From Mycobacteriales bacterium (GTDB lineage Bacteria; Actinomycetota; Actinomycetes; Mycobacteriales; SCTD01): 64,000 nt of DNA. Positions 1 to 64,000 of this stretch are shown one piece after another; within the stretch, counting starts at the first letter, position 1, and each line of letters starts with the position of its first letter. A program made the position numbers and the translations under genes. The stretch lies in contig JAUJOY010000001.1 in NCBI GenBank assembly GCA_030447385.1, forward strand, positions 623,629 through 687,628, in the 5' to 3' direction. The notes under the pieces were generated by a model, which saw nothing but the letters and a program-made list of their open reading frames with translations, was not told the DNA's origin and did no database searches.

Positions 1-70
1 GCCGGGGGACAGCAGGCAGGGCCTCGCGGCGTCCCCGATACTGGAGAGGTCTCCGAGTGAAGGACCTCCC

Positions 71-649
71 GTGATGCGCCCGGCCGTGCTCGCTGCCGCC
101 CTCTGCGGCGTGCTCGCGCTGACCGGGTGCAGCGGCAAGAACGCCACCGCAGACGGGCCCACGACCCCGCAGCTCAAGTCGCTGGCCACCGGACCGGACG
201 GCCTCATCCCTCCGGCCGACCGCCGCCCGGCGCCCGCGCTGTCGGGCACGACGCTGGCCGGTGAGCCGCTCGACGTGGCCGGCCTCGGCGGCCAGGTCGT
301 GGTGCTCAACTTCTGGGCCTCCTGGTGCGCGCCGTGCCGCGCCGAGGCGGCCACCCTCAACGAGGTCGCCCACCGCACCTTTGACGCGGGGGTCCGCTTC
401 GTCGGCATCAACGTCAAGGACGAGCTCGAGCCGGCCAGAGCCTTCGAGCGCAAGCAGCAGGTGGCCTACCCCTCGCTGCACGACCAGCCGGGGCGGCTGC
501 TGCTGCAGTTCCGGCACGCCATCCCGCAGACCCCGCCGACCACGCTCGTCCTGGATCGGCAGGGCCGTGTCGCGGCCTTCTTCGCCGGAGGGGTGCGGCT
601 GTCCGACCTGCTCGGTCCGGTCGAGTCGATCGCCGCGGAACCGGCCTGA
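71..649 (+). CDS. resA: ResA/CcsX-like thioredoxin lipoprotein, cytochrome c maturation
   Basis: Membrane-anchored thioredoxin of the system II (Ccs/Res) cytochrome c maturation pathway. It acts outside the membrane to keep the heme-binding cysteines of apocytochrome c reduced. A lipoprotein signal ends in the lipobox LTGC (Cys20). The thioredoxin fold carries the redox motif WCAPC (Cys86, Cys89) and the cis-Pro region TPPT near residue 155. At 192 aa it is normal for the family. GTG at 71 is followed directly by ATG at 74, both behind AAGGA at 60-64, so either may be the start. It heads a four-gene cluster, with ccdA beginning two bases after its stop. The assignment is secure by motif and context. 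Confidence 0.9.
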   Translation: MMRPAVLAAALCGVLALTGCSGKNATADGPTTPQLKSLATGPDGLIPPADRRPAPALSGTTLAGEPLDVAGLGGQVVVLNFWASWCAPCRAEAATLNEVAHRTFDAGVRFVGINVKDELEPARAFERKQQVAYPSLHDQPGRLLLQFRHAIPQTPPTTLVLDRQGRVAAFFAGGVRLSDLLGPVESIAAEPA

Positions 650-650
650 C

Positions 651-1505
651 GTGGGGATCGCCGAGGCCTTCGTCGACACCGTGACCGACGGGTCGCTGCT
701 GCTCGCCGTCCCGGTCGCCGCGGTGGCGGGGCTGGTGTCGTTCCTGTCGCCGTGCGTGCTGCCCCTCGTGCCCGGCTACCTGTCCTTCGTCACCGGGCTG
801 ACGGGGGAGGAGCTGGGGGACCCCCGGGTGGGTCCCGGCGAGGAGGACAGCGCGGCGCCCCGCAGCGCAGGACCGGCGGAGGACGCTGCAGCCGGAGGCA
901 CACTGGTCGCCCAGCGCAGGCCCGTCCGCAGGGGCCGGGTGCTCGCGGGCAGCGTGCTGTTCGTCGCCGGCTTCAGCGCAGTGTTCGTCACCAGCGGGGC
1001 GCTGTTCGGCGGGCTCGGGTCCGCCCTGGCGGGCCAGCAGGCGAGTGTCGACCTCGTGCTGGGCGCGCTCACGCTCGGGCTCGGCCTGGTCTTCCTCGGC
1101 GTCTTCCCGTCGCTGCAGCGGGAGGTACGCCTGCACCGGCTGCCCTCACCGGGTCTGGCCGGTGCGCCGGCGCTCGGCGTGCTGTTCGGCGTCGGTTGGA
1201 CGCCCTGCCTCGGGCCGACGCTCGCGGCCGTCCAGACGCTCGCCTACCGTGAGGCGAGCGCCGGCCGCGGAGCCCTGCTCACCGCGGCCTACTGCGCGGG
1301 GCTCGGCATCCCGTTCGTGCTCACCGGCCTCGCGATGCGGCGGGCGCTCGGCGCCTTCGACGTGGTCAAGCGCCACTACGCGCTCGTGATGCGCGTGGGC
1401 GGCGGGCTGCTCGTGGTCGTCGGGCTGCTGCTGATCAGCGGCCTGTGGGCCGAGGTCATGGTCGAGCTGCGCGGGTGGGTCACCGGCTTCGAGACGGCGG
1501 TCTGA
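651..1505 (+). CDS. ccdA: CcdA-type cytochrome c biogenesis transmembrane protein
   Basis: Integral membrane protein that passes electrons from cytoplasmic thioredoxin to ResA outside the cell. The family's two membrane cysteines are present: Cys35 in FLSPCVLPLV and Cys186 in VGWTPCLGPT. Between the early and middle membrane segments lies a hydrophilic, Gly/Ala/Glu-rich loop (about residues 50-95), longer than in minimal CcdA proteins. The reading frame stays open far upstream, but GTG 651, just after the resA stop, gives a normal N-terminus and 284 aa. The stop is directly followed by the resB start, which suggests translational coupling. Confidence 0.9.
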   Translation: MGIAEAFVDTVTDGSLLLAVPVAAVAGLVSFLSPCVLPLVPGYLSFVTGLTGEELGDPRVGPGEEDSAAPRSAGPAEDAAAGGTLVAQRRPVRRGRVLAGSVLFVAGFSAVFVTSGALFGGLGSALAGQQASVDLVLGALTLGLGLVFLGVFPSLQREVRLHRLPSPGLAGAPALGVLFGVGWTPCLGPTLAAVQTLAYREASAGRGALLTAAYCAGLGIPFVLTGLAMRRALGAFDVVKRHYALVMRVGGGLLVVVGLLLISGLWAEVMVELRGWVTGFETAV

Positions 1506-3134
1506 GTGACCGTCACCTCCGACCGTGAGGCGACCAGGCTCTCCACCGCGCCGGAGCCGGTCGCCCCCGCACCCGCGCGGCGGCAGTCGTTCCTCGCGCC
1601 GTGGCGCCGCGCCTGGCGCCAGCTGACGAGCATGCGCACGGCGCTGCTGCTGCTGTTCCTGCTCGCCCTCGCGAGCGTGCCCGGGTCGTTCCTGCCGCAG
1701 CGCGGCCTGAACCCGGTCGCCGTCAAGCAGTACTTCGCCGAGCACTCGACGCTCGCACCGGTGCTCGACCGGGTCTACGCCTTCGACGTCTTCGCCGCGC
1801 CGTGGTTCGCCGCGGTCTACCTGCTGCTGTTCGTCTCCCTCGTCGGCTGCCTCTCCTCGCGGCTGAGGCTGCACGCGAAGGCGCTCACGACGGCGCCGCC
1901 GGCGGTCCCCCGGGTGCTGTCGCGGATGCCGTCCGCCGAGCGGTGGGAGACCGACGCGGAGGCGGGCGCGGTCCTCGAGCAGGTGCGCACGGTGCTGCGC
2001 CGAGGGCGCTGGCGGGTCGTCGTACGGTCCGACGGCGGGCACGAGGACGCCGACGCGCTGTCGGCCGAGAAGGGCTACCTGCGCGAGAGCGGCAACCTGC
2101 TCTTCCACATCTCCCTGGTCGTGCTCCTCGTCGGCATCGCCATGGGCGGCCTGCTCGGCTTCCAGGGCACGGTGCTGGTCAAGGAGGGCGACGGGTTCGC
2201 CAACACCGTCCTGGCCTACGACGACATCAAGCCCGGTCGGCGGTTCGACCCCAGCCGCCTGGTGCCGTTCAGCTTTGAGCTCGACGACTTCCAGGCGACC
2301 TACGGCGACGACGGCAAGGCGCTGACCTTCCTCGCCCAGATCCGCTACGCAGCCGGACCCGCGGACGGGCAGCGGCCGTACGCGCTGCGGGTCAACCACC
2401 CGCTGGTGGTCGACGGGGCGAAGACCTACCTGCTCGGTCACGGCTACGCACCGAAGGTGCTCGTCGTCGACCGCGAGGGCAACGAGCTGTCGCAGACCGT
2501 CGCGTGCCTGCCGCAGGGGCCGACCTTCCTGTCGACCTGCACGATCAAGGTCCCGGACGCCGCCGGGGAGCAGCTGGCGTTCGAGGGGGTCTTCACCCCG
2601 ACGACGGTGCAGGACCCGGTGAACGGGCAGGTCGCGTCGGTCTACCCGGCACCCGAGAACCCGGCGCTCACCGTCCTCGGCTACCGCGGCGACCTCGGCA
2701 TCGACGACGGCCGGGCCGCCTCGGTCTACAACCTCGAGGACCGCACGCGACTCACGCCGATCGGGGACGGGCGGACGCCGCAGAAGCTCTCCCCCGGCCA
2801 GACCTGGGACCTGCCGGGCGGCGGCAGCCTGACCTTCGTCGAGACCACCGAGTGGGCCACCTTCCAGGTCACCCAGGACCCGGGGAAGGTCGTCGCTCTG
2901 GTGGCGGGCATCGGCATGGTCGTCGGGCTGTGCCTGTCGCTGTCCGTACGCCGCCGGCGGGTGTGGCTGCGGCTCTCCCCGGCAGGCGCCGACCGGCCAC
3001 CGGGTCGTACCGTGGTGGAGATCGCCGGGCTGGCCCGCACCAACAGCGAGGCCTTCGCCGGGGAGTTCGCCCGCCTGGTGGACCGGGTCCGCAGCACGGC
3101 CCCGCCCCGTACGCCTTCCGAGGAGCCTGCGTGA
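1506..3134 (+). CDS. resB: ResB-family cytochrome c synthesis protein
   Basis: Half of the ResB-ResC (CcsB-CcsA) heme delivery and ligation complex. The 542-aa protein has three membrane segments in its first 220 residues (near 45-65, 98-118 and 197-215), a large extracytoplasmic domain, and a last membrane segment near 460-480 followed by a basic cytoplasmic tail. This is the normal ResB topology. GTG 1506 directly follows the ccdA stop. The 3' end overlaps the next gene by four bases (GTGA). Identification rests on topology, the order resA-ccdA-resB-ccsB, and ResB-like sequence such as the N-terminal SVPGSFLPQR. Confidence 0.92.
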   Translation: MTVTSDREATRLSTAPEPVAPAPARRQSFLAPWRRAWRQLTSMRTALLLLFLLALASVPGSFLPQRGLNPVAVKQYFAEHSTLAPVLDRVYAFDVFAAPWFAAVYLLLFVSLVGCLSSRLRLHAKALTTAPPAVPRVLSRMPSAERWETDAEAGAVLEQVRTVLRRGRWRVVVRSDGGHEDADALSAEKGYLRESGNLLFHISLVVLLVGIAMGGLLGFQGTVLVKEGDGFANTVLAYDDIKPGRRFDPSRLVPFSFELDDFQATYGDDGKALTFLAQIRYAAGPADGQRPYALRVNHPLVVDGAKTYLLGHGYAPKVLVVDREGNELSQTVACLPQGPTFLSTCTIKVPDAAGEQLAFEGVFTPTTVQDPVNGQVASVYPAPENPALTVLGYRGDLGIDDGRAASVYNLEDRTRLTPIGDGRTPQKLSPGQTWDLPGGGSLTFVETTEWATFQVTQDPGKVVALVAGIGMVVGLCLSLSVRRRRVWLRLSPAGADRPPGRTVVEIAGLARTNSEAFAGEFARLVDRVRSTAPPRTPSEEPA

Positions 3135-4144
3135 GCGACCTGGCACTGGCCGGTCTGAGCGACAGCCTGCTGTTCGGCGCCGTCCTGCTCTACACGCTGG
3201 CGATGCTCGGCTTCGCGGGCGAGCAGGCCTCCCGCCGGTCGCACCGGGTGTCCGCCGCCGCCGGGGAGCGCTCGTCCGCGCGCGAGTCCGCGGCCGCCCG
3301 CACCCGGATGATGGCCGGCGCCGGTGGCCCCGCACTGGCCGCACCGGCCGCCACTCCCCCGCCTCCGCCGGCACAGCGCGCGCCGAGCCGGGCCGGCGCG
3401 ATCGGGCTCGCCCTCACCGGGATCGGCGCGGTCGTGCACGTCGGCTCGGTGATCACGCGCGGGTTCGCGGCTCACCGGGTGCCGTGGGGCAACATGTACG
3501 AGTTCTCCTCGGCGGTGGCGCTCTGCGCAGTGGTGATCTTCCTCGTGCTCGTCGCCGGCAGGCGGGCGGACCGCGCGCTCGGCGCCTTCGTGATGGTGCC
3601 GGTCGTGCTCTACCTCGGCCTGGCCGGCACGGTGCTCTACACCGCCGCAGGCCCGCTGGTGCCGGCGCTCGACTCCTACTGGATCAAGATCCACGTCTTC
3701 GCGGCTGTCCTGTCCTCGGGTGCCTTCCTGCTGTCCGGGATGGTCGCGCTGCTCTACCTGCTGCGCTGCCGCCACGACGCGCAGGTGGCCGCGGGTCGCA
3801 CGCCCCGCTTCCCCCTGTCGATGGGCTCGGCCCTGCCGGCGGCTCCGGCCCTTGACCGCGTGACGTACGGCGTCATCGCGTTCGCGTTCCCGATCTGGAC
3901 CTTCGCGATCATCGCCGGCGCCATCTGGGCAGAGGCCGCGTGGGGGCGCTACTGGGGCTGGGACCCCAAGGAGACCTGGTCGTTCATCACCTGGGTGCTC
4001 TACGCCGGCTACCTGCACGCCCGCGCGACGGCGGGGTGGAAGGGCACGAAGGCGGCCTGGATCGCCGTCGCCGCGGCCGGCGCGCTGATCGTCGACTACT
4101 ACGTCGTGAACATCTTCGTGGTCGGGTTCCACTCCTACGCCTGA
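3131..4144 (+). CDS. ccsB: CcsB/ResC heme-handling cytochrome c synthase subunit
   Basis: Multi-spanning membrane protein of the heme-handling family. With ResB it exports heme and joins it to apocytochrome c. The tryptophan-rich WWD-type motif appears as YWGWDPKETWSF near residues 274-285, flanked by membrane segments. Conserved histidines are present, for example in KIHVF and the C-terminal FHSY. GTG 3131 overlaps the resB stop (GTGA) and gives 337 aa. After the first membrane helix there is a Pro/Ala-rich linker (about residues 40-85) longer than in short homologues. It is the last gene of the ccs cluster and converges with the next gene. Confidence 0.93.
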   Translation: MSDLALAGLSDSLLFGAVLLYTLAMLGFAGEQASRRSHRVSAAAGERSSARESAAARTRMMAGAGGPALAAPAATPPPPPAQRAPSRAGAIGLALTGIGAVVHVGSVITRGFAAHRVPWGNMYEFSSAVALCAVVIFLVLVAGRRADRALGAFVMVPVVLYLGLAGTVLYTAAGPLVPALDSYWIKIHVFAAVLSSGAFLLSGMVALLYLLRCRHDAQVAAGRTPRFPLSMGSALPAAPALDRVTYGVIAFAFPIWTFAIIAGAIWAEAAWGRYWGWDPKETWSFITWVLYAGYLHARATAGWKGTKAAWIAVAAAGALIVDYYVVNIFVVGFHSYA

Positions 4145-4178
4145 GCGTCCGCCGCCCGCTCCCGGACGTCGAGCTCAG
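4141..4178 (+). terminator. Hairpin between convergent genes
   Basis: An outer stem CTGAGC/GCTCAG and an inner stem GTCCG/CGGAC form an imperfect hairpin between ccsB and the opposing small membrane protein gene. There is no T-run. Its place between convergent stops makes a bidirectional terminator plausible. Confidence 0.35.
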
Positions 4179-4486
4179 ACCGTGTCGTCGCGGGGGTCGC
4201 TGGCCCGGCGGCGCTGCTCGTCGGCTCGGCGGCGCAGGTCGCGCAGGAAGTCCTCGTCGTCGTCGGGCGGGCGCGGAGCCGCTGCCGGCCGGGTCGGGTT
4301 CCTGCGGGTGGCGCCACGCGGTGGCCGGCCGAACAGGAACCACGTCGCGGGCCCGAGCACGGGAGCCAGAACGACGACGAACCACACCGGCTTGGGCAGC
4401 GTGCGCACGGCGCTCGGCGGCGTCGTCACGAGATCGAGCACGCAGTAGACCAGCAGCGCGAGGCTGGCCACGATCAACAAGAACAC
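4175..4486 (-). CDS. PLDc_N-type small membrane protein
   Basis: 103-aa protein with two hydrophobic helices (residues 1-20 and about 33-52). The second sits in the pattern KPVWFVVVLAPVLGPATWFLFGR, typical of the phospholipase D-nuclease N-terminal (PLDc_N) domain, which occurs alone in many actinobacterial membrane proteins. The C-terminal half is charged, with DDDED followed by an Arg-rich stretch. GTG start at 4486 is preceded by GGGAGG at a suitable distance. No catalytic HKD motif is present, so nuclease activity is not implied and the function is unknown. It converges with ccsB and lies just downstream of bldC on the same strand. Confidence 0.75.
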   Translation of the reverse strand: MFLLIVASLALLVYCVLDLVTTPPSAVRTLPKPVWFVVVLAPVLGPATWFLFGRPPRGATRRNPTRPAAAPRPPDDDEDFLRDLRRRADEQRRRASDPRDDTV

Positions 4487-4576
4487 TTCGTACGACCTCC
4501 CGGCATCGAACGATCCTACGAGGTCGAGAGCCTCGCGGCGGGGCCCCCGCGCCGGGAGGCAGTCCCGGGAGAAGGG

Positions 4577-4831
4577 CTAGTGCGGAATGGCGCTGCGTCC
4601 GGGCTGAGGCTGCGCCGGGATCGACGTCGACCGGGATGCGTCACGACGACCGCCCTCGAGCAGCGCCCGCACCTCGGACTCACGAAAACGGCGGTGCCCA
4701 CCCGGCGTGCGGATGCTGTTGATCCGACCGGCGGCAGCCCAGCGGGTGACCGTCTTCGGGTCCACCCGGAACAGCGTCGCGACCTCACCCGGGGTCAGCA
4801 GTCGATCCCGGCCCGCCGGCGTCTCGTTCAT
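4577..4831 (-). CDS. bldC: BldC-like MerR-family DNA-binding protein
   Basis: Small (84 aa) regulator made almost wholly of one winged helix-turn-helix of the MerR type: LLTPGEVATLFRVDPKTVTRW, then GHRRF and EVRALL. This is the signature of BldC, which in Streptomyces binds direct repeats cooperatively and holds back development. The core spans residues 10-60. The Ser/Pro-rich tail of about 20 residues is longer than in the roughly 68-aa Streptomyces protein. ATG at 4831. The 270-base upstream region, shared with the divergent LPxTG gene, contains several CCGGT-type repeats. The family call is firm; the target genes are unknown. Confidence 0.88.
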   Translation of the reverse strand: MNETPAGRDRLLTPGEVATLFRVDPKTVTRWAAAGRINSIRTPGGHRRFRESEVRALLEGGRRDASRSTSIPAQPQPGRSAIPH

Positions 4832-4868
4832 CTCGTGCGACCTTCCACCGGAGCTCGGAGCCCGAGCC

Positions 4869-4931
4869 GACCGGTTCTCCGGTCGCTGACCGGTTCAACG
4901 AATGAAAGGCACACCGGTGACGCCGGTGACG
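4869..4931. repeat. Cluster of ACCGGT-type repeats between bldC and the LPxTG gene
   Basis: GACCGGTT occurs at 4869-4876 and again at 4888-4895, 19 bases apart. A perfect tandem 9-mer CCGGTGACG follows at 4914-4922 and 4923-4931. The spacing and location in a divergent promoter region suggest regulator binding sites, possibly for BldC itself, but that is inference. Confidence 0.4.
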
Positions 4932-4993
4932 GGCCGGTCCTTCCGGGGACAGACAACTCGGCCCGCAAGGTGGCAGAACCTGATGGAGCAGCG

Positions 4994-5098
4994 CTTCTCG
5001 TGAAGAGATGGCCCAGAAGGGCCATGGTCCTGAAGAAGCAGCACCATGATCCTCTCCAGGCAGCGGCACGGCTTCCCGTGCACCTTCTTCTCCTGGAG
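4994..5098 (+). promoter_or_regulatory. Structured 5' leader that can sequester the ribosome binding site
   Basis: Upstream of the LPxTG gene are consecutive perfect hairpins: CTTC-tcgt-GAAG (4994-5005), ATGGCCC-agaa-GGGCCAT (5008-5025) and GCACGG-cttc-CCGTGC (5066-5081). CTCCAGG (5054-5060) is the exact complement of CCTGGAG (5092-5098), which holds the Shine-Dalgarno GGAG (5095-5098) for the start at 5105. A competing helix, GAAGAAG (5032-5038) with CTTCTTC (5084-5090), crosses this one, so the two folds exclude each other or make a pseudoknot. This is how a translational switch is built. No known riboswitch class is recognised. Confidence 0.5.
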
Positions 5099-5104
5099 CA
5101 TCCT

Positions 5105-7039
5105 GTGCGTCTCACTCCTTTGTTGTCCGCCGCGGCGGCGACATCACTGCTCGCCGCTCTCGCCACGCCGGCCGCCGCCGCCACCCCGCCGGCGCCCGGG
5201 CTCGGCACCGCCCTCTCCGGTGGGTCCCTGGCCAAGCTGTCCGCCGCGGGGCAGGTCCTCGAGGCGGTCCGCCTCGAGCTGCCCACCGGCACCGTGGACG
5301 GGTCGAAGGCCCTGGTCCGCATCGTGCCGCTGCTGGCCGGTGGAGTTCCGGTGGGTCAGCCGGTGGAGGTGCCGGCCGGCCAGGAGAGGAGCATTCCCGC
5401 CAGGACCGCCGGGCTTCCCGGGGTGGTCTCGCTCACGAGTCCCGGCGCGTCGATCTCGGCACTGCTCGGCCCGGACGGACCGGTGGCCGCCGCCACGACC
5501 ACCGGGCTCGGCGACCTCAAGCTGCTCGGCGGGAACGTGCTCGGCAACGGGTCCTTCGCCAGCACCTCGAAGGTGGGCAAGGTGGGCTCCACCGCGACGA
5601 AGTCGCTCGCCCTCGACGGCCTGGCGCTGCCGTCCCTGCTCGACCTGCTGACCAACCTCGGGCTGGACCTCGAGGCCCTGCCGGCGGTGACCCTCCCTCG
5701 CCTCCTGGACGGGCTGAACCTGCTGCCCCAGGCGCAGATCGAGGACCTGCTGGCGCTGATCGACGCGCTCGACCTCGCGAGCGTCGGGGACCTCGTCGGG
5801 CTGGGGACGCTGGACCAGGCGGGCCTCGACGCGCTGACCGCCGACCTGGAGACGGCCGAGGCCGAGGCTCTCGTCAACCTCGCGGGAGCCACCCCGGAGG
5901 CCGGCGCCGCTGCAACGCTGCTGGACCAGATCGCGGCGCTGAGCTCGGCTCCCGCGCCGGCCGCCAGCACCTCGTCCTCCCGCACCCAGGCGGTCGGCGA
6001 CCTGGACGCGGTCGTCGACGCGCTGAACGGCGGTACGCAGGAGGCGCCCACGCTGACCGGCGGCTCGCTCGCACCCGTCCTCGGCCTGGTGGACGCGGCG
6101 ACCGAGACCGAGCTCGGCGGCCTGCTCGCAGACCCCGCCCTCGACCCGGCTGCCCTCCTGGCCACCCTGCAGGACGTGCTGGACCAGGTGCTCGGCGGCC
6201 TGCTGGGCGACATCCTCGGCGACCTGCCGGTGCCGACCGACGACCTGCTCGGGCTGCTGGACACCTCGCTGCTGTCACTCGGCGCCCTGGACGTCAACAC
6301 GGTCGCCCGCAGCGGCGACGTCGACCTCGCGGATGTCACCGGCCTGCTGGCGGGGCTGGAGGTCCTCGGCACGGACGTGCTCGACGCCGTGCTCGGCAAG
6401 AGCGAGGTCGACCTCACCGGGTTGCTCGCCGACAAGAGCGCCAACCTGCAGAAGGTGCAGGGCGCGGTGGACGGACTGCTGAAGACCGTCACCGACGTGC
6501 TGGGCACTGCCGGGGTGACCTTGCCCCTGCCGGAGGTGGACTTCCTGCGGGTCGTCGAGGAGAGCGTGACAGCTGCGGGCGGCACCAAGACCTCCCGCGC
6601 AGGCGTCGAGGCCGTGTCGCTCACGTGGGCGCTCGACAAGCTCAACATCCCGGCCGTGTCGTCGCTGACGGACAGCCGGATCGCCGGTGCGGACGCGCTG
6701 CGCAACCTGCCGGCGTCGACGATCACCACCCGCAACGCCGCGATGCAGGTCCCCGGGCCGCCGACCGGCCAGCTGCCCGGTGTCCTCACCGCCGCCCAGC
6801 GCACCAGCCTGCTGTCCACGCCGCTCTCGCTGGTGCTCGGTGACCTGACCGACACCGCGGTCTTCACCGCGGCAGGGGCGGTGCCGCCGACCGTGGTGCC
6901 GCCGGCAGCTCCGCCGGCGGACCTCCCGGCGGACCTGCCCCGCACCGGCGGGATCTCGCTGCTGGCACTGACCGGCGTCGCCCTCATGGCGGCAGCGGTC
7001 GTGCTGCGCCGCCGCCGGCTCGGCGGTCTCGCCGGCTAG
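5105..7039 (+). CDS. Secreted Leu-rich protein with LPxTG-type C-terminal anchor
   Basis: 644-aa exported protein of unknown function. It has a signal peptide (residues 1 to about 25, ending ATPAAAA). A long body is rich in Leu, Gly, Asp and Val, with repeated GLLG/DLLGLL-like stretches but no recognised enzyme domain. The C-terminus has LPRTGG, a hydrophobic helix and the basic tail RRRRLGG, which is the layout of a sortase substrate. The frame is open from 4580, but GTG 5105 has GGAG six bases upstream and gives a clean signal peptide. It is divergent from bldC and followed by a strong terminator-like hairpin. No sortase gene lies in the window. Confidence 0.75.
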   Translation: MRLTPLLSAAAATSLLAALATPAAAATPPAPGLGTALSGGSLAKLSAAGQVLEAVRLELPTGTVDGSKALVRIVPLLAGGVPVGQPVEVPAGQERSIPARTAGLPGVVSLTSPGASISALLGPDGPVAAATTTGLGDLKLLGGNVLGNGSFASTSKVGKVGSTATKSLALDGLALPSLLDLLTNLGLDLEALPAVTLPRLLDGLNLLPQAQIEDLLALIDALDLASVGDLVGLGTLDQAGLDALTADLETAEAEALVNLAGATPEAGAAATLLDQIAALSSAPAPAASTSSSRTQAVGDLDAVVDALNGGTQEAPTLTGGSLAPVLGLVDAATETELGGLLADPALDPAALLATLQDVLDQVLGGLLGDILGDLPVPTDDLLGLLDTSLLSLGALDVNTVARSGDVDLADVTGLLAGLEVLGTDVLDAVLGKSEVDLTGLLADKSANLQKVQGAVDGLLKTVTDVLGTAGVTLPLPEVDFLRVVEESVTAAGGTKTSRAGVEAVSLTWALDKLNIPAVSSLTDSRIAGADALRNLPASTITTRNAAMQVPGPPTGQLPGVLTAAQRTSLLSTPLSLVLGDLTDTAVFTAAGAVPPTVVPPAAPPADLPADLPRTGGISLLALTGVALMAAAVVLRRRRLGGLAG

Positions 7040-7056
7040 CCCGGAGCCTCATGGAC

Positions 7057-7094
7057 GGGCGCCGCGGCAACCCGCAAGGGAAGCCGCGGCGCCC
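7057..7094 (+). terminator. Strong hairpin terminator after the LPxTG gene
   Basis: GGGCGCCGCGGC (7057-7068) and its perfect complement (7083-7094) form a 12-bp stem with a 14-base loop, followed by TTT. It lies 17 bases after the upstream stop and argues that the next gene starts at 7117, not at the earlier in-frame ATG 7051. Confidence 0.7.
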
Positions 7095-7116
7095 TTTCCC
7101 GTCCTACTGTGAGCTC

Positions 7117-7410
7117 ATGGAGACGCCGGCGGATCCGGGCCCGCCCCGGCCCGGTCGTGCCTTCGCCGTCTACTCGGCGCTGCGCCTCGCGCTCCTGCTG
7201 GTGTGCGTGGCTGTCCTGCTGGCAATCGGCCTCGACGGGCTGGTGGCCGTCGGCGGCGGCGTGCTCCTGTCGGCCGTGCTGAGCCTGGTGCTCCTGCGCC
7301 GGCAGCGCGACGCCTTCACGGCCGCCTCGGTGGCCCGGGCGCAGCAGCGCAAGGCCGACAGGGCCAACCGTCGCGCCCGCCTGGACGGGACCGACCCGAC
7401 GCCCTCCTGA
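7117..7410 (+). CDS. DUF4229-like small membrane protein
   Basis: 97-aa protein with two membrane helices (about residues 18-35 and 40-60). Next comes the family-typical LLRRQRDAFTAASVARAQQRKADR, a basic amphipathic tail. This matches the DUF4229 pattern seen across actinobacteria. Function unknown. ATG 7117 is preferred because TACTGT, a -10-like box, lies seven bases upstream as in leaderless transcripts, and because the in-frame ATG at 7051 lies before the terminator hairpin. It ends five bases before the convergent peptidase gene. Confidence 0.7.
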   Translation: METPADPGPPRPGRAFAVYSALRLALLLVCVAVLLAIGLDGLVAVGGGVLLSAVLSLVLLRRQRDAFTAASVARAQQRKADRANRRARLDGTDPTPS

Positions 7411-7415
7411 GCGCC

Positions 7416-8192
7416 TCAGTCCCCCGTCTCGGAGAAGTGCTGGTAGTCGCGGAACGAGCGGAAGTCGCCCCCCCACTCCCACCCCGCTGCGGAGAAGGCG
7501 CGGACGACCACGTCGCCCGCGACGACCATGCCCGGCCGCACGTCGGACCGGTCGAGGAAGGCCCGGCCGGCCGGCGGCAGCACCTCGCCGCCGCGTACGT
7601 AGGGGTTCTGGATCGGGTTGACGTCGATCGCCCGGCCGAAGGCGTGGGCGGAGAAGGTCGACCCGCCCGTCTTCTGCCGGCAGTTGTAGCCCGAGGTGAC
7701 GTTGGCCGCCATCACCCGGTCGTCGTCGCTGCCGAACTCCTCGACGGTCGCGACGCGGGTCAGCGGGAAGCCGGCGTCGAAGAGGGCGCGGAAGATCGAG
7801 ACGGTCGCCGCAGCCACGTCGGCATGCACCACGATCTCCCCCTGCTGCGCCCGGCCGGTGTCGTCCCGGTAGGTCATGGTGACCAGCCGCAGGTCGGCCA
7901 CCTGGACCGGGCAGCCGGCCCGGTGCGAGCTGCCCAGCCGGAGGGCCGTCACCGGCGAGACCGCGGAGCGGAACTCCTCCGGCGACTGAGGCAACGGCGC
8001 GAACGGCGAGGTGGGCGAGGCGCCGGCTTCGCGCGAGGGCTCCGGCCGGCCCGGCGGGCTCTGCGGGGCCCCGTCGGCGCGGAGAGCCGAACCCGCCTCG
8101 GGCTCCCGGGATCCGACCGCCGCCAGGCCGGCGGCGAGCACCGCGGCGGTGACGACAGCCCCGGCCACCACGCCGCGAACGCGTCCCGCCAT
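7416..8192 (-). CDS. Exported M15-family D-Ala-D-Ala carboxypeptidase-like protein
   Basis: 258-aa protein with an N-terminal signal or anchor helix, a Pro/Ser-rich linker (about residues 35-75) and a C-terminal M15-type peptidase domain. The zinc ligands are seen in SAHAFGRAIDVNP (His and Asp) and in WEWGGDF...DYQHF (His). The family cleaves D-Ala-containing peptides of cell wall peptidoglycan, so a role in wall remodelling is likely. ATG at 8192 follows GGAGGACC. The gene is divergent from the peptide transporter; sharing a 165-base promoter region does not prove a functional link. Confidence 0.82.
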   Translation of the reverse strand: MAGRVRGVVAGAVVTAAVLAAGLAAVGSREPEAGSALRADGAPQSPPGRPEPSREAGASPTSPFAPLPQSPEEFRSAVSPVTALRLGSSHRAGCPVQVADLRLVTMTYRDDTGRAQQGEIVVHADVAAATVSIFRALFDAGFPLTRVATVEEFGSDDDRVMAANVTSGYNCRQKTGGSTFSAHAFGRAIDVNPIQNPYVRGGEVLPPAGRAFLDRSDVRPGMVVAGDVVVRAFSAAGWEWGGDFRSFRDYQHFSETGD

Positions 8193-8301
8193 GGTCCTCC
8201 TTCGGGCTGCGCCGCCCAGCCACGGCCGTCGTGACCACAGCGCGTCACATCGTTGCGCAATCGCGACCGCGAGTGACGGTGAACGGCCGTCAACCTGGGG
8301 T

Positions 8302-8307
8302 TAGGGT
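8302..8307 (+). promoter_or_regulatory. -10-like box of the peptide transporter operon
   Basis: TAGGGT lies 50 bases upstream of the first transporter gene, with a weak -35-like GTGAAC 17 bases before it (8279-8284). An 8-base palindrome TTGCGCAA at 8253-8260 lies a little upstream and could be an operator. Confidence 0.35.
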
Positions 8308-8357
8308 CCCTCCGACCGGCGTCCGATCGGGCGGCCGGCGGAGCACGTGGAGGGTCG

Positions 8358-10043
8358 ATGCACAACCTGCGACGACAGTCCTTCCCGCGGCGGGGCGCAC
8401 TTGCCCTGGGATTGGCCGGCCTGCTGGTCGGAACCGCGGCCTGCGGGGGGAACAGCGAAGACACCGGCAGGGACACCGGGTCGGCGGCGCAGACCGGCGG
8501 GACGCTGGTCTTCGGCACGTCGAGCGACCCGGTGAGCATGGACGGGGCCTACGTCAGCGACGGGGAGTCGCTGCGCGTGGTGCGCCAGCTCTTCGAGACG
8601 CTCGTGACGACCGTTCCCGGCGGCACCGAGATCGAGCCGTTGCTCGCCACCGAGTACGAGCCGAGCAACGACGGCAAGACCTGGACCTTCACGCTGCGCA
8701 AGGGGGTGAAGTTCCACGACGGGACCGCCTTCGACGCCAAGGCCGTCTGCTTCAACTTCGACCGCTGGTACAACTTCAAGGGCGTGCAGCAGAGCGCCTC
8801 GGTGTCCTACTACTGGCAGACCGTGTTCAGCGGCTACGCCAACAACGAGGACCCCTCGCTCGGCCAGAGCCTCTACCAGAACTGCGAGGTCAAGGGCGAC
8901 CAGGCCGTCATCAACCTCACCTCCTCCTCCGCCTCCTTCCTGTCCGGGCTGGCGCTCGCGTCCTTCTCCATCGCGAGCCCGACCGCCCTGCAGAAGTTCG
9001 AGGCGGACAAGGTGACCGGCACCGGCAAGGAGCCTCGCTTCGAGGGCACCTTCGGCACGAAGAACCCCGTGGGCACCGGCCCGTTCAAGCTCGAGACCTT
9101 CGAGCCCAACAACCGCCTCGTGCTCGCGCGCTTCGAGGACTACTGGGGCGACAAGGCCAAGCTCGACAAGGTCATCCTCAAGCCGATCGCCGACGGGCCT
9201 GCCCGGCGGCAGGCCCTCGAGTCGGGCGACATCCAGGGCTACGACCTGGTGGCCCCCGGCGACCTGACGGCCCTGCGCGGGGCCGGCTTCCAGATCCTGG
9301 AGCGGCCGGCCTTCAACGTCGGCTACGTCGGCTTCAACACCGCCAAGGCGCCGCTCGACAACCCGAAGATCCGCCAGGCGGTGGCGCACGCCCTCAACCG
9401 CGAGGCCCTGGTCAGGGCGAAGTACCCGCCGGGGGCCGAGGTGGCCAAGCAGTTCATGCCGCCGAGCCTGTTCGGCTACGCCAAGGACGTCCAGGCCTAC
9501 CCCTACGACGTCGCGAAGGCCAAGGCGCTGATCGCCGAGTCGGGGGTGACCAACCCGACCGTCGAGTTCTGGTACCCGACCGGGGTCAGCCGCCCGTACA
9601 TGCCCGACCCGGCGGCCAACTTCCAGGCCTTCTCGGCGGACCTCACCGCGGCCGGCTTCACCGTCGTGCCGAAGTCCGCGCCGTGGAACCCGGACTACCT
9701 CAACACGGTGGACACCGGCGGGACCGGCCTGCGCCTGCTCGGCTGGACCGGTGACTTCGGCGACCCCGACAACTTCATCGGGACCTTCTTCCGCACCAAG
9801 CAGCCTGCCTGGGGCCCGCTGGAGGAGAGCATCTACGCCGACCTGGAGGCCGCGCGGTCCGAGCCCGACGAGGACAAGCGCACCGACCTCTACGAGGCGG
9901 TCAACAAGAAGATCATGGCGTTCCTGCCGGGCGTGCCCTACGTGCACACCAAGCCTGCGCTCGCCTTCGCCAAGGGCGTGCAGGGCTACGTGCCGAGCCC
10001 GGTCAGCATCGAGGACTTCTCCAAGGTCTCCCTGCCCTCCTGA
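8358..10043 (+). CDS. dppA: Peptide ABC transporter substrate-binding lipoprotein
   Basis: Solute-binding lipoprotein of the SBP_bac_5 (DppA/OppA) family that captures peptides or similar ligands outside the cell. The signal peptide has RRQSFPRRG followed by a hydrophobic stretch and a lipobox ending at Cys29 (TAAC). The family's N-terminal pattern LVFGTSSDPVSMDG and DGKTWTFTLRKGVKFHDG is clear. 561 aa is the usual size. ATG 8358 is preceded by GGAGGG. First gene of a five-gene unit with two permeases and two ATPases. The ligand cannot be told from sequence; nickel, glutathione and dipeptide carriers share this fold. Confidence 0.92.
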   Translation: MHNLRRQSFPRRGALALGLAGLLVGTAACGGNSEDTGRDTGSAAQTGGTLVFGTSSDPVSMDGAYVSDGESLRVVRQLFETLVTTVPGGTEIEPLLATEYEPSNDGKTWTFTLRKGVKFHDGTAFDAKAVCFNFDRWYNFKGVQQSASVSYYWQTVFSGYANNEDPSLGQSLYQNCEVKGDQAVINLTSSSASFLSGLALASFSIASPTALQKFEADKVTGTGKEPRFEGTFGTKNPVGTGPFKLETFEPNNRLVLARFEDYWGDKAKLDKVILKPIADGPARRQALESGDIQGYDLVAPGDLTALRGAGFQILERPAFNVGYVGFNTAKAPLDNPKIRQAVAHALNREALVRAKYPPGAEVAKQFMPPSLFGYAKDVQAYPYDVAKAKALIAESGVTNPTVEFWYPTGVSRPYMPDPAANFQAFSADLTAAGFTVVPKSAPWNPDYLNTVDTGGTGLRLLGWTGDFGDPDNFIGTFFRTKQPAWGPLEESIYADLEAARSEPDEDKRTDLYEAVNKKIMAFLPGVPYVHTKPALAFAKGVQGYVPSPVSIEDFSKVSLPS

Positions 10044-10080
10044 TGGGAGGCCGGGCGAACGACTCCGCGCTGACGCTGCG

Positions 10081-11085
10081 TTGCTGAAGTTCGCTGTACG
10101 CCGCCTGCTCCTGCTGATCCCGATCCTGCTCGGGCTGTCGATCCTCGTCTTCCTGTTCGTCCGGGCTCTTCCGGGCGGGCCGGAGACGGCGCTGCTCGGC
10201 GAGCGCTCGACACCCGAGCGGGCGGCGGCGGTGCGGGCGGCGTACGGGCTCGACCGGCCCGTGTACGAGCAGTACGCCTCGTACATGGGCCGGGTCGCGA
10301 AGCTCGACTTCGGGGTCTCCATCCAGACCCAGCAGCCGGTGACCGAGGAGATCGGCCGGCGCTTCCCGGCGACCGTCGAGCTCGCCACGATGGCGATCCT
10401 GTTCGCCGTCGTGATCGGCATCCCGCTCGGGTTCGTCGCCGGGCGAAGACCGAGCTCCTGGGTCGACAACCTGTCCACCGTCGGCTCCCTGCTCGGCATC
10501 GCCATCCCGGTCTTCGCGCTGGGCTTCCTGCTCAAGTACCTGTTCGCGGTGAAGCTCGGCTGGCTGCCAGGCACCGGGCGGCAGGACGTCCGGATCACGA
10601 CCGAGCACCCGACGGGGTTCTACGTCCTCGACGGCCTGCTCACCGGTGACCTGCCGGCCGCCTGGGACGCGCTGAAGCACCTGGTGCTGCCCGCGGTGGC
10701 GCTCGGGACGATCCCGCTCGCGATCATCACCCGCATCACCCGGGCGGCGGTGCTCGAGACGGGCAACGAGGACTACGTGCGCACCGCCGAGGCCAAGGGG
10801 ATGACGCGCTCGGTCGTGACGCGCCGGCACATCCTGCGCAACGCCCTGCTGCCGGTGGTCACGATCATCGGGTTGCAGACCGGCTTGCTGCTGTCCGGGG
10901 CGATCCTCACCGAGACCGTGTTCGCCTTCGGGGGGATGGGCTCGTTCATGGCCTCGGCGCTGTTCACCCGCGACTTCCCGGTCATCCAGGGCGGCATCCT
11001 CTTCCTGGCCGTGGTGTTCGTCGTCGTCAACCTGCTCGTGGACATCTCCTACGGGTTCATCGACCCGCGGGTGCGCGCGTCGTGA
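10081..11085 (+). CDS. dppB: DppB-like peptide ABC transporter permease
   Basis: Inner membrane permease of the BPD_transp_1 family, 334 aa. The N-terminus LKFAVRRLLLLIPILLGLSILVFLFVRALPG is the hallmark first helix of DppB proteins. The EAA-type coupling loop is TAEAKGMTRSVVTRRHILRNAL. TTG 10081 is the only good start in frame after the upstream stop. A GGGAGG at 10045-10050 is too distant to be its ribosome binding site, so the exact start is uncertain. It overlaps dppC by four bases (GTGA). Confidence 0.88.
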   Translation: MLKFAVRRLLLLIPILLGLSILVFLFVRALPGGPETALLGERSTPERAAAVRAAYGLDRPVYEQYASYMGRVAKLDFGVSIQTQQPVTEEIGRRFPATVELATMAILFAVVIGIPLGFVAGRRPSSWVDNLSTVGSLLGIAIPVFALGFLLKYLFAVKLGWLPGTGRQDVRITTEHPTGFYVLDGLLTGDLPAAWDALKHLVLPAVALGTIPLAIITRITRAAVLETGNEDYVRTAEAKGMTRSVVTRRHILRNALLPVVTIIGLQTGLLLSGAILTETVFAFGGMGSFMASALFTRDFPVIQGGILFLAVVFVVVNLLVDISYGFIDPRVRAS

Positions 11086-12001
11086 GCCTCACCGCAGGCG
11101 CCGACCTCGCGGCCGGCTCAGCCGACAGCGGAGCGACCGGCGAGCAGGCGGCGGGGCTCTACCGGGACGCGTTCCGGCGCCTGCGGCGCAGCCCGACGGC
11201 GATCGTCGGCGCCGCCCTCGTCGCGCTGTTCGTGTTCGTCGCGGTGTTCGCGCCCCTGCTCGCGCCGTACAGCCCGACCGCGGTCGACCTGACCGACATC
11301 CGGCCGGGCGTCTTCCCCGGACCGTCCGCCGAGCACCCCCTCGGTCTGGACCAGCTGGGGCGCGACGAGCTCAGCCGGATCATCTACGGCGCCCGCTACT
11401 CGCTGCTGATCGGCATCGTCTCGCTGTCCCTCGGCGCCGTCGTGGGGCTCGCGCTGGGGCTGCTCGCCGGCGCCTTCGGGGGCTGGGTGGACGGCTTGGT
11501 CATGCGGCTGGTGGACATCATGCTGGCCGTCCCCAGCCTGCTGCTCGCAATCGGGGTCGCCGCCCTGCTCGGACCGCGGCTGCTGTCGGTGATGATCGCG
11601 ATCGCGGTGGTCAACGTGCCGATCTTCGCCCGGCTGCTGCGCGGGTCGATGCTCGCGCAGCGCCGCAGCGACTACGCCCTCGCAGCGCGCTCGCTCGGGG
11701 TGACCCGCGGCCGGATCGTGCTGCAGCACGTCTTCCCCAACAGCCTCGCCCCGGTGATCGTGCAGGGCACGCTCGCGCTGGCGACGGCCATCATCGAGGC
11801 CGCCGGGCTGGCCTTCCTCGGCCTCGGCTCGGCGGACCCGGCCATCCCGGAGTGGGGGCGCATGCTCGCCGAGACCAACGCCTTCCTCGCCAGCGCACCC
11901 CTGCTCGCGCTGTGGCCGGGCCTCGCGATCGTGCTGTCGGTGATGGGCTTCTACCTGCTCGGCGAGGCGCTGCGCGAGGCGCTCGACCCGAAGCTGCGCC
12001 G

Positions 12002-12005
<4 letters not shown>
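11082..12005 (+). CDS. dppC: DppC-like peptide ABC transporter permease
   Basis: Second membrane subunit, 307 aa. It has the DppC features: the N-terminal segment [32 protein letters not shown], the sequence [21 protein letters not shown], and the coupling loop [27 protein letters not shown] 11082 overlaps the dppB stop, and its own stop overlaps dppD (GTGA), indicating coupled translation. It pairs with DppB to form the translocation path. Confidence 0.92.
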
Positions 12006-13038
<1,033 letters not shown>

Positions 13039-13042
<4 letters not shown>

Positions 13043-14076
13043 GCCTGCTCGAGGTCCGCGGGCTCCAGGTCCACTTCCCCATCAAGAGGGGGATCGTCCT
13101 GGAGCGGACGGTCGGGGCCGTGCGCGCCGTCGACGGCGTGGACCTGGCGGTCGAGCGCGGCCGCACACTCGGCATCGTTGGGGAGTCCGGCTGCGGCAAG
13201 AGCACGCTCGGCCGGGCGATCCTGCAGCTCGAGCCCGTCACCGCGGGCACCGTCGCCTTCGACGGCGAGGACCTCGCGCGGCTGAAGCCGACGGCGATGC
13301 GGGCCATGCGCCGCCGCATGCAGATGGTCTTCCAGGACCCGCTCGCGAGCCTGGACCCCCGCCAGAGCGTCGCCTCGGTGCTGTCCGAGCCGCTGCGCAC
13401 GCACGGCGAGAAGGGGCCCTACGACAAGCGGGTCCGCGAGCTGCTCGACCTCGTGGGGCTGCCGTCCAGCGCAGCCAGCCGCTACCCGCACGAGTTCTCC
13501 GGCGGGCAGCGCCAGCGGGTCGGCATCGCCCGCGCGATCGCCCTGTCCCCCGAGCTGATCGTCGCCGACGAGCCGGTGTCCGCGCTGGACGTGTCCATCC
13601 AGGCCCAGGTCGTCAACCTGCTGGAGGAGCTGCAGGAGCGGCTGTCGCTGACCTACCTCGTCATCGCGCACGACCTCGCCGTCGTCCGCCACATCAGCGA
13701 CGACATCGCCGTGATGTACCTCGGGACGATCGTCGAGGTGGCGCCGTCCGAGGACCTCTACGCGAGGCCGCTGCACCCCTACACGATCGCGCTGCTCTCG
13801 GCGATCCCCATCCCCGACCCGGAGGTGGAGGACCGGCGCGAGCGGGTCCTGCTGCGCGGGGACCTGCCGTCGGCGGCGGACCCGCCGAGCGGCTGCCGCT
13901 TCCACACCCGCTGCCCCTACCGCCAGCCGACGAGGTGCGACGACGAGGTGCCGGTCCTGCGCACGCCAGAGGGCTTTCCGGGGCAGGCGGTGGCCTGTCA
14001 CTGGGCCGAGCAGGTGGCGTCCGGGCAGCTGCGGCCGGCGAGCAGCCCGGTCGTGGCGACGGCGCCGGACGGCTGA
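13039..14076 (+). CDS. dppF: DppF-like ABC transporter ATPase
   Basis: Second ATPase of the peptide importer, 345 aa. Walker [10 protein letters not shown] (residues 48-56), signature FSGGQRQR, Walker [14 protein letters not shown], and the oligo_HPY tail with cysteines in [16 protein letters not shown]. The N-terminal [21 protein letters not shown] is typical of DppF. GTG 13039 overlaps the dppD stop. Last gene of the operon; it ends ten bases before a convergent gene with no clear terminator between them. Confidence 0.92.
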
Positions 14077-14086
14077 CCGGCACGGC

Positions 14087-14983
14087 TCAGAGCTCGGAGA
14101 GCGAGACCTGCCGGAACAGCGGTATCGCCCTGTCCTCGAGCGCGTCGCAGGTCAGCCGCTCGCGGCCGCCACCGGAGCGGTCGTAGCGCACGACCACCTG
14201 CAGGTCGGGCCCGCCGGGACCGCGCAGCCGCACGGCCCACGCGTCGACGCCGGCACCCACCTGACCGACCGGAGCGAGGTCGTCCACCCGCCACCGGCCG
14301 GACGCCTCACGGGCCAGCTGCTGCGCCGCCTGGACCGGGAGCGGGAGGCTGCTGCGGCCGCGTACCTGTCCCGCCGGGAGCAGCCCGGCCGCGAGGTCCT
14401 CCATCACGCGCACCGCCTCGTCCTGCTCGATCCGGCCGAGGTAGAGGCCGTCGGGGAGCACCACGACGTTGGCCGCGAAGCGGTCGCCGCCGACGTGGGT
14501 GCACTCCCAGGTGCGGTCGGGGAAGCGGTCGGCAAGGCGCTGCGCGACCGGCCGGCCCCGGATCGCGCAGCAGCGGTCGTGCCGCCCGTGCGTGCACACG
14601 AGGTACAGCGGGCCGTCGAAGCCGTCCCAGCCGGCGGCGGGGGCCTGCCCGTACGGCGGCTCGAGGTCGGCCAGCGCGGTGTCGACCTCGACCCGGCACG
14701 TGCGGACCTGCTCGTTGCCGGGCCGGCTGTCCACCGCGTAGACCCGGCGTCCGTCCTCGGGAGGGACCCCTACGGGACGCCGGATCAGCAGCAGGCGGGC
14801 TCTCGTCGACGCCGCGACGCCCGCCAGCGCCCGGGCCACGCTGATCGACATCCGGCTGCTCGGGACCGCCTCCGGCCCCCAGGCGCCGGGGTGCTCCACA
14901 AGCAGCCAGCGCTCGACCCGGCTGGCGGTGGCGAGCAACGGCTCGGCGCGCTCCCGGGACGCTCCCGAGCACAGGTCGCTCAT
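14087..14983 (-). CDS. Sucrase/ferredoxin-like (Suc_Fer) protein
   Basis: 298-aa protein of the sucrase/ferredoxin-like family, a thioredoxin-fold group related to small [2Fe-2S] ferredoxins. Motifs: CTHGRHDRCCAIRG (Cys130, Cys138, Cys139) and CTHVGGDRFAAN (Cys161). A cluster or redox function is plausible but unproven. ATG 14983 is chosen over longer in-frame starts because TACGGT, a -10-like box, lies seven bases upstream, a leaderless layout. It follows the JmjC gene by 58 bases on the same strand. The own promoter means it may be transcribed separately from the two upstream genes. Confidence 0.78.
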   Translation of the reverse strand: MSDLCSGASRERAEPLLATASRVERWLLVEHPGAWGPEAVPSSRMSISVARALAGVAASTRARLLLIRRPVGVPPEDGRRVYAVDSRPGNEQVRTCRVEVDTALADLEPPYGQAPAAGWDGFDGPLYLVCTHGRHDRCCAIRGRPVAQRLADRFPDRTWECTHVGGDRFAANVVVLPDGLYLGRIEQDEAVRVMEDLAAGLLPAGQVRGRSSLPLPVQAAQQLAREASGRWRVDDLAPVGQVGAGVDAWAVRLRGPGGPDLQVVVRYDRSGGGRERLTCDALEDRAIPLFRQVSLSEL

Positions 14984-15041
14984 CGCGCCCACCGTACGGC
15001 GGCTCCCGGCACTGGGCTCGGCAGGCGGGTCCCCTTGCTGC

Positions 15042-16226
15042 TCAGGCCGGGACCACAGCCCCTTCACGCAGCATCCTGCGGGCGAGCACGAGGGCGCCGG
15101 CCTCGTCGAGCCCGCCCAGCAGCAGGTCCGCGGGCCGAGCCGGCCCCGTGATCAGCCGGGTCAGCGCCGGTGCGACGAAGGCCGGCAGCCGCACGGACCG
15201 GCCCGGCAGCTCGAGGCGCACCGAGTCGCCCTCGACCAGCGGCGCCAGCGGGATGCCCCTTCGCGGTCGCAGCGGCGTCCGGAGCGTCAGGCCCTCCGCC
15301 GCCACGCTCCCGGCGAGCAGACCCAGCGGCTCAGGGCGCACGGCACGGGCGAGCCGGCGGCGCACGGCCGCCTCCACGTCTGCGGGCGGGAGCTGCTCGA
15401 GCCATGCGGCCGCGCTGCGCAGGAACTCGGGGAGGGCCGCCCCCACGAGTCCGGCCGGCGACACCGGCAGGGCCTCGCGGAAGGACGCGTCCTCGGCGGC
15501 GAGGGAGACCGCGTCGGTCAGCACGTCGTACCAGGTGGTGGACAGCACCCCGACCGTGAGGTGGACCGAGTGCTCGTCGGTGGTGAGGGCCGCGTGCACG
15601 TACCCGCGCGGGAGGTAGAGCGCGTCGCCCCCCTCCAGCTCCACGTCCAGCAGCGGCTCGGCACCCTCCGCGACCAGGTGCGCACCCGCCTGCGGCTGCG
15701 AGGGGAGCGGCAGCCGGAGGACCGGCTCGTGGACCACCCACCGCTTGCGGCCGCTGACCTGCAGCACGAACACGTCGTGGGTGTCGTGGTGGAAGTCGAA
15801 CCCCTGGTGGCGCCCGCCGGGGGTGACGTAGGCGTTGCACTGCGTGGCGTGCCCGAGCTCCGCGGCCAGCTGCTGGCAGAACCGGGCGACCGGCGGGTGC
15901 AGCCGGTGCATCGACTGCAGGACCAGCGTCGCCCCGGCGGCGTACTGGGCCGCCAGCGCGTCCGGGTCCACCACATCGGCGATCCGCCGTGCGCCCGCGG
16001 TGACGGTCTGCACCGGCACCGGCAGCGATCCTCCGTCCGAGACGGTCCGGAAGAAGGGCGTACGCAGCGCACGGTCCGCCACGAGCTCGTCGACCTGCGC
16101 GAGCGACAGCAGGTCGTCGAACGCGGCCGGCAGCTGCTTGGCGCGTGACAGCAGCGGTGCCCGCGACCAGTGCTCGGCGGCGAACGTGGCCGGGTCGACC
16201 GAGACCGCGCGTGAGAGGGCGGACAT
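15042..16226 (-). CDS. JmjC/cupin-4 family 2-oxoglutarate oxygenase
   Basis: 394-aa iron/2-oxoglutarate oxygenase of the JmjC (Cupin_4) group, which includes ribosomal oxygenases that hydroxylate Arg or His and other protein hydroxylases. Visible core: GFDFHHDTHDVFVLQVSGRK, with the HxD iron ligands His146 and Asp148, and SVHLTVGV with the third ligand His222. YLPRGYVHAAL between them fits the family, and a C-terminal winged-helix-like part follows. ATG 16226 lies 29 bases after the stop of an acidic small gene on the same strand, which makes that peptide a candidate substrate (inference). An ordinary ribosomal-protein substrate is the alternative. Confidence 0.85.
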   Translation of the reverse strand: MSALSRAVSVDPATFAAEHWSRAPLLSRAKQLPAAFDDLLSLAQVDELVADRALRTPFFRTVSDGGSLPVPVQTVTAGARRIADVVDPDALAAQYAAGATLVLQSMHRLHPPVARFCQQLAAELGHATQCNAYVTPGGRHQGFDFHHDTHDVFVLQVSGRKRWVVHEPVLRLPLPSQPQAGAHLVAEGAEPLLDVELEGGDALYLPRGYVHAALTTDEHSVHLTVGVLSTTWYDVLTDAVSLAAEDASFREALPVSPAGLVGAALPEFLRSAAAWLEQLPPADVEAAVRRRLARAVRPEPLGLLAGSVAAEGLTLRTPLRPRRGIPLAPLVEGDSVRLELPGRSVRLPAFVAPALTRLITGPARPADLLLGGLDEAGALVLARRMLREGAVVPA

Positions 16227-16255
16227 CGGCCCGCTGCGGGAGGCCGCGGGCCGGC

Positions 16256-16477
16256 CTAGCTGTCGCTCGCGTCGGCGTCGCCGCTGCCGCCCTGGTCCGC
16301 GTCCCCGCCGCCGGATCCGGAGTCGGTGCCCGCCGGGTCGATGCCCGCGGGGTCGACCTGGGTCTCGCCGCTGTCCCCCTGGTCGGCGTCCCCGGCGCTG
16401 TCGCTCTGATCGGCGTCCCCGCCGGGCAGGGTCATGGTCGGCGTGGTGGTGATGTCCTCGTCGCGCAGCGTCGTCAC
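16256..16477 (-). CDS. Asp/Gly-rich small protein upstream of JmjC oxygenase
   Basis: 73-aa acidic protein. A conserved-looking head, [20 protein letters not shown], is followed by a low-complexity tail built from [12 protein letters not shown] and GDAD units. Near-repeats are [18 protein letters not shown] and [14 protein letters not shown]. No Cys, His, Lys, Phe, Tyr or Trp occurs in the protein. GTG 16477 has a strong GGAGG (plus-strand 16483-16487) five bases upstream. A head followed by repeats, next to an oxygenase gene, resembles a precursor peptide with leader and core, or a secreted-type calcium-binding repeat, though no signal peptide is seen. I do not recognise the family with certainty. 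Confidence 0.7.
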
Positions 16478-16632
16478 GAGAGCCTCCGGCAGGTCGGGAC
16501 TGGTCGGCCGCGGGGTCCCGCGGCCCTGCCGCGGAGCCTCCCACGGTGCCCGGCCGCACCGGCCGGGGGCACCGGTGGCCCGCCCTCGCGGCACGCCGCG
16601 CAGGCAGGGCACCGGAGCGGCAGGATGGGCCC

Positions 16633-17331
16633 ATGACCCGCGCCACGCTGCAGAAGGACCCTGGCGAGGTCGCCGCCATGTTCGACGAGGTCGCCGCCCG
16701 CTACGACCTGACCAACACGGTGCTCTCGCTGGGCCAGGACCGGGGCTGGCGGCGGGCCGTCACCTCGGCGCTCGACCTCCAGCCGGGTGAGCGCGTGCTG
16801 GACCTCGCCGCGGGGACGGCGACGAGCAGCGCGGCGCTGGCGCGTACCGGTGCGCAGGTCGTGGGCTGCGACTTCTCCCTCGGCATGCTGCAGGTGGGGC
16901 GGCGGGCCGGGCACGAGGGCGTCGCGCTGGTGGCCGGCGACGCGCTGCGGCTGCCGTTCCGGGACGCCTCCTTCGACGCCGTCACGATCAGCTTCGGGTT
17001 GCGCAACACCAGCGACGTCGACCTGGCGCTGCGCGAGCTGCTCCGGGTCACCCGCCCCGGCGGGCGGCTGGTGGTCTGCGAGTTCAGCCACCCGACCCGT
17101 CCGGCCTTCCGCACGGTCTACGTGGAGTACCTCATGAAGGCCCTGCCCGCGCTGGCCGAGAAGGTCAGCAGCGACCCGGCGGCCTACGTCTACCTCGCCG
17201 AGTCGATCCGGGCGTGGCCGGCGCAGGCCGCGCTGGCCGATCGCCTGGTGGATGCCGGCTGGGCGCAGGTCGCCTGGCGGGACCTCACCGGCGGGATCGT
17301 CGCGCTGCACCGCGGCCTCCGGCCCGGCTGA
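16633..17331 (+). CDS. menG: MenG/UbiE demethylmenaquinone methyltransferase
   Basis: Class I SAM-dependent methyltransferase (232 aa) that makes menaquinone from demethylmenaquinone. Motifs: [21 protein letters not shown] at the N-terminus, the SAM-binding [24 protein letters not shown], and [12 protein letters not shown]. All are UbiE/MenG hallmarks. ATG 16633 is preferred over upstream in-frame starts because it begins the canonical N-terminus. Upstream it is divergent from the acidic-peptide gene. Downstream lie a menJ-like reductase and the complex I operon, which uses menaquinone. Confidence 0.92.
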
Positions 17332-17381
17332 GCCCGCCGGTGCCGCCGCCCGCCCGGCATGCCGCGCCCGCGGCGCCGTCC

Positions 17382-17387
17382 TACACT
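17382..17387 (+). promoter_or_regulatory. -10-like box upstream of the menJ-like gene
   Basis: TACACT lies 55 bases before GTG 17443, suggesting that the reductase gene has its own promoter despite standing close behind menG. Confidence 0.4.
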
Positions 17388-17442
17388 CGATCGTGATCGC
17401 ACCGAGCCGACCCGGCGGACGACCGAGAGCTGTCCCGACATC

Positions 17443-18738
17443 GTGACCGCCGCCCCGCTGGAGCGCACCGTGCCGGCCGACGACGCGGACGTCATCGTCG
17501 TCGGAGCCGGCCCCGGTGGCAGCACGACCGCAGCGGCGCTCGCCTCGTCCGGGCTCGACGTCCTGCTGCTCGAGAAGACCGGCTTCCCCCGCGAGAAGGT
17601 CTGCGGCGACGGACTGACCCCCCGCGCGGTCCGCAGCCTCATCTCGCTCGGCGTCGACATCTCCGAGGACAACGGCTTCATCCGCAACCGGGGGCTGCGC
17701 ATCCTCGGCGGCGGCGTCCGGATCGAGCTGCCCTGGCCGGAGCTGGCGAGCTTCCCGGACTACGGCCTCGTGCGGCCGCGGCTCGACTTCGACGAGCTGC
17801 TCGCGCGTACGGCGCAGAAGGCCGGTGCCCGGCTGCAGGAGCACACCGCGGTCACGGGGCCGGTGCTCGACGTGGCCGGCCGGGTCGTCGGCGTGACGGC
17901 CAAGGTCGGCCCTGCGGGCTCGCCCCGCCTGGATCGGCAGTTCCGGGCACCGCTGGTCGTCGCGGCGGACGGCTCGAGTGCCCGGCTGGCCCTCACGCTG
18001 GGCATCCAGAAGCGCGACGACCGGCCGATGGGTGTCGCGGTCCGGCGCTACTTCGAGAGCCCGCGCCACGACGACGACATGCTCGAGTCCTGGCTGGAGC
18101 TGCGCAGCGGCAACGGTGACCTGCTGCCCGGCTACGGCTGGGTGTTCGGGGTCGGCGACGGGACCAGCAACGTCGGGCTCGGCATCCTCAACACGACCAC
18201 GGCCTGGCAGAAGACCGACTACAAGGAGCTGCTGGCCCGCTGGACCGGCTCGATGCCCGGCGAGTGGCAGTTCGACGAGGCGCACGCGACCGGCCCGGTC
18301 CGGGGTGGCGCGCTGCCGATGGGCTTCAACCGCACGCCGCACTACACCCGCGGCGTGCTCCTGGTCGGTGACGCCGCCGGAGCGGTCAACCCGTTCAACG
18401 GCGAGGGCATCGCCTACGCCATGGAGTCGGGGCTGCTGGCCGCCGAGGTGGCGGCTCAGGCGCTGGCCCGGCCGTCCGGCCCGGCGAGGGAGCGGGCCCT
18501 GCAGGCCTACCCGACGCACATGAAGGCGGTGTACGGCGGCTACTTCACCCTCGGCCGGGTCTTCGTCTCCCTCATCGGCCACCCCCAGGTGATGTCGCTG
18601 GCCACCCGCTACGGGCTCCCCCGCCCGCTGCTCATGAAGTTCACCCTGAAGCTGCTCGCCAACCTGACCGACCCGCGCGACGGCGACGCCCTGGACCGGG
18701 TGATCAACGGCTTGTCGCGACTCGCGCCGGCCGCCTGA
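17443..18738 (+). CDS. menJ: Geranylgeranyl reductase family flavoprotein (MenJ-like)
   Basis: FAD-dependent reductase, 431 aa. The dinucleotide-binding motif is VIVVGAGPGGSTTA (about residues 17-30). KVCGDGLTPRAV and the C-terminal FAD motif VLLVGDAAGAVNPFNGEGIAYAMESG are diagnostic of the geranylgeranyl reductase group. In mycobacteria the homologue MenJ saturates one double bond of the menaquinone side chain. Its position beside menG, the nuo operon and a polyprenyl synthase supports the same job here. GTG 17443 gives the usual start. Reduction of other isoprenoids cannot be excluded. Confidence 0.85.
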   Translation: MTAAPLERTVPADDADVIVVGAGPGGSTTAAALASSGLDVLLLEKTGFPREKVCGDGLTPRAVRSLISLGVDISEDNGFIRNRGLRILGGGVRIELPWPELASFPDYGLVRPRLDFDELLARTAQKAGARLQEHTAVTGPVLDVAGRVVGVTAKVGPAGSPRLDRQFRAPLVVAADGSSARLALTLGIQKRDDRPMGVAVRRYFESPRHDDDMLESWLELRSGNGDLLPGYGWVFGVGDGTSNVGLGILNTTTAWQKTDYKELLARWTGSMPGEWQFDEAHATGPVRGGALPMGFNRTPHYTRGVLLVGDAAGAVNPFNGEGIAYAMESGLLAAEVAAQALARPSGPARERALQAYPTHMKAVYGGYFTLGRVFVSLIGHPQVMSLATRYGLPRPLLMKFTLKLLANLTDPRDGDALDRVINGLSRLAPAA

Positions 18739-18762
18739 GCCCTTCCGCCGCTGCCTGCATCA

Positions 18763-18778
18763 GCCCACTAGGGTGGGC
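18763..18778 (+). promoter_or_regulatory. nuo operon promoter with palindrome over the -10 box
   Basis: GCCCAC-tagg-GTGGGC is a perfect 6+6 inverted repeat that contains the -10-like TAGGGT (18769-18774). It lies about 50 bases before nuoA. A repressor binding this palindrome would block the promoter. GGAGGG at 18815-18820 is the nuoA ribosome binding site. Confidence 0.45.
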
Positions 18779-18827
18779 CGCGGACGACCATCTCGTCAGC
18801 ATCTCTACTTCCCCGGAGGGCGGCCGC

Positions 18828-19190
18828 GTGCTGAACAACTACGTGCCGATCCTGGTGATGTTCGTGCTGGCAGCCGGCTTCGTGGCGGTCTCCGTAGCCG
18901 GAGCGTCCCTGATCGGGCCCCGGCGCTACAACCGCGCCAAGCTCGACGCCTACGAGTGCGGCATCGAGCCGACTCCGCAGCCGATGGGCGGAGGGCGCTT
19001 CCCGGTCAAGTTCTACCTGACCGCCATGCTGTTCATCGTCTTCGACATCGAGATGATCTTCCTCATCCCGTGGGCCGTCGCGTTCGACCGGCTCGGCCTG
19101 TTCGGGCTCATCGAGATGGCCCTGTTCATCGGCACCGTCTTCGTCGCGTACGCCTACGTCTGGCGGCGCGGCGGTCTGGAGTGGGACTAG
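18828..19190 (+). CDS. nuoA: NADH-quinone oxidoreductase subunit A
   Basis: Membrane subunit of complex I (120 aa, three helices). It contains the ND3-type loop YECGIEPTPQPMGGGRFPVKFYL, whose Cys lies at the quinone-site junction, followed by FIVFDIEMIFLIPWAV. GTG 18828 sits behind GGAGGG. First gene of a complete 14-gene operon; nuoB starts three bases after its stop. Confidence 0.95.
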   Translation: MLNNYVPILVMFVLAAGFVAVSVAGASLIGPRRYNRAKLDAYECGIEPTPQPMGGGRFPVKFYLTAMLFIVFDIEMIFLIPWAVAFDRLGLFGLIEMALFIGTVFVAYAYVWRRGGLEWD

Positions 19191-19193
19191 TCC

Positions 19194-19786
<593 letters not shown>

Positions 19787-19790
<4 letters not shown>

Positions 19791-20560
19791 GCGTGACCCC
19801 CCAGGGCTCCCCCCCGGCGAACCCCAATCCGGACGGCCAGAACGACACGAGCGCGCCGGGGTCGATCTCCGACGACCCGTCCCGGGCAGACGTGAAGAGC
19901 TCGGCGGTTCGCGCACCGGCTACCCGGGCGGCCGGCTCCGACATGTTCGGCGCGTCGATCGGCGGTGACACCAGCGGCTTCGGCGGGCTGGTCCGCAAGG
20001 CGCCCGCCGGCCTGTCCACGCCGCGGCCCTTCGGCGGTTGGTTCGACGAGTCGGTCGACGCGCTGCAGGAGTCCTTCTCCGGGTTCGGCGAGGTCGTGCC
20101 GCGCGTCGTCGTGGACCGCGGGGAGCTCACCCTGCACGTGCATCCGCAGAAGGTCGCCGAGCTGTGCTCGCACCTGCGCGACAGCGAGGACCACCGCTAC
20201 GAGGTGCTGCTCGGCGTGTCCGGGGTGGACTTCCCCTCTCAGCCCGAGCGCTTGCACGTCGTCTACCACCTGCTGTCGATGACCTACCGCCGCCGGCTGC
20301 GGCTCGAGACGGCGGTGCCCGAGAGCTCCCCGCACGTCGCGAGCGTGTGCCACGTCTACCCGACCGCGGACTTCCACGAGCGGGAGACCTGGGACATGTT
20401 CGGCGTCGTCTTCGACGACCACCCCGGCCTGACCCGGATCCTCATGCCGGACGACTGGGACGGCTTCCCCCAGCGCAAGGACTACCCGCTCGGCGGGGTC
20501 CCGGTGGAGTACAAGGGCGCGCAGATCCCACCGCCGGACGAGCGGAGGTCCTACGCATGA
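19787..20560 (+). CDS. nuoC: NADH-quinone oxidoreductase subunit C
   Basis: 30-kDa hydrophilic subunit of complex I, 257 aa. The family core begins near residue 95. The signature is [27 protein letters not shown], then RKDYPLGG. The first 80 or so residues are a Pro/Ser/Asp-rich, probably disordered extension longer than in most NuoC proteins. ATG 19787 overlaps the nuoB stop and supports the long form. Downstream it overlaps nuoD by four bases. Confidence 0.94.
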
Positions 20561-21906
20561 CGACGACCAGCGGCTCGACGCGGCTCGGTGACGGGCCGAG
20601 CGACCCGTACGCCTCCTCGCGCCGCACGACCGAGGGCACCGTCTACACCGTCACGGGCGGCGACTGGGACAGCGTCCTCGGCGAGGACGTCACCGACGAG
20701 CGCATCGTGGTCAACATGGGGCCGCAGCACCCCTCGACCCACGGCGTGCTGCGCCTGGTGATGGAGCTCGACGGCGAGACCGTCACGACGGCGCGCACGG
20801 TCATCGGCTACCTGCACACCGGCATCGAGAAGAACCTCGAGTACCGCAACTGGGTCCAGGGCGTCACCTTCGTGACCCGCATGGACTACCTGTCGCCGAT
20901 CTTCAACGAGACCGGCTACAGCCTGGCCGTGGAGAAGCTGCTCGGGATCGAGGCGCCGCCGCGCGCGCAGGTCATCCGGGTCCTGTGCATGGAGCTCAAC
21001 CGCATCTCGAGCCACCTCGTCGCGTTCGCCACCGGTGGGCTCGAGCTCGGCGCCCTCACCGCGATGACCAACGCCTTCCGCGAGCGCGAGCTGATCCTCG
21101 ACGTCCTCGAGATGATCACGGGCCTGCGGATGAACCACGCCTACGTGCGTCCGGGTGGCGTCGCGCAGGACCTGCCGCCCGGTGCGGTGCAGAAGGTCCG
21201 CGACCTGCTCGAGATCCTGCCCGCCCGCTTCCAGGGCATCGACGACCTGCTGACCGGCAACCCGATCTGGCAGGACCGCACGAAGGACGTCGCCCACCTG
21301 GACCTGCAGGGCTGCATCGCCCTCGGCGTCACGGGCCCGATCCTGCGCTCCGCCGGGCTGGCCTGGGACCTGCGCAAGGTGGAGCCCTACTGCGGCTACG
21401 AGGGCTACGAGTTCGAGGTGGCCACCGCCACGGACGCCGACTGCTGGGGGCGCTTCCTCGTCCGCAAGCAGGAGCTCTACGAGTCGCTCAAGATCATCGA
21501 GCAGGCGCTCGACAAGCTGCAGCCCGGACCCGTGATGGTGGAGGACACCAAGATCGCCTGGCCGGCGCAGCTCGCCCTCGGCGCGGACGGCCTGGGGCAG
21601 TCGCTGGACCACGTGAAGAAGATCATGGGCACCTCGATGGAGGCGCTCATCCACCACTTCAAGCTGGTCACCGAGGGGTTCCGGGTGCCGCCCGGCCAGG
21701 TCTACACCGCGGTGGAGTCCCCGCGCGGCGAGCTGGGCTTCCACGCCGTCAGCGACGGCGGGACGCGGCCCTACCGCGTGCACGTGCGCGACCCGTCCTT
21801 CACCAACCTGCAGGCCACGGCCGCGATGTGCGAGGGCGGGCTGCTGTCCGACGCCATCGCCGCCGTCGCCTCGATCGACCCCGTCATGGGAGGCGTGGAC
21901 CGCTGA
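20557..21906 (+). CDS. nuoD: NADH-quinone oxidoreductase subunit D
   Basis: 49-kDa subunit that forms the quinone pocket together with NuoB. 449 aa with [16 protein letters not shown] near residue 57, [13 protein letters not shown], and the C-terminal [11 protein letters not shown]. About 45 residues of charged, Ser/Thr-rich sequence precede the core. ATG 20557 overlaps nuoC, and the stop overlaps nuoE in a TGATG arrangement. Confidence 0.95.
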
Positions 21907-22577
21907 TGGCGTTGTCCGAGCACACCCGGCTGGAGCTGCGGGAGATCATCGCGCGCTACCCCCAGCCCCGCTCAGCGCTGCTGCCGATGCTGCACCTGGT
22001 GCAGTCCGAGGAGGGCTACGTCACCTCCGAGGGCATCACGCTGTGTGCGGAGGAGCTGGGCCTCACCCAGGCCGAGGTCGGCGCGGTCGCGACCTTCTAC
22101 ACGATGTACCGCCGCAAGCCGGCGGGGACCTACCACGTCGGCGTGTGCACCAACACCCTGTGCGCGGTCCTCGGCGGCGACGCGATCCTGTCGGGGCTGA
22201 AGGACCACCTGGGCATCGGGCACAACGAGACGACCGAGGACGGACGCCTCAGCCTCGAGCACATCGAGTGCAACGCCGCCTGCGACTATGCGCCCGTGGT
22301 GATGGTCAACTGGGAGTTCTACGACAACCAGACCCCCGGCTCGGCGCGGGACCTGGTCGACGCGTGCCGCGAGGGCAACCCCCCTCCGCCGACCCGGGGC
22401 GCGAGCAGCCTGTGCACCTTCCGCGAGATGTCGCGGGTGCTGGCCGGCTTCCCCGACGGCCGCGGTTCCGAGGGAGTCCAGGCCGGAGCGCCCACCCTCG
22501 TCGGCCTGGAGATCGCCAAGTCCCGTGGCGACGTCGCACCACCGATGCCCGACGCCCCCGCGACCTCGGAGCGCTGA
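21906..22577 (+). CDS. nuoE: NADH-quinone oxidoreductase subunit E
   Basis: 24-kDa subunit carrying the [2Fe-2S] cluster N1a of the NADH-oxidising module. Cysteine pairs are in VCTNTLC and ECNAACD. 223 aa: the thioredoxin-like core ends near residue 160 and is followed by a C-terminal Pro/Ala/Gly-rich extension of about 60 residues. ATG 21906 shares a base with the nuoD stop. nuoF begins two bases after its stop. Confidence 0.94.
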   Translation: MALSEHTRLELREIIARYPQPRSALLPMLHLVQSEEGYVTSEGITLCAEELGLTQAEVGAVATFYTMYRRKPAGTYHVGVCTNTLCAVLGGDAILSGLKDHLGIGHNETTEDGRLSLEHIECNAACDYAPVVMVNWEFYDNQTPGSARDLVDACREGNPPPPTRGASSLCTFREMSRVLAGFPDGRGSEGVQAGAPTLVGLEIAKSRGDVAPPMPDAPATSER

Positions 22578-22578
22578 C

Positions 22579-23898
22579 ATGGTCCTCACGCCCGTGCTGT
22601 CGCGTCACTGGGACGACGCCGACTCCTTCACGCTCGAGGGCTACACCCGCCGCGGCGGCTACACCGCGCTTCAGCGTGCCCTCACGATGGAGCCGGACGC
22701 GATCATCGCGGCGGTGAAGGACGCCGGCCTGCGCGGTCGCGGCGGCGCCGGGTTCCCCACGGGGATGAAGTGGGGCTTCATCCCGCAGGGCACCGAGGGA
22801 CAGGCCGCCAAGCCGCACTACCTCGTGGTCAACGCCGACGAGTCCGAGCCGGGCACGTGCAAGGACGTGCCGATGATGATGGCCACGCCCCACCTGCTGG
22901 TGGAGGGCGTGGCGATCGCGGCCTACGCCATCCGCTCGTCGTTCGCCGTGATCTACGTGCGCGGCGAGGTCCTGCACGTCATCCGCCGCCTGCAGCAGGC
23001 GGTGGCCGACGCCTACGCGGCCGGCCACCTCGGGCAGGACATCGGCGGCAGCGGCTTCTCCCTCGACGTCGTGGTGCACGCCGGCTCCGGTGCCTACATC
23101 TGCGGGGAGGAGACCGCGCTGCTCGACTCGCTCGAGGGCTATCGCGGCCAGCCCCGGCTGCGCCCGCCGTTCCCGGCGACGCACGGCCTCTACGCCTCCC
23201 CGACCGTGGTCAACAACGTCGAGTCGATCGCCAGCGTCCCGGCGATCGTCCTGGGCGGCGCCGAGTGGTTCGCCAGCATGGGCACCGAGAAGAGCAAGGG
23301 CTTCACGCTCTACTCGCTGTCCGGGCACGTGAAGAACCCCGGGCAGTACGAAGCCCCGCTCGGCATCACCCTGCGCCAGCTGCTCGAGCTGTCCGGCGGG
23401 ATGCGGGAGGGCTCGTCGCTGAAGTTCTGGACGCCGGGCGGCTCGAGCACGCCGCTGCTGACGAGCGAGCACCTCGACGTCCCCCTGGACTACGAGGGGG
23501 TCGCCGCCGCCGGCTCCATGCTCGGCACCAAGGCGCTGCAGTGCTTCGACCAGACGACCTGCGCCGTGCGCGCGATCCTGCGGTGGACCGAGTTCTACGC
23601 GCACGAGTCCTGCGGCAAGTGCACGCCCTGCCGCGAGGGCACCTTCTGGATGGTGCAGGTCCTCCAGCGGCTCGAGACGGGGACGGGCACCGAGGAGGAC
23701 CTCGCCACGCTGCTCGACACCTGCGACAACATCTTCGGCCGGGCGTTCTGCGCCCTCGCCGATGGCGCCGTGAGCCCGATCGTGTCCGGCGTGCAGTACT
23801 TCCGCGAGGAGTTCGTCGCCCACATGCAGGGCCGGGGCTGCCCGTTCGACCCGGTGGCCTCCACCGTCTTCGCCGCGACCGCCGGAGGGCCAGCGTGA
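22579..23898 (+). CDS. nuoF: NADH-quinone oxidoreductase subunit F
   Basis: 51-kDa NADH- and FMN-binding subunit, 439 aa. Glycine-rich nucleotide motif [19 protein letters not shown] region [31 protein letters not shown], and the N3 [4Fe-4S] ligands in [10 protein letters not shown] plus the later Cys in [10 protein letters not shown] 22579. Overlaps nuoG by four bases (GTGA). The complete NADH module means this complex I should use NADH directly. Confidence 0.95.
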
Positions 23899-26357
23899 CC
23901 GTCACCTCCTCGGGCTCGGCCGACGTGGTGCCCGCCGACCTGGTCACCCTCACCATCGACGGCTTCGAGGTCTCCGTCCCCAAGGGCACGCTCGTGATCC
24001 GGGCCGCCGAGCTGATCGGCATCCAGATCCCCCGGTTCTGCGACCACCCGCTGCTCGACCCGGTCGGGGCGTGCCGGCAGTGCCTGGTCGAGGTGGAGGG
24101 CCAGCGCAAGCCGCTCGCCTCCTGCACGTCCACCGTGACCGAGGGCATGGTCGTGCAGACCCAGCTCACCTCGCCGATCGCCGAGAAGGCCCAGCGCGGC
24201 AACCTCGAGATGCTCCTGATCAACCACCCGCTCGACTGCCCGGTGTGCGACAAGGGCGGCGAGTGCCCCCTGCAGAACCAGACGATGACCAACGGGCCGG
24301 GCGACTCGAGGTTCGTCGACGTCAAGCGCACCTTCCCCAAGCCGATCGCCATCTCCAGCCAGGTGCTGCTCGACCGCGAGCGCTGCGTGCTGTGCGCCCG
24401 CTGCACCCGCTTCTCGCAGCAGGTCGCCGGCGACCCGTTCATCGAGCTGTTCGAGCGCGGCGCCCTGCAGCAGGTCGCGATCTACACCGACCAGCCCTTC
24501 GAGAGCTACTTCTCCGGCAACACCGTGCAGATCTGCCCGGTCGGCGCCCTCACGGGCGCGGCCTACCGCTTCCGGGCCCGGCCGTTCGACCTGGTCTCCT
24601 CGCCGATGGTCTGCGAGCACTGCGCGTCGGGCTGCGCCCTGCGTACCGACCACCGCCGCGGCAAGGTGCTGCGCCGCCTCGCGGGCGATGACCCCGAGGT
24701 CAACGAGGAGTGGAACTGCGACAAGGGCCGGTGGGCGTTCACCTACGCCGACTCGCCCGACCGGCTCGACGGCCCGCTCGTGCGCGACCCGGCGGACGGC
24801 CAGCTCCGCAAGGCCTCGTGGGCCGAGGCGCTCGAGGTGGCGGCCCGCGGCCTCGCCAGGGCCAAGGCCGGGGGCGGGGTCGGCGTGCTGCCCGGCGGGC
24901 GCCTCACGGTCGAGGACGCCTACGCCTACGCGAAGTTCGCGAGGGTGGCGCTCGGCACCCACGACGTCGACAGCCGGGTCCGGGCCTCCTCGCAGGAGGA
25001 GCTCGAGTTCCTGGCCGCGTTCGTCGCCGGGCGCTACGCCGGCCAGCCGGGGGTCGTGACCTACGCCGACCTCGAACGGGCCCGCACCGTCCTGCTCGTC
25101 GGCGTGGAGCCCGAGGAGGAGTCACCCATCCTGTTCCTTCGGCTGCGCAAGGGCGTACGCCGCAACGGCACCCGGGTCCTCACGATCGCGCCGTTCCGCT
25201 CGCCCGGCGCGGTCAAGACCGCGGCCCGCCTGCTGCGGACCTTCCCGGGAGGCGAGCCGGGTGTGCTCGCCGCACTGATGCCCTCGGCCTCCCCCGACGA
25301 CGAGGTCCTGACGGCCGCCGCTTCGGCCCTGACCGAGCCCGACGCCATCGTCCTCCTCGGCGAGCGCCTCGCCGCGGTGCCGGGGGGGCTGTCCGCCGCG
25401 GCCTCGCTCGCCGGCGCCACCGGTGCCCGGCTCGCATGGGTGCCGCGCCGGGCAGGCGAGCGCGGGGCGATCGACGCCGGCGCGCTGCCCGCACTGCTCC
25501 CCGGCGGCCGCGTGGTGGCGCAGCAGGCCGACCGCGACGAGGTGGCCCGCCTCTGGGGGCCGCTGCCAGCGATGCCGGGCCGCGACCTCGACGCGATCCT
25601 GGTGGCCGCCCAGGACGGCTCGCTCGGCGCGCTCCTCGTCGGCGGGGTCGAGCCCGTCGACTGCCCGGACCCGGGGCTGGCGCTCGACGCGCTCGACCGG
25701 GTGCCCTTCCTCGTCAGCCTCGAGCTGCGCCGCTCCGCGGTCACCGACCGGGCCGACGTGGTGCTGCCGGTGGCGGCGGCCGTGGAGAAGGCGGGGACCT
25801 ACCTCGACTGGGAGGGACGAGCCCGTCCGTTCGAGCAGGTCCTGCGCCTGTCCGGGGCCCTGTCCGACGGACGGGTCCTGCACACCCTGGCCGCGGCCAT
25901 GGACGTCGCGCTCGGCCTGCCGGACGTGCTCGCGGCGCGGGCGGAGATCTCGCAGCTGGGTGCCCGCAGCACGCACCCCGACATGGGCCCGGTCGTCGCG
26001 GCCACGCCGCCGGAGGTGTCGGCCGGGGAGGCCGTGCTCGCCAGCTGGCACTGGCTGCTGGACAGCGGGCCGATGCAGGACGGGGAGCCCTTCCTCGCCG
26101 GGACCGCGCGGCGTGCCCGGCTCCACCTGTCGGCCGCCACCGCCGCCGAGATCGGCGCGGTCGAGGGCGCTCCCGTGACCGTCCGCTCGGCGCAGGGCAG
26201 CCTGACGCTGCCGCTGGTGCTCGCGGACCTGCCCGACCGGGTCGTCTGGGTGCCGATGCGGACCGAGCACGCGGCCGTACGCCGGGATCTGCGCGTCGGA
26301 CCAGGGGCCGTCGTGCAGATCTCGGCCGCCGGCACGTCCGAAGGAGATGCCGCATGA
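23895..26357 (+). CDS. nuoG: NADH-quinone oxidoreductase subunit G
   Basis: 75-kDa iron-sulfur subunit, 820 aa. Ligand sets in order: [17 protein letters not shown] (N1b), [14 protein letters not shown] (N5, with His), CVLCARC...CPVGAL (N4), and [10 protein letters not shown]...CDKGRW, which matches the extra N7 cluster seen in only some bacteria. The C-terminal half is a molybdopterin-oxidoreductase-like fold, divergent and Ala/Leu-rich, without cofactor motifs that I can see. GTG 23895 overlaps nuoF, and the stop overlaps nuoH. Confidence 0.95.
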
Positions 26358-27718
26358 GGGTCGTCGAGGTGCTCGCGCAGGAGGATCCGACCCGGCTGCC
26401 GCTCACCAGCTTCGGCAACGAGCCGTTCTGGCTCACGATCGCCAAGGCCTTGTTCGTCTTCGTGCTGCTCGTGCTGATGACGCTGTTCACGATCGTGTTC
26501 GAGCGCAAGGTCGTCGCGCGCATGCAGCAGCGCAGCGGCCCCAACCGGGTCGGTCCCGGCGGCTGGGGGCAGTCGCTCGCCGACGGGCTCAAGCTGGCGT
26601 TCAAGGAGGACATCATCCCGGCCCTCGCGGACCGGCCGGTCTACCTGCTCGCCCCCGTGCTGTCCGCGGTGCCCGCCTTCCTCGCCTTCTCGGTGATCCC
26701 GTTCGGGCCCGCGGTCGACATCGGCGGGACGCGCACGGCGCTGCAGCTCACCGATTTGCCGATCGGCGTCCTGTGGGTGCTTGCCTGCGCCAGCCTGGGC
26801 GTCTTCGGCATCGTGCTCGCCGGCTGGTCCAGCGGCTCGACCTACCCGCTGCTGGGCGGGCTGCGCTCGGCGGCGCAGGTCATCAGCTACGAGATCGCCA
26901 TGGCTCTCGCGCTCGTGGCCGTCTTCCTCTACGCCGGCTCGCTGTCGACCAGCGAGATCGTCGCCGCGCAGGAGAGCCGCTGGTTCGTGATCACCCTGCC
27001 GGTGTCGTTCGTCATCTACGTCATCGCGATCACCGGCGAGACCAACCGCGCCCCCTTCGACCTCCCCGAGGCCGAGAGCGAGCTGGTCGGCGGCTTCCAC
27101 ACCGAGTACACCTCGCTGAAGTTCGCGATGTTCTTCCTCGCCGAGTACATCAACATCGTCACGGTCTCCGCTCTCGCGACGACGCTGTTCTTCGGCGGCT
27201 GGCAGGCGCCGTTCCCGTTCTCGCGGGTGGACTTGCTGTCCGAGGGCTTCTTCCCGATCGTGTGGTTCCTCGCCAAGACGCTGGTCTTCATCTTCTTCTT
27301 CGTCTGGCTGCGCGGCGTGCTGCCGCGCATGCGCTACGACGCGTTCATGCGCTTCGGCTGGAAGGTGCTGGTCCCTGCCGGCCTGGTCTGGATCCTGCTG
27401 GTGGCGACCATCCGCACCGTGACGCTGGAGGTGGAGGACCGCAGCACGATCCTGCTCCTCGGCGGCGGGCTGCTCGCGGCCGTGCTGCTCGTGTTCTTCC
27501 TGCTCCCGGAGCCCGCACCCGACTCGGAGGAGCGCAGTGGAGCGGGGACGGACCTGACGGCGCGCTCCGAGGGCGGGTTCCCGACCCCACCGCTGGACCT
27601 GGTGGTGCCGGCGACCCCGCGGTCGCTGGCGCGCGGCGGCGCCGTCACCGCAGCCGCTCCAGGCCCGGGCGGCTCCCACGGAGAGCCGTCCGTCCTCGAC
27701 ACCCCGACGGAGACCTGA
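26354..27718 (+). CDS. nuoH: NADH-quinone oxidoreductase subunit H
   Basis: ND1-like membrane subunit at the interface with the peripheral arm, 454 aa. Signatures: [19 protein letters not shown], then [20 protein letters not shown] and [17 protein letters not shown]. The membrane core ends near residue 390 and is followed by a Pro/Ala/Gly-rich hydrophilic tail of about 65 residues, not part of the minimal family. ATG 26354 overlaps the nuoG stop. nuoI starts two bases after the stop. Confidence 0.95.
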
Positions 27719-27719
27719 C

Positions 27720-28310
27720 ATGGCCGGCATCCTCGATCCCGTACGCGGGTTCGGGCTCACCTTCGCGACGATGTTCAAGAAGGTGACGACGGAGCAGTAC
27801 CCCGAGCAGGTCACCCCCACGGCGCCCCGCTACCACGGCCGCCACGTGCTGAACCGGCACCCCGACGGCCTCGAGAAGTGCATCGGCTGCGAGCTGTGCG
27901 CGTGGGCGTGCCCGGCCGACGCCATCTACGTCGAGGGCGCCGACAACATCGACGAGGCCCGCTACTCACCCGGTGAGCGCTACGCCTCCGTCTACCAGAT
28001 CAACTATCTGCGGTGCATCTTCTGCGGCCTGTGCATCGAGGCCTGCCCCACCCGCTCGCTGACGATGACCAACGAGTACGAGCTCGCCGACGACAGCCGG
28101 CAGGACCTCATCTTCACCAAGACCCAGCTGCTGGCGCCGCTGCTGCCCGGCATGCAGCAGCCACCGCACGACCGGCTGCTCGGCAGCGACGAGGACTACT
28201 ACCTGCGCTCGGCCTCGACCACACCCGAGACCACCCCGGACGTCGGCGGGGATCCCAGCATCGAGGGGCGGCTCGACCCTGAGCGCGACCCGAAGCAGAT
28301 GAAGCGGTGA
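27720..28310 (+). CDS. nuoI: NADH-quinone oxidoreductase subunit I
   Basis: 23-kDa TYKY subunit with two [4Fe-4S] clusters (N6a, N6b): [12 protein letters not shown] and [12 protein letters not shown]. 196 aa. It relays electrons from NuoG to N2 in NuoB. ATG 27720 is two bases after nuoH. The stop overlaps nuoJ (GTGA). A shorter, divergent NuoI-like protein is encoded at 36656-37123. Confidence 0.95.
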
Positions 28311-29107
28311 GCGGCGACCCGGCGCTGGCCGAGGCCGTCCTCGCGGCGACCACGACCGGCGAGGCGATCACCTTCTGGGTGCTGGGCCCACTGGCGGTGA
28401 TCGCCGCGACGATGATGGTCTTGTCGCGCAACGCCGTGCACGCCGCGCTGTTCCTCGCCGGGGTGATGCTGTCCCTGGCCGGCCTCTACGCCGCGCAGGA
28501 CGCGCCCTTCCTCGCCGCTGTGCAGGTGATCGTCTACACCGGCGCGATCCTCATGCTGTTCCTGTTCGTCCTCATGCTCGTGGGGGTGGACTCCAGCGAC
28601 TCCCTCGTCGAGACGCTGCGCGGTCAGCGGGTCGCCGCCTTCGTCGTCGGGCTGGGCTTCGCGGCGCTGCTCATGGGGACGATCGCGAGCGCCGTCGTCT
28701 CCGACGACGGGACCGTGCGCGCCGTCGGCCTCGAGCAGGTCAACGAGGAGGGCAACGTCGTCGGGATCGCCCGGCTGCTGTTCACCGACTACCTGTTCGC
28801 CTTCGAGCTCACCAGCGCCCTGCTCATCACCGCTGCGCTCGGTGCGATGGTGCTCGCCCACAAGGAGCGCACCGAGCCCAAGCTGACCCAGCGCGAGATG
28901 TCCCGGCGGCGCTTCGCGAGCGGCCACCCCTTCCCGCTGCCCGGTCCCGGCGTGTTCGCCGGCACCAACTCGACCGCCACCCGCGCGCTGCTGCCGGACG
29001 GCTCGGAGGCGGAGGACAGCGTGAGCCCGATCCTGCAGGCCACCTCCGGTGAGCGCGCCGAGGGCCCGGCCAGCGAGGGCACGCAGAGCGTCGAGCGCTC
29101 CTCGTGA
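28307..29107 (+). CDS. nuoJ: NADH-quinone oxidoreductase subunit J
   Basis: ND6-like membrane subunit, 266 aa. Five hydrophobic helices lie in the first 185 residues, with the conserved [17 protein letters not shown] stretch around residues 80-95. A hydrophilic tail of about 75 residues, rich in Ser, Thr and Glu, follows. GTG 28307 overlaps nuoI, and the stop overlaps nuoK. Confidence 0.93.
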
Positions 29108-29403
29108 ACGAGTCCTACTACCTGCTGCTTGCTGCCCTGCTGTTCACCATCGGCGCCCTGGGGGTGCTGCTGCGGCGCAACGCGATCCTGGTGTTCATGA
29201 GCGTCGAGCTCATGCTCAACTCGGTCAACCTGACCCTCGTCACCTTCAGCCGGACGACCGGCACGCTGGACGGACAGGTCATGGCCTTCTTCGTGATGGT
29301 GGTGGCCGCGGCCGAGGTCGTGGTAGGCCTGGCGATCATCATGAGCATCTTCCGGAGCCGCCGGTCGGCGTCGGTGGACGACGCCAGCCTGCTCAAGTTC
29401 TGA
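29104..29403 (+). CDS. nuoK: NADH-quinone oxidoreductase subunit K
   Basis: ND4L-like membrane subunit, 99 aa, three helices. It keeps the buried Glu residues of the proton path in [13 protein letters not shown] and [16 protein letters not shown] 29104 overlaps nuoJ. A 64-base spacer separates it from nuoL, one of the few real gaps in this operon. Confidence 0.95.
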
Positions 29404-29467
29404 CCGTGCGAGCCCACGAGATCGAGGACCCCGCCGTGCGACCGACGCCCCCTCCCGGCCTGCTGCC

Positions 29468-31405
29468 GTGAGCCCGCTGCTCGCCACGGAGTCCGGATCC
29501 GCCGGTCAGTACGCCGCCGCCACGGGCACGCTGGAGCTGCTCTGGCTGCTCGTGGCCTTCCCGCTGGTCGGGGCGGCCGTCCTGCTGCTCGGCGGCAGGC
29601 GGGCCGACAGCTGGGGTCCCTACCTCGCGATCGCCGCCTGCGGCGCGGCGTTCCTGTACGGCGTCCTGGCGCTGTTCGCTCTGATCGGGCTGGAGGACCG
29701 GACCGCCGACCTGCAGCTCTACTCCTGGGTGCCGGTGCGCGAGCTGCAGGTCGACTTCGGGCTGCTGTTCGACCCGCTCTCGGCGACGTTCACCCTGCTG
29801 ATCACCGGGGTCGGGCTGCTGATCCACATCTACTCGCTGGGCTACATGTCCCACGACCCCCGGCGGCGGCTGTTCTTCGGCTACCTCAACCTGTTCATCG
29901 CCGCCATGCTGGTGCTGGTCCTCGGGGACAGCTTCCTCGCGCTGTTCCTCGGCTGGGAGGGCGTGGGCCTCGCGTCGTACCTGCTCATCTCGTTCTGGTT
30001 CTACAAGCCGGACGCGGCGACGGCGGCGAAGAAGGCCTTCATCGCCAACCGCGTCGGCGACGTCGGCCTGCTCCTGGCGATCTTCCTGATGTTCGCCGCG
30101 CTCGGCACGACGTCGTTCACCGGGGTCTTCTCCCAGGCCGAGCTGCTCGGCGCCGGGACGGCGACTGCGCTGGGGCTGCTCCTGCTGCTGGGCGCCTGCG
30201 GCAAGTCCGGGCAGTTCCCGCTGCACACCTGGCTCCCCGACGCGATGGAGGGCCCGACCCCCGTCTCAGCCCTCATCCACGCCGCGACGATGGTCACTGC
30301 CGGGGTCTACCTCATCGCCCGGGCCACGCCGATCTACGACGTGACCGACACCGCGCGGCTGGTGGTCGGGATCATCGGGGCGGTCACGATCCTCATCGGC
30401 GCGATCATCGGCTGCGCCTACGACGACATCAAGAAGGTGCTCGCCTACTCGACCGTGAGCCAGATCGGCTACATGTTCCTGGCGGTCAGCATCCCCGGTG
30501 CGGGTGCGATCGCGATCCTGCACCTGCTGACGCACGGCTTCTTCAAGGCCTGCATGTTCCTGTCGGCCGGCTCGGTCATGCACGGCATGAACGACCAGGT
30601 GGACATGCGCCGGTTCGGCGGGCTGCGGACCGTGATGCCAGTGACCTTCGGCTGCATGCTCATGGGCTACCTCGCCATCATCGGGGTCCCGCCGTTCGCG
30701 GGCTTCTTCTCCAAGGACCTCGTCATCGAGGCCGCGTTCGACCAGGGCGGGGCGCGGGGCGTCGTCATGGGTTCGGTGGCCGTGCTGGCCGCCGGGCTGA
30801 CCGCGTTCTACATGACCCGGCTGATGCTGATGACGTTCTTCGGCGAGAAGCGCTGGACCGACGACGTCCACCCGCACGAGTCGCCCCCCGTGATGACCGG
30901 ACCCATGGCCCTGCTCGCGGTCGGCTCGCTCGTGTCGGGCTTCGTGCTGGTGCACGTGGTGGATCTCGAGCGCTGGCTGGAGCCGGTGACCGGGGAGCAC
31001 AAGGTGGAGCACGTGCTCGCCCCGATCGTGGTCAGCCTGCTGACCCTCACGGTGGTCGCCGCCGGCGTCTTCGTCGCCTACACGCAGTACGCCAAGAAGC
31101 CCATCCCGACGACCGCTCCCGCCGGGGTCACCCCGCTCACGCTGGCCGCGCGGCGCAACCTCTACTTCGACGCCCTCAACGAGAACCTGCTCATGCGCCC
31201 GGGCCAGTACCTCACCCGAGCTCTGGTCTTCGTCGACAACCGCGGCATCGACGGCGCCGTCAACGGCCTCGCCGCTGCGGTCGGCGGCTCGTCCGGGCGC
31301 CTGCGCCGGATCCAGAACGGCTTCGTCCGCTCCTATGCCCTGTCGATGTTCGGAGGAGCTGCCGTCGTGGTCGCCGCCCTGCTCGTCGTGAGGCTCGGGC
31401 TGTGA
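29468..31405 (+). CDS. nuoL: NADH-quinone oxidoreductase subunit L
   Basis: Largest antiporter-like proton-pumping subunit, 645 aa. LFLGWEGVGLASYLLISFW, the Lys/His-bearing FPLHTWLPDAMEGPTPVSALIHAATMVTAG, and KKVLAYSTVSQIGYMF are diagnostic. The C-terminal long lateral helix region is present. GTG 29468. The stop overlaps nuoM by four bases. Confidence 0.95.
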   Translation: MSPLLATESGSAGQYAAATGTLELLWLLVAFPLVGAAVLLLGGRRADSWGPYLAIAACGAAFLYGVLALFALIGLEDRTADLQLYSWVPVRELQVDFGLLFDPLSATFTLLITGVGLLIHIYSLGYMSHDPRRRLFFGYLNLFIAAMLVLVLGDSFLALFLGWEGVGLASYLLISFWFYKPDAATAAKKAFIANRVGDVGLLLAIFLMFAALGTTSFTGVFSQAELLGAGTATALGLLLLLGACGKSGQFPLHTWLPDAMEGPTPVSALIHAATMVTAGVYLIARATPIYDVTDTARLVVGIIGAVTILIGAIIGCAYDDIKKVLAYSTVSQIGYMFLAVSIPGAGAIAILHLLTHGFFKACMFLSAGSVMHGMNDQVDMRRFGGLRTVMPVTFGCMLMGYLAIIGVPPFAGFFSKDLVIEAAFDQGGARGVVMGSVAVLAAGLTAFYMTRLMLMTFFGEKRWTDDVHPHESPPVMTGPMALLAVGSLVSGFVLVHVVDLERWLEPVTGEHKVEHVLAPIVVSLLTLTVVAAGVFVAYTQYAKKPIPTTAPAGVTPLTLAARRNLYFDALNENLLMRPGQYLTRALVFVDNRGIDGAVNGLAAAVGGSSGRLRRIQNGFVRSYALSMFGGAAVVVAALLVVRLGL

Positions 31406-33027
31406 GCGACTCGTTCCCCTGGCTGACCGTGATCGGCCTCGTGCCGCTGATCGGCGCCGTCGTCCTCGGGCTGCTCCCGCGTACCGCCACCCGCCTGCAC
31501 AAGTCGGTCGCGCTCGTCACCTCGCTGGTCGTGCTGGCGCTGACGATCGCCATGTGCGTCGCCTTCGAGCCAGGCGGTGACCGCTTCCAGTTCGTGCAGG
31601 CCTACGACTGGATCAGCGCCTTCGGGGTGCAGTACGCCGTGGGCGCCGACGGCATCGCCCTCGTGCTTCTCGCGCTCATCGCCGTGCTCGTGCCGGTGGT
31701 GATCCTGGCGTCCTGGAACGACGCGGACGCCGCACCCCCGGAGCAGCAGATCGCTGCCGGAACCGAGGCGGTCGGCGCCGACGTCGCCTCCGGGGTCGCT
31801 GTCCGGCCCCGCCGGCGCAGCGTGCGGACCTTCTTCGTCCTGGTGCTGGTCCTCGAGACGATGATGATCGGGGTCTTCGCAGCGACCGACGTCTTCCTGT
31901 TCTACGTGTTCTTCGAGGCGATGCTCATCCCGATGTACTTCCTCATCGGCAGCTACGGCGGCCCCCGCCGGTCCTACGCCGCCATGAAGTTCCTGCTCTA
32001 CAGCCTCGCGGGCGGGCTGCTCATGCTCGCCGCGGTCATCGGCCTCTACGTCGTGTCGGCCGACCAGGGTGAGGGCACCTTCGCCTTCGAGCAGCTCGTC
32101 GGGCTCGAGATGAGCACCGGGGTCGAGATCGCTCTGTTCAGCGGCTTCTTCATCGCCTTCGCCATCAAGGCCCCGCTGTTCCCGTTCCACACCTGGCTGC
32201 CGGACGCCGGGGCCGAGGCTCCGGTGGGCGGAGCGGTGCTGCTCGTCGGCATCCTCGACAAGGTCGGCACGTTCGGCTTCCTGCGCTACTGCCTGCCGCT
32301 GTTCCCGGAGGCCTCGCGCATCCTCGGCCCGTACATCATCGTGCTGTGCGTCATCGGCATCCTCTACGGCGCGCTGCTCGCGATGGGCCAGAAGGACCTC
32401 AAGCGGCTGATCAGCTACACCTCCGTCGCCCACTTCGGCTTCATCGGCCTCGGCATCTTCGCCTTCACCACCCAGGGCCAGACCGGCGCCGTGCTCTACA
32501 TGGTCAACCACGGGCTGTCCACCGGGGCGCTGTTCCTCGTCGCCGGCTTCCTCATCGCCCGGGGCAGGAGCCGCCTCGTGCCGGACTACTCGGGCGTCGC
32601 CGCGGCGGCGCCGATCCTCGCGGGCACGTTCCTGATCGCCGGGCTGTCCGCGCTGGCGCTGCCGGGGCTGTCGACGTTCATCAGCGAGTTTCTCGTCCTG
32701 ATCGGGACCTTCAGCCGCTACCCGGTGGCCGCGGTGCTCGCGGCGATCGGCGTGATCCTGGCCGCGATCTACATCCTGCTGGCCTACCAGCGCACGATGC
32801 AGGGGCCGCTGCGGCTGCCCGCCGGGGTCGACAAGATCCGTGACCTGCACCTGCGCGAGGTGATGGCGGTGGCGCCGCTGCTGGCGCTGATGATCTTCCT
32901 GGGCTTCTACCCCAAGCCGCTCACCGACGTCATCAACCCCGCGGTCGAGGCGACCATGAAGGACACCGGGCGCACCGATCCCACCCCGACCCAGGGCAGG
33001 GGCGACGCTGCCGCCCCGGCCCGCTGA
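31402..33027 (+). CDS. nuoM: NADH-quinone oxidoreductase subunit M
   Basis: Antiporter-like pumping subunit, 541 aa, with FPFHTWLPDAGAEAPVGGAVLL and KRLISYTSVAHFGFIGLGI. A hydrophilic insert of about 35 residues (near 110-145, containing AAGTEAVGADVASG) interrupts the N-terminal helices and is not in standard NuoM. The C-terminal tail is Pro/Thr-rich. GTG 31402 overlaps nuoL. Confidence 0.94.
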   Translation: MSDSFPWLTVIGLVPLIGAVVLGLLPRTATRLHKSVALVTSLVVLALTIAMCVAFEPGGDRFQFVQAYDWISAFGVQYAVGADGIALVLLALIAVLVPVVILASWNDADAAPPEQQIAAGTEAVGADVASGVAVRPRRRSVRTFFVLVLVLETMMIGVFAATDVFLFYVFFEAMLIPMYFLIGSYGGPRRSYAAMKFLLYSLAGGLLMLAAVIGLYVVSADQGEGTFAFEQLVGLEMSTGVEIALFSGFFIAFAIKAPLFPFHTWLPDAGAEAPVGGAVLLVGILDKVGTFGFLRYCLPLFPEASRILGPYIIVLCVIGILYGALLAMGQKDLKRLISYTSVAHFGFIGLGIFAFTTQGQTGAVLYMVNHGLSTGALFLVAGFLIARGRSRLVPDYSGVAAAAPILAGTFLIAGLSALALPGLSTFISEFLVLIGTFSRYPVAAVLAAIGVILAAIYILLAYQRTMQGPLRLPAGVDKIRDLHLREVMAVAPLLALMIFLGFYPKPLTDVINPAVEATMKDTGRTDPTPTQGRGDAAAPAR

Positions 33028-33037
33028 GGACGCGAAG

Positions 33038-34576
33038 ATGCCCGGCGAGATCCTCTCCCCCCAGCTCTCCTACGCGCCGGCCGCGCCGATGCTGCTGGTG
33101 TTCGCCGCCGCGCTGATCTCGGTCCTGATCGAGGGCTTCGCCCCGGCCGCGCGCCGCCGCGGCCTGCAGATCGCCGTCAGCCTGCTCGGCCTGCTCAGCG
33201 CGCTGGTGGCCACCATCCTGCTCGCCGGGACCGAGGAGCTGGTGTTCAGCGACGCGATCGCGGTGGACGGGCCGACGCTGTTCCTGCAGGGCACGCTGGC
33301 CGTGCTCGGGATGGCGGGCGTCCTGCTGCTGTCCGAGCGGTCCCTGGACAGCTCCGGCGGCGCCGTGGTCGCCCGCGCGTCGGCCCTGCCCGGCTCGCGC
33401 GAGGACGTCGCGCTGGCGGAGGCCACCGAGATCCAGACCGAGGTCTACCCGCTGGCGCTGTTCAGCCTCGGCGGGATGATGCTGTTCCCGGCCTGCAACA
33501 ACCTGCTGCTCATGTTCGTCGCGCTCGAGGTCCTCTCGCTCCCGCTCTACCTCATGGCCGGCCTCGCCCGCCGCCGCCGCCTGCTGTCGCAGGAGGCCGC
33601 CGTGAAGTACTTCCTGCTCGGTGCGTTCGCCTCGGCGTTCTTCCTGTACGGCGTGGCGCTGCTCTACGGCTACGCCGGCAGCGTCGACCTCGGCGACGTC
33701 CTGTCCGCGACGCGGACCACGGGCTCCAACGACGCGCTGCTGTTCGTCGGGCTGGCGATGCTCGCCGTCGGGCTGCTGTTCAAGGTCGGCGCCGTGCCGT
33801 TCCAGGCGTGGACCCCGGACGTCTACCAGGGCTCGCCGACGCCGGTCACCGCGCTGATGGCCGCCTGCACCAAGATCGCCGCGTTCGGCGCCATGCTGCG
33901 GGTGCTCTACGTCGGCTTCGGCGCCACCGGGTGGGACTGGCGGCCGATGATGTGGGGGATCGCGATCCTCACCATGGGAGTCGGCGCGGTGCTGGCCGTG
34001 ACGCAGAGCGACGTGAAGCGGATGCTCGCCTACTCCTCGGTCGCGCACACCGGCTTCATCCTCGTCGGCGTCATCGCGCTCAGCGGGCAGGGCCTGTCCG
34101 GCACGTTGTTCTACCTGCTGGCCTACGGCTTCACGACGATAGCCTCCTTCGCCGTCGTCACCCTCGTCCGGGACAGCAGCGGCGAGGCCACCCACCTCTC
34201 CCAGTGGGCTGGGCTCGGCCGCAAGAGCCCCCTGGTCGCCGGCACCTTCGCCTTCTTCCTCGCCGCTCTCGCCGGCATCCCCCTGACGAGCGGCTTCATG
34301 GCGAAGTTCGCCGTCTTCGCGGCCGGGGTCGACGGGGGGGCGACCGCGCTCGTCGTCGTCGGGGTGGTCGCCAGCGCCGTCACCGCGTTCTTCTACGCCC
34401 GGGTCGTGGTGCTGATGTTCTTCAACGAGCCTCCGCCGGATGGACCGACGGTCGCGATCCCGAGCGTCTTCACCGCCGGGACCATCGGGCTGGGTCTCGC
34501 GGTCAGCGTGGTGCTCGGCGTGCTCCCCCAGCCGTTCCTGGACCTCGCCGGCCGGGCCTCCCAGTTCGTCTACTGA
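33038..34576 (+). CDS. nuoN: NADH-quinone oxidoreductase subunit N
   Basis: Third antiporter-like subunit, 512 aa. VGAVPFQAWTPDVYQGSPTPVTALMAACTK and VKRMLAYSSVAHTGFILVG are the family signatures. ATG 33038, ten bases after nuoM. It completes a 14-subunit complex I. The next gene, a polyprenyl diphosphate synthase, starts two bases after the stop, so transcription very likely continues. Confidence 0.95.
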   Translation: MPGEILSPQLSYAPAAPMLLVFAAALISVLIEGFAPAARRRGLQIAVSLLGLLSALVATILLAGTEELVFSDAIAVDGPTLFLQGTLAVLGMAGVLLLSERSLDSSGGAVVARASALPGSREDVALAEATEIQTEVYPLALFSLGGMMLFPACNNLLLMFVALEVLSLPLYLMAGLARRRRLLSQEAAVKYFLLGAFASAFFLYGVALLYGYAGSVDLGDVLSATRTTGSNDALLFVGLAMLAVGLLFKVGAVPFQAWTPDVYQGSPTPVTALMAACTKIAAFGAMLRVLYVGFGATGWDWRPMMWGIAILTMGVGAVLAVTQSDVKRMLAYSSVAHTGFILVGVIALSGQGLSGTLFYLLAYGFTTIASFAVVTLVRDSSGEATHLSQWAGLGRKSPLVAGTFAFFLAALAGIPLTSGFMAKFAVFAAGVDGGATALVVVGVVASAVTAFFYARVVVLMFFNEPPPDGPTVAIPSVFTAGTIGLGLAVSVVLGVLPQPFLDLAGRASQFVY

Positions 34577-34578
34577 CG

Positions 34579-35589
34579 ATGGTGGACCGGGCTCGCAGCG
34601 GGGAGGGGGCGCTCCTCGCGGCCGCCGACCCCGCACTCGCCGCAGCCGTGCGACGCGAGCTCGACGTGGTCGAGAGCCGGCTCCGCGAGGTCGTGGTCAG
34701 CGCCCACCCGATGCTGGCCGAAGCCGCCTCCCATCTGGTGCAGGCGGGTGGCAAGCGCTTCCGCCCGCTGCTGGCGCTGCTGGCCGCGCACCTCGGCGAC
34801 TCCGAGGCACGGGGAGTGGTGGACGCCGCCGTCGTCGTGGAGCTCACGCACCTCGCCACGCTCTACCACGACGACGTCATGGACGAGGCCGACGTGCGCC
34901 GCGGGGCCCAGTCCGCCAACTCGCGCTGGACCAACACGGTGGCGATCCTCACCGGCGACTTCCTGTTCGCCCGCGCGTCAGACCTCACCGCCGGGCTCGG
35001 AACGGAGGCGACCCACCTGCAGGCACGGACCTTCGCGCGGCTGGTGGAGGGGCAGATCGCCGAGACGGCCGGACCGGCCGACGGGCAGGACCCCGTCGCC
35101 CACCACCTGCAGGTCGTGGCCGACAAGACCGGCTCGCTCATCTCGACCTCCGCGCGGCTCGGCGCCCTCATGGCCGGCGCGCCCGCGCAGGTCGTCGAGA
35201 CGGCCGCCCGCTTCGGTGAGGTCATCGGCACCGCGTTCCAGCTCTCCGACGACCTGATCGACGTGGTCAGCGAGAGCGGCGAGTCGGGCAAGACCCCCGG
35301 CACGGACCTGCGCGAAGGGGTGCGCACCCTGCCCGTCCTGCTCGTCCTGGCGGGCGACGATCCCGACTCCGCGCGGCTGCGCGAGCTGCTCGGCGCCGAC
35401 CTCACGGAAGACGCGCGGCTGGCCGAGGCGCTGCGCCTGCTGCGAGGGCACCCGGCCATGGACGTAGCCCGAGCCCGCCTCATGGCCTGCGCGGACGAGG
35501 CTCGGGCGGTCGCGTCCGAGCTGCCCGCGGGGCCGGCTCGCGACGCGCTCTCGTCACTGACCGACTTCGTCCTGGCGCGCACCGGCTGA
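34579..35589 (+). CDS. Polyprenyl diphosphate synthase (trans, menaquinone side chain)
   Basis: Trans-isoprenyl diphosphate synthase, 336 aa, that chains isopentenyl diphosphate units in the cytoplasm. GGKRFRPLLALLA, the first Asp-rich motif DDVMD (residues 98-102) and the second DDLID (224-228) are all present. The product is most likely the menaquinone side chain precursor, given menG, menJ and nuo nearby; mycobacterial grcC1 stands next to htpX in a similar setting. ATG 34579, two bases after nuoN. Chain length cannot be read reliably from sequence. Confidence 0.9.
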   Translation: MVDRARSGEGALLAAADPALAAAVRRELDVVESRLREVVVSAHPMLAEAASHLVQAGGKRFRPLLALLAAHLGDSEARGVVDAAVVVELTHLATLYHDDVMDEADVRRGAQSANSRWTNTVAILTGDFLFARASDLTAGLGTEATHLQARTFARLVEGQIAETAGPADGQDPVAHHLQVVADKTGSLISTSARLGALMAGAPAQVVETAARFGEVIGTAFQLSDDLIDVVSESGESGKTPGTDLREGVRTLPVLLVLAGDDPDSARLRELLGADLTEDARLAEALRLLRGHPAMDVARARLMACADEARAVASELPAGPARDALSSLTDFVLARTG

Positions 35590-35592
35590 GCC

Positions 35593-36135
35593 GTGGCCGT
35601 TCCCGCTGCGCTCCTCCCGGCCGCCGAGCACGAGCCTGCGGCGTTGGTCCTCGACCTGGGTCGGCGCTACGCGCTGACCGTGCTCAACGTCGGCCTGGCG
35701 TGCTGCGCCGTCGAGGCGATGGCGGCCTCCCTCGGCCTGTCCGACCCGAAGGGGACGGTGCCGGTTGCCGGGCCGGACCGCACGATCGAGGTGCTGATCG
35801 TGTCGGGGACCGTCACCGACCGGCTCGCACCCCTGGTCCGGGGCCTGTACGACAGCCGGCCAGGGGTGAAGGTCCTGTCCTTCGGGGCGTGCGCCAACAG
35901 CGGCGGCCCCTACTGGGACTCCTACTGCGTGACCCAGGGGATCGACCTCGTGCTCCCGGTGGACGTCTACGTCCCGGGCTGCCCGCCCCGGCCGGAGGCG
36001 CTGATCGCCGCTCTGGTGGCGCTGGGTGACCCGTCGGCCGGCGCGGCGCGACCTCCCGCCGAGCTCCAGCGGCCGCTGGTGCGACCGGGCGAGGTCGTCG
36101 GGCCGCAGGACCTGCGCGGGCGGCTGCGGGGATGA
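35593..36135 (+). CDS. Second NuoB-like (PSST) iron-sulfur protein
   Basis: 180-aa paralogue of complex I subunit B. All four cluster N2 cysteines are kept: Cys37 and Cys38 in GLACCAVEAM, Cys100 in GACANSGG, and Cys130 in PGCPPRPE. Overall it differs strongly from the nuoB at 19194 (different N-terminus, an extra PVAGPDRT stretch). GTG 35593 lies three bases after the polyprenyl synthase stop. It overlaps the following NuoC-like gene by four bases. It could belong to a second, reduced complex I or a hydrogenase-like complex; no matching NuoD or NuoH paralogue is in the window. Confidence 0.8.
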   Translation: MAVPAALLPAAEHEPAALVLDLGRRYALTVLNVGLACCAVEAMAASLGLSDPKGTVPVAGPDRTIEVLIVSGTVTDRLAPLVRGLYDSRPGVKVLSFGACANSGGPYWDSYCVTQGIDLVLPVDVYVPGCPPRPEALIAALVALGDPSAGAARPPAELQRPLVRPGEVVGPQDLRGRLRG

Positions 36136-36659
36136 GCCGGGTGGACGACCGGCTGAGGGAGGTCCTGGGGATCGGGGTCACCTTCGCGTACGGCGTGGTG
36201 ACGGGGGAGGTCCCCGCCGAGCGCTGGGTCGAGGCCGTGCGCGCGGCCCGTGACGACGAGCTGCTGGACGGGGTGTTCTTCGACCTGCTCACCGTCGTCG
36301 ACCAGCACCCGCGCGGCTTCGACGTCGTCGTCCGGATGTGGTCGGTCCGGCAGCGGCACGGGTTCCTCCTGCGTACGGCCTGCGCGCGGGAGGACCCCCG
36401 CGTCCCGTCACTGATCGGGGTCTTCGCCGGTGCTGCGTGGCACGAGCGTCAGGCCGCGGAGATGTTCGGGGTGACCTTCGACGGCCACGACGACCCGGCG
36501 CCGTTGCTGCTGTCGGGAGGTGCGCGTCACCCGCTGCGCAAGGACAACCGCCTCGAGCGCCGCGACGTACCCTGGCCGGGCGCGGTGGATCCAGCCCACA
36601 GCGGCTCCGGCCGGCGTCCGCCCCGCCGTCCCCTGCGACCCCCTGGAGGATGGCCATGA
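36132..36659 (+). CDS. Second NuoC-like (30-kDa) protein
   Basis: 175-aa paralogue of complex I subunit C. The signature appears as [19 protein letters not shown]...LLLSGG, followed by HPLRKDNRL. It lacks the long N-terminal extension of the main NuoC and ends in an Arg/Pro-rich tail. ATG 36132 overlaps the NuoB-like gene, and the stop overlaps the NuoI-like gene. Together the three form a tightly coupled B-C-I cassette at the 3' end of the nuo unit. Confidence 0.75.
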
Positions 36660-37123
36660 GCTCACCGCCGCTCGCGCCCCCGGGTGCCGAGGAGCCGGCG
36701 CCGCGCAGCCGCGGCACGATCGCCCTGCTCGAGGAGAACTGCACGGTCTGCATGCTGTGCGCCCGCGAGTGCCCCGACTGGTGCCTGCACGTCGAGGGTC
36801 ACACCGAGGTGGCCCCACCGACGCAGCTCGGCGCCCGCCCGCGTACGACCCACGTCCTCGACCGCTTCGCGATCGACTTCTCGCTGTGCATGTACTGCGG
36901 GATCTGCATCGAGGTGTGCCCGTTCGACGCGCTCTTCTGGGCCCCGGCGCTGGTGCCCGCTGAGGCCGATCGCGCAGCGCTGGTCGAGGAGCGGGACGCC
37001 CTGCGCGCGTGGATCGGCCTGGTTCCCCCGCCGCCGGCGCTCGACCCGGCGGCGGAGCCGTCCGAGGAGGAGGCCGCAGCGGCGCGTCAGGACGCGGTGG
37101 CCGCCGCCCGCGCCCCCCGCTGA
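36656..37123 (+). CDS. Second NuoI-like ferredoxin protein
   Basis: 155-aa protein with two [4Fe-4S] motifs: [12 protein letters not shown] (Cys29, 32, 35, 39) and [12 protein letters not shown] (Cys78, 81, 84, 88), as in NuoI. The C-terminus is Pro/Ala/Glu-rich. ATG 36656 is preferred over ATG 36650, because GGAGGA (36645-36650) then has a five-base spacing. Last gene of the run that began at nuoA. It could carry electrons to the NuoB-like partner. Confidence 0.78.
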
Positions 37124-37202
37124 GCCGCGCCGCGGTCGCCTTCCGGGCCTGCGAGCCGCGGGATTGCCGGCGATCGCCCCCGCACGAGTCCGGGAACGAC
37201 GC

Positions 37203-37216
37203 CACCGGCGCCGGTG
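37203..37216. promoter_or_regulatory. 14-bp perfect palindrome upstream of htpX
   Basis: CACCGGCGCCGGTG lies just before a -10-like TAGAGG (37222-37227), in the position of a -35 or operator element, 42 bases before the htpX start. The regulator is unknown. Confidence 0.4.
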
Positions 37217-37257
37217 TTCGGTAGAGGCGAGACACCGCGCACCTTCGGAGGTGACCC

Positions 37258-38121
37258 GTGCACCGCAGGCAGCTGAACGGGCTCAAGACCGCCGCGCTGC
37301 TCGGCCTGATGTCGGCCCTCATCCTGTTCGTCGGCGCGCAGTTCGGCAGCAGCGGGCTGGTCATCGCGCTTGTTGTCGCGCTCGGCGTCAACGGCTACTC
37401 CTACTACTACAGCGACAAGCTGGCGCTACGCAGCATGCGGGCCTACCCGGTCAGCCAGGTGCAGCAGCCGCGCCTGTACGCGATGGTGGCCGAGCTCGCC
37501 TCGACCATGCGCATGCCGATGCCCCGCCTCTACCTCAGCCCCACTGCTGCGCCCAATGCGTTCGCCACCGGGCGCAACCCGCAGAACGCCGCAGTCTGCG
37601 TGACCGAGGGCATCCTCGGGCTGCTCGACGAACCGGAGCTGCGCGGGGTGCTCGGCCACGAGCTCGCCCACGTCGGCAACCGCGACATCCTGATCAGCTC
37701 CGTGGCGGCGGCGCTCGCGAGCGTCATCACGTTCCTGGCGCAGATAGCGCAATTCGCGATGATCTTCGGCGGCCGGGACCGCCCGAGCGGCAACGCGCTG
37801 TCGAGCCTGCTGCTGATCCTGCTCGGCCCGCTCGCGGCGGGCCTGATCCAGATGGCCATCAGCCGCAGCCGGGAGTTCCAGGCCGACGTGAGCGGCTCGC
37901 AGATCACCGGTGACCCGCTGGCCCTCGCGAGAGCCCTGCGCAAGCTCGAGCTCGGCACCGCAGCGCGGCCCATGATCGAGGACCCGCGGCTCGCGCCGAC
38001 GAGCTCGCTGATGATCGTCAACCCGTTCCGCGGTGGCGGGCTCGGCCGGCTGTTCAGCACCCACCCGCCGATGGGCGAGCGGGTGGCCCGGCTGGAGGAG
38101 ATGGCGGGCTTCAGCCGGTAG
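37258..38121 (+). CDS. htpX: HtpX-like membrane zinc metalloprotease
   Basis: M48-family protease that degrades misfolded membrane proteins. 287 aa with two N-terminal membrane helices (about residues 11-50), the zinc site HELAH (residues 134-138), two further helices, and SREFQAD carrying the third ligand Glu near residue 210. Length and layout are normal for the family. GTG 37258 follows GGAGG (37247-37251). It stands downstream of the polyprenyl synthase and Nuo-like trio; in M. tuberculosis htpX directly follows the polyprenyl synthase gene. A palindrome in its promoter region may regulate it. Confidence 0.92.
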
Positions 38122-38134
38122 TCGGCCTTGCGGG

Positions 38135-38157
38135 CCAGGGATACGAGCACGCCCTGG
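38135..38157. terminator. Hairpin between convergent htpX and yajQ
   Basis: CCAGGG (38135-38140) pairs with CCCTGG (38152-38157) around an 11-base loop. No T-run follows. The 71-base convergent gap makes a shared terminator plausible. Confidence 0.35.
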
Positions 38158-38192
38158 AACTCACCCGAGTCAGACCAGCCTGTCCTGCAGAC

Positions 38193-38681
38193 CTACCGGT
38201 AGTTCGTGAACTGCACGGCGAAGTCGAGGTCGGCGCCCTTGAGCAGGGCGATGACCGCCTGCAGGTCGTCCTTCTTCTTCGCCGACACCCGCAGCTGGTC
38301 GCCCTGGATCTGCGGCGAGACCCCCTTCGGGCCCGTGTCCCGGATGAGCTTGGCGACCTTCTTGGCGTTCTCCATCGAGATGCCCTCGTTGACCGTGGCG
38401 CTCAGCCGGTAGCTCTTGCCGGACTGCTGCGGCTCTCCGGCGTCCAGCGTCTTGAGGGAGACCTGTCGCTTGACGAGCTTCTCCTTGAACACGTCCAGCA
38501 GCGCCTTGACCCGCTCCTCGCTGCCGGCGCGCAGCAGGATCGTCTCGCCGGACCAGGAGATCTCCGCGCCCGTACCCTTGAAGTCGTATCGGGTCGCGGC
38601 CTCCTTGGCCGTCTGGTTCAGGGCGTTGTCGACCTCCTGCCGGTCGACCTTGCTGACGATGTCGAACGACGGGTCTGCCAC
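38193..38681 (-). CDS. YajQ-family nucleotide-binding protein
   Basis: 162-aa protein of the YajQ/DUF520 family. Some members elsewhere bind cyclic di-GMP or tRNA; the role in actinobacteria is unsettled. The N-terminal [22 protein letters not shown] and [12 protein letters not shown] are typical, as is the C-terminal [15 protein letters not shown] 38681 gives the standard family length. A longer in-frame start at 38741 would add 20 acidic residues and run into the tRNA-Tyr promoter. Confidence 0.88.
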
Positions 38682-38747
38682 GGCTGCGGTCTCGCTTTCT
38701 GCCTCGTCGGGGGGTACGGCGCGTCCGCTATCCTGCGTCACGCACCA

Positions 38748-38832
38748 GGCGGGTTGCCCGAGTGGTCAAAGGGAGCAGACTGTAAATCTGCCGGCTCAGC
38801 CTACGAAGGTTCGAACCCTTCACCCGCCACCA
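38748..38832 (+). tRNA. tRNA-Tyr (GTA)
   Basis: Acceptor GGCGGGT pairs with ACCCGCC, discriminator A38829, and CCA is encoded (38830-38832). The anticodon stem GCAGA/TCTGC encloses GTA at 38782-38784. The T-arm is GAAGG-TTCGAAC-CCTTC. The long variable arm is as expected for bacterial tRNA-Tyr. A -10-like TATCCT lies at 38729-38734. Confidence 0.97.
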
Positions 38833-38841
38833 CCCCCGAGT

Positions 38842-38877
38842 GCAGCTCCTGACCTGCGCGTACAGGTCAGGGGCTGC
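38842..38877 (+). terminator. 15-bp hairpin terminator after tRNA-Tyr
   Basis: GCAGCTCCTGACCTG (38842-38856) pairs with 38863-38877 through 15 bp, one of them G-U, around the loop CGCGTA. It lies ten bases after the tRNA. There is no T-run, but the stem is strong. It marks the end of the tRNA transcript and the left edge of the accessory region. Confidence 0.65.
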
Positions 38878-39348
38878 TCCCGCTCCCTCGTCAGGACACA
38901 AGAGCGGAGAAGCACAGGCCAGCGGGGGCGAGCGGAGGCAGGGGTCCGGGTGCAGCCGGCCGAAGGAGGGCGGAGGAGGCCGGGGAGGCGGACAGGGCAG
39001 GGTCTACGCGGTCCACGAGGCGCGGCGCCGGAGCCGGAGCGGATTGAGCGTGACGACGTCGTCGACGACACGGATGCAACAGGGAGGGCTCGTACGGCGT
39101 CACGGGCCACCGGGGTAGCCGGCGCATCGCGTTGCGCGGGAACGCGTTTGCGACCGGAGTGGGCGGCTGTGGTTGCGACCGCGACCGAGCCCGACGGCAA
39201 GCCCCGGAGTGTGACCGCTCGGCGGTGCGGCGGCGATTCGCGGTTCAAGGCGTCTGTCCAGGCGCCGCTTCGTCATGGCGTTCGCGTCCAGTCACGATCG
39301 TCTTCTGGCGCGACGGGGGAGGGCAGCGCCGGGCGTACTGTCCGACGT
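38878..39348. other. Gene-free stretch at the left of the accessory region
   Basis: About 470 bases with open frames on both strands but none with a credible start, ribosome binding site or recognisable protein. It reads as degenerate sequence. A -10-like TACTGT (39336-39341) at its right end serves the next gene. Confidence 0.5.
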
Positions 39349-39774
39349 GTGGAGTCCCGCGCGGCAGATGTCTTCTCGGCCCACCTGCAGGTGGGACGGT
39401 GGCTGAAGGACCCCCTGCTCGCGATCGTCGTCGTCCTGCGGAACCTGCCTCTCGTGATCGTGACGCTCGGCTTCTGGGACGGCACGGGCCTCCTCGCCCC
39501 GGCATGGGTCGTAGTGCTCCGGAGGGCCGACGGCACGGTCGTTCGTAAGATCCCGGCTGGCCGAGCCGAAGGTGCGGGCGAGGAGGAGCTGGCTGCGGTA
39601 CAGGCTGACCTGCAGTCCCTGGACGTGCACGCGTTCCTCGCCCGGCACGACCCCGACCAGAAGCAGCGGACGGCCCCGAAAGCGGCCGTGGAAGCGAGAC
39701 CTACGGAAGACCGCGCGGCGTCGCAGCTGCAGAGGCCGAGCGCCATCTGGGTCTGGCACTGTGGTGGATGGTGA
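39349..39774 (+). CDS. Hypothetical protein, one hydrophobic segment
   Basis: 141-aa protein of unknown function. It has a hydrophobic stretch near residues 23-41 (LLAIVVVLRNLPLVIVTLGFW), then WVVVLRRADGTVVRKIPAG. The middle is acidic and helical (EEELAAVQADLQSLDVHAFLARHD), and the end is low-complexity. GTG 39349 lies seven bases after TACTGT, as in leaderless genes; the frame is open far upstream without support. Its C-terminus looks ragged, so it may be truncated. Confidence 0.5.
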   Translation: MESRAADVFSAHLQVGRWLKDPLLAIVVVLRNLPLVIVTLGFWDGTGLLAPAWVVVLRRADGTVVRKIPAGRAEGAGEEELAAVQADLQSLDVHAFLARHDPDQKQRTAPKAAVEARPTEDRAASQLQRPSAIWVWHCGGW

Positions 39775-40412
39775 CGTACCCGTTCCGGCTCCTCGTCAAG
39801 GCCTCCACCATGGGCTTTGACATCACGTGATTGCGTAACAGGCGCACCGGAGGCGCGGAATAATCGCTCGCCGATCGCGCTCCCGAGTCTCGCTGACGAG
39901 GCTTGCCCGGGCAGGGACAGCTCCGCCCCTGGGAGCAAGCCGGCGAAGGACGCGCACGTCTCGATCCTCGGCTGGCGTCAGGCGCTCACGTGCCTGCACA
40001 TGCGCTCCCCGCCCGTAGGGCCTTGCGCCCGCTGGGTAGGCGCACCCCAAGGCCCCTCGTGGCTGGCTTGAGGGGTTGTGGCATACTCGCCCGAGCTGGG
40101 ATGTGCCTCCAGACAAGGCGGGTACGTCCGGGCCCAGCCGTCCGGGTTGTAGCGCTGCACATGACCGACCAGGACGACCTGCCAGTGGCCACGAGGGCCA
40201 CCGCCATGGCCGAAGTGGAGCGCCTGGACGAGAACGCCGGGGCGTCCGGAAGCGGCTGCGTGACGGTCGGCGGCGTCACGGTACGAGCACGCGCAGGCGC
40301 TCGATGTGCCCGTGCCGAAAGCCGCTCCTGACCCGACATCGGGGCCGAGTGCGACAGCAGCCTGTTGCTTGCCGCGCCAGGGCGCACCGAGCGCCGGTGC
40401 ATACTCAGCGTC
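39775..40412. other. Gene-poor stretch before the cupin gene
   Basis: No convincing gene. It holds a 10-bp palindrome ATCACGTGAT (39822-39831), a strong compound hairpin (40018-40055, listed separately), and a 57-codon frame at 40161-40331 that starts near a TAGCGC box but has no recognisable product. CATACT at 40400-40405 is the -10-like box for the cupin gene. Confidence 0.45.
40018..40055. other. Strong compound hairpin, possible terminator or small RNA part
   Basis: GGGCCTT (40018-40024) pairs with AAGGCCC (40049-40055). The stem continues as GCGCC (40025-40029) with GGCGC (40039-40043), leaving a five-base bulge on one side and a nine-base loop. No T-run follows, and no gene overlaps it. 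Confidence 0.4.
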
Positions 40413-40787
40413 ATGCCGCGGTCGATCGATCTTGCTCAGGCTCTGTCCACGTTCTCCCAGCCGTGGTCGCCCAGAACCGTCGCGGTCATGAACGACTACG
40501 ACGTCCGCGTGGTCAAAGCGCACGGCGAGTTCACCTGGCACAGCCACCCCGACACGGACGAGCTGTTCCTCGTCGTCGGCGGATCCCTCACGATCCGGAT
40601 GGAGGCGGAGGAGGTGATCCTCGGCTCGGGTCAGATGTACGTCGTCCCGAAGGGTGTCAGGCACCAGCCATTCTCGGCCGAAGGCGCGGACGTGGTGCTG
40701 ATCGAGCCCAGCGCGACCGTCAACACCGGCGACACGCGCAGTCACTTGACGTTCGAGCGCGCTGTGGTCAACGCTTCTCGGCAGTAG
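40413..40787 (+). CDS. Small cupin-domain protein
   Basis: 124-aa single-domain cupin. Metal-site motif 1 is HGEFTWHSHPDTDELFLVVGG (two His and a Glu-type ligand set), and motif 2 is MYVVPKGVRHQPFSAEG. The fold binds a metal and small molecules; this branch resembles mannose-6-phosphate isomerase-like cupins of unknown substrate. ATG 40413 lies seven bases after CATACT, a leaderless arrangement. It stands alone in the accessory region, and the sequence gives no pathway. Confidence 0.75.
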   Translation: MPRSIDLAQALSTFSQPWSPRTVAVMNDYDVRVVKAHGEFTWHSHPDTDELFLVVGGSLTIRMEAEEVILGSGQMYVVPKGVRHQPFSAEGADVVLIEPSATVNTGDTRSHLTFERAVVNASRQ

Positions 40788-41145
40788 CCGAACCCGTTTC
40801 TCCCCTTGCTGTCGTCCTCGACATAGGAGCCGTTCCTCTCGTCGGCGGCGATCTGCTGCAGCGTTCTCAGGCGAAGCGGACGTCGGCTGCTCAGAAGTTG
40901 GTTGACCTGGCTCGTCACCTGGCATGCTCATGCTCGCCGCGCCGGCAGGTGGCTGCGTCGCTAGACGACGAGTGCGACGGGCCTCCGGTAGTGCGGCCCT
41001 GTGGGTCAGGCGCCGAGGCGCTGTTTCCGGCGACCGAGCCGTTGGTGACTTTAATGCGAATTGTCTGCGCCCCGGAAAACGCCTCCTGCAACGGGTCAGG
41101 AATCTCCTCTGCGGGTACTGCAACAACAGTGGCCGAGGAGGCAGC
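40788..41145. other. Gene-free stretch between cupin and stress-type gene pair
   Basis: About 360 bases with no credible gene. It is visibly more A/T-containing than the surroundings near 41040-41080. It must hold the promoter of the following pair; GGGTAC at 41113-41118 resembles the -10 of stress sigma factors of the SigB type, but no convincing -35 partner is seen. Confidence 0.4.
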
Positions 41146-41685
41146 ATGGAGCGCTACGGAACGCCCACCGACGATATGCCCGACCCACGCGACGAGCGGC
41201 ACCCTCAACAGGACATCCCGGAACGCGACTCCTACGACGATCCGCAACCGGCGGTCAGCGGCGAGTCGGACCGCCCACGCCACGAGGCTGACGATCAGTC
41301 TGGCACCGAGCCGGGGGGTGCGGCTGAATCCAGCCAGGCGTACCGGGCTGGGCATCCGGATCCGCGCTCCGAGGGGCCATCGCGTGGACTCGGCTCGCCG
41401 GGTGAGGGTCAGCAGTACTCCTCCCTGCTCAGCGACCGCGAGGCTGGCGTCTTCCTGGACCGGTGGCGCGAGGTGCAGGCACGTTTCGTTGATGATCCCC
41501 GAACCGCAGTGCAAGACGGCGACGCTCTGGTGGCCGAACTCATGCGGTCGCTGGCTGACCGCTTCGGGGAGCAGAAGGGCGCGCTCGAGGAGCAGTGGAA
41601 CAGCGGGGGCGAGCCCGAGACCGAGCAGCTGCGCCTGGCACTGCAGGAGTACCGCTCGTTCTTCAACCGGTTGCTGAGCACATGA
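41146..41685 (+). CDS. Conserved hypothetical hydrophilic protein, paralogue of next gene
   Basis: 179-aa soluble protein. The first 95 residues are low-complexity and rich in Pro, Asp, Glu, Ser and Arg (disordered). The C-terminal domain, LSDREAGVFLDRWREVQARFVDDPRTAV...LVAELMRSLADRF...LRLALQEYRSFFNRLL, recurs in the next gene as FAAEWRITQEEFVDRPGEAV...LVERVIRERG...LRQAMVHYRSLFAELL. This domain is common in actinobacterial proteins of unknown, possibly stress-related, function. ATG 41146 follows GAGGAG. The frame is open upstream but without support. Likely co-transcribed with the next gene, 43 bases away. Confidence 0.7.
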   Translation: MERYGTPTDDMPDPRDERHPQQDIPERDSYDDPQPAVSGESDRPRHEADDQSGTEPGGAAESSQAYRAGHPDPRSEGPSRGLGSPGEGQQYSSLLSDREAGVFLDRWREVQARFVDDPRTAVQDGDALVAELMRSLADRFGEQKGALEEQWNSGGEPETEQLRLALQEYRSFFNRLLST

Positions 41686-41728
41686 GCCGGCCGCCCGTGC
41701 CCGACCCGTCTCTGAAGGAGACTCGCTC

Positions 41729-42325
41729 GTGAGCAATACCCTTGTTCTCGTTGTCGTCGTCGTCGTCATCGTCATCGTCGCACTGGCACTGCTCGCCTTT
41801 GTCCTGCTGCGCCAGAAGAAGCGTGCCGGGCTGCGCCAGCGGTTCGGACCGGAGTACGACCGAACCGTGGAGCAAAGCGAGAAGCGGCGCGACGCCGAAC
41901 GTGATCTCCAGCAACGTGCAGAGCGGCGCAACGAGCTCGATGTGCGACCACTGGATCCCCGCCAGCGAGACATGTTCGCTGCGGAGTGGCGCATCACCCA
42001 GGAGGAGTTCGTCGATCGGCCCGGCGAGGCGGTGAGGTCGGCTCATGCGCTCGTCGAACGCGTCATCCGGGAGCGGGGGTATCCCGTCGAAGACTCCGAG
42101 CAGATGACACGCGACCTCTCAGTCGACCATGCACATGTCATCAGTGAATACCGCTCAGCGCGGCAGATCTCCGAGCTCAGCGAGCGCAACCAGGCGACGA
42201 CGGAGCAGCTGCGACAGGCAATGGTGCATTACCGGTCACTGTTCGCCGAGCTGCTCGATGACGAGGACCCTGCCTCCAGGAGCGACGCGGGCGCGCCCGA
42301 CGACGGCAGAGGCGGCCGTCGCTGA
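41729..42325 (+). CDS. Membrane-anchored conserved hypothetical protein
   Basis: 198-aa protein with one N-terminal membrane helix made almost only of Val, Ile, Ala and Leu (residues 5-26), encoded by a run of GTC triplets. Next come RQKKRAGLRQRFGPEYDRTVEQ, a charged coiled-coil-like stretch, and the same C-terminal domain as in the preceding gene. RFGPEYDRTV recurs in a widespread family of unknown function. GTG 41729 follows GAAGGAG. The cytoplasmic domain may interact with the soluble paralogue. Confidence 0.75.
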   Translation: MSNTLVLVVVVVVIVIVALALLAFVLLRQKKRAGLRQRFGPEYDRTVEQSEKRRDAERDLQQRAERRNELDVRPLDPRQRDMFAAEWRITQEEFVDRPGEAVRSAHALVERVIRERGYPVEDSEQMTRDLSVDHAHVISEYRSARQISELSERNQATTEQLRQAMVHYRSLFAELLDDEDPASRSDAGAPDDGRGGRR

Positions 42326-42658
42326 GGGAAGCGGTCATGGCCGTTCGACCTGGTGGCCCGGAATCCACCGTGCGCCAGACGGTGCTGGCTCCCGAAGCTG
42401 CTCTTCGACGTGACCGGGCCGATGGTGAGGAGCGTCGCTGCGGGTGAACGCAGACGTCGACGGGCAACCGTTCTGCGTCCTCCGGGCGAAGGCAGCGGTG
42501 GCCCTGGGCCTGGAGACTGCCGCCTCCTCCAGCGAGATCGAGCGACAGCCTCCCTACGGCAAGGCCGAGGTGCCGCGCTCACCGGGTTCGTGCGACAGCC
42601 GCAAGCTCAACCAGCGACGCATCATCGCGCTGTCGCACAAGCGCCGGCCGCGGCGGGA
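42326..42658. other. Gene-free stretch
   Basis: About 330 bases between two genes facing each other. Open frames exist on both strands, including one of 80 codons at 42444, but none has a plausible start context or a recognisable product. No clear terminator hairpin was found. Confidence 0.45.
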
Positions 42659-43567
42659 TCATCCCGCGGAGAGGGCCTTCTCGTAGGCTTTGGTAAACGT
42701 CCGCTCCGCATAGGCGTGGTAGTACCAGGGGTACTCGTAGGCCCGCGGGCCGAGCAGCCGGAAGACCTGTGCGGCCTGCGGCCACCGCTCCGCCTGCGCA
42801 AGCGTGTAGCCGACCACCGTGAGGTCGTGGAAGGCGTACGCGTGCCCCGGCCGGGTCTCGGTCGCCCACGCGTGCCCGGCGTCGAGGTCGGCGGCGACGT
42901 CGGGCCGCTGCCAGAATCCCACAAGGGCCCCGGCGTCACCCTCGTCGCGCTCGTCGAGGGCGTACTCGGCGTGCGCTTGCAGCGGCACGACCGGCGCCCA
43001 GGGTGGCGCGGTGACGCTACGGGCGAAGGCGTACATCTCCTCGTGCGAGCCCCACCACTTGCGGGCCACGCACTGCAGCCGCGCGATGTGCCCCAGCCGG
43101 TTCTGCGGGTCGCGGCGGCACAGCTCGGCCCAGTGGTCGTCGAGCACCTCGCGGCCGTCCTGCCGGCCGATGCTCAGCCAGGTCAGCACGACCCATGGGG
43201 TCGGGTCCTCCGGTGCGGTGCGCGCCGCGTAGTGCGCGAGCGGCAACGCCTGCTCGAGGATGCGGAAGAACGCGTCGAAGGCGCTCTCGCCGGTCGCGGA
43301 CGCGCGGCCGTGGCCGCGGGCGTCCCAGGCGCGCTGCACCGTGGCCCAGGCGGCGATGACGTGCGCGCCGGGATCGTCCGGCCGGGCGGTCAGCCAGGCA
43401 TCCAGCCAGGGCGTCGGCTGGACGGCAGCGGTGGCCAGGGCGTTGGCCACGGCGCCGCGGCGGTCCCAGTCACGGCCGGCCGTGCCGGCAAGCAGGTCGG
43501 CGGCAGGCTCCCACCGCCCCGTGCCCACGGCCAGGTCGCGCACCTGCGCGAGCTCGGCATCGACCAT
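42659..43567 (-). CDS. DUF4034-like helical repeat protein
   Basis: 302-aa soluble protein, rich in Ala and Trp, with TPR-like alpha-helical pairs. It resembles DUF4034 proteins of actinobacteria: DWDRRGAVANALATAA, RPDDPGAHVIAAWATVQRAWDARG, DPTPWVVLTWLSIG and KWWGSHEEMYAFAR. Function unknown. ATG 43567; the frame extends upstream without support. It is divergent from an M16-like peptidase, with 163 bases between the starts. Whether the two work together is open. Confidence 0.7.
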   Translation of the reverse strand: MVDAELAQVRDLAVGTGRWEPAADLLAGTAGRDWDRRGAVANALATAAVQPTPWLDAWLTARPDDPGAHVIAAWATVQRAWDARGHGRASATGESAFDAFFRILEQALPLAHYAARTAPEDPTPWVVLTWLSIGRQDGREVLDDHWAELCRRDPQNRLGHIARLQCVARKWWGSHEEMYAFARSVTAPPWAPVVPLQAHAEYALDERDEGDAGALVGFWQRPDVAADLDAGHAWATETRPGHAYAFHDLTVVGYTLAQAERWPQAAQVFRLLGPRAYEYPWYYHAYAERTFTKAYEKALSAG

Positions 43568-43730
43568 GGCCGGGTCGGTCCTCGACAAGGCGGGGCGGCT
43601 CGGCACGGCCGGAGCGGCGGAACAGCGGCACGCGCCCAGCCAACCATGCGACCAAACGGGCGGCGCAGACGCACGGACCGGACCAGCATCGGCGCCTCCC
43701 GTCCGTCCGCCTGCCGCGTGGAGCCGCTGC

Positions 43731-45542
43731 GTGCCCGTGAGCGCGACGTCGGTCGCTGGCTTGCCGGCGTTCGTCGTCGAGGGCGACGGCCCGGTGCGGG
43801 TGGCGCTGGCATTCCGGGTCGGGACCAGTGACGAGCGGCTGGTCGAGGCCGGGGTGACGCATCTGGTTGAGCACCTGGCCATGCACGCCCTCGGCCGGAG
43901 GGCGCACGACAGCAACGCCTTCGTCGACGCGCTGCGGACCGTCTTCTACGCCAGTGGCACCCTCGCGGAGGTCACGGCCTTCCTCGAGGGGGTGTGCACC
44001 GCGCTGCGGACGCTGCCGCTGGACCGCCTCGAGCTCGAGCGCCGGGTGCTGCTCACCGAGGCCGCCCGCCGCGGCGGCAGCGCCCACGACGAGCTGCTCG
44101 CCTACCGCTTCGGCCCGCGCACCTACGGGGTGCGCGCCTACGCCGAGCACGGGCTGCGACGACGGCTGCAGGCCGACGATGTGGCGGCCTGGAGCGCCGG
44201 GCGCTTCACCGCCGGTAACGGGGCGCTCTGGTCAACCGTCCCGCTGGACGGCCTGGAGCTGGACCTGCCGCCCGGGCCGCGCCTGGACTGCGTCGAGCCG
44301 CACGCGACCGACCAGCTGCCGGCCCGTTTCGGTGCCCGGGCGGCGCTGGGCCTCGACGTCGTGGCGCCGCGGTCGGTGGCGCTGAGTACCGCCTGGCGGG
44401 TGCTGCAGAACCGGGTGCACGACGCGCTGCGCCGCGAGCACGGGGTGGTCTACGACGTCGCCGTCGACTCCGAGCGGGTCGGCCGCGACAGTCGCCGGCT
44501 CGTGCTGCTCACCGATCCGCTCCCGGAGCTGCGCTACCGCGCGGGGCGGCTGCTCACCGGCACGCTCGAGCAGCTCGCGCAGGAGGGGGTCACCGACGAG
44601 GAGGTGCGCACCGAGACGGGGCTGACGCTGCGGGCCTGGGACGAGCCCGGTGCGGATCTCGCCGCTGCTGACGCCGCGGCCCTCGACGCCCTGCTCGGGC
44701 TGCCGTTCAAACAGCTCGAGCGGCACCGCGACGAGCAGGCGGCGCTGGCGACCGCGCTGGTCGCGGTGCAAGACGAGGTTGTCACCGTCCTGCCGCTTCG
44801 GCCGGTGGCGCGCTGGTCGGCGACGTGGGAGCCGGGCCGGGCGTTCTGGCCGGACCCGCGGGTCGCGCAGACCTCGGTCGCGGCGGCACGGCGCCGGCTG
44901 GTCGTCGGCGAGGGCGGGGTGACGCTGGCGGTCAGCGAGCGCGAGCCGCTGACGGTCCCGTACCGGTTCTGCGAGGCGGTTCTGGCGTGGGAGGACGGCA
45001 GCCGGCGGCTGCTCGGCGCCGACGGCTTCTCGGTCTCGGTGCTGCCATGGGAGTGGCATGACGGTGCCGACGCCGTAGCCCTGGTCGACCGGGCCGCCCC
45101 GGCTGAGCTCGTGATCCCGATGGGACCCGGCGAGGGACCGCCGCCCGAGCTGGCGCGGCCGGTCCCGGCGCCGCCCCCGCCAAGACAGCGGTGGGCACCG
45201 TGGGCGCTGCTCCCGCTTTGGGCGCTGGTATCGCTGGCGCTCACGACCTTCGCCTTCACGCCCGTCGACGTGTCCGGCCACTCCGACCTCGGTTCCTACA
45301 TCGCGTACGGATGCGACCGCGTGTCGGCCCTGGAGGTCCTGCGAGACGGTCCCGGTCCGCTGGTGTCGGAACTGCCGCCGCCGGGTGACCGGCAGCTGGC
45401 GGATGCCTGCCGCAACGAAGCACGGGTCGACGTCGGCTTCGCCGTCGGGGGCGCGATGTCGCTGGTCACGGCGGTCGTCATGACCGGGCGCTCGCTGCTG
45501 CGAATGCTGCGCAACCGGCGCGCCCGCGCGCGCAGCAGGTGA
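43731..45542 (+). CDS. M16-like zinc peptidase with C-terminal membrane anchor
   Basis: 603-aa protein. The N-terminal half resembles M16 peptidases (pitrilysin/processing peptidase type). The inverted zinc motif HLVEH lies at residues 44-48, and a likely distal Glu ligand at 103 or 110, closer than the roughly 76 residues usual for M16. A second, degenerate M16-like repeat seems to follow. Residues 480-605 hold a Pro-rich linker and two membrane helices, ending in a basic tail, which is unusual for the family. GTG 43731 has GGAG seven bases upstream. Role unknown; an activity is plausible because the zinc site is intact. Confidence 0.7.
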   Translation: MPVSATSVAGLPAFVVEGDGPVRVALAFRVGTSDERLVEAGVTHLVEHLAMHALGRRAHDSNAFVDALRTVFYASGTLAEVTAFLEGVCTALRTLPLDRLELERRVLLTEAARRGGSAHDELLAYRFGPRTYGVRAYAEHGLRRRLQADDVAAWSAGRFTAGNGALWSTVPLDGLELDLPPGPRLDCVEPHATDQLPARFGARAALGLDVVAPRSVALSTAWRVLQNRVHDALRREHGVVYDVAVDSERVGRDSRRLVLLTDPLPELRYRAGRLLTGTLEQLAQEGVTDEEVRTETGLTLRAWDEPGADLAAADAAALDALLGLPFKQLERHRDEQAALATALVAVQDEVVTVLPLRPVARWSATWEPGRAFWPDPRVAQTSVAAARRRLVVGEGGVTLAVSEREPLTVPYRFCEAVLAWEDGSRRLLGADGFSVSVLPWEWHDGADAVALVDRAAPAELVIPMGPGEGPPPELARPVPAPPPPRQRWAPWALLPLWALVSLALTTFAFTPVDVSGHSDLGSYIAYGCDRVSALEVLRDGPGPLVSELPPPGDRQLADACRNEARVDVGFAVGGAMSLVTAVVMTGRSLLRMLRNRRARARSR

Positions 45543-45622
45543 CGACCCCGACCGGCTGAACAGGGCCAGCTGCTCCCGGGGGTGGTAGCCACCGCTGGCG
45601 TGCTCGGGACGGCGAGGGTGAG

Positions 45623-45999
45623 ATGCAGGAGACTTTCGACGTGACCTTGCCGGACCCCGCCCACTTCGCCGCCCAGTGGATCTCGCACTGGAACGCCCGC
45701 GACGCCGAGGCGGTCCTGGCCCAGTACGCGGACGACGTCGTCTTCACGTCACCCACGGCGTTGAGACTTGTTCCGCACACCGGCGGAACCGTGCGCGGCA
45801 AGGACGCGCTCCGCAGTTACTGGACACACGTGCGCTCGAAGCAAATCCGGATCTTCACTTCCTGCTGGTGGGCGTCTACGCGGGGATCGACACCATCGTT
45901 GTTCAGTACCGGAACCAGTTGGGCGGGTTGGTCAGCGAGGTGCTGATCTTCCGGAACGGGCTCGTCGCGGAGGGTCACGCCGCGCATCTACGGCCCTGA
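45623..45999 (+). pseudogene. Frameshifted SnoaL-like (NTF2 fold) gene
   Basis: The first frame reads HFAAQWISHWNARDAEAVLAQYADDVVF and VRGKDALRSYW. Family continuity is then lost, and the rest is found in another frame as ALEANPDLHFLLVGVYAG, VVQYRNQLGG and EVLIFRNGLVAEGH. The switch falls near 45830-45835 and fits a single-base loss. Rejoined, it is a normal SnoaL-like/NTF2-fold protein of about 125 aa, a group of small polyketide-cyclase-like or isomerase-like proteins. Either a true pseudogene or a sequencing error. Confidence 0.7.
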
Positions 46000-46149
46000 G
46001 GCCGAACAGCTTCAGGCGGCGAGCAGGCGCCCGGCGTGCCTGAGCAGACCAAGGAGCGCCTGCCCACTCCTGCTCCCTGCGGCTCGACGGGGAACCCAGG
46101 GACCAGCGGTAGCGGTGTCCGGCACCGGGCGAGTGGGTAGGGCCGAGAA

Positions 46150-46476
46150 ATGAACGAAGCCACCGATGCCGCGCTCGCGCTCGAGGAGACGGCGCCCGTG
46201 GAGGTGGCCCTTCCGACGTTCGCCGTGCTCGCCCGGCTGCGCAGCACAGCAGCGGACGGCCGGGCCGCGGTCGCCGACGTCATCAGGCAGGTTGCGCCGT
46301 CTGCCGGGCTCTACGACGACGTCGTCGTGGAGCGACAGGAGGACGACGGCAGCTTCTGGGTGGTGGTCCGCTTCGTCACGGTCAGCGTCGATGCGCACAC
46401 CGCCGTGCTCGGTGTGCACGAGACGCTGACCGGTCAGGGCGTCGCCGTGGACGAGGTGTGGGCGCTGCCGAACTGA
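46150..46476 (+). CDS. Conserved-looking hypothetical protein
   Basis: 108-aa soluble protein without signal peptide or cysteine. The pattern is EVALPTFAVLARLRSTAADG, then YDDVVVERQEDDGSFWVVVRFVTVSVDAHTAVLGVHETL, which suggests an alpha-beta fold. I do not recognise the family. ATG 46150, with TAGGGC just upstream suggesting a short or absent leader. It is the last gene of the accessory stretch before tRNA-Thr. Confidence 0.6.
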   Translation: MNEATDAALALEETAPVEVALPTFAVLARLRSTAADGRAAVADVIRQVAPSAGLYDDVVVERQEDDGSFWVVVRFVTVSVDAHTAVLGVHETLTGQGVAVDEVWALPN

Positions 46477-46549
46477 GCGGCCGTAGGTGGGAAGGCGGCA
46501 CGACGTCCAGGGCCACCGGCCCATCGGGTAGAATTCGCCTGCTTCAGCC

Positions 46550-46622
46550 GCCCCCTTAGCTCAGTCGGCAGAGCGTCTCCATGGTAAGGAGAAGGTCTAC
46601 GGTTCGATTCCGTAAGGGGGCT
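46550..46622 (+). tRNA. tRNA-Thr (GGT)
   Basis: Acceptor GCCCCCT pairs with AGGGGGC; discriminator T46622; no encoded CCA. Anticodon stem TCTCC/GGAGA with loop ATGGTAA gives GGT. T-arm TACGG-TTCGATT-CCGTA. A -10-like TAGAAT at 46529-46534. A hairpin at 46628-46645 separates it from tRNA-Met. Confidence 0.96.
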
Positions 46623-46651
46623 CTGCTCCGCCTGCTTGCGGGCGGTCCTGC

Positions 46652-46724
46652 GGCGGTGTAGCTCAGTTGGCAGAGCAAGCGACTCATAATCGCTGTGTCA
46701 CCGGTTCAAGTCCGGTCATCGCTA
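46652..46724 (+). tRNA. tRNA-Met (CAT)
   Basis: Acceptor GGCGGTG pairs with CATCGCT (two G-U pairs); discriminator A46724; no encoded CCA. Anticodon loop CTCATAA gives CAT at 46685-46687; T-arm ACCGG/CCGGT. The position thrT-metT-rpmG, as in mycobacteria, favours elongator tRNA-Met over initiator or Ile2. Confidence 0.92.
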
Positions 46725-46792
46725 CGTGTCCCGGTCGACGCGCCGGGTAGTCTCGGCCGCACTCGCCCCTCCTGAGAGCAGGCACCTTTCGC

Positions 46793-46957
46793 ATGGCAGC
46801 CACCGACGTACGTCCCAAGATCACCATGGCCTGCCAGGAGTGCAAGAACCGCAACTACATCACCAAGAAGAACCGGCGCAACGATCCTGACCGCCTGGAC
46901 CTCAAGAAGTTCTGCCCCACCTGCCGGACCCACACGGCGCACCGCGAGACACGCTGA
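46793..46957 (+). CDS. rpmG: 50S ribosomal protein L33
   Basis: 54-aa ribosomal protein of the zinc-binding (C+) type. CQEC (residues 14-17) and CPTC (about 42-45) bind Zn, with [23 protein letters not shown] between them, the L33 hallmark. ATG 46793. A -10-like TAGTCT at 46748-46753 lies upstream. Conserved order thrT-metT-rpmG-hadA. Confidence 0.96.
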
Positions 46958-46980
46958 CCCGCGCACACCGCTGCGCACCG

Positions 46981-47006
46981 AGGCCGGTCCCGTCGGCGGC
47001 CGGCCT
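46981..47006 (+). terminator. Hairpin after rpmG
   Basis: AGGCCGG (46981-46987) pairs perfectly with CCGGCCT (47000-47006), followed by a T. It lies 24 bases after the rpmG stop and likely terminates the tRNA-rpmG transcript before hadA. Confidence 0.5.
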
Positions 47007-47081
47007 TCGTGCTGCGGCGCCCGGGGCGGCGCTACGGTGCTGCACGCGCCGTGCCCGTCCGCCCCACCCGCAGGGAGACCG

Positions 47082-47540
47082 ATGCCGCTCAACCGCGACT
47101 TCGTCGGCCGCAAGGCTCCTCGTGCCGAGCCGTTCGAGGTCACGCGCGGCGACATCCGGCGCTTCGCCACCGCCATCGGCGACGCCAACCCGGCCTGCCA
47201 CGACGTGGCCGCCGCGCAGGCCCTCGGTCACCGCGACCTCGTGGCTCCGCCCACCTTCCTCATCACCCTGGCGATGGCCGGTCGGACGGACTTCCTCGCC
47301 GACCCTGAGCTCGGCCTGCAGTACGAGTTCGTGGTGCACGGGCAGCAGAAGTTCGAGCTGCGCCGGCCGGTCTGCGCCGGGGACGTGCTCGACAGCGAGG
47401 CCCGCATCGAAGACATCCGGGACGCCCGCGACAACGAGCTCATGCAGATCATCTCCGAGATCTCCTGCGACGGCGAGCCCGTGGCGACGGCGACCAACAC
47501 GCTGGTGAGCCGGGGCACCGCCGCGCCGCGGGAGGTCTGA
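47082..47540 (+). CDS. hadA: HadA-like MaoC-type (3R)-hydroxyacyl dehydratase subunit
   Basis: 152-aa hotdog-fold protein of the FAS1-like/MaoC N-terminal type. In mycobacteria HadA is the substrate-binding partner of catalytic HadB in a (3R)-hydroxyacyl-ACP dehydratase. RAEPFEVTRGDIRRFATAIGDANP and LVAPPTFLITLAM are typical. ATG 47082. hadB follows four bases after the stop. Outside mycolate producers the pair probably serves general fatty acid synthesis (inference). Confidence 0.88.
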   Translation: MPLNRDFVGRKAPRAEPFEVTRGDIRRFATAIGDANPACHDVAAAQALGHRDLVAPPTFLITLAMAGRTDFLADPELGLQYEFVVHGQQKFELRRPVCAGDVLDSEARIEDIRDARDNELMQIISEISCDGEPVATATNTLVSRGTAAPREV

Positions 47541-47543
47541 GCG

Positions 47544-47963
47544 ATGCCGAGCTATGACGAGGTCGAGGTCGGCACGACCCTGCCGACCCAGGAGTTCACG
47601 CTTCAGCGCGCCGATCTCGTGCGCTACTGCGGCGCCAGCGGGGACTTCAACGTGATCCACTGGAACGAGCGGCTGGCGAAGTCCGTCGGCCTGCCCGACG
47701 TGATCGCGCACGGGATGCTGACCATGGCCACGGCCGGCCGGGTCGTCACCGACTGGCTCGGCGACCCCGGGGCCGTACTCGAGTTCGCGGTGCGCTTCAG
47801 CCGCCCGGTCGTCGTCCCGGACGACGACAGGGGCGCGACGCTGACGGTCACCGCCGCCGTCGAGGACAAGCTGGACGACAAGCGCGTCGTCATCGGCCTG
47901 CACGCGACGGTCGACGGAGGGCGGGTGCTGTCCGGGGCGAAGATGGTCGTGCGGCTGCCCTGA
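47544..47963 (+). CDS. hadB: HadB-like MaoC-type dehydratase, catalytic subunit
   Basis: 139-aa hotdog-fold dehydratase. The catalytic Asp/His pair lies in the motif YCGASGDFNVIHWNERLAKSVGLPDVIAHGMLTMA (Asp38 and His43 region), the R-hydratase signature. It forms a heterodimer with HadA. ATG 47544. No hadC homologue follows here, unlike in M. tuberculosis. Confidence 0.9.
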   Translation: MPSYDEVEVGTTLPTQEFTLQRADLVRYCGASGDFNVIHWNERLAKSVGLPDVIAHGMLTMATAGRVVTDWLGDPGAVLEFAVRFSRPVVVPDDDRGATLTVTAAVEDKLDDKRVVIGLHATVDGGRVLSGAKMVVRLP

Positions 47964-48000
47964 GCCGCCGCCGGACCACCGAGAGCCGCAGGAGCTACGC

Positions 48001-48054
48001 ATGCCTGACCTCTGGACCCTGTCCCGCCGCCCGGAGCTGCTGGCCGCCCCATGA
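48001..48054 (+). CDS. 17-codon frame coupled to the next gene
   Basis: Short frame MPDLWTLSRRPELLAAP with a good ribosome binding site (GGAG, about six bases before ATG 48001). Its stop overlaps the ATG of the next gene (ATGA). It could be a leader that couples translation, or the remnant of a larger gene; no function is evident. Confidence 0.35.
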   Translation: MPDLWTLSRRPELLAAP

Positions 48055-48974
48055 GCGACGCGCCCCCTGATGTGGTCGCGCTCGCCGAGCAGCGCGCCGC
48101 CGCCCGCACCGCGAAGGACTTCGGGGCGAGCGACCGGCTCCGCGACGAGATCGCGGCAGCCGGCTGGGTGGTCCGCGACGAGGCCGCCGGTTACGCGCTG
48201 GCCCCCCGACCGCCGTACGCCGTCCTGCCGTCGGTCGCCGACCTGCCGGACCGGCGCGCGGAGCCGGACGGCCGGCGCTGCACCGTGGCGCTGCTGGTCG
48301 AGGGCTGGCCGGAGGACGTGCGGACCTGCGTCGAGGCACTGATGCGGCACGCGCCACCCGACGTCGTCGTCGTCCTGCTGGAGAACGGCGGGACCGCCGC
48401 CGGTGCGGTCGTCCACGAGCTGGCGCAGGCGCATCCGGGCCGGATCGAGGAGCTGCACGTGGAACGGGCGGCCGGCTGGAGCGCCGCCCGCCAGGCGCTG
48501 CTCGACGCGGACGCCGCACGGGTGCACGTCCTGATGGACCCATCGACCGTGCTGGAGGGTGACGCACTGACCCCGGTGCTGCAGTGCCTCGACGACCCCG
48601 CCGTCGCGGCGGCCGGGTGGCGGGGTGTGCGCGTTCAGGACGGCTGGCGTGACTTCGCCGAGGCGGGTGCGGGTGAGGTCGAGGCGCTGCTCGGCTACCT
48701 GTTCGCGGTGCGCCGCTCCGCCGCCCGGCAGGTACCCGTGCCGGCCAAGGCGCGCTTCTACCGCAACGCCGACATGGAGTGGTCCTTCCTGCTGCGGGAC
48801 GCGGGCGTCGGCCGCCTGGTCGTGCCCGAGGGTGAGCTGCCCCTGCGGCAGGACCGGCACCGCGGCTACCACGAGACGGCGCCGGAGGTCCGCGACCGCG
48901 AGTCGAAGAAGACCTACGACCGATTCCTGCAGCGCTTCCGCGGCCGCGAGGACCTGCGGCTCCCGGCTCCTTGA
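48051..48974 (+). CDS. CysS-tail-like domain fused to glycosyltransferase-2-like domain
   Basis: 307-aa soluble protein of two parts. Residues 6-50 (VVALAEQRAAARTAKDFGASDRLRDEIAAAGW) look like the C-terminal helical domain of cysteinyl-tRNA synthetase. From about residue 75 follows a family-2 glycosyltransferase-like fold: VALLVEGWPEDVRTCVEALM, LDADAARVHVLMDPSTVLEG in the place of the DxD region, then ARFYRNADMEWSFLLRDAG. A clear DxD is not obvious, so catalysis is uncertain. ATG 48051 overlaps the short upstream frame. It converges with the aminotransferase gene. Confidence 0.65.
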   Translation: MSDAPPDVVALAEQRAAARTAKDFGASDRLRDEIAAAGWVVRDEAAGYALAPRPPYAVLPSVADLPDRRAEPDGRRCTVALLVEGWPEDVRTCVEALMRHAPPDVVVVLLENGGTAAGAVVHELAQAHPGRIEELHVERAAGWSAARQALLDADAARVHVLMDPSTVLEGDALTPVLQCLDDPAVAAAGWRGVRVQDGWRDFAEAGAGEVEALLGYLFAVRRSAARQVPVPAKARFYRNADMEWSFLLRDAGVGRLVVPEGELPLRQDRHRGYHETAPEVRDRESKKTYDRFLQRFRGREDLRLPAP

Positions 48975-48986
48975 GCACCCGTCCGG

Positions 48987-50213
48987 CTAGCGCGCTTCGG
49001 CGAGCAGCTCGGCCATCCGCGTGACCCCCTTCACGAGGTCGTCGTCGCCCAGCGCGTACGACAGCCGGAAGTAGCCGGGCGTGCCGAACGCCTCACCAGG
49101 CACGACCGCGACCCCCGCCTCCTCGAGCACCAGCTCGGCCAGCTCGGTGCTGGTCGTCGGCGTGCGACCGCGCAGAGTCTTGCCCAGCAGTCCCTTCACG
49201 GACGGGTAGCAGTAGAAGGCCCCCTCCGGCTCGGGGCAGGTGACGCCGGGGATGCCCGAGAGCAGCCGCACCATCGCGAGGCGCCGCCGGTCGAAGGCGC
49301 TGCGCATCTGCGCCACCGCGGACAGGTCCCCGCGAAGCGCGGCCAGTGCGGCCACCTGAGCGACGTTGCCGACGTTGGACGTGGCGTGGGACTGCAGGCT
49401 GGTCGCTGCGCGCACGACGTCGGGCGGCCCGATCAGCCAGCCCACCCTCCAGCCGGTCATGGCGTAGGTCTTCGCGACGCCGTTCACGACCACGCAGGTG
49501 CCCGCCAGCTCCGGGACGACGACCGGCATCGATACGTGCTGGACGCCGCCGTAGACCAGGTGCTCGTAGATCTCGTCCGCCAGCACCCAGATGCCTTGCT
49601 CGAGCGCCCACCGCCCCACCGCCTCGACCTCGGCGGGAGTCGCGACGGCGCCGGTCGGGTTGGACGGCGAGCACCACAGCAGCACCTTGGTACGCGGTGT
49701 GCGCGCCGCCTCGAGCTGCTCGACCGAGACGTGGTAGCCCTGCTCCTCGGTCGTCACCACGTCGACGGGCACCCCACCGGCGAGCTTCACCGCCTCCGGG
49801 TAGGTCGTCCAGTAGGGAGCGGGCACGAGGACCTCGTCGCCCGGGTCCAGCAGCGTCGCGAACGCCTCGTAGATGGCCTGCTTGCCGCCATTGGTGACGA
49901 GCACCTGGGCAGCCGCCACCTCGTAGCCGCTGTCCCGGGCGGTCTTCGCGGCGATCGCCTCCCGCAGCTCCGGCAGCCCGCCGGCCGGCGTGTAGCGGTG
50001 GTTGCGCGGATCGGCGCAGGCGGCGGCCGCGGCCTCGACGATCGGGGCGGGGGTCGGGAAGTCCGGCTCGCCGGCGCCGAACCCGACGATGTCCTCGCCG
50101 GCGGCCTTCTTCGCCTTGGCGCGGGCGTCCACCGCCAGCGTGGCCGACTCGGTGATCCCGCCGACGCGGGCGGACACCCGGGCGCGGACCGGAGGAGTGC
50201 TGGTCTGGCTCAT
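48987..50213 (-). CDS. aspC: Aspartate-type pyridoxal phosphate aminotransferase
   Basis: Class I aminotransferase of the aspartate subgroup (Ib), about 408 aa. [12 protein letters not shown] near the N-terminus, [23 protein letters not shown], the PLP Lys in [15 protein letters not shown], and Arg in GYFRLSYA for substrate carboxylate. It likely converts oxaloacetate/glutamate to aspartate/2-oxoglutarate. ATG 50213 gives the standard start; upstream in-frame starts at 50222 (ATG) and 50240 (GTG) are possible, since GGAGG lies further upstream. This gene commonly lies beside secE in actinobacteria. Confidence 0.9.
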
Positions 50214-50274
50214 GGGCCACATCGTCCCCGGTACCTCCACCTCGGGTCCACGCGGCCCGGGCTCTGTCGGCAGG

Positions 50275-50303
50275 TTGGCCCGGCTCGGGGAACGCCGTAC
50301 ACT
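50275..50303 (+). promoter_or_regulatory. Promoter of tRNA-Trp and secE-nusG
   Basis: TTGGCC (-35, 50275-50280) and TACACT (-10, 50298-50303) are spaced by exactly 17 bases, the best housekeeping-type promoter in the window. It lies 75 bases before tRNA-Trp. Confidence 0.65.
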
Positions 50304-50377
50304 CGTCGCTCTGGGGGCCCGAAGCCTCTGCTCCGGCGCGCCCGCGCACCGAAGCGGGACGCCTCACCGGTCTCCGG

Positions 50378-50451
50378 AGGGGTGTAGCTCAGTTGGCCAG
50401 AGCGCCGGTCTCCAAAACCGGATGTCGCAGGTTCGACTCCTGTCACCCCTG
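50378..50451 (+). tRNA. tRNA-Trp (CCA)
   Basis: Acceptor AGGGGTG pairs with CACCCCT; discriminator G50451; no encoded CCA. Anticodon stem CCGGT/ACCGG with loop CTCCAAA gives CCA at 50412-50414; T-arm GCAGG/CCTGT. It sits directly before secE, as in other actinobacteria. Confidence 0.97.
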
Positions 50452-50484
50452 CACCCGCCGGCCAACCAGGATCGAGAGGACGCG

Positions 50485-50766
50485 ATGAGCGACAACGCGG
50501 GGGCTGGAACCGGCCTCAGCACGCCCGGCCGTCCCTCCGGGAGCTCCGGCAAGGTCAAGGAGCGCAGCCCCGGACGGATCAAGCGCCTGATCCTGTTCGT
50601 CAAGCAGGTGCTCGCCGAGCTCCGCAAGGTCATCTGGCCCACCCGCCGCGAGCTGCTGACCTACACCAGCGTCGTCCTCGTCTTCGTGCTCTTCATGGTG
50701 ACGGTGATCAGCATCTACGACTTCTTCTTCAGCCAGGGCGTGCTTGCGGTCTTCGGCGACGGCTGA
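50485..50766 (+). CDS. secE: Preprotein translocase subunit SecE
   Basis: 93-aa single-span translocase subunit. The hydrophilic Ser/Gly-rich head (residues 1-30) precedes the conserved amphipathic helix [22 protein letters not shown] and the membrane segment [20 protein letters not shown]. It holds SecY together in the Sec channel. ATG 50485 follows GAGAGGA. nusG begins 67 bases downstream. Confidence 0.96.
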
Positions 50767-50833
50767 CGCGGCTCCCGCCCCGCGCCGGCCGCGCAGACCG
50801 CACGCCCCTCCCCGACCAGAACAGGACGTCCCC

Positions 50834-51682
50834 GTGTCCCAGTCCACCTTCCCCGCCGACCCGCCCGATGGGGCTGCGAGGTCCGAGCAGGGCGAGGCCG
50901 TGGACAGCACCCCCGCGGCGTTCTCGCCCGGATTCGTGCCGTCCACCCCGGCCGGGACCGCCGCCGTCGACCTCGAGGAGCTGGGCGCCGGCGGTGTCGG
51001 CGACGCCCCGAGCGGCTACCTCGACGACGCCGCGCCCGACGGGGTGGGCCTGCCGGGGGGCGCAGGCGACACCTCCGACCCCGCCGCGGACGAGGCTCCG
51101 GCGGCCGAGGAGCTCGACCCGGCCGACCAGCTGCGGGCCGAGCTGGCCGGGCAGCAGGGGGACTGGTACGTCGTCCACTCCTACGCCGGCTACGAGAACA
51201 AGGTGAAGACCAACCTCGAGAGCCGCATCTCCTCGCTCAACATGGAGGACTACATCTACGCGATCGAGGTCCCGGTCGAGGAGGTCACCGAGATCAAGGG
51301 CGGCAAGCGTCAGCAGGTCGTCCGCAAGAAGCTCCCTGGCTACCTGTTCGTGCGCATGGACCTGACCGACGAGTCGTGGTCGGTCGTGCGCAACACGCCA
51401 GGGGTGACGGGCTTCGTCGGGCAGACCTCCCGCCCGTCCCCCCTCTCACTCGACGACGTGGTCAAGATGATCGCGCCGCCCAAGCAGAAGACGGTCGTCG
51501 CCCAGAAGGCGGTCGACTTCGAGGTCGGCGAGTCCATCACGGTCACCGACGGGCCGTTCGCGACGCTGCCGGCGACGATCAACGAGATCAACCTCGACAG
51601 CCAGAAGCTCAAGGTGCTGGTGTCGATCTTCGGCCGGGAGACGCCGGTCGAGCTCTCCTTCCACCAGGTCGCCAAGCTCTAG
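50834..51682 (+). CDS. nusG: Transcription antitermination/pausing factor NusG
   Basis: 282 aa. The NGN domain starts near residue 113 ([23 protein letters not shown]), and the KOW domain follows near 230 ([22 protein letters not shown]). The first 110 residues are an acidic, Ala/Pro/Gly-rich disordered extension, as found in actinobacterial NusG but absent from E. coli. GTG 50834 is the usual start; its ribosome binding site is modest. It binds RNA polymerase and couples to Rho or ribosomes. Confidence 0.95.
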
Positions 51683-51712
51683 CTCTCCTCCCGTACCCAA
51701 GGAAGAACTGAC

Positions 51713-52150
51713 ATGCCCCCCAAGAAGAAGAAGAAGCTCACCGGCGTCATCAAGCTCCAGATCAAGGCTGGCGCGGCGACGCCCGCGCCGCCGGTAGGCC
51801 CGGCCCTCGGCCAGCACGGGGTCAACATCATGGAGTTCTGCAAGCAGTACAACGCCGCCACCGAGGCGCAGCGCGGCGACATCGTGCCGGTGGAGATCTC
51901 GGTGTTCGAGGACCGCTCGTTCACCTTCATCACCAAGACCCCGCCCGCCGCCCGGCTGATCCTCAAGGCGGCCGGCATCGACAAGGGCTCAGCCACCCCG
52001 CACAGCAAGAAGGTCGCGACGATCTCGCAGGCGCAGATCCGCGAGATCGCGACCACCAAGCTCGACGACCTCAACGCCAACGACGTCGACGCCGCCGCCA
52101 AGATCGTCGCCGGAACCGCGCGGTCGATGGGCATCACCGTCTCCGGTTGA
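51713..52150 (+). CDS. rplK: 50S ribosomal protein L11
   Basis: 145-aa protein of the GTPase-associated centre of the ribosome. [33 protein letters not shown] is the L11 signature. ATG 51713 with AAGGAAG upstream, 30 bases after nusG. First of the L11-L1 pair. Confidence 0.97.
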
Positions 52151-52209
52151 TCCGGCGGGTATCCCTGTCGGGACTCGCCGTTCTGCCGTCAGCACCACCT
52201 GTGGGAGGA

Positions 52210-52256
52210 CCCGGATCGTCCGGGCCCGTTCGCACCACGGCTGCCCATCAGGGCAG
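52210..52256 (+). other. Hairpins in the rplK-rplA spacer
   Basis: The 121-base spacer holds CCCGGA-tcg-TCCGGG (52210-52224) and CTGCCC-atca-GGGCAG (52241-52256), the second directly before the rplA ribosome binding site AGAAGGAG. This could be an L1 feedback site, since L1 is an autoregulator in other bacteria, but no clear copy of its 23S rRNA target was identified. Confidence 0.4.
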
Positions 52257-52271
52257 AGAAGGAGCATCGCC

Positions 52272-52994
52272 ATGAAGCGCAGCAAGGCCTACCGGGCCGC
52301 CGCCGAGAAGGTGGACCCGGACGCCCTCTACACCCCGCTCGACGCCGTCCGGCTCGCCAAGCAGACCTCGGTCACGAAGTACGACGGGACCGTCGAGGTC
52401 GCGATGCGACTCGGCGTCGACCCGCGCAAGGCCGACCAGATGGTCCGCGGCACCGTCAACCTGCCGCACGGCACCGGCAAGACCGCCCGGGTGATCGTCT
52501 TCGCCACCGGCGAGAAGGCCAACGAGGCCCTTGCCGCGGGTGCGGACGAGGTGGGCGCCGACGACCTCATCGAGCGGATCCAGAAGGGCTTCCTGGACTT
52601 CGACGCCGCCGTCGCGACGCCGGACCAGATGGGCAAGGTCGGGCGGATCGCCCGCATCCTCGGCCCGCGGGGCCTGATGCCCAACCCGAAGACCGGCACC
52701 GTCACGGCCGACGTGGCCAAGGCCGTGAGCGACATCAAGGGCGGCAAGGTCAACTTCCGGGTCGACAAGCAGGCCAACCTGCACCTGGTGATCGGCAAGG
52801 TCTCCTTCGACGAGAAGCGCCTGGTGGAGAACTACCGCGCCGCGCTCGACGAGGTCACGCGCGCCAAGCCGGCCAGCTCCAAGGGGACCTACCTGAGGAA
52901 GGTCGCGGTGTCCACGACCATGGGCCCGGGCATCCCGGTCGACCCCAAGCGCGTGCGCAACCTGCTCGAGGACGGCTCGTCCGCCCCCGAGTAG
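52272..52994 (+). CDS. rplA: 50S ribosomal protein L1
   Basis: 240-aa L1 stalk protein. [17 protein letters not shown]..., [15 protein letters not shown], and the signature [16 protein letters not shown] are clear. ATG 52272 follows AAGGAG. A long (249-base) gap with leader-like sequence separates it from rplJ, so L11-L1 and L10-L12 are probably separate transcription units. Confidence 0.97.
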
Positions 52995-53025
52995 CCGAGG
53001 CCGAGAGGGCCGCGCCAGCGCCTGC

Positions 53026-53243
53026 TAGTCTCTCCAGCGCCCCAGACCGCCGGTCACCACTGCTCGCAGTGGTCGAAGGCTCCGCTGCGAAGCGGGCGAC
53101 CTGCGCAGGTGAACACGGACAGACCCCGGACTCCACCCGGGCTGCTGCTCCCCGTGCGCGCCTGCGCCGGGGAGCCTTCTCGTCTGCGGGGCAGCACCGC
53201 CCTCTCCCCGAGGGGCGGGCCGGCTCCGACCGAGAGGAGGCGC
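53026..53243 (+). ncRNA. Probable L10 leader (rplJL autoregulatory region)
   Basis: The region from the -10-like TAGTCT (53026-53031) to the rplJ start resembles the ribosomal L10 leader, where L10-L12 binds its own mRNA. Visible parts: AGACCGCCGGTCA, a tight hairpin ACCACTG-ctcg-CAGTGGT (53056-53073), GAAGGCTCCGCTGCGAAGC, and GC-rich stems before the start. A covariance-model search would decide the exact limits. Confidence 0.6.
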
Positions 53244-53966
53244 ATGGCCGTCGACACCGCCGACACCGGCGCTGGCACCGTCCGGCACGCCCGCGCGACC
53301 GTGCGGCCCGAGAAGGCGACCGCTGTCGCGGAGATCGCCGAGGCCTTCCGCGGCTCGTCCGCGGCTGTCCTCACCGAGTACCGCGGGCTCACCGTCAGCC
53401 AGATCAGCGCGCTGCGCACCGCGCTGGGCGCCGACACGACCTACTCGGTCGTGAAGAACACCCTGACCAGGATCGCGGCTGCCGACGCCGGCGTGACCGG
53501 CGTCGACGCCCTGCTGGAGGGCCCGACGGCGGTCGCCTTCATCGCCGGGGAGCCGGTGGCCGCCGCGAAGGTGCTGCGCGACTTTGCCAAGACCCATCCG
53601 GTGCTCGTCGTCAAGGGCGGCGTCATGGACGGCCGGGCGATGACGGCCGACGAGGTCCGCCGGCTGGCCGATCTGGAGTCCCGTGAGGTCCTGCTGGCCA
53701 AGATGGCCGGCGCGCTGCTGGCCTCGCTCAGCAACGCGGTCTACCTGCTCAACGCACCGCTGGCGCAGGCCGCTCGCGTCCTGGGTGCGCTGCAGGTCAA
53801 GGCCGAGGAGGACCCGTCGGTCCTGCAGGCGGCCGCACCTCAGGCGGCCGCACCCGAGGCGGCCGCACCCGAGCCCGCGGCGGACGCTCCGCCCGCGGCG
53901 GACGCTCCGCCCGCCGCGGACGCTCCGCCCGCCGCGGACGCCGCCGACAGCACCCCCACCGCCTGA
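53244..53966 (+). CDS. rplJ: 50S ribosomal protein L10 with repeat-rich C-terminal tail
   Basis: Stalk base protein that anchors L7/L12 dimers. The N-terminal RNA-binding domain has [17 protein letters not shown] and [10 protein letters not shown]. The L12-binding helix ends near residue 190. 240 aa is longer than the usual 165-180: the last 45 or so residues are [10 protein letters not shown] and PPAADA repeats, encoded by tandem DNA repeats. ATG 53244 follows GAGAGGAGG. Confidence 0.95.
53829..53943 (+). repeat. Tandem repeats in the 3' end of rplJ
   Basis: Three 15-base units built on GCGGCCGCACC (about 53830-53873) are followed by three to four 18-base units built on GCGGACGCTCCGCCCGC (about 53880-53943), encoding the AAAPx and PPAADA repeats of the L10 tail. 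Such units can change in number by slippage. Confidence 0.75.
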
Positions 53967-54041
53967 CCGGCTCCGGCCGTCGTACCACCCGTCCGAGCCC
54001 ACCGCCGCGATGCCGGCAACGATCACAGGAGGACCGCCATC

Positions 54042-54431
54042 ATGGCGAAGCTCAGCACTGACGAGCTCCTTGACGCGTTCAAGGAGATGACGCTGATCGA
54101 GCTCAGCGAGTTCGTGAAGCAGTTCGAGGAGACCTTCGGCGTGACCGCCGCTGCGCCCGTCGCGGTGGCCGCACCCGGCGGCGGCGGGAGCAGCGACACC
54201 GCTGAGGCCGCCCCCGAGCAGGATGAGTTCGACGTCATCCTCGAGGCTGCCGGCGAGAAGAAGATCCAGGTCATCAAGGAGGTCCGCAGCCTCACCAGCC
54301 TGGGCCTCAAGGAGGCCAAGGACCTTGTGGACGGCGCCCCCAAGGCCGTGCTCGAGAAGGTCGCGAAGGACGCCGCCGACAAGGCCCGGTCGGCGCTCGA
54401 GGCCGCCGGCGCCACAGTCACCCTCAAGTAG
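54042..54431 (+). CDS. rplL: 50S ribosomal protein L7/L12
   Basis: 129-aa stalk protein that recruits translation factors. N-terminal dimerisation helices [25 protein letters not shown], an Ala/Gly-rich hinge, and a C-terminal domain with [24 protein letters not shown] and the end [12 protein letters not shown] 54042 with ACAGGAGG upstream. A strong hairpin follows. Confidence 0.97.
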
Positions 54432-54463
54432 CACCTGCCCGCCGGCACCACCTGCGCGTCCCC

Positions 54464-54498
54464 ACGGGACGGCCCGCGCCCTCGGCGGTCCGTCCCGT
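54464..54498 (+). terminator. Hairpin terminator or attenuator after rplL
   Basis: ACGGGACGG (54464-54472) pairs perfectly with CCGTCCCGT (54490-54498), 9 bp with a 17-base GC-rich loop, 33 bases after the rplL stop. No T-run. Confidence 0.55.
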
Positions 54499-54768
54499 TC
54501 GGCCTGCCGGAACAGATCGCCGCGCCGGCCGAGCCAGGACCCCGCACCGGCGCCGGGAGAAGCCGGGTGGTTGCGGGCGTGACCGGTTCCACACGGGGCA
54601 AAGGACCGCATGTTACCGGCGAGTCAGCGAGACGGTGCCGAGCGACGTACACTCGCTCTGAGTTATCAGTTCGCTCACTGAGCGTCGCAGCTCCGTGCGC
54701 GCGCACGCCTCGCTCAGGACGTGCCGGAGGGCCGCGACCGCGGCCCCGGAGTGAAAGACGGAGTCGCA
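54499..54768 (+). promoter_or_regulatory. Promoter region of the mce operon
   Basis: 270 bases without a gene. TACACT at 54649-54654 is a good -10-like box, 115 bases before the chosen start of the ATPase gene, with no clear -35. CGCTC/GAGCG arms just downstream (about 54655-54685) could form a loose hairpin in the leader or an operator. Confidence 0.45.
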
Positions 54769-56082
54769 GTGGGCGTCGAGATCCAGGTCGAGCACCTGAC
54801 GAAGCGTTTCGGGCGGCAGACCATCTGGGAGGACGTCAGCCTCACCCTGCCGGCCGGGGAGATCAGCGTCATGCTCGGCCCGTCCGGAACGGGCAAGTCG
54901 GTGTTCCTCAAGACGCTGATCGGGCTGCTCAAGCCCGAGACCGGCTCGATCACCATCGGTGGCCGTGACATCACCAAGGTCAAGGAGCGCGAGCTCTACG
55001 AGATCCGCAAGCTGTTCGGGGTGCTGTTCCAGGACGGTGCGCTGTTCGGCTCGCAGAACCTCTACGACAACATCGCCTTCCCGCTGCGCGAGCACACCAA
55101 GAAGTCCGAGGGCGAGATCAAGCGCATCGTGCTCGAGAAGATGGAGATGACCGGCCTCGCCGGGGCCGAGAAGAAGCTCCCCGGCGAGATCTCGGGCGGG
55201 ATGCGCAAGCGCGCCGGACTGGCCCGCGCCCTCGTCCTCGACCCCGAGATCCTGCTGTTCGACGAGCCGGACTCCGGCCTCGATCCCGTGCGCACCGCCT
55301 ACCTCAACCAGCTGATCGTCGACCTCAACGCCGAGATCAAGGCGACGTTCCTCATCGTCACGCACGACATCGCCACCGCCCGCACGGTGCCGGACAACAT
55401 CGGGTTGCTCTACCGTCGCCACCTCGCGATGTTCGGGCCGCGCGAGATGCTGCTGTCCAGCAACGAGCCGGTCGTCCGCCAGTTCCTCAACGGGCAGCGA
55501 CAGGGGCCGATCGGCATGGCCGAGGAGAAGGACGCGGGCGAGCTGGCGGCGGAGGCGGCCGGCGGCGGCACCCTCGGGACGCTGCCGCCGATCCCGCAGC
55601 AGCTGCCCACGTCGGACGGCTCCCCCCGGGCGACGCAGCGGCCACCGGGCTCCTGGCTGCGCGAGCACGGCGTCGTGCCACCCCCCGGCTCCTTCCCGGG
55701 CCTCGAGGTGGACCTGCCGCAGGCGCAGGACGGGGTTCCGACCGGCTGGACCGGCGACTCGCCGCCTCGGCCGATGGCTGCATCGTCGGGAGGTGGCGCC
55801 TTCGCGGGGCGCAACGGACAGCGCGACGAGGATCGCCGCATCGAGCCGCTGCGCGATGAGGTCCGTCCGGTCCGCCCCCGGGTGCCGGCGAAGCCCCCCT
55901 GGCGCCAGGCGGGGGATGACTCGCTCGCCACCGCCCTGCTGGAGCGTCGCGGCACCGACGACCGCGGGCGCTGGACCGACACCGACACCGACCCCCACCC
56001 CGATCCCGACACCGCCGACGGCTCTGACGCCGCCGAGACAGCGCCCCCCGTCCGCGGCCGCCGCCGTGCGGCTCGTCGGTGA
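54769..56082 (+). CDS. mceG: MceG/Mkl-type ABC transporter ATPase with long C-terminal extension
   Basis: ATPase that powers Mce lipid importers. Walker A GPSGTGKS (residues 37-44), signature ISGGMRKR, Walker B ILLFDEPDSGLDP. After the ABC domain (ends near residue 240) comes a Pro/Ser/Arg/Asp-rich extension of almost 200 residues. Mycobacterial MceG also has a C-terminal extension, but shorter. GTG 54769 with GGAG five bases upstream is preferred over in-frame GTGs at 54721 and 54751. As in M. tuberculosis (mkl), it lies after rplL. Here it is followed by the whole yrbE-mce operon. Confidence 0.9.
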   Translation: MGVEIQVEHLTKRFGRQTIWEDVSLTLPAGEISVMLGPSGTGKSVFLKTLIGLLKPETGSITIGGRDITKVKERELYEIRKLFGVLFQDGALFGSQNLYDNIAFPLREHTKKSEGEIKRIVLEKMEMTGLAGAEKKLPGEISGGMRKRAGLARALVLDPEILLFDEPDSGLDPVRTAYLNQLIVDLNAEIKATFLIVTHDIATARTVPDNIGLLYRRHLAMFGPREMLLSSNEPVVRQFLNGQRQGPIGMAEEKDAGELAAEAAGGGTLGTLPPIPQQLPTSDGSPRATQRPPGSWLREHGVVPPPGSFPGLEVDLPQAQDGVPTGWTGDSPPRPMAASSGGGAFAGRNGQRDEDRRIEPLRDEVRPVRPRVPAKPPWRQAGDDSLATALLERRGTDDRGRWTDTDTDPHPDPDTADGSDAAETAPPVRGRRRAARR

Positions 56083-56141
56083 CCTGCCAGAAGCCGACTC
56101 TCCCGAGACCCTGATGAGCCCCCGAACCCGGCCGCCCCGTC

Positions 56142-56915
56142 ATGCCTGTTAGCGCGACCGCACCCGTACGCGGTGCAGGAGAGTTCTTCGCGTTCTCGCT
56201 GGACATCCTGCGCAGCCTGTTCAAGCGGCCGTTCCAGGGCGCGGAGTTCGTCCAGCAGGCCTGGTTCATCGCCAGCGTCACGATCCTGCCGACGGCCCTC
56301 GTCTCGATCCCGTTCGGCGCGGTGCTCGCGCTGCAGATCGGCAACCTGACCAAGCAGATCGGCGCGCAGTCCTTCACCGGTGCGGTGGCCGTGCTGGGCA
56401 TCGTGCGCGAGGCCAGCCCGATCGTGACCGCGCTGCTGATCGCGGGGGCCGGCGGCTCGGCGATCTGCGCCGACCTCGGGTCGCGCAAGATCCGGGACGA
56501 GATCGACGCGATGGAGGTGCTCGGGGTCAGCCCGCTGCAGCGCCTGGTCGTCCCGCGGGTGCTCGCCACGATGCTCGTCGCGTTCTTCCTCAACGGACTG
56601 GTGTCCGTCGTGGGCGTCTGCGGCGGCTACTTCTTCAACGTCATCCTGCAGGGCGGCACCCCCGGTGCCTACCTTGCGTCGTTCACCGCCCTCGCGCAGC
56701 TGCCCGACCTCTACGTCGGTCAGCTCAAGGCGGTCATCTTCGGGATGATCGCTGCGCTGGTGGCCTCCTACAAGGGCCTGAACGCCGGAGGTGGGCCGAA
56801 GGGCGTCGGCGACGCCGTCAACCAGAGCGTGGTCATCAGCTTCATGCTGCTGTTCCTGACCAACTTCATCATCACCGCCATCTACTTCCAAGTCGTCCCG
56901 CAGAAGGGCGGGTAG
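56142..56915 (+). CDS. yrbEA: YrbEA/MlaE-family lipid transporter permease
   Basis: 257-aa integral membrane permease of the MlaE family; two YrbE proteins form the channel of an Mce importer. GAVLALQIGNLTKQIGAQ, REASPIVTALLIAGAGGSAICADLGSRKIRDEIDAMEVLG and the C-terminal helices are typical. ATG 56142 has no clear ribosome binding site. A 59-base gap follows the ATPase gene. Confidence 0.92.
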   Translation: MPVSATAPVRGAGEFFAFSLDILRSLFKRPFQGAEFVQQAWFIASVTILPTALVSIPFGAVLALQIGNLTKQIGAQSFTGAVAVLGIVREASPIVTALLIAGAGGSAICADLGSRKIRDEIDAMEVLGVSPLQRLVVPRVLATMLVAFFLNGLVSVVGVCGGYFFNVILQGGTPGAYLASFTALAQLPDLYVGQLKAVIFGMIAALVASYKGLNAGGGPKGVGDAVNQSVVISFMLLFLTNFIITAIYFQVVPQKGG

Positions 56916-56920
56916 CGGGC

Positions 56921-57793
56921 ATGAGCGCCGTCGGCACTCCGCTGCCCCCCCGCCTGGCGGGGCCGGCACGAGCAGCGCGCAAGGTCGCGTCACGGCCGCT
57001 GGCTGCCCTCGACGACCTGGGCGGGCAGCTGTCGTTCTATGCCCGCTCGCTCGGCTGGACCTACCGCGTCCTGCTCCGCTACAAGAAGGAGGTCGTCCGG
57101 CTGCTGGCCGAGGTGAGCCTTGGCAGCGGAGCCCTGGCGCTGGTCGGCGGAACGGTCGGCGTGATCGCCTTCCTCACCTTCTTCACCGGGACCGAGGTCG
57201 GCCTGCAGGGCTACGCCGCGCTCAACCAGCTCGGCGTCGCCAACTTCACGGCGTTCATCTCGGCCTACTTCAACACCCGCGAGATCGCTCCGCTGGTGGC
57301 CGCCCTTGCGCTGTCGGCGACGGTCGGCTGCGGCTTCACCGCGCAGCTCGGTGCGATGCGCATCTCCGAGGAGGTCGACGCGCTCGAGGTCATGGGCGTG
57401 CCGTCCCTGCCGTTCCTCGTCACCACCCGGATGATCGCCGGCTTCATCGCGGTGACACCGCTCTACGTCATCGGCCTGCTCTCGTCCTACTTCGCCGCCC
57501 GCCTGATCACCACCGGGTTCTACGGGCAGTCGACCGGCACCTACGACCAGTACTTCAACCAGTACCTCCCGCCGGTGGACGTGCTCTACAGCTTCCTCAA
57601 GGTGCTGGTCTTCGCGGTCATCATCATCTTGATCCACTGCTACTACGGCTACTACGCCAGCGGAGGTCCGGCCGGCGTCGGCGTGGCCGTCGGACGAGCG
57701 GTCCGCACCGCGATCGTCGCGGTCAACGTCGTCGACTTCTTCCTGTCGCTCGCCATCTGGGGTGCGACCACGACCGTGCGAATAGCCGGCTGA
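56921..57793 (+). CDS. yrbEB: YrbEB/MlaE-family lipid transporter permease
   Basis: 290-aa partner permease. The MlaE core AALALSATVGCGFTAQLGAMRISEEVDALEVMG is preceded by an N-terminal amphipathic stretch. ATG 56921, five bases after yrbEA; the stop overlaps the mceA start (TGATG). Confidence 0.92.
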   Translation: MSAVGTPLPPRLAGPARAARKVASRPLAALDDLGGQLSFYARSLGWTYRVLLRYKKEVVRLLAEVSLGSGALALVGGTVGVIAFLTFFTGTEVGLQGYAALNQLGVANFTAFISAYFNTREIAPLVAALALSATVGCGFTAQLGAMRISEEVDALEVMGVPSLPFLVTTRMIAGFIAVTPLYVIGLLSSYFAARLITTGFYGQSTGTYDQYFNQYLPPVDVLYSFLKVLVFAVIIILIHCYYGYYASGGPAGVGVAVGRAVRTAIVAVNVVDFFLSLAIWGATTTVRIAG

Positions 57794-59097
57794 TGGCCGC
57801 CCCCCTGCCTGCGGGCCGGACGGCCGTCGCGCGGCGGCGGCTCTCCGGCGTCGTCTTCCTGCTGGTGCTCGCCGGTCTCATCGGCCTGACGATCGCGCTC
57901 TACCAGAAGGCCTTCACCCCTGTCGTACGCGTCTCGCTCGAGGCCGACCGCGTCGGCAACCAGCTGGCCGCACCGAGCGACGTCAAGCTGCGCGGGCTGA
58001 TCATCGGTGAGGTCCGCAAGGTGACCTCCGCCGGCGAGGGGGCCATCCTGGACCTCGCGCTGGACCCGGAGCAGATGACGCTTCTTCCGGCCAACGTGCA
58101 GGCTCAGCTCGTGCCGAAGACGCTGTTCGGCGAGAAGTACGTCAGCCTCGTCATCCCCGAGGACCCCGCGCCGGAGCGGCTCGCCGACGGGGACGTCATC
58201 ACCCAGGACCGGTCGGAGACCGCGCGCGAGACAGAGAAGGCGCTCAACAACCTGCTTCCCCTGCTGCAGGCGCTGCGGCCGCAGGACGTCAGCGTCACCC
58301 TCAATGCGCTGTCGAGCGCGCTGCGCGGCCGGGGCGAGCGGCTCGGCGACAACCTGGTGCTCGTCGACGACTACCTCAAGCAGTTCAACCCGTCGGTTCC
58401 GGCCCTCGGTGAGAACTTCCGGGGGCTGGCCGACTTCGCGGACACCCTCGACAAGGCCACGCCGGATCTGCTGGTGGTCCTCGACAACCTCAGCTTCGTG
58501 AACCGCTCGCTGGTGGACCAGGAAGAGGCCCTGTCCACCTTCCTCACCTCGACCACCGGCGTGGCGAAGGAGACGGAGGCGTTCTTGACCGAGAACGAGA
58601 CCCGGCTTGTACGCCTGGCGGCCGACAGCCTGCCCCCGCTGCAGGTGTTCGCCAGGTATGCGCCCGAGTACCCCTGCCTCGCGCGCGGCCTGGCCCTCTC
58701 GGACGGGAGAATCGGCGCGACCTTCGGCGGACTGCAGCCGGGCCTGCACATCACCCTGGAGTTCGTGGAGCAGCGGGCGGGCTACCGGCCGCGGCTCGAC
58801 GAGCCGGCGTACCGGGAGGACCGCGGGCCGCAGTGCTACGGCCTGCCCACCCCGCAGGTCCCGGCGCCTGACATCAACTTCCAGGACGGCTTCGTCGACA
58901 GCAACGGCCCCGACGACACGCGCGCACCCGAGCCCGAGTCCGAACCCGGCCTGCCGTCCTCGACCACCGTCTCGCAGCGGTCGGTCATGAGCTCGGTGCT
59001 GGCTCCGGTGATGGGCGTGTCGCCCGACGAGGTCCCGGACCTGGCCTACCTGCTGTTCGGCCCGATGGCCCGCGGGACGGAGGTGGGGCTGTCGTGA
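57793..59097 (+). CDS. mceA: MceA-family lipid-binding protein
   Basis: 434-aa Mce protein: an N-terminal membrane helix (residues 16-36), an MCE/MlaD beta domain with VRVSLEADRVGNQLAAPSDVKLRGLIIGEVRKV, a long helical part, and a Pro/Glu-rich end. Six such proteins form a tube or shuttle across the cell envelope for lipids. ATG 57793 overlaps yrbEB, and the stop overlaps mceB (GTGA). Confidence 0.92.
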   Translation: MAAPLPAGRTAVARRRLSGVVFLLVLAGLIGLTIALYQKAFTPVVRVSLEADRVGNQLAAPSDVKLRGLIIGEVRKVTSAGEGAILDLALDPEQMTLLPANVQAQLVPKTLFGEKYVSLVIPEDPAPERLADGDVITQDRSETARETEKALNNLLPLLQALRPQDVSVTLNALSSALRGRGERLGDNLVLVDDYLKQFNPSVPALGENFRGLADFADTLDKATPDLLVVLDNLSFVNRSLVDQEEALSTFLTSTTGVAKETEAFLTENETRLVRLAADSLPPLQVFARYAPEYPCLARGLALSDGRIGATFGGLQPGLHITLEFVEQRAGYRPRLDEPAYREDRGPQCYGLPTPQVPAPDINFQDGFVDSNGPDDTRAPEPESEPGLPSSTTVSQRSVMSSVLAPVMGVSPDEVPDLAYLLFGPMARGTEVGLS

Positions 59098-60167
59098 AGA
59101 CCTCCGCCGCGCTGGTCAAGCTGGTCATCTTCATGGTCGTCACGTCGATCCTCACGCTCGCCCTGGCGACGACGATCGGCAACGTCCGCTTCGGCGGGAG
59201 CACCTCCTACAAGGCGGTCTTCGGCGACGTCACGGGGTTGCTGCCCGGCAACGAGGTCCGCATCGCCGGCGTCCGTGTCGGTCAGGTCGACGCCATCGAG
59301 GTGCATCAGCGCAACCTCGCACTTGTCGAGTTCCGGCTCGAGGGCGACCGCGAGATCGCGCAGAGCACCATCGCGCGGCTGCGCTACCGCAACATCGTCG
59401 GCGAGCGCTACCTGGCGCTGACCGAGGGCACGGGCTCGGCCGAGCCGCTCGAGGAGGGCGCGACGCTGCCCCTGGCCCAGACCCGCAACGCGCTGGACCT
59501 GACGGTGCTGTTCAACGGCTTCCGTCCGCTGTTCCAGGCGCTCGACCCGCAGACGGTCAACCAGGCAGCCTTCGAGCTCATCCAGACGCTGCAGGGCGAG
59601 GGCGGCACGGTGGAGAGCCTCATGGCGCGTACCGCCTCCCTCACGACGACGCTGGCCGACCGCGACGAGGTCATCGGCCGGGTGCTGGAGAACCTCGAGA
59701 AGGTCCTCGCCACCCTCGACGACCGCGGTACCGAACTCGCTGACCTGATCGTGCAGCTGCGCCGGCTGGCTGCCGGATTCGCCGAGGACCGCGAGCAGAT
59801 CGGCCGGTCGCTGGACGGCATCAGCGACCTGACGTCGGCCACCGCCGGCCTGCTGAACGAGGTGCGCGCACCGCTGCGCACCGACATCCGCGAGCTCGGG
59901 AAGCTGGCCACCACGCTCGATGACAACAAGTCGATCGTCGACGGGGTCCTGCAGCGGCTGCCGGGCAAGCTCGACGCGATCGTCGGAACCGCCACCTACG
60001 GCTCGTTCTTCAACTTCTACCTGTGCGGCTTCGACGGCAGGCTGATCATCGACGACGGGTCCGCCACCGGCCGCAACCTGCTGGCCGACGAGCAGTTCGT
60101 CAACGACGTCGCCCGTTGCAAGCGCGAGGGTGGTCCCCCCGCGGCGGCCGCGGGAGGAACCCGATGA
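59094..60167 (+). CDS. mceB: MceB-family lipid-binding protein
   Basis: 357 aa: membrane helix at residues 7-25, MCE domain YKAVFGDVTGLLPGNEVRIAGVRVGQVDAI with FRLEGDREIAQST and RYRNIVGERYLAL, then a long coiled-coil-like helical region (LADRDEVIGRVLENLEKVLATLDD). The end SFFNFYLCGFDGRL is a common Mce C-terminal element. GTG 59094 and stop overlap both neighbours. Confidence 0.92.
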   Translation: MKTSAALVKLVIFMVVTSILTLALATTIGNVRFGGSTSYKAVFGDVTGLLPGNEVRIAGVRVGQVDAIEVHQRNLALVEFRLEGDREIAQSTIARLRYRNIVGERYLALTEGTGSAEPLEEGATLPLAQTRNALDLTVLFNGFRPLFQALDPQTVNQAAFELIQTLQGEGGTVESLMARTASLTTTLADRDEVIGRVLENLEKVLATLDDRGTELADLIVQLRRLAAGFAEDREQIGRSLDGISDLTSATAGLLNEVRAPLRTDIRELGKLATTLDDNKSIVDGVLQRLPGKLDAIVGTATYGSFFNFYLCGFDGRLIIDDGSATGRNLLADEQFVNDVARCKREGGPPAAAAGGTR

Positions 60168-61186
60168 CGCCGTTCCGAGAGCGCAACAAGACCGTCATCG
60201 GCGGTGTCGGCATCCTCGCCATCGTCGCGCTGCTGGCCGGCTCGTTCAGCATCGACACCGTCGTGGGCGGCGAGGAGTACAAGGCGGAGTTCACCGAGGC
60301 GGCCGGCCTCGCGCCGAACGACGAGGTGCGCATCGCCGGGGTCAAGGTCGGCAAGGTGCTCTCGGTGGACCTCGCCGGAGACCGGGTCCAGGTCGGGTTC
60401 CGCGTCAAGGACGCCGAGATGGGCAACCGCACGCGGGCCGACATCCGGATCAAGACCGTGCTGGGCCGCAAGTTCCTGTCGCTCTCCCCGGACGGCGACG
60501 GCACGTTCGAGCCCGGGTCGGTCATCCCGCTGAACCGGACCTCCTCCCCGTTCGACATCACCAACGCGTTCGGGGACCTGTCGACGACGGTCGAGGAGAT
60601 CGACTCGCAGCGCCTGGCCGAGTCCTTCACGGTCCTGGCGGACACCTTCCGCGACACCCCCGACGACGTACGCGCCTCGCTCGAGGGCCTGTCCCGCCTC
60701 TCGCGGGCCATCGCCGCGCGCGACGAGCAGCTCAGCGCCCTGCTCGATCGCACGCAGGGCGTCAGCCAGGTCCTCGCCGAGCGCGACCAGGACCTCACGG
60801 CGTTCCTCGCGGACAGCTCGCTGGTCCTGCAGGAGCTGCAGCGGCGGCGCGAGGCGATCAGCCGCCTGCTGGACACGACCACCCAGCTGTCCGAGCAGCT
60901 GGTCGCGCTGGTGCGCGAGAACCGCGCCGAGCTCCAGCCCGCGCTGGAGCGGTTGCGGGGAGTCGTCCAGGTCCTGCGCAAGAACCAGGACAACCTCGAC
61001 GCGAGCCTCGTGCGGCTGGCGCCCTTCGTCCGCGTGTTCTCCGACAACCTCGGCAACGGCCGCTGGTTCGACACCCTCGTCCAGAACCTCACGCCGCCTG
61101 GCGGTCACTTCGTGGAGGGCGAGTTCGGCAAGGACGGCTCCTCGAGGCCCACCGGTGGGTCCGCTCCCGTCGGAGGCACGCCATGA
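60164..61186 (+). CDS. mceC: MceC-family lipid-binding protein
   Basis: 340 aa: membrane helix (about residues 11-30), MCE domain YKAEFTEAAGLAPNDEVRIAGVKVGKVLSV with IKTVLGRKFLSL, then a long helical region with heptad-like patterns. The end is Gly/Ser/Pro-rich. ATG 60164 overlaps mceB; the stop overlaps mceD. Confidence 0.92.
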   Translation: MTPFRERNKTVIGGVGILAIVALLAGSFSIDTVVGGEEYKAEFTEAAGLAPNDEVRIAGVKVGKVLSVDLAGDRVQVGFRVKDAEMGNRTRADIRIKTVLGRKFLSLSPDGDGTFEPGSVIPLNRTSSPFDITNAFGDLSTTVEEIDSQRLAESFTVLADTFRDTPDDVRASLEGLSRLSRAIAARDEQLSALLDRTQGVSQVLAERDQDLTAFLADSSLVLQELQRRREAISRLLDTTTQLSEQLVALVRENRAELQPALERLRGVVQVLRKNQDNLDASLVRLAPFVRVFSDNLGNGRWFDTLVQNLTPPGGHFVEGEFGKDGSSRPTGGSAPVGGTP

Positions 61187-62367
61187 CCGGCTCCTTCCGC
61201 ACCGGCCCCGTGCGCCTGGTGCTCGTCGTCCTCGCGCTCGCGCTCAGCGGCGGCCTTGCGGGGTGCGGGGCGATCGGCGGTGGGCCGGCGAAGAAGTCCC
61301 TCGTCGCCGACTTCGAGCGGGCCGTCGGCCTCTACGTCTCCAGCGACGTGCGCGTGCTGGGCGTGCGTATCGGGGAGGTCACCGCGATCGCTCCGCAGGG
61401 CGACTCGGTGCGGGTGACGATGACCTACGACGCGAAGTACGACGTGCCCGCGGACGCCATGGCCGTGATCGTGGCCCCGTCGATCGTCAGCGACCGCTAC
61501 GTCCAGCTCACGCCGGTCTTCCAGGGCGGCAACGTGCTGGACGACGGAGCCCGGCTGGGCACCGACCGCACCGACGTGCCGGTCGAGCTCGACCAGATCT
61601 ACAGCTCCCTCAACGAGCTCAACCTCGCCCTGGGCCCGAAGGGCGCGAACAAGGACGGGGCGCTGTCAGACCTCATCGACGTCGGTGCCGACAACCTCCA
61701 GGGCAACGGCGAGCTGCTCAACAGCACCCTGAAGGACTTCTCCCAGCTCGTGTCGACGGTGAGCAACCAGCGCGACGACCTGTTCGGGACGGTCGCCAAC
61801 CTGCAGGACTTCACCACCACGATCGCGCAGAGCGACCGGACCGTACGCACGTTCAACCGCGACCTGGCCGTTGTCGCCGACCAGCTCGCCGCCGAGCGGG
61901 AGGACCTGGCGCGAGCGGTCTCGCAGCTGTCCGTCGCTCTGGGGGAGGTGGCGACGTTCGTCCGCGACAACAAGGAGGACCTCACCGCCAACGTCAGCGA
62001 CCTGGCCTCGGTCACCTCGGTGCTGGTGAAGCAGCGGGCGGCGCTGGAGGAGTTCCTGGACGTCGCCCCCACGGCCCTGTCCAACCTGCAGCTCGCGTAC
62101 AACCCCGACTCCGGCACGCTGGACACCCGGGACAACAGCCTGGCTGCCGCCGAGGGTGACCCGTTCGGGGCGTTCTGCACGGCGCTGGTCAACGCCGGTG
62201 AGGACCCGGCTCTGTGCGAGCAGCTGACCGGCGCGCTCCGGGGGCTCCCGCTGCCGCCTCCCCTCGGCACGGGGGGCGGCGGCGCTCCCCCCGGCGCGGC
62301 GCAGCTCCCGGCACCGCCGGCCGGCGACAGCACCCTCGGCGGCATCCTCAGCGGAGGTGCGCGATGA
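61183..62367 (+). CDS. mceD: MceD-position lipid-binding protein with lipobox
   Basis: 394-aa Mce protein. Unlike typical MceD it has a clear lipoprotein signal, LALSGGLAGCG, with the acylated Cys28. The MCE domain (VADFERAVGLYVSSDVRVLGVRIGEVTAI) and a helical region follow. The tail is Gly/Pro-rich. In mycobacterial mce operons only the E protein (LprK type) is usually the lipoprotein. ATG 61183 overlaps mceC. Confidence 0.88.
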   Translation: MTGSFRTGPVRLVLVVLALALSGGLAGCGAIGGGPAKKSLVADFERAVGLYVSSDVRVLGVRIGEVTAIAPQGDSVRVTMTYDAKYDVPADAMAVIVAPSIVSDRYVQLTPVFQGGNVLDDGARLGTDRTDVPVELDQIYSSLNELNLALGPKGANKDGALSDLIDVGADNLQGNGELLNSTLKDFSQLVSTVSNQRDDLFGTVANLQDFTTTIAQSDRTVRTFNRDLAVVADQLAAEREDLARAVSQLSVALGEVATFVRDNKEDLTANVSDLASVTSVLVKQRAALEEFLDVAPTALSNLQLAYNPDSGTLDTRDNSLAAAEGDPFGAFCTALVNAGEDPALCEQLTGALRGLPLPPPLGTGGGGAPPGAAQLPAPPAGDSTLGGILSGGAR

Positions 62368-63605
62368 GAGCGACGACCTCCCGGGGCGCCGCCACCCTGC
62401 TCGCCGTGGCCCTCGGCGCCGGGACCCTCGCGGGCTGCGGCTTCGAGGGTGCCTCCAGCATCCCGCTGCCCGGCGGGCAGGGCAACGGCAAGGGGGCCTA
62501 CGAGGTGACGCTCGAGTTCTCCGACGTCCTGGACCTCGTACCGCAGTCCGCGGTGAAGGTGAACGACGTCACGGTCGGCAGCGTGCAGTCGCTCGACGTG
62601 GAGAACTTCACGGCCCGGGTCGTCGTGAGCCTGAACCGGGAGGTCACCCTGCCGGCGAACACCCGGGCCAGCCTGCGCCAGACCAGCCTGCTGGGCGAGA
62701 AGTTCGTGAGCTTCGAGCCGCCCCCCCAGAGCGAGGCGGTCGGGCGGCTGCGGGGCGGGGAGACGATCGGCCTGGACCGCACCACCCGCAGTGCCGAGAT
62801 CGAGGAGGTCCTGTCGGCGCTGTCCCTGGTGCTGAACGGCGGCAGCCTCGAGCAGCTCCAGGTGATCAACGCCGAGCTGATCGCCGCGCTCGAGGGTCGC
62901 GAGGACCGGGTCAAGGACCTGCTCCGCCAGCTCGACACCTTCGTCGGGGGACTGGACGCGCAGAAGGGCCAGATCGTCCGGGCGCTCGACAGCCTCGACC
63001 GGCTGAGCGCGCGACTGGTCACCGAGCAGGACACGATCGCCACCGCGCTGGCCGACATCCCGCCGGGGCTGGACGTGCTCACCGGGCAGCGGGAGAACCT
63101 CACCGAGGTGCTGACCTCGCTCGACCAGCTCGGGGATGTGGCGGTCCGCGTGATCCGCGCCTCGCAGGCCAACACCGTGGCCGACCTGCGGGCGCTCGAG
63201 CCGATCCTGACCCAGCTCAACGCGGCGGGGCGGGCGCTGCCCGAAGCGTTCGAGATGCTGGTCACCTACCCGTTCCCCCGGAACGTCACCGAGGGCATCC
63301 AGGGCGACTACGCCAACCTGTTCGTCACGCTCGACATCGATGCGCGCGGGCTCGGCCGCTTCACGGGCCTGCCCGTGCCGGACGACCTGCCCCTGATTCC
63401 GGGTCCCGCCCCGCCGCCGGGGGGGCCTCCCGGCTCACCGGCTCCGCCGCCGCTCCCGGGGGCACCGCCGCCGCCAGCGCTTCCGACGGAGCCGCTGCCG
63501 GGGCTGAGCCCGCCGCCGCCCCCGCCCGGGCTGCCACCCCTGCCCGGGCTGTCCACCCGGGACAGCGGCGGACTGCTCCGTCTGCTGATCGGAGTCTTCA
63601 CGTGA
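62364..63605 (+). CDS. mceE: MceE-family lipoprotein
   Basis: 413-aa Mce lipoprotein. Signal ending in LAGC (Cys25); MCE domain YEVTLEFSDVLDLVPQSAVKVNDVTVGSVQSL; then a helical region and a C-terminal Pro-rich low-complexity stretch of about 80 residues dominated by PPP, GPP and LPG. ATG 62364 overlaps mceD; the stop overlaps mceF. Confidence 0.92.
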   Translation: MRATTSRGAATLLAVALGAGTLAGCGFEGASSIPLPGGQGNGKGAYEVTLEFSDVLDLVPQSAVKVNDVTVGSVQSLDVENFTARVVVSLNREVTLPANTRASLRQTSLLGEKFVSFEPPPQSEAVGRLRGGETIGLDRTTRSAEIEEVLSALSLVLNGGSLEQLQVINAELIAALEGREDRVKDLLRQLDTFVGGLDAQKGQIVRALDSLDRLSARLVTEQDTIATALADIPPGLDVLTGQRENLTEVLTSLDQLGDVAVRVIRASQANTVADLRALEPILTQLNAAGRALPEAFEMLVTYPFPRNVTEGIQGDYANLFVTLDIDARGLGRFTGLPVPDDLPLIPGPAPPPGGPPGSPAPPPLPGAPPPPALPTEPLPGLSPPPPPPGLPPLPGLSTRDSGGLLRLLIGVFT

Positions 63606-64000
63606 TCTCCCGCCAGACGAAGGCGCAGCTGCTGGTCTTCCTGCTCATCGCGCTCGCCGGCTTGAGCTACACCGGCCTGCGCTACGCCGGCCTGGGCAAG
63701 TACTTCGTGGACCAGGGCTACGTCGTCTCCGCCGAGTTCCGCGACTCGGGCGGCATCTTCGAGGGCGCCGAGGTCACCTACCGCGGTGTGCCGGTGGGCG
63801 AGGTCACGCAGCTCTCGCTGATCGAGGGTGGTGTGCAGGTCGACCTCCTGCTGCGGCCCGGGACCGAGGTGCCGACCGGAGCCTCGGCGGTCGTGGCCAA
63901 CCGCTCCGCGATCGGCGAGCAGTACGTCGACCTGCTGCCCGCCCGTGCCGGCGCTCCCTACCTCGCGGCGGGGGACACCATCCCCATGGGGCAGACCTCG
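63602..64000 (+). CDS. mceF: MceF-family lipid-binding protein, cut by window end
   Basis: First 133 codons only. N-terminal membrane helix (residues 9-25, LLVFLLIALAGLSYTGL), then the MCE domain VSAEFRDSGGIFEGAEVTYRGVPVGEVTQL and ANRSAIGEQYVDLLP. GTG 63602 overlaps mceE. The gene continues past the window edge. Confidence 0.92.
   Translation, partial: MISRQTKAQLLVFLLIALAGLSYTGLRYAGLGKYFVDQGYVVSAEFRDSGGIFEGAEVTYRGVPVGEVTQLSLIEGGVQVDLLLRPGTEVPTGASAVVANRSAIGEQYVDLLPARAGAPYLAAGDTIPMGQTS

Follow-up and report, generated by a model that had tools for sequence, protein, structure and literature searches.

The window analysed here is a stretch of 64,000 nt from contig JAUJOY010000001.1 of a Mycobacteriales bacterium (assembly GCA_030447385.1, forward-strand positions 623,629–687,628). 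Its minus strand carries, read in this order, genes for a small Asp-rich repeat peptide, a JmjC_2 oxygenase and a Suc_Fer-like protein (Table 1). The initial annotation had described an Asp/Gly-rich protein of 73 residues, with a GGAGG site, ending 29 bases ahead of a JmjC oxygenase, and the coordinates confirm this arrangement: the peptide gene starts with GTG, encodes 73 amino acids of which 16 are Asp, and its stop codon is followed after 29 bases by the oxygenase ATG at position 16226. The Suc_Fer-like gene, which that annotation did not include, is part of the same unit. The JmjC_2 and Suc_Fer-like genes are each present in one copy in the 3.4-Mb assembly. The divergent neighbour of the cassette is menG (16633..17331, plus strand), followed by a geranylgeranyl-reductase-family gene and then by genes that we take to be nuoA and nuoB. 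We considered menG and the reductase gene as possible members of the system and rejected them as a local feature, the synteny being found in only 12–16 of 121 loci. Those relatives that carry names are mostly Frankiales-type MAGs.

Table 1. Features of the peptide–oxygenase locus in the window
Feature	Coordinates	Strand	Basis or remark
73-aa Asp/Gly/Ser-rich repeat peptide, putative substrate	16256..16477	-	ORF reading and relatives
Conserved peptide head, candidate recognition leader	16445..16477	-	Relatives; codon-position differences
GGAGG ribosome-binding site	16483..16487	-	5 bases ahead of start codon
JmjC_2 (PF08007) Fe(II)/2-oxoglutarate oxygenase, 394 aa	15042..16226	-	Pfam match, ligands, fold
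Suc_Fer-like (PF06999) protein, 298 aa, third cassette gene	14087..14983	-	Pfam match, motif, adjacency
GC-rich perfect hairpin GGCCGCGG GACC CCGCGGCC	16506..16525	-	28 nt ahead of peptide start codon

The oxygenase matches JmjC_2 (PF08007) with an E value of 9e-26 and 90.3 bits against a cut-off of 22. The iron ligands listed in the initial annotation, H146, D148 and H222, are all present as H146-x-D148 and H222, the two histidines being invariant in the orthologue comparison, and an HxDxHD signature is found in 141 of 144 orthologues. The closest solved structures, by sequence as well as by fold, are the protein hydroxylases NO66, MINA53 and YcfD (NO66 4y33 by fold, E 2.9e-22; NO66 4ccn by phmmer, 3.7e-21). 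The model of the whole enzyme is of moderate confidence (pLDDT 71, pTM 0.55) and includes a predicted C-terminal winged helix at residues ~319–394, built as strand-strand-strand-helix-helix-helix with pLDDT of 80–94 over most of its length. The ribosomal oxygenases YcfD, NO66 and MINA53 carry a C-terminal winged-helix domain as well, so that its presence here is compatible with leader binding and not specific evidence for it. The predicted order of secondary structure elements is also that of the RRE, which passages of PMC12710340 define by strands followed by three helices.

The hairpin upstream of the peptide gene keeps its stem in six relatives of the same clade (L002, L004, L005, L007, L032 and L035), where the flanks have changed and still pair, and in loci of families f16 and f15 other hairpins lie about as far from the peptide start. 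It is possible that the hairpin is an RNA or operator element. A general 5′ hairpin was rejected: it is clear in a few clades, and the overall value of 5.0 bp is only slightly above the 4.6 bp obtained in shuffles.

Conservation of the peptide–oxygenase pair

Genomes searched for the oxygenase numbered 121 from the order, 297 from the class and 246 from the phylum. Flanks of the full-length orthologues were taken and identical loci removed, which left 137 loci with enough upstream DNA. In these we counted ORFs that encode 40 aa or more, have a high content of Asp and small residues, and end no more than 260 bp upstream of the oxygenase; an earlier, stricter Asp cut-off misses 30 true peptides with ~13% Asp, and the looser criterion was used for the counts. 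Such an ORF precedes the oxygenase at 135 of the 137 loci, compared with 12 of 5835 random positions in the same DNA under the same criterion. The initial annotation had made its proposal depend on recurrence of the pair in other genomes, and the pair does recur. At 133 of the 137 loci the peptide is convincing by eye, two loci (L108 and L110) have an ORF that satisfies the criterion and is unlike the family, and two (L122 and L125) have no such ORF. The pairing extends from the family of the window's organism to distant members of the phylum, with enzyme identities of 35–75% and a spacing between the two genes that ranges from overlap to 229 bp. L108 and L110 (genus g102, family f48) have long-branch oxygenases, and their upstream acidic ORF ends in DPEL(S/A)GADLxEDQ...EPGA and lacks repeats; these loci can be read as cases of substrate change or loss.

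Within the order, the distribution of the oxygenase orthologue is patchy (65 of 121 genomes). When the DNA of these 121 whole genomes was scanned for the HDGGADG pattern, 102 of 125 matches lay within 1.2 kb of the oxygenase, and the scan found no HDGGADG clusters in the 56 genomes without an oxygenase orthologue. An extra cluster occupies the first 200 bases of contig C9 of genome G077, at the contig end and away from the oxygenase, possibly as a second copy of the peptide. The plasmid search returned distant cupin paralogues only.

The third gene is a frequent companion of this pair. The Suc_Fer-like protein of the window scores 68.6 bits against PF06999 (cut-off 34.9), and the corresponding gene adjoins the oxygenase downstream on the same strand at 110 of 141 loci, the full order peptide–JmjC–Suc_Fer being found at 106 of 134. 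In three genomes of the window's own genus it lies 7–8 kb further on, on the same strand. No Suc_Fer-like protein could be detected in several f15 genomes (G015, G028 and G038) that keep the peptide and the oxygenase; the protein is thus a common helper that some can dispense with, and in these genomes another reductant may serve instead. The gene is also present in some genomes without the oxygenase and is therefore not exclusive to the cassette. The proteins have a CX8C...HX3D motif of the thioredoxin-like-ferredoxin type, and among 98 bacterial proteins the last ligand position holds Asp in 84 and Cys or Glu in 10. This is not the bis-histidinyl CX8CXnHX3H site, the second His of which is replaced in those 84 proteins, and at the level of sequence it suggests a different fourth ligand of the putative cluster. 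A PDB sequence search with the Suc_Fer-like protein gave no match, and its structure model, for which three sequences were eligible, reached a pLDDT of 44 and was set aside. No further neighbour family recurs widely in the flanks of the orthologue loci; one neighbour cluster of 44 loci was rejected, its members being, as judged from coordinates, apparent shadow ORFs antisense to Suc_Fer or to the repeats.

Composition of the peptides and selection on their repeats

The peptides encoded at the oxygenase orthologue loci of the phylum display four repeat styles. The clade of the window has GDADQGDS...VDPAGSDPAG, most peptides have EGPADGGATPGQHDGGADGGA and runs of GGAD, family f8 has EGPADGGSNPEGHDGGADGTA, and DADGTDGDATDTTDGDA is found in family f41 and in more distant members of the phylum. 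None of eight representative peptides matched Pfam or NCBIfam models. Across 133 tails, Asp, Gly and Ala are the sole residues found in every one, and the last 60 residues of each tail include at least eight Asp. Asn is missing from 96 tails and His from 60, including that of the window; Cys is absent from all 133, and aromatic residues are almost absent. Since Gly and Ala are the other universal residues, and Asn and His are often lacking, Asp alone of the shared residues has a side chain that is obviously oxidisable.

Comparison of repeat copies within single peptides of relatives gave 76, 78 and 823 differences at codon positions 1, 2 and 3, respectively. Differences thus fall mostly at the third position, indicating that the amino acids of the repeats are kept by purifying selection on the protein. 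The corresponding numbers for the head in the window's own clade are 20, 10 and 95. The head, which precedes a variable core, follows the consensus L-x-[DE][DE][DE]-[IM]-x-[TS] and is recognizable from the window's own family to distant phylum members (TLRDEDITT in the window; ALDDDDMTS and LTDEDIETV elsewhere). Peptides without it occur at a minority of loci, mostly in one enzyme subclade (for example, L094, L096, L100 and L104); because some enzymes are paired with headless peptides, the head is not indispensable everywhere. The strict expression finds the head in 100 of 135 peptides, and the suggestion of the initial annotation that it is a recognition leader is more weakly supported than the conserved pair.

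When the four repeat classes were mapped on a tree of 102 oxygenases, seven changes sufficed, compared with a mean of 37.8 in shuffled data (0 of 200 shuffles were as low), a comparison that by itself proves little, because near relatives cluster for ordinary reasons. More informative is family f41, which holds both enzyme types: each of its peptide types matches the relatives of the enzyme and not those of the organism, a pattern suggesting that the peptide and oxygenase genes both move and evolve as a unit.

Distant oxygenases of other actinobacteria (28–38% identity) are accompanied by a second type of precursor, in which a leader of the VEEI/VEDL kind precedes a short core of Asp, Asn and Gly, such as PSDGGGTGRSDTND, AAADNDGNDG, NDSDGTDSS or DPDGSDG (loci L126–L130, L133, L135–L137, L142–L144 and L147). 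At L135–L137, a Suc_Fer-like gene lies downstream of the distant JmjC paralogue.

Proposed reaction and its alternatives

The genes and their order are conserved, the catalytic motif is intact, the peptide is under coding selection and its repeat type co-varies with the enzyme. We infer that such a cassette probably produces an oxidised Asp-rich peptide from a dedicated substrate by means of an Asp-hydroxylating JmjC oxygenase and a Suc_Fer reductant. The small repeat protein would be bound by the oxygenase, probably with its head on the C-terminal winged-helix domain and its repeats at the active site, where Fe(II), O2 and 2-oxoglutarate would be used to hydroxylate many Asp residues, most likely at C-beta, leaving a flexible chain with beta-hydroxyaspartates at intervals. 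Electrons to maintain the oxygenase iron in its reduced state most likely come from the Suc_Fer-like protein, presumably of the [2Fe-2S] type. That the repeats are substrates had been proposed in the initial annotation; by comparison, this reading is favoured by the constancy of Asp in the repeats, the protein-hydroxylase type of the JmjC enzyme and the conserved pair. Counting against Asp as the target, the structures nearest to the oxygenase belong to enzymes that hydroxylate His or Arg.

Those same structures invite the reading that the oxygenase is a ribosomal-protein hydroxylase resembling YcfD or NO66, the acidic repeat protein being a disordered partner, inhibitor or chaperone. Ribosomal oxygenases are its closest solved relatives, the C-terminal winged-helix domain generally known from YcfD, NO66 and MINA53 is shared, and the enzyme is single-copy in its own genome and has spread mostly vertically. 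However, ribosomal oxygenases do without a neighbouring repeat peptide of the kind found here at 133–135 of 137 loci, the repeat type tracks the enzyme, and a patchy presence in the order is unlike that of a universal ribosome modifier; we regard this explanation as quite improbable. Nor do we favour the idea that the short ORF regulates the oxygenase from upstream, as a ribosome-stalling or attenuation leader. Its position directly upstream and the own-clade hairpin ahead of its start codon would suit such a role, but repeat number and length vary widely, as does the gap to the oxygenase, selection acts on the repeats at the protein level, and the hairpin precedes the ORF rather than lying between it and the oxygenase. 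We reject this reading as highly implausible.

Somewhat less remote, if still unlikely, is that the peptide is the substrate of another reaction, namely, oxidation of Gly or His, cross-linking, desaturation or cleavage. Every tail does contain Gly and Ala, many have a conserved His in HDGG, and a title cited in PMC12710340 attributes macrocyclisation in RiPPs to a 2OG dioxygenase. Against this, 60 of the 133 tails, that of the window among them, have no His, Gly and Ala make poor targets for an enzyme of this type, and Asp is the sole reactive side chain common to all. Asp hydroxylation therefore remains our preferred reading.

As in RiPPs, a putative precursor is encoded beside a modifying enzyme and the two are conserved together. 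In flanks mostly of 1.5–3 kb, we found no recurrent protease, exporter or second modifying enzyme beside the cassette; a leader protease or exporter is a common trait of RiPP loci, not an obligatory one. Its absence from these flanks suggests that the product acts inside the cell, or that general proteases and exporters handle it. The likeliest use of such a product would be as a metal ligand. From what is known of siderophores and EGF domains, beta-hydroxyaspartates in a chain would be expected to bind Fe(III) or Ca(II) well, and beta-hydroxyaspartate iron ligands occur in non-ribosomal siderophores. More tentatively, and with considerable doubt, the cassette could define a new phylum-wide class of poly-beta-hydroxyaspartyl ribosomal peptides, made by a dedicated JmjC enzyme with a ferredoxin-type reductant and serving as intracellular or released ligands of iron or calcium, a gene-encoded counterpart of siderophore ligands.

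If the substrate relation is true, bacteria across the phylum make one peptide with many modified Asp residues from a small set of genes, the peptide and one or two others. Such a phylum-wide spread makes a niche antibiotic unlikely and a basic role, in metal handling, stress or redox, possible. Repeat substrates would also join ribosomal proteins and single-site natural products as targets of JmjC protein hydroxylation in bacteria, and a function would be suggested for the Suc_Fer-like proteins of bacteria.

Comparison with known systems

Our search of mostly open-access full-text literature found no prior description of an Asp-repeat peptide/oxygenase system. NO66, MINA53 and YcfD (PF08007) have the same JmjC core, C-terminal winged helix and HxD...H ligands; unlike the family described here, with its extended HxDxHD signature, their hydroxylation targets are His or Arg in ribosomal proteins, and no repeat peptide is paired with them. 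Passages of PMC12710340 describe RRE-like folds fused to PF08007 domains, with bacterial homologues in RiPP-like genomic contexts. This remark concerns fish and algal proteins and distant bacterial homologues, and the passages found do not include Asp-repeat peptides, a Suc_Fer partner or the actinobacterial family.

Beta-hydroxylation of protein Asp by a 2OG oxygenase, as proposed here, is described for AspH in passages of PMC6817910. AspH differs in its unusual iron site, according to passages of PMC13168262, and in acting on disulfide-bonded EGF domains, whereas the cassette peptides are free of Cys in all 133 tails. The Suc_Fer-like protein resembles the thioredoxin-like ferredoxins Apd1 and Aim32 in belonging to PF06999 and in having CX8C followed by H. 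Aim32 is a [2Fe-2S] protein with a CX8CXnHX3H motif (PMC8482512); in the Suc_Fer-like proteins, Asp mostly takes the place of the last His, and the gene is linked to JmjC.

The hydroxylation of ribosomal peptides by JmjC enzymes has a precedent in BipG and PbsQ (PMC12707348, PMC12257519). In the biphenomycin-type RiPPs of BipG and PbsQ/BpmG, as in the cassette, a JmjC Fe(II)/2OG enzyme is encoded beside a ribosomal precursor and targets a side chain (PMC12707348, PMC12257519). There, a single ornithine is hydroxylated within a many-enzyme cluster that includes MNIO, radical SAM, arginase and peptidase components, whereas the cassette combines a putative long Asp-repeat substrate with an oxygenase that has only the Suc_Fer-like protein alongside.
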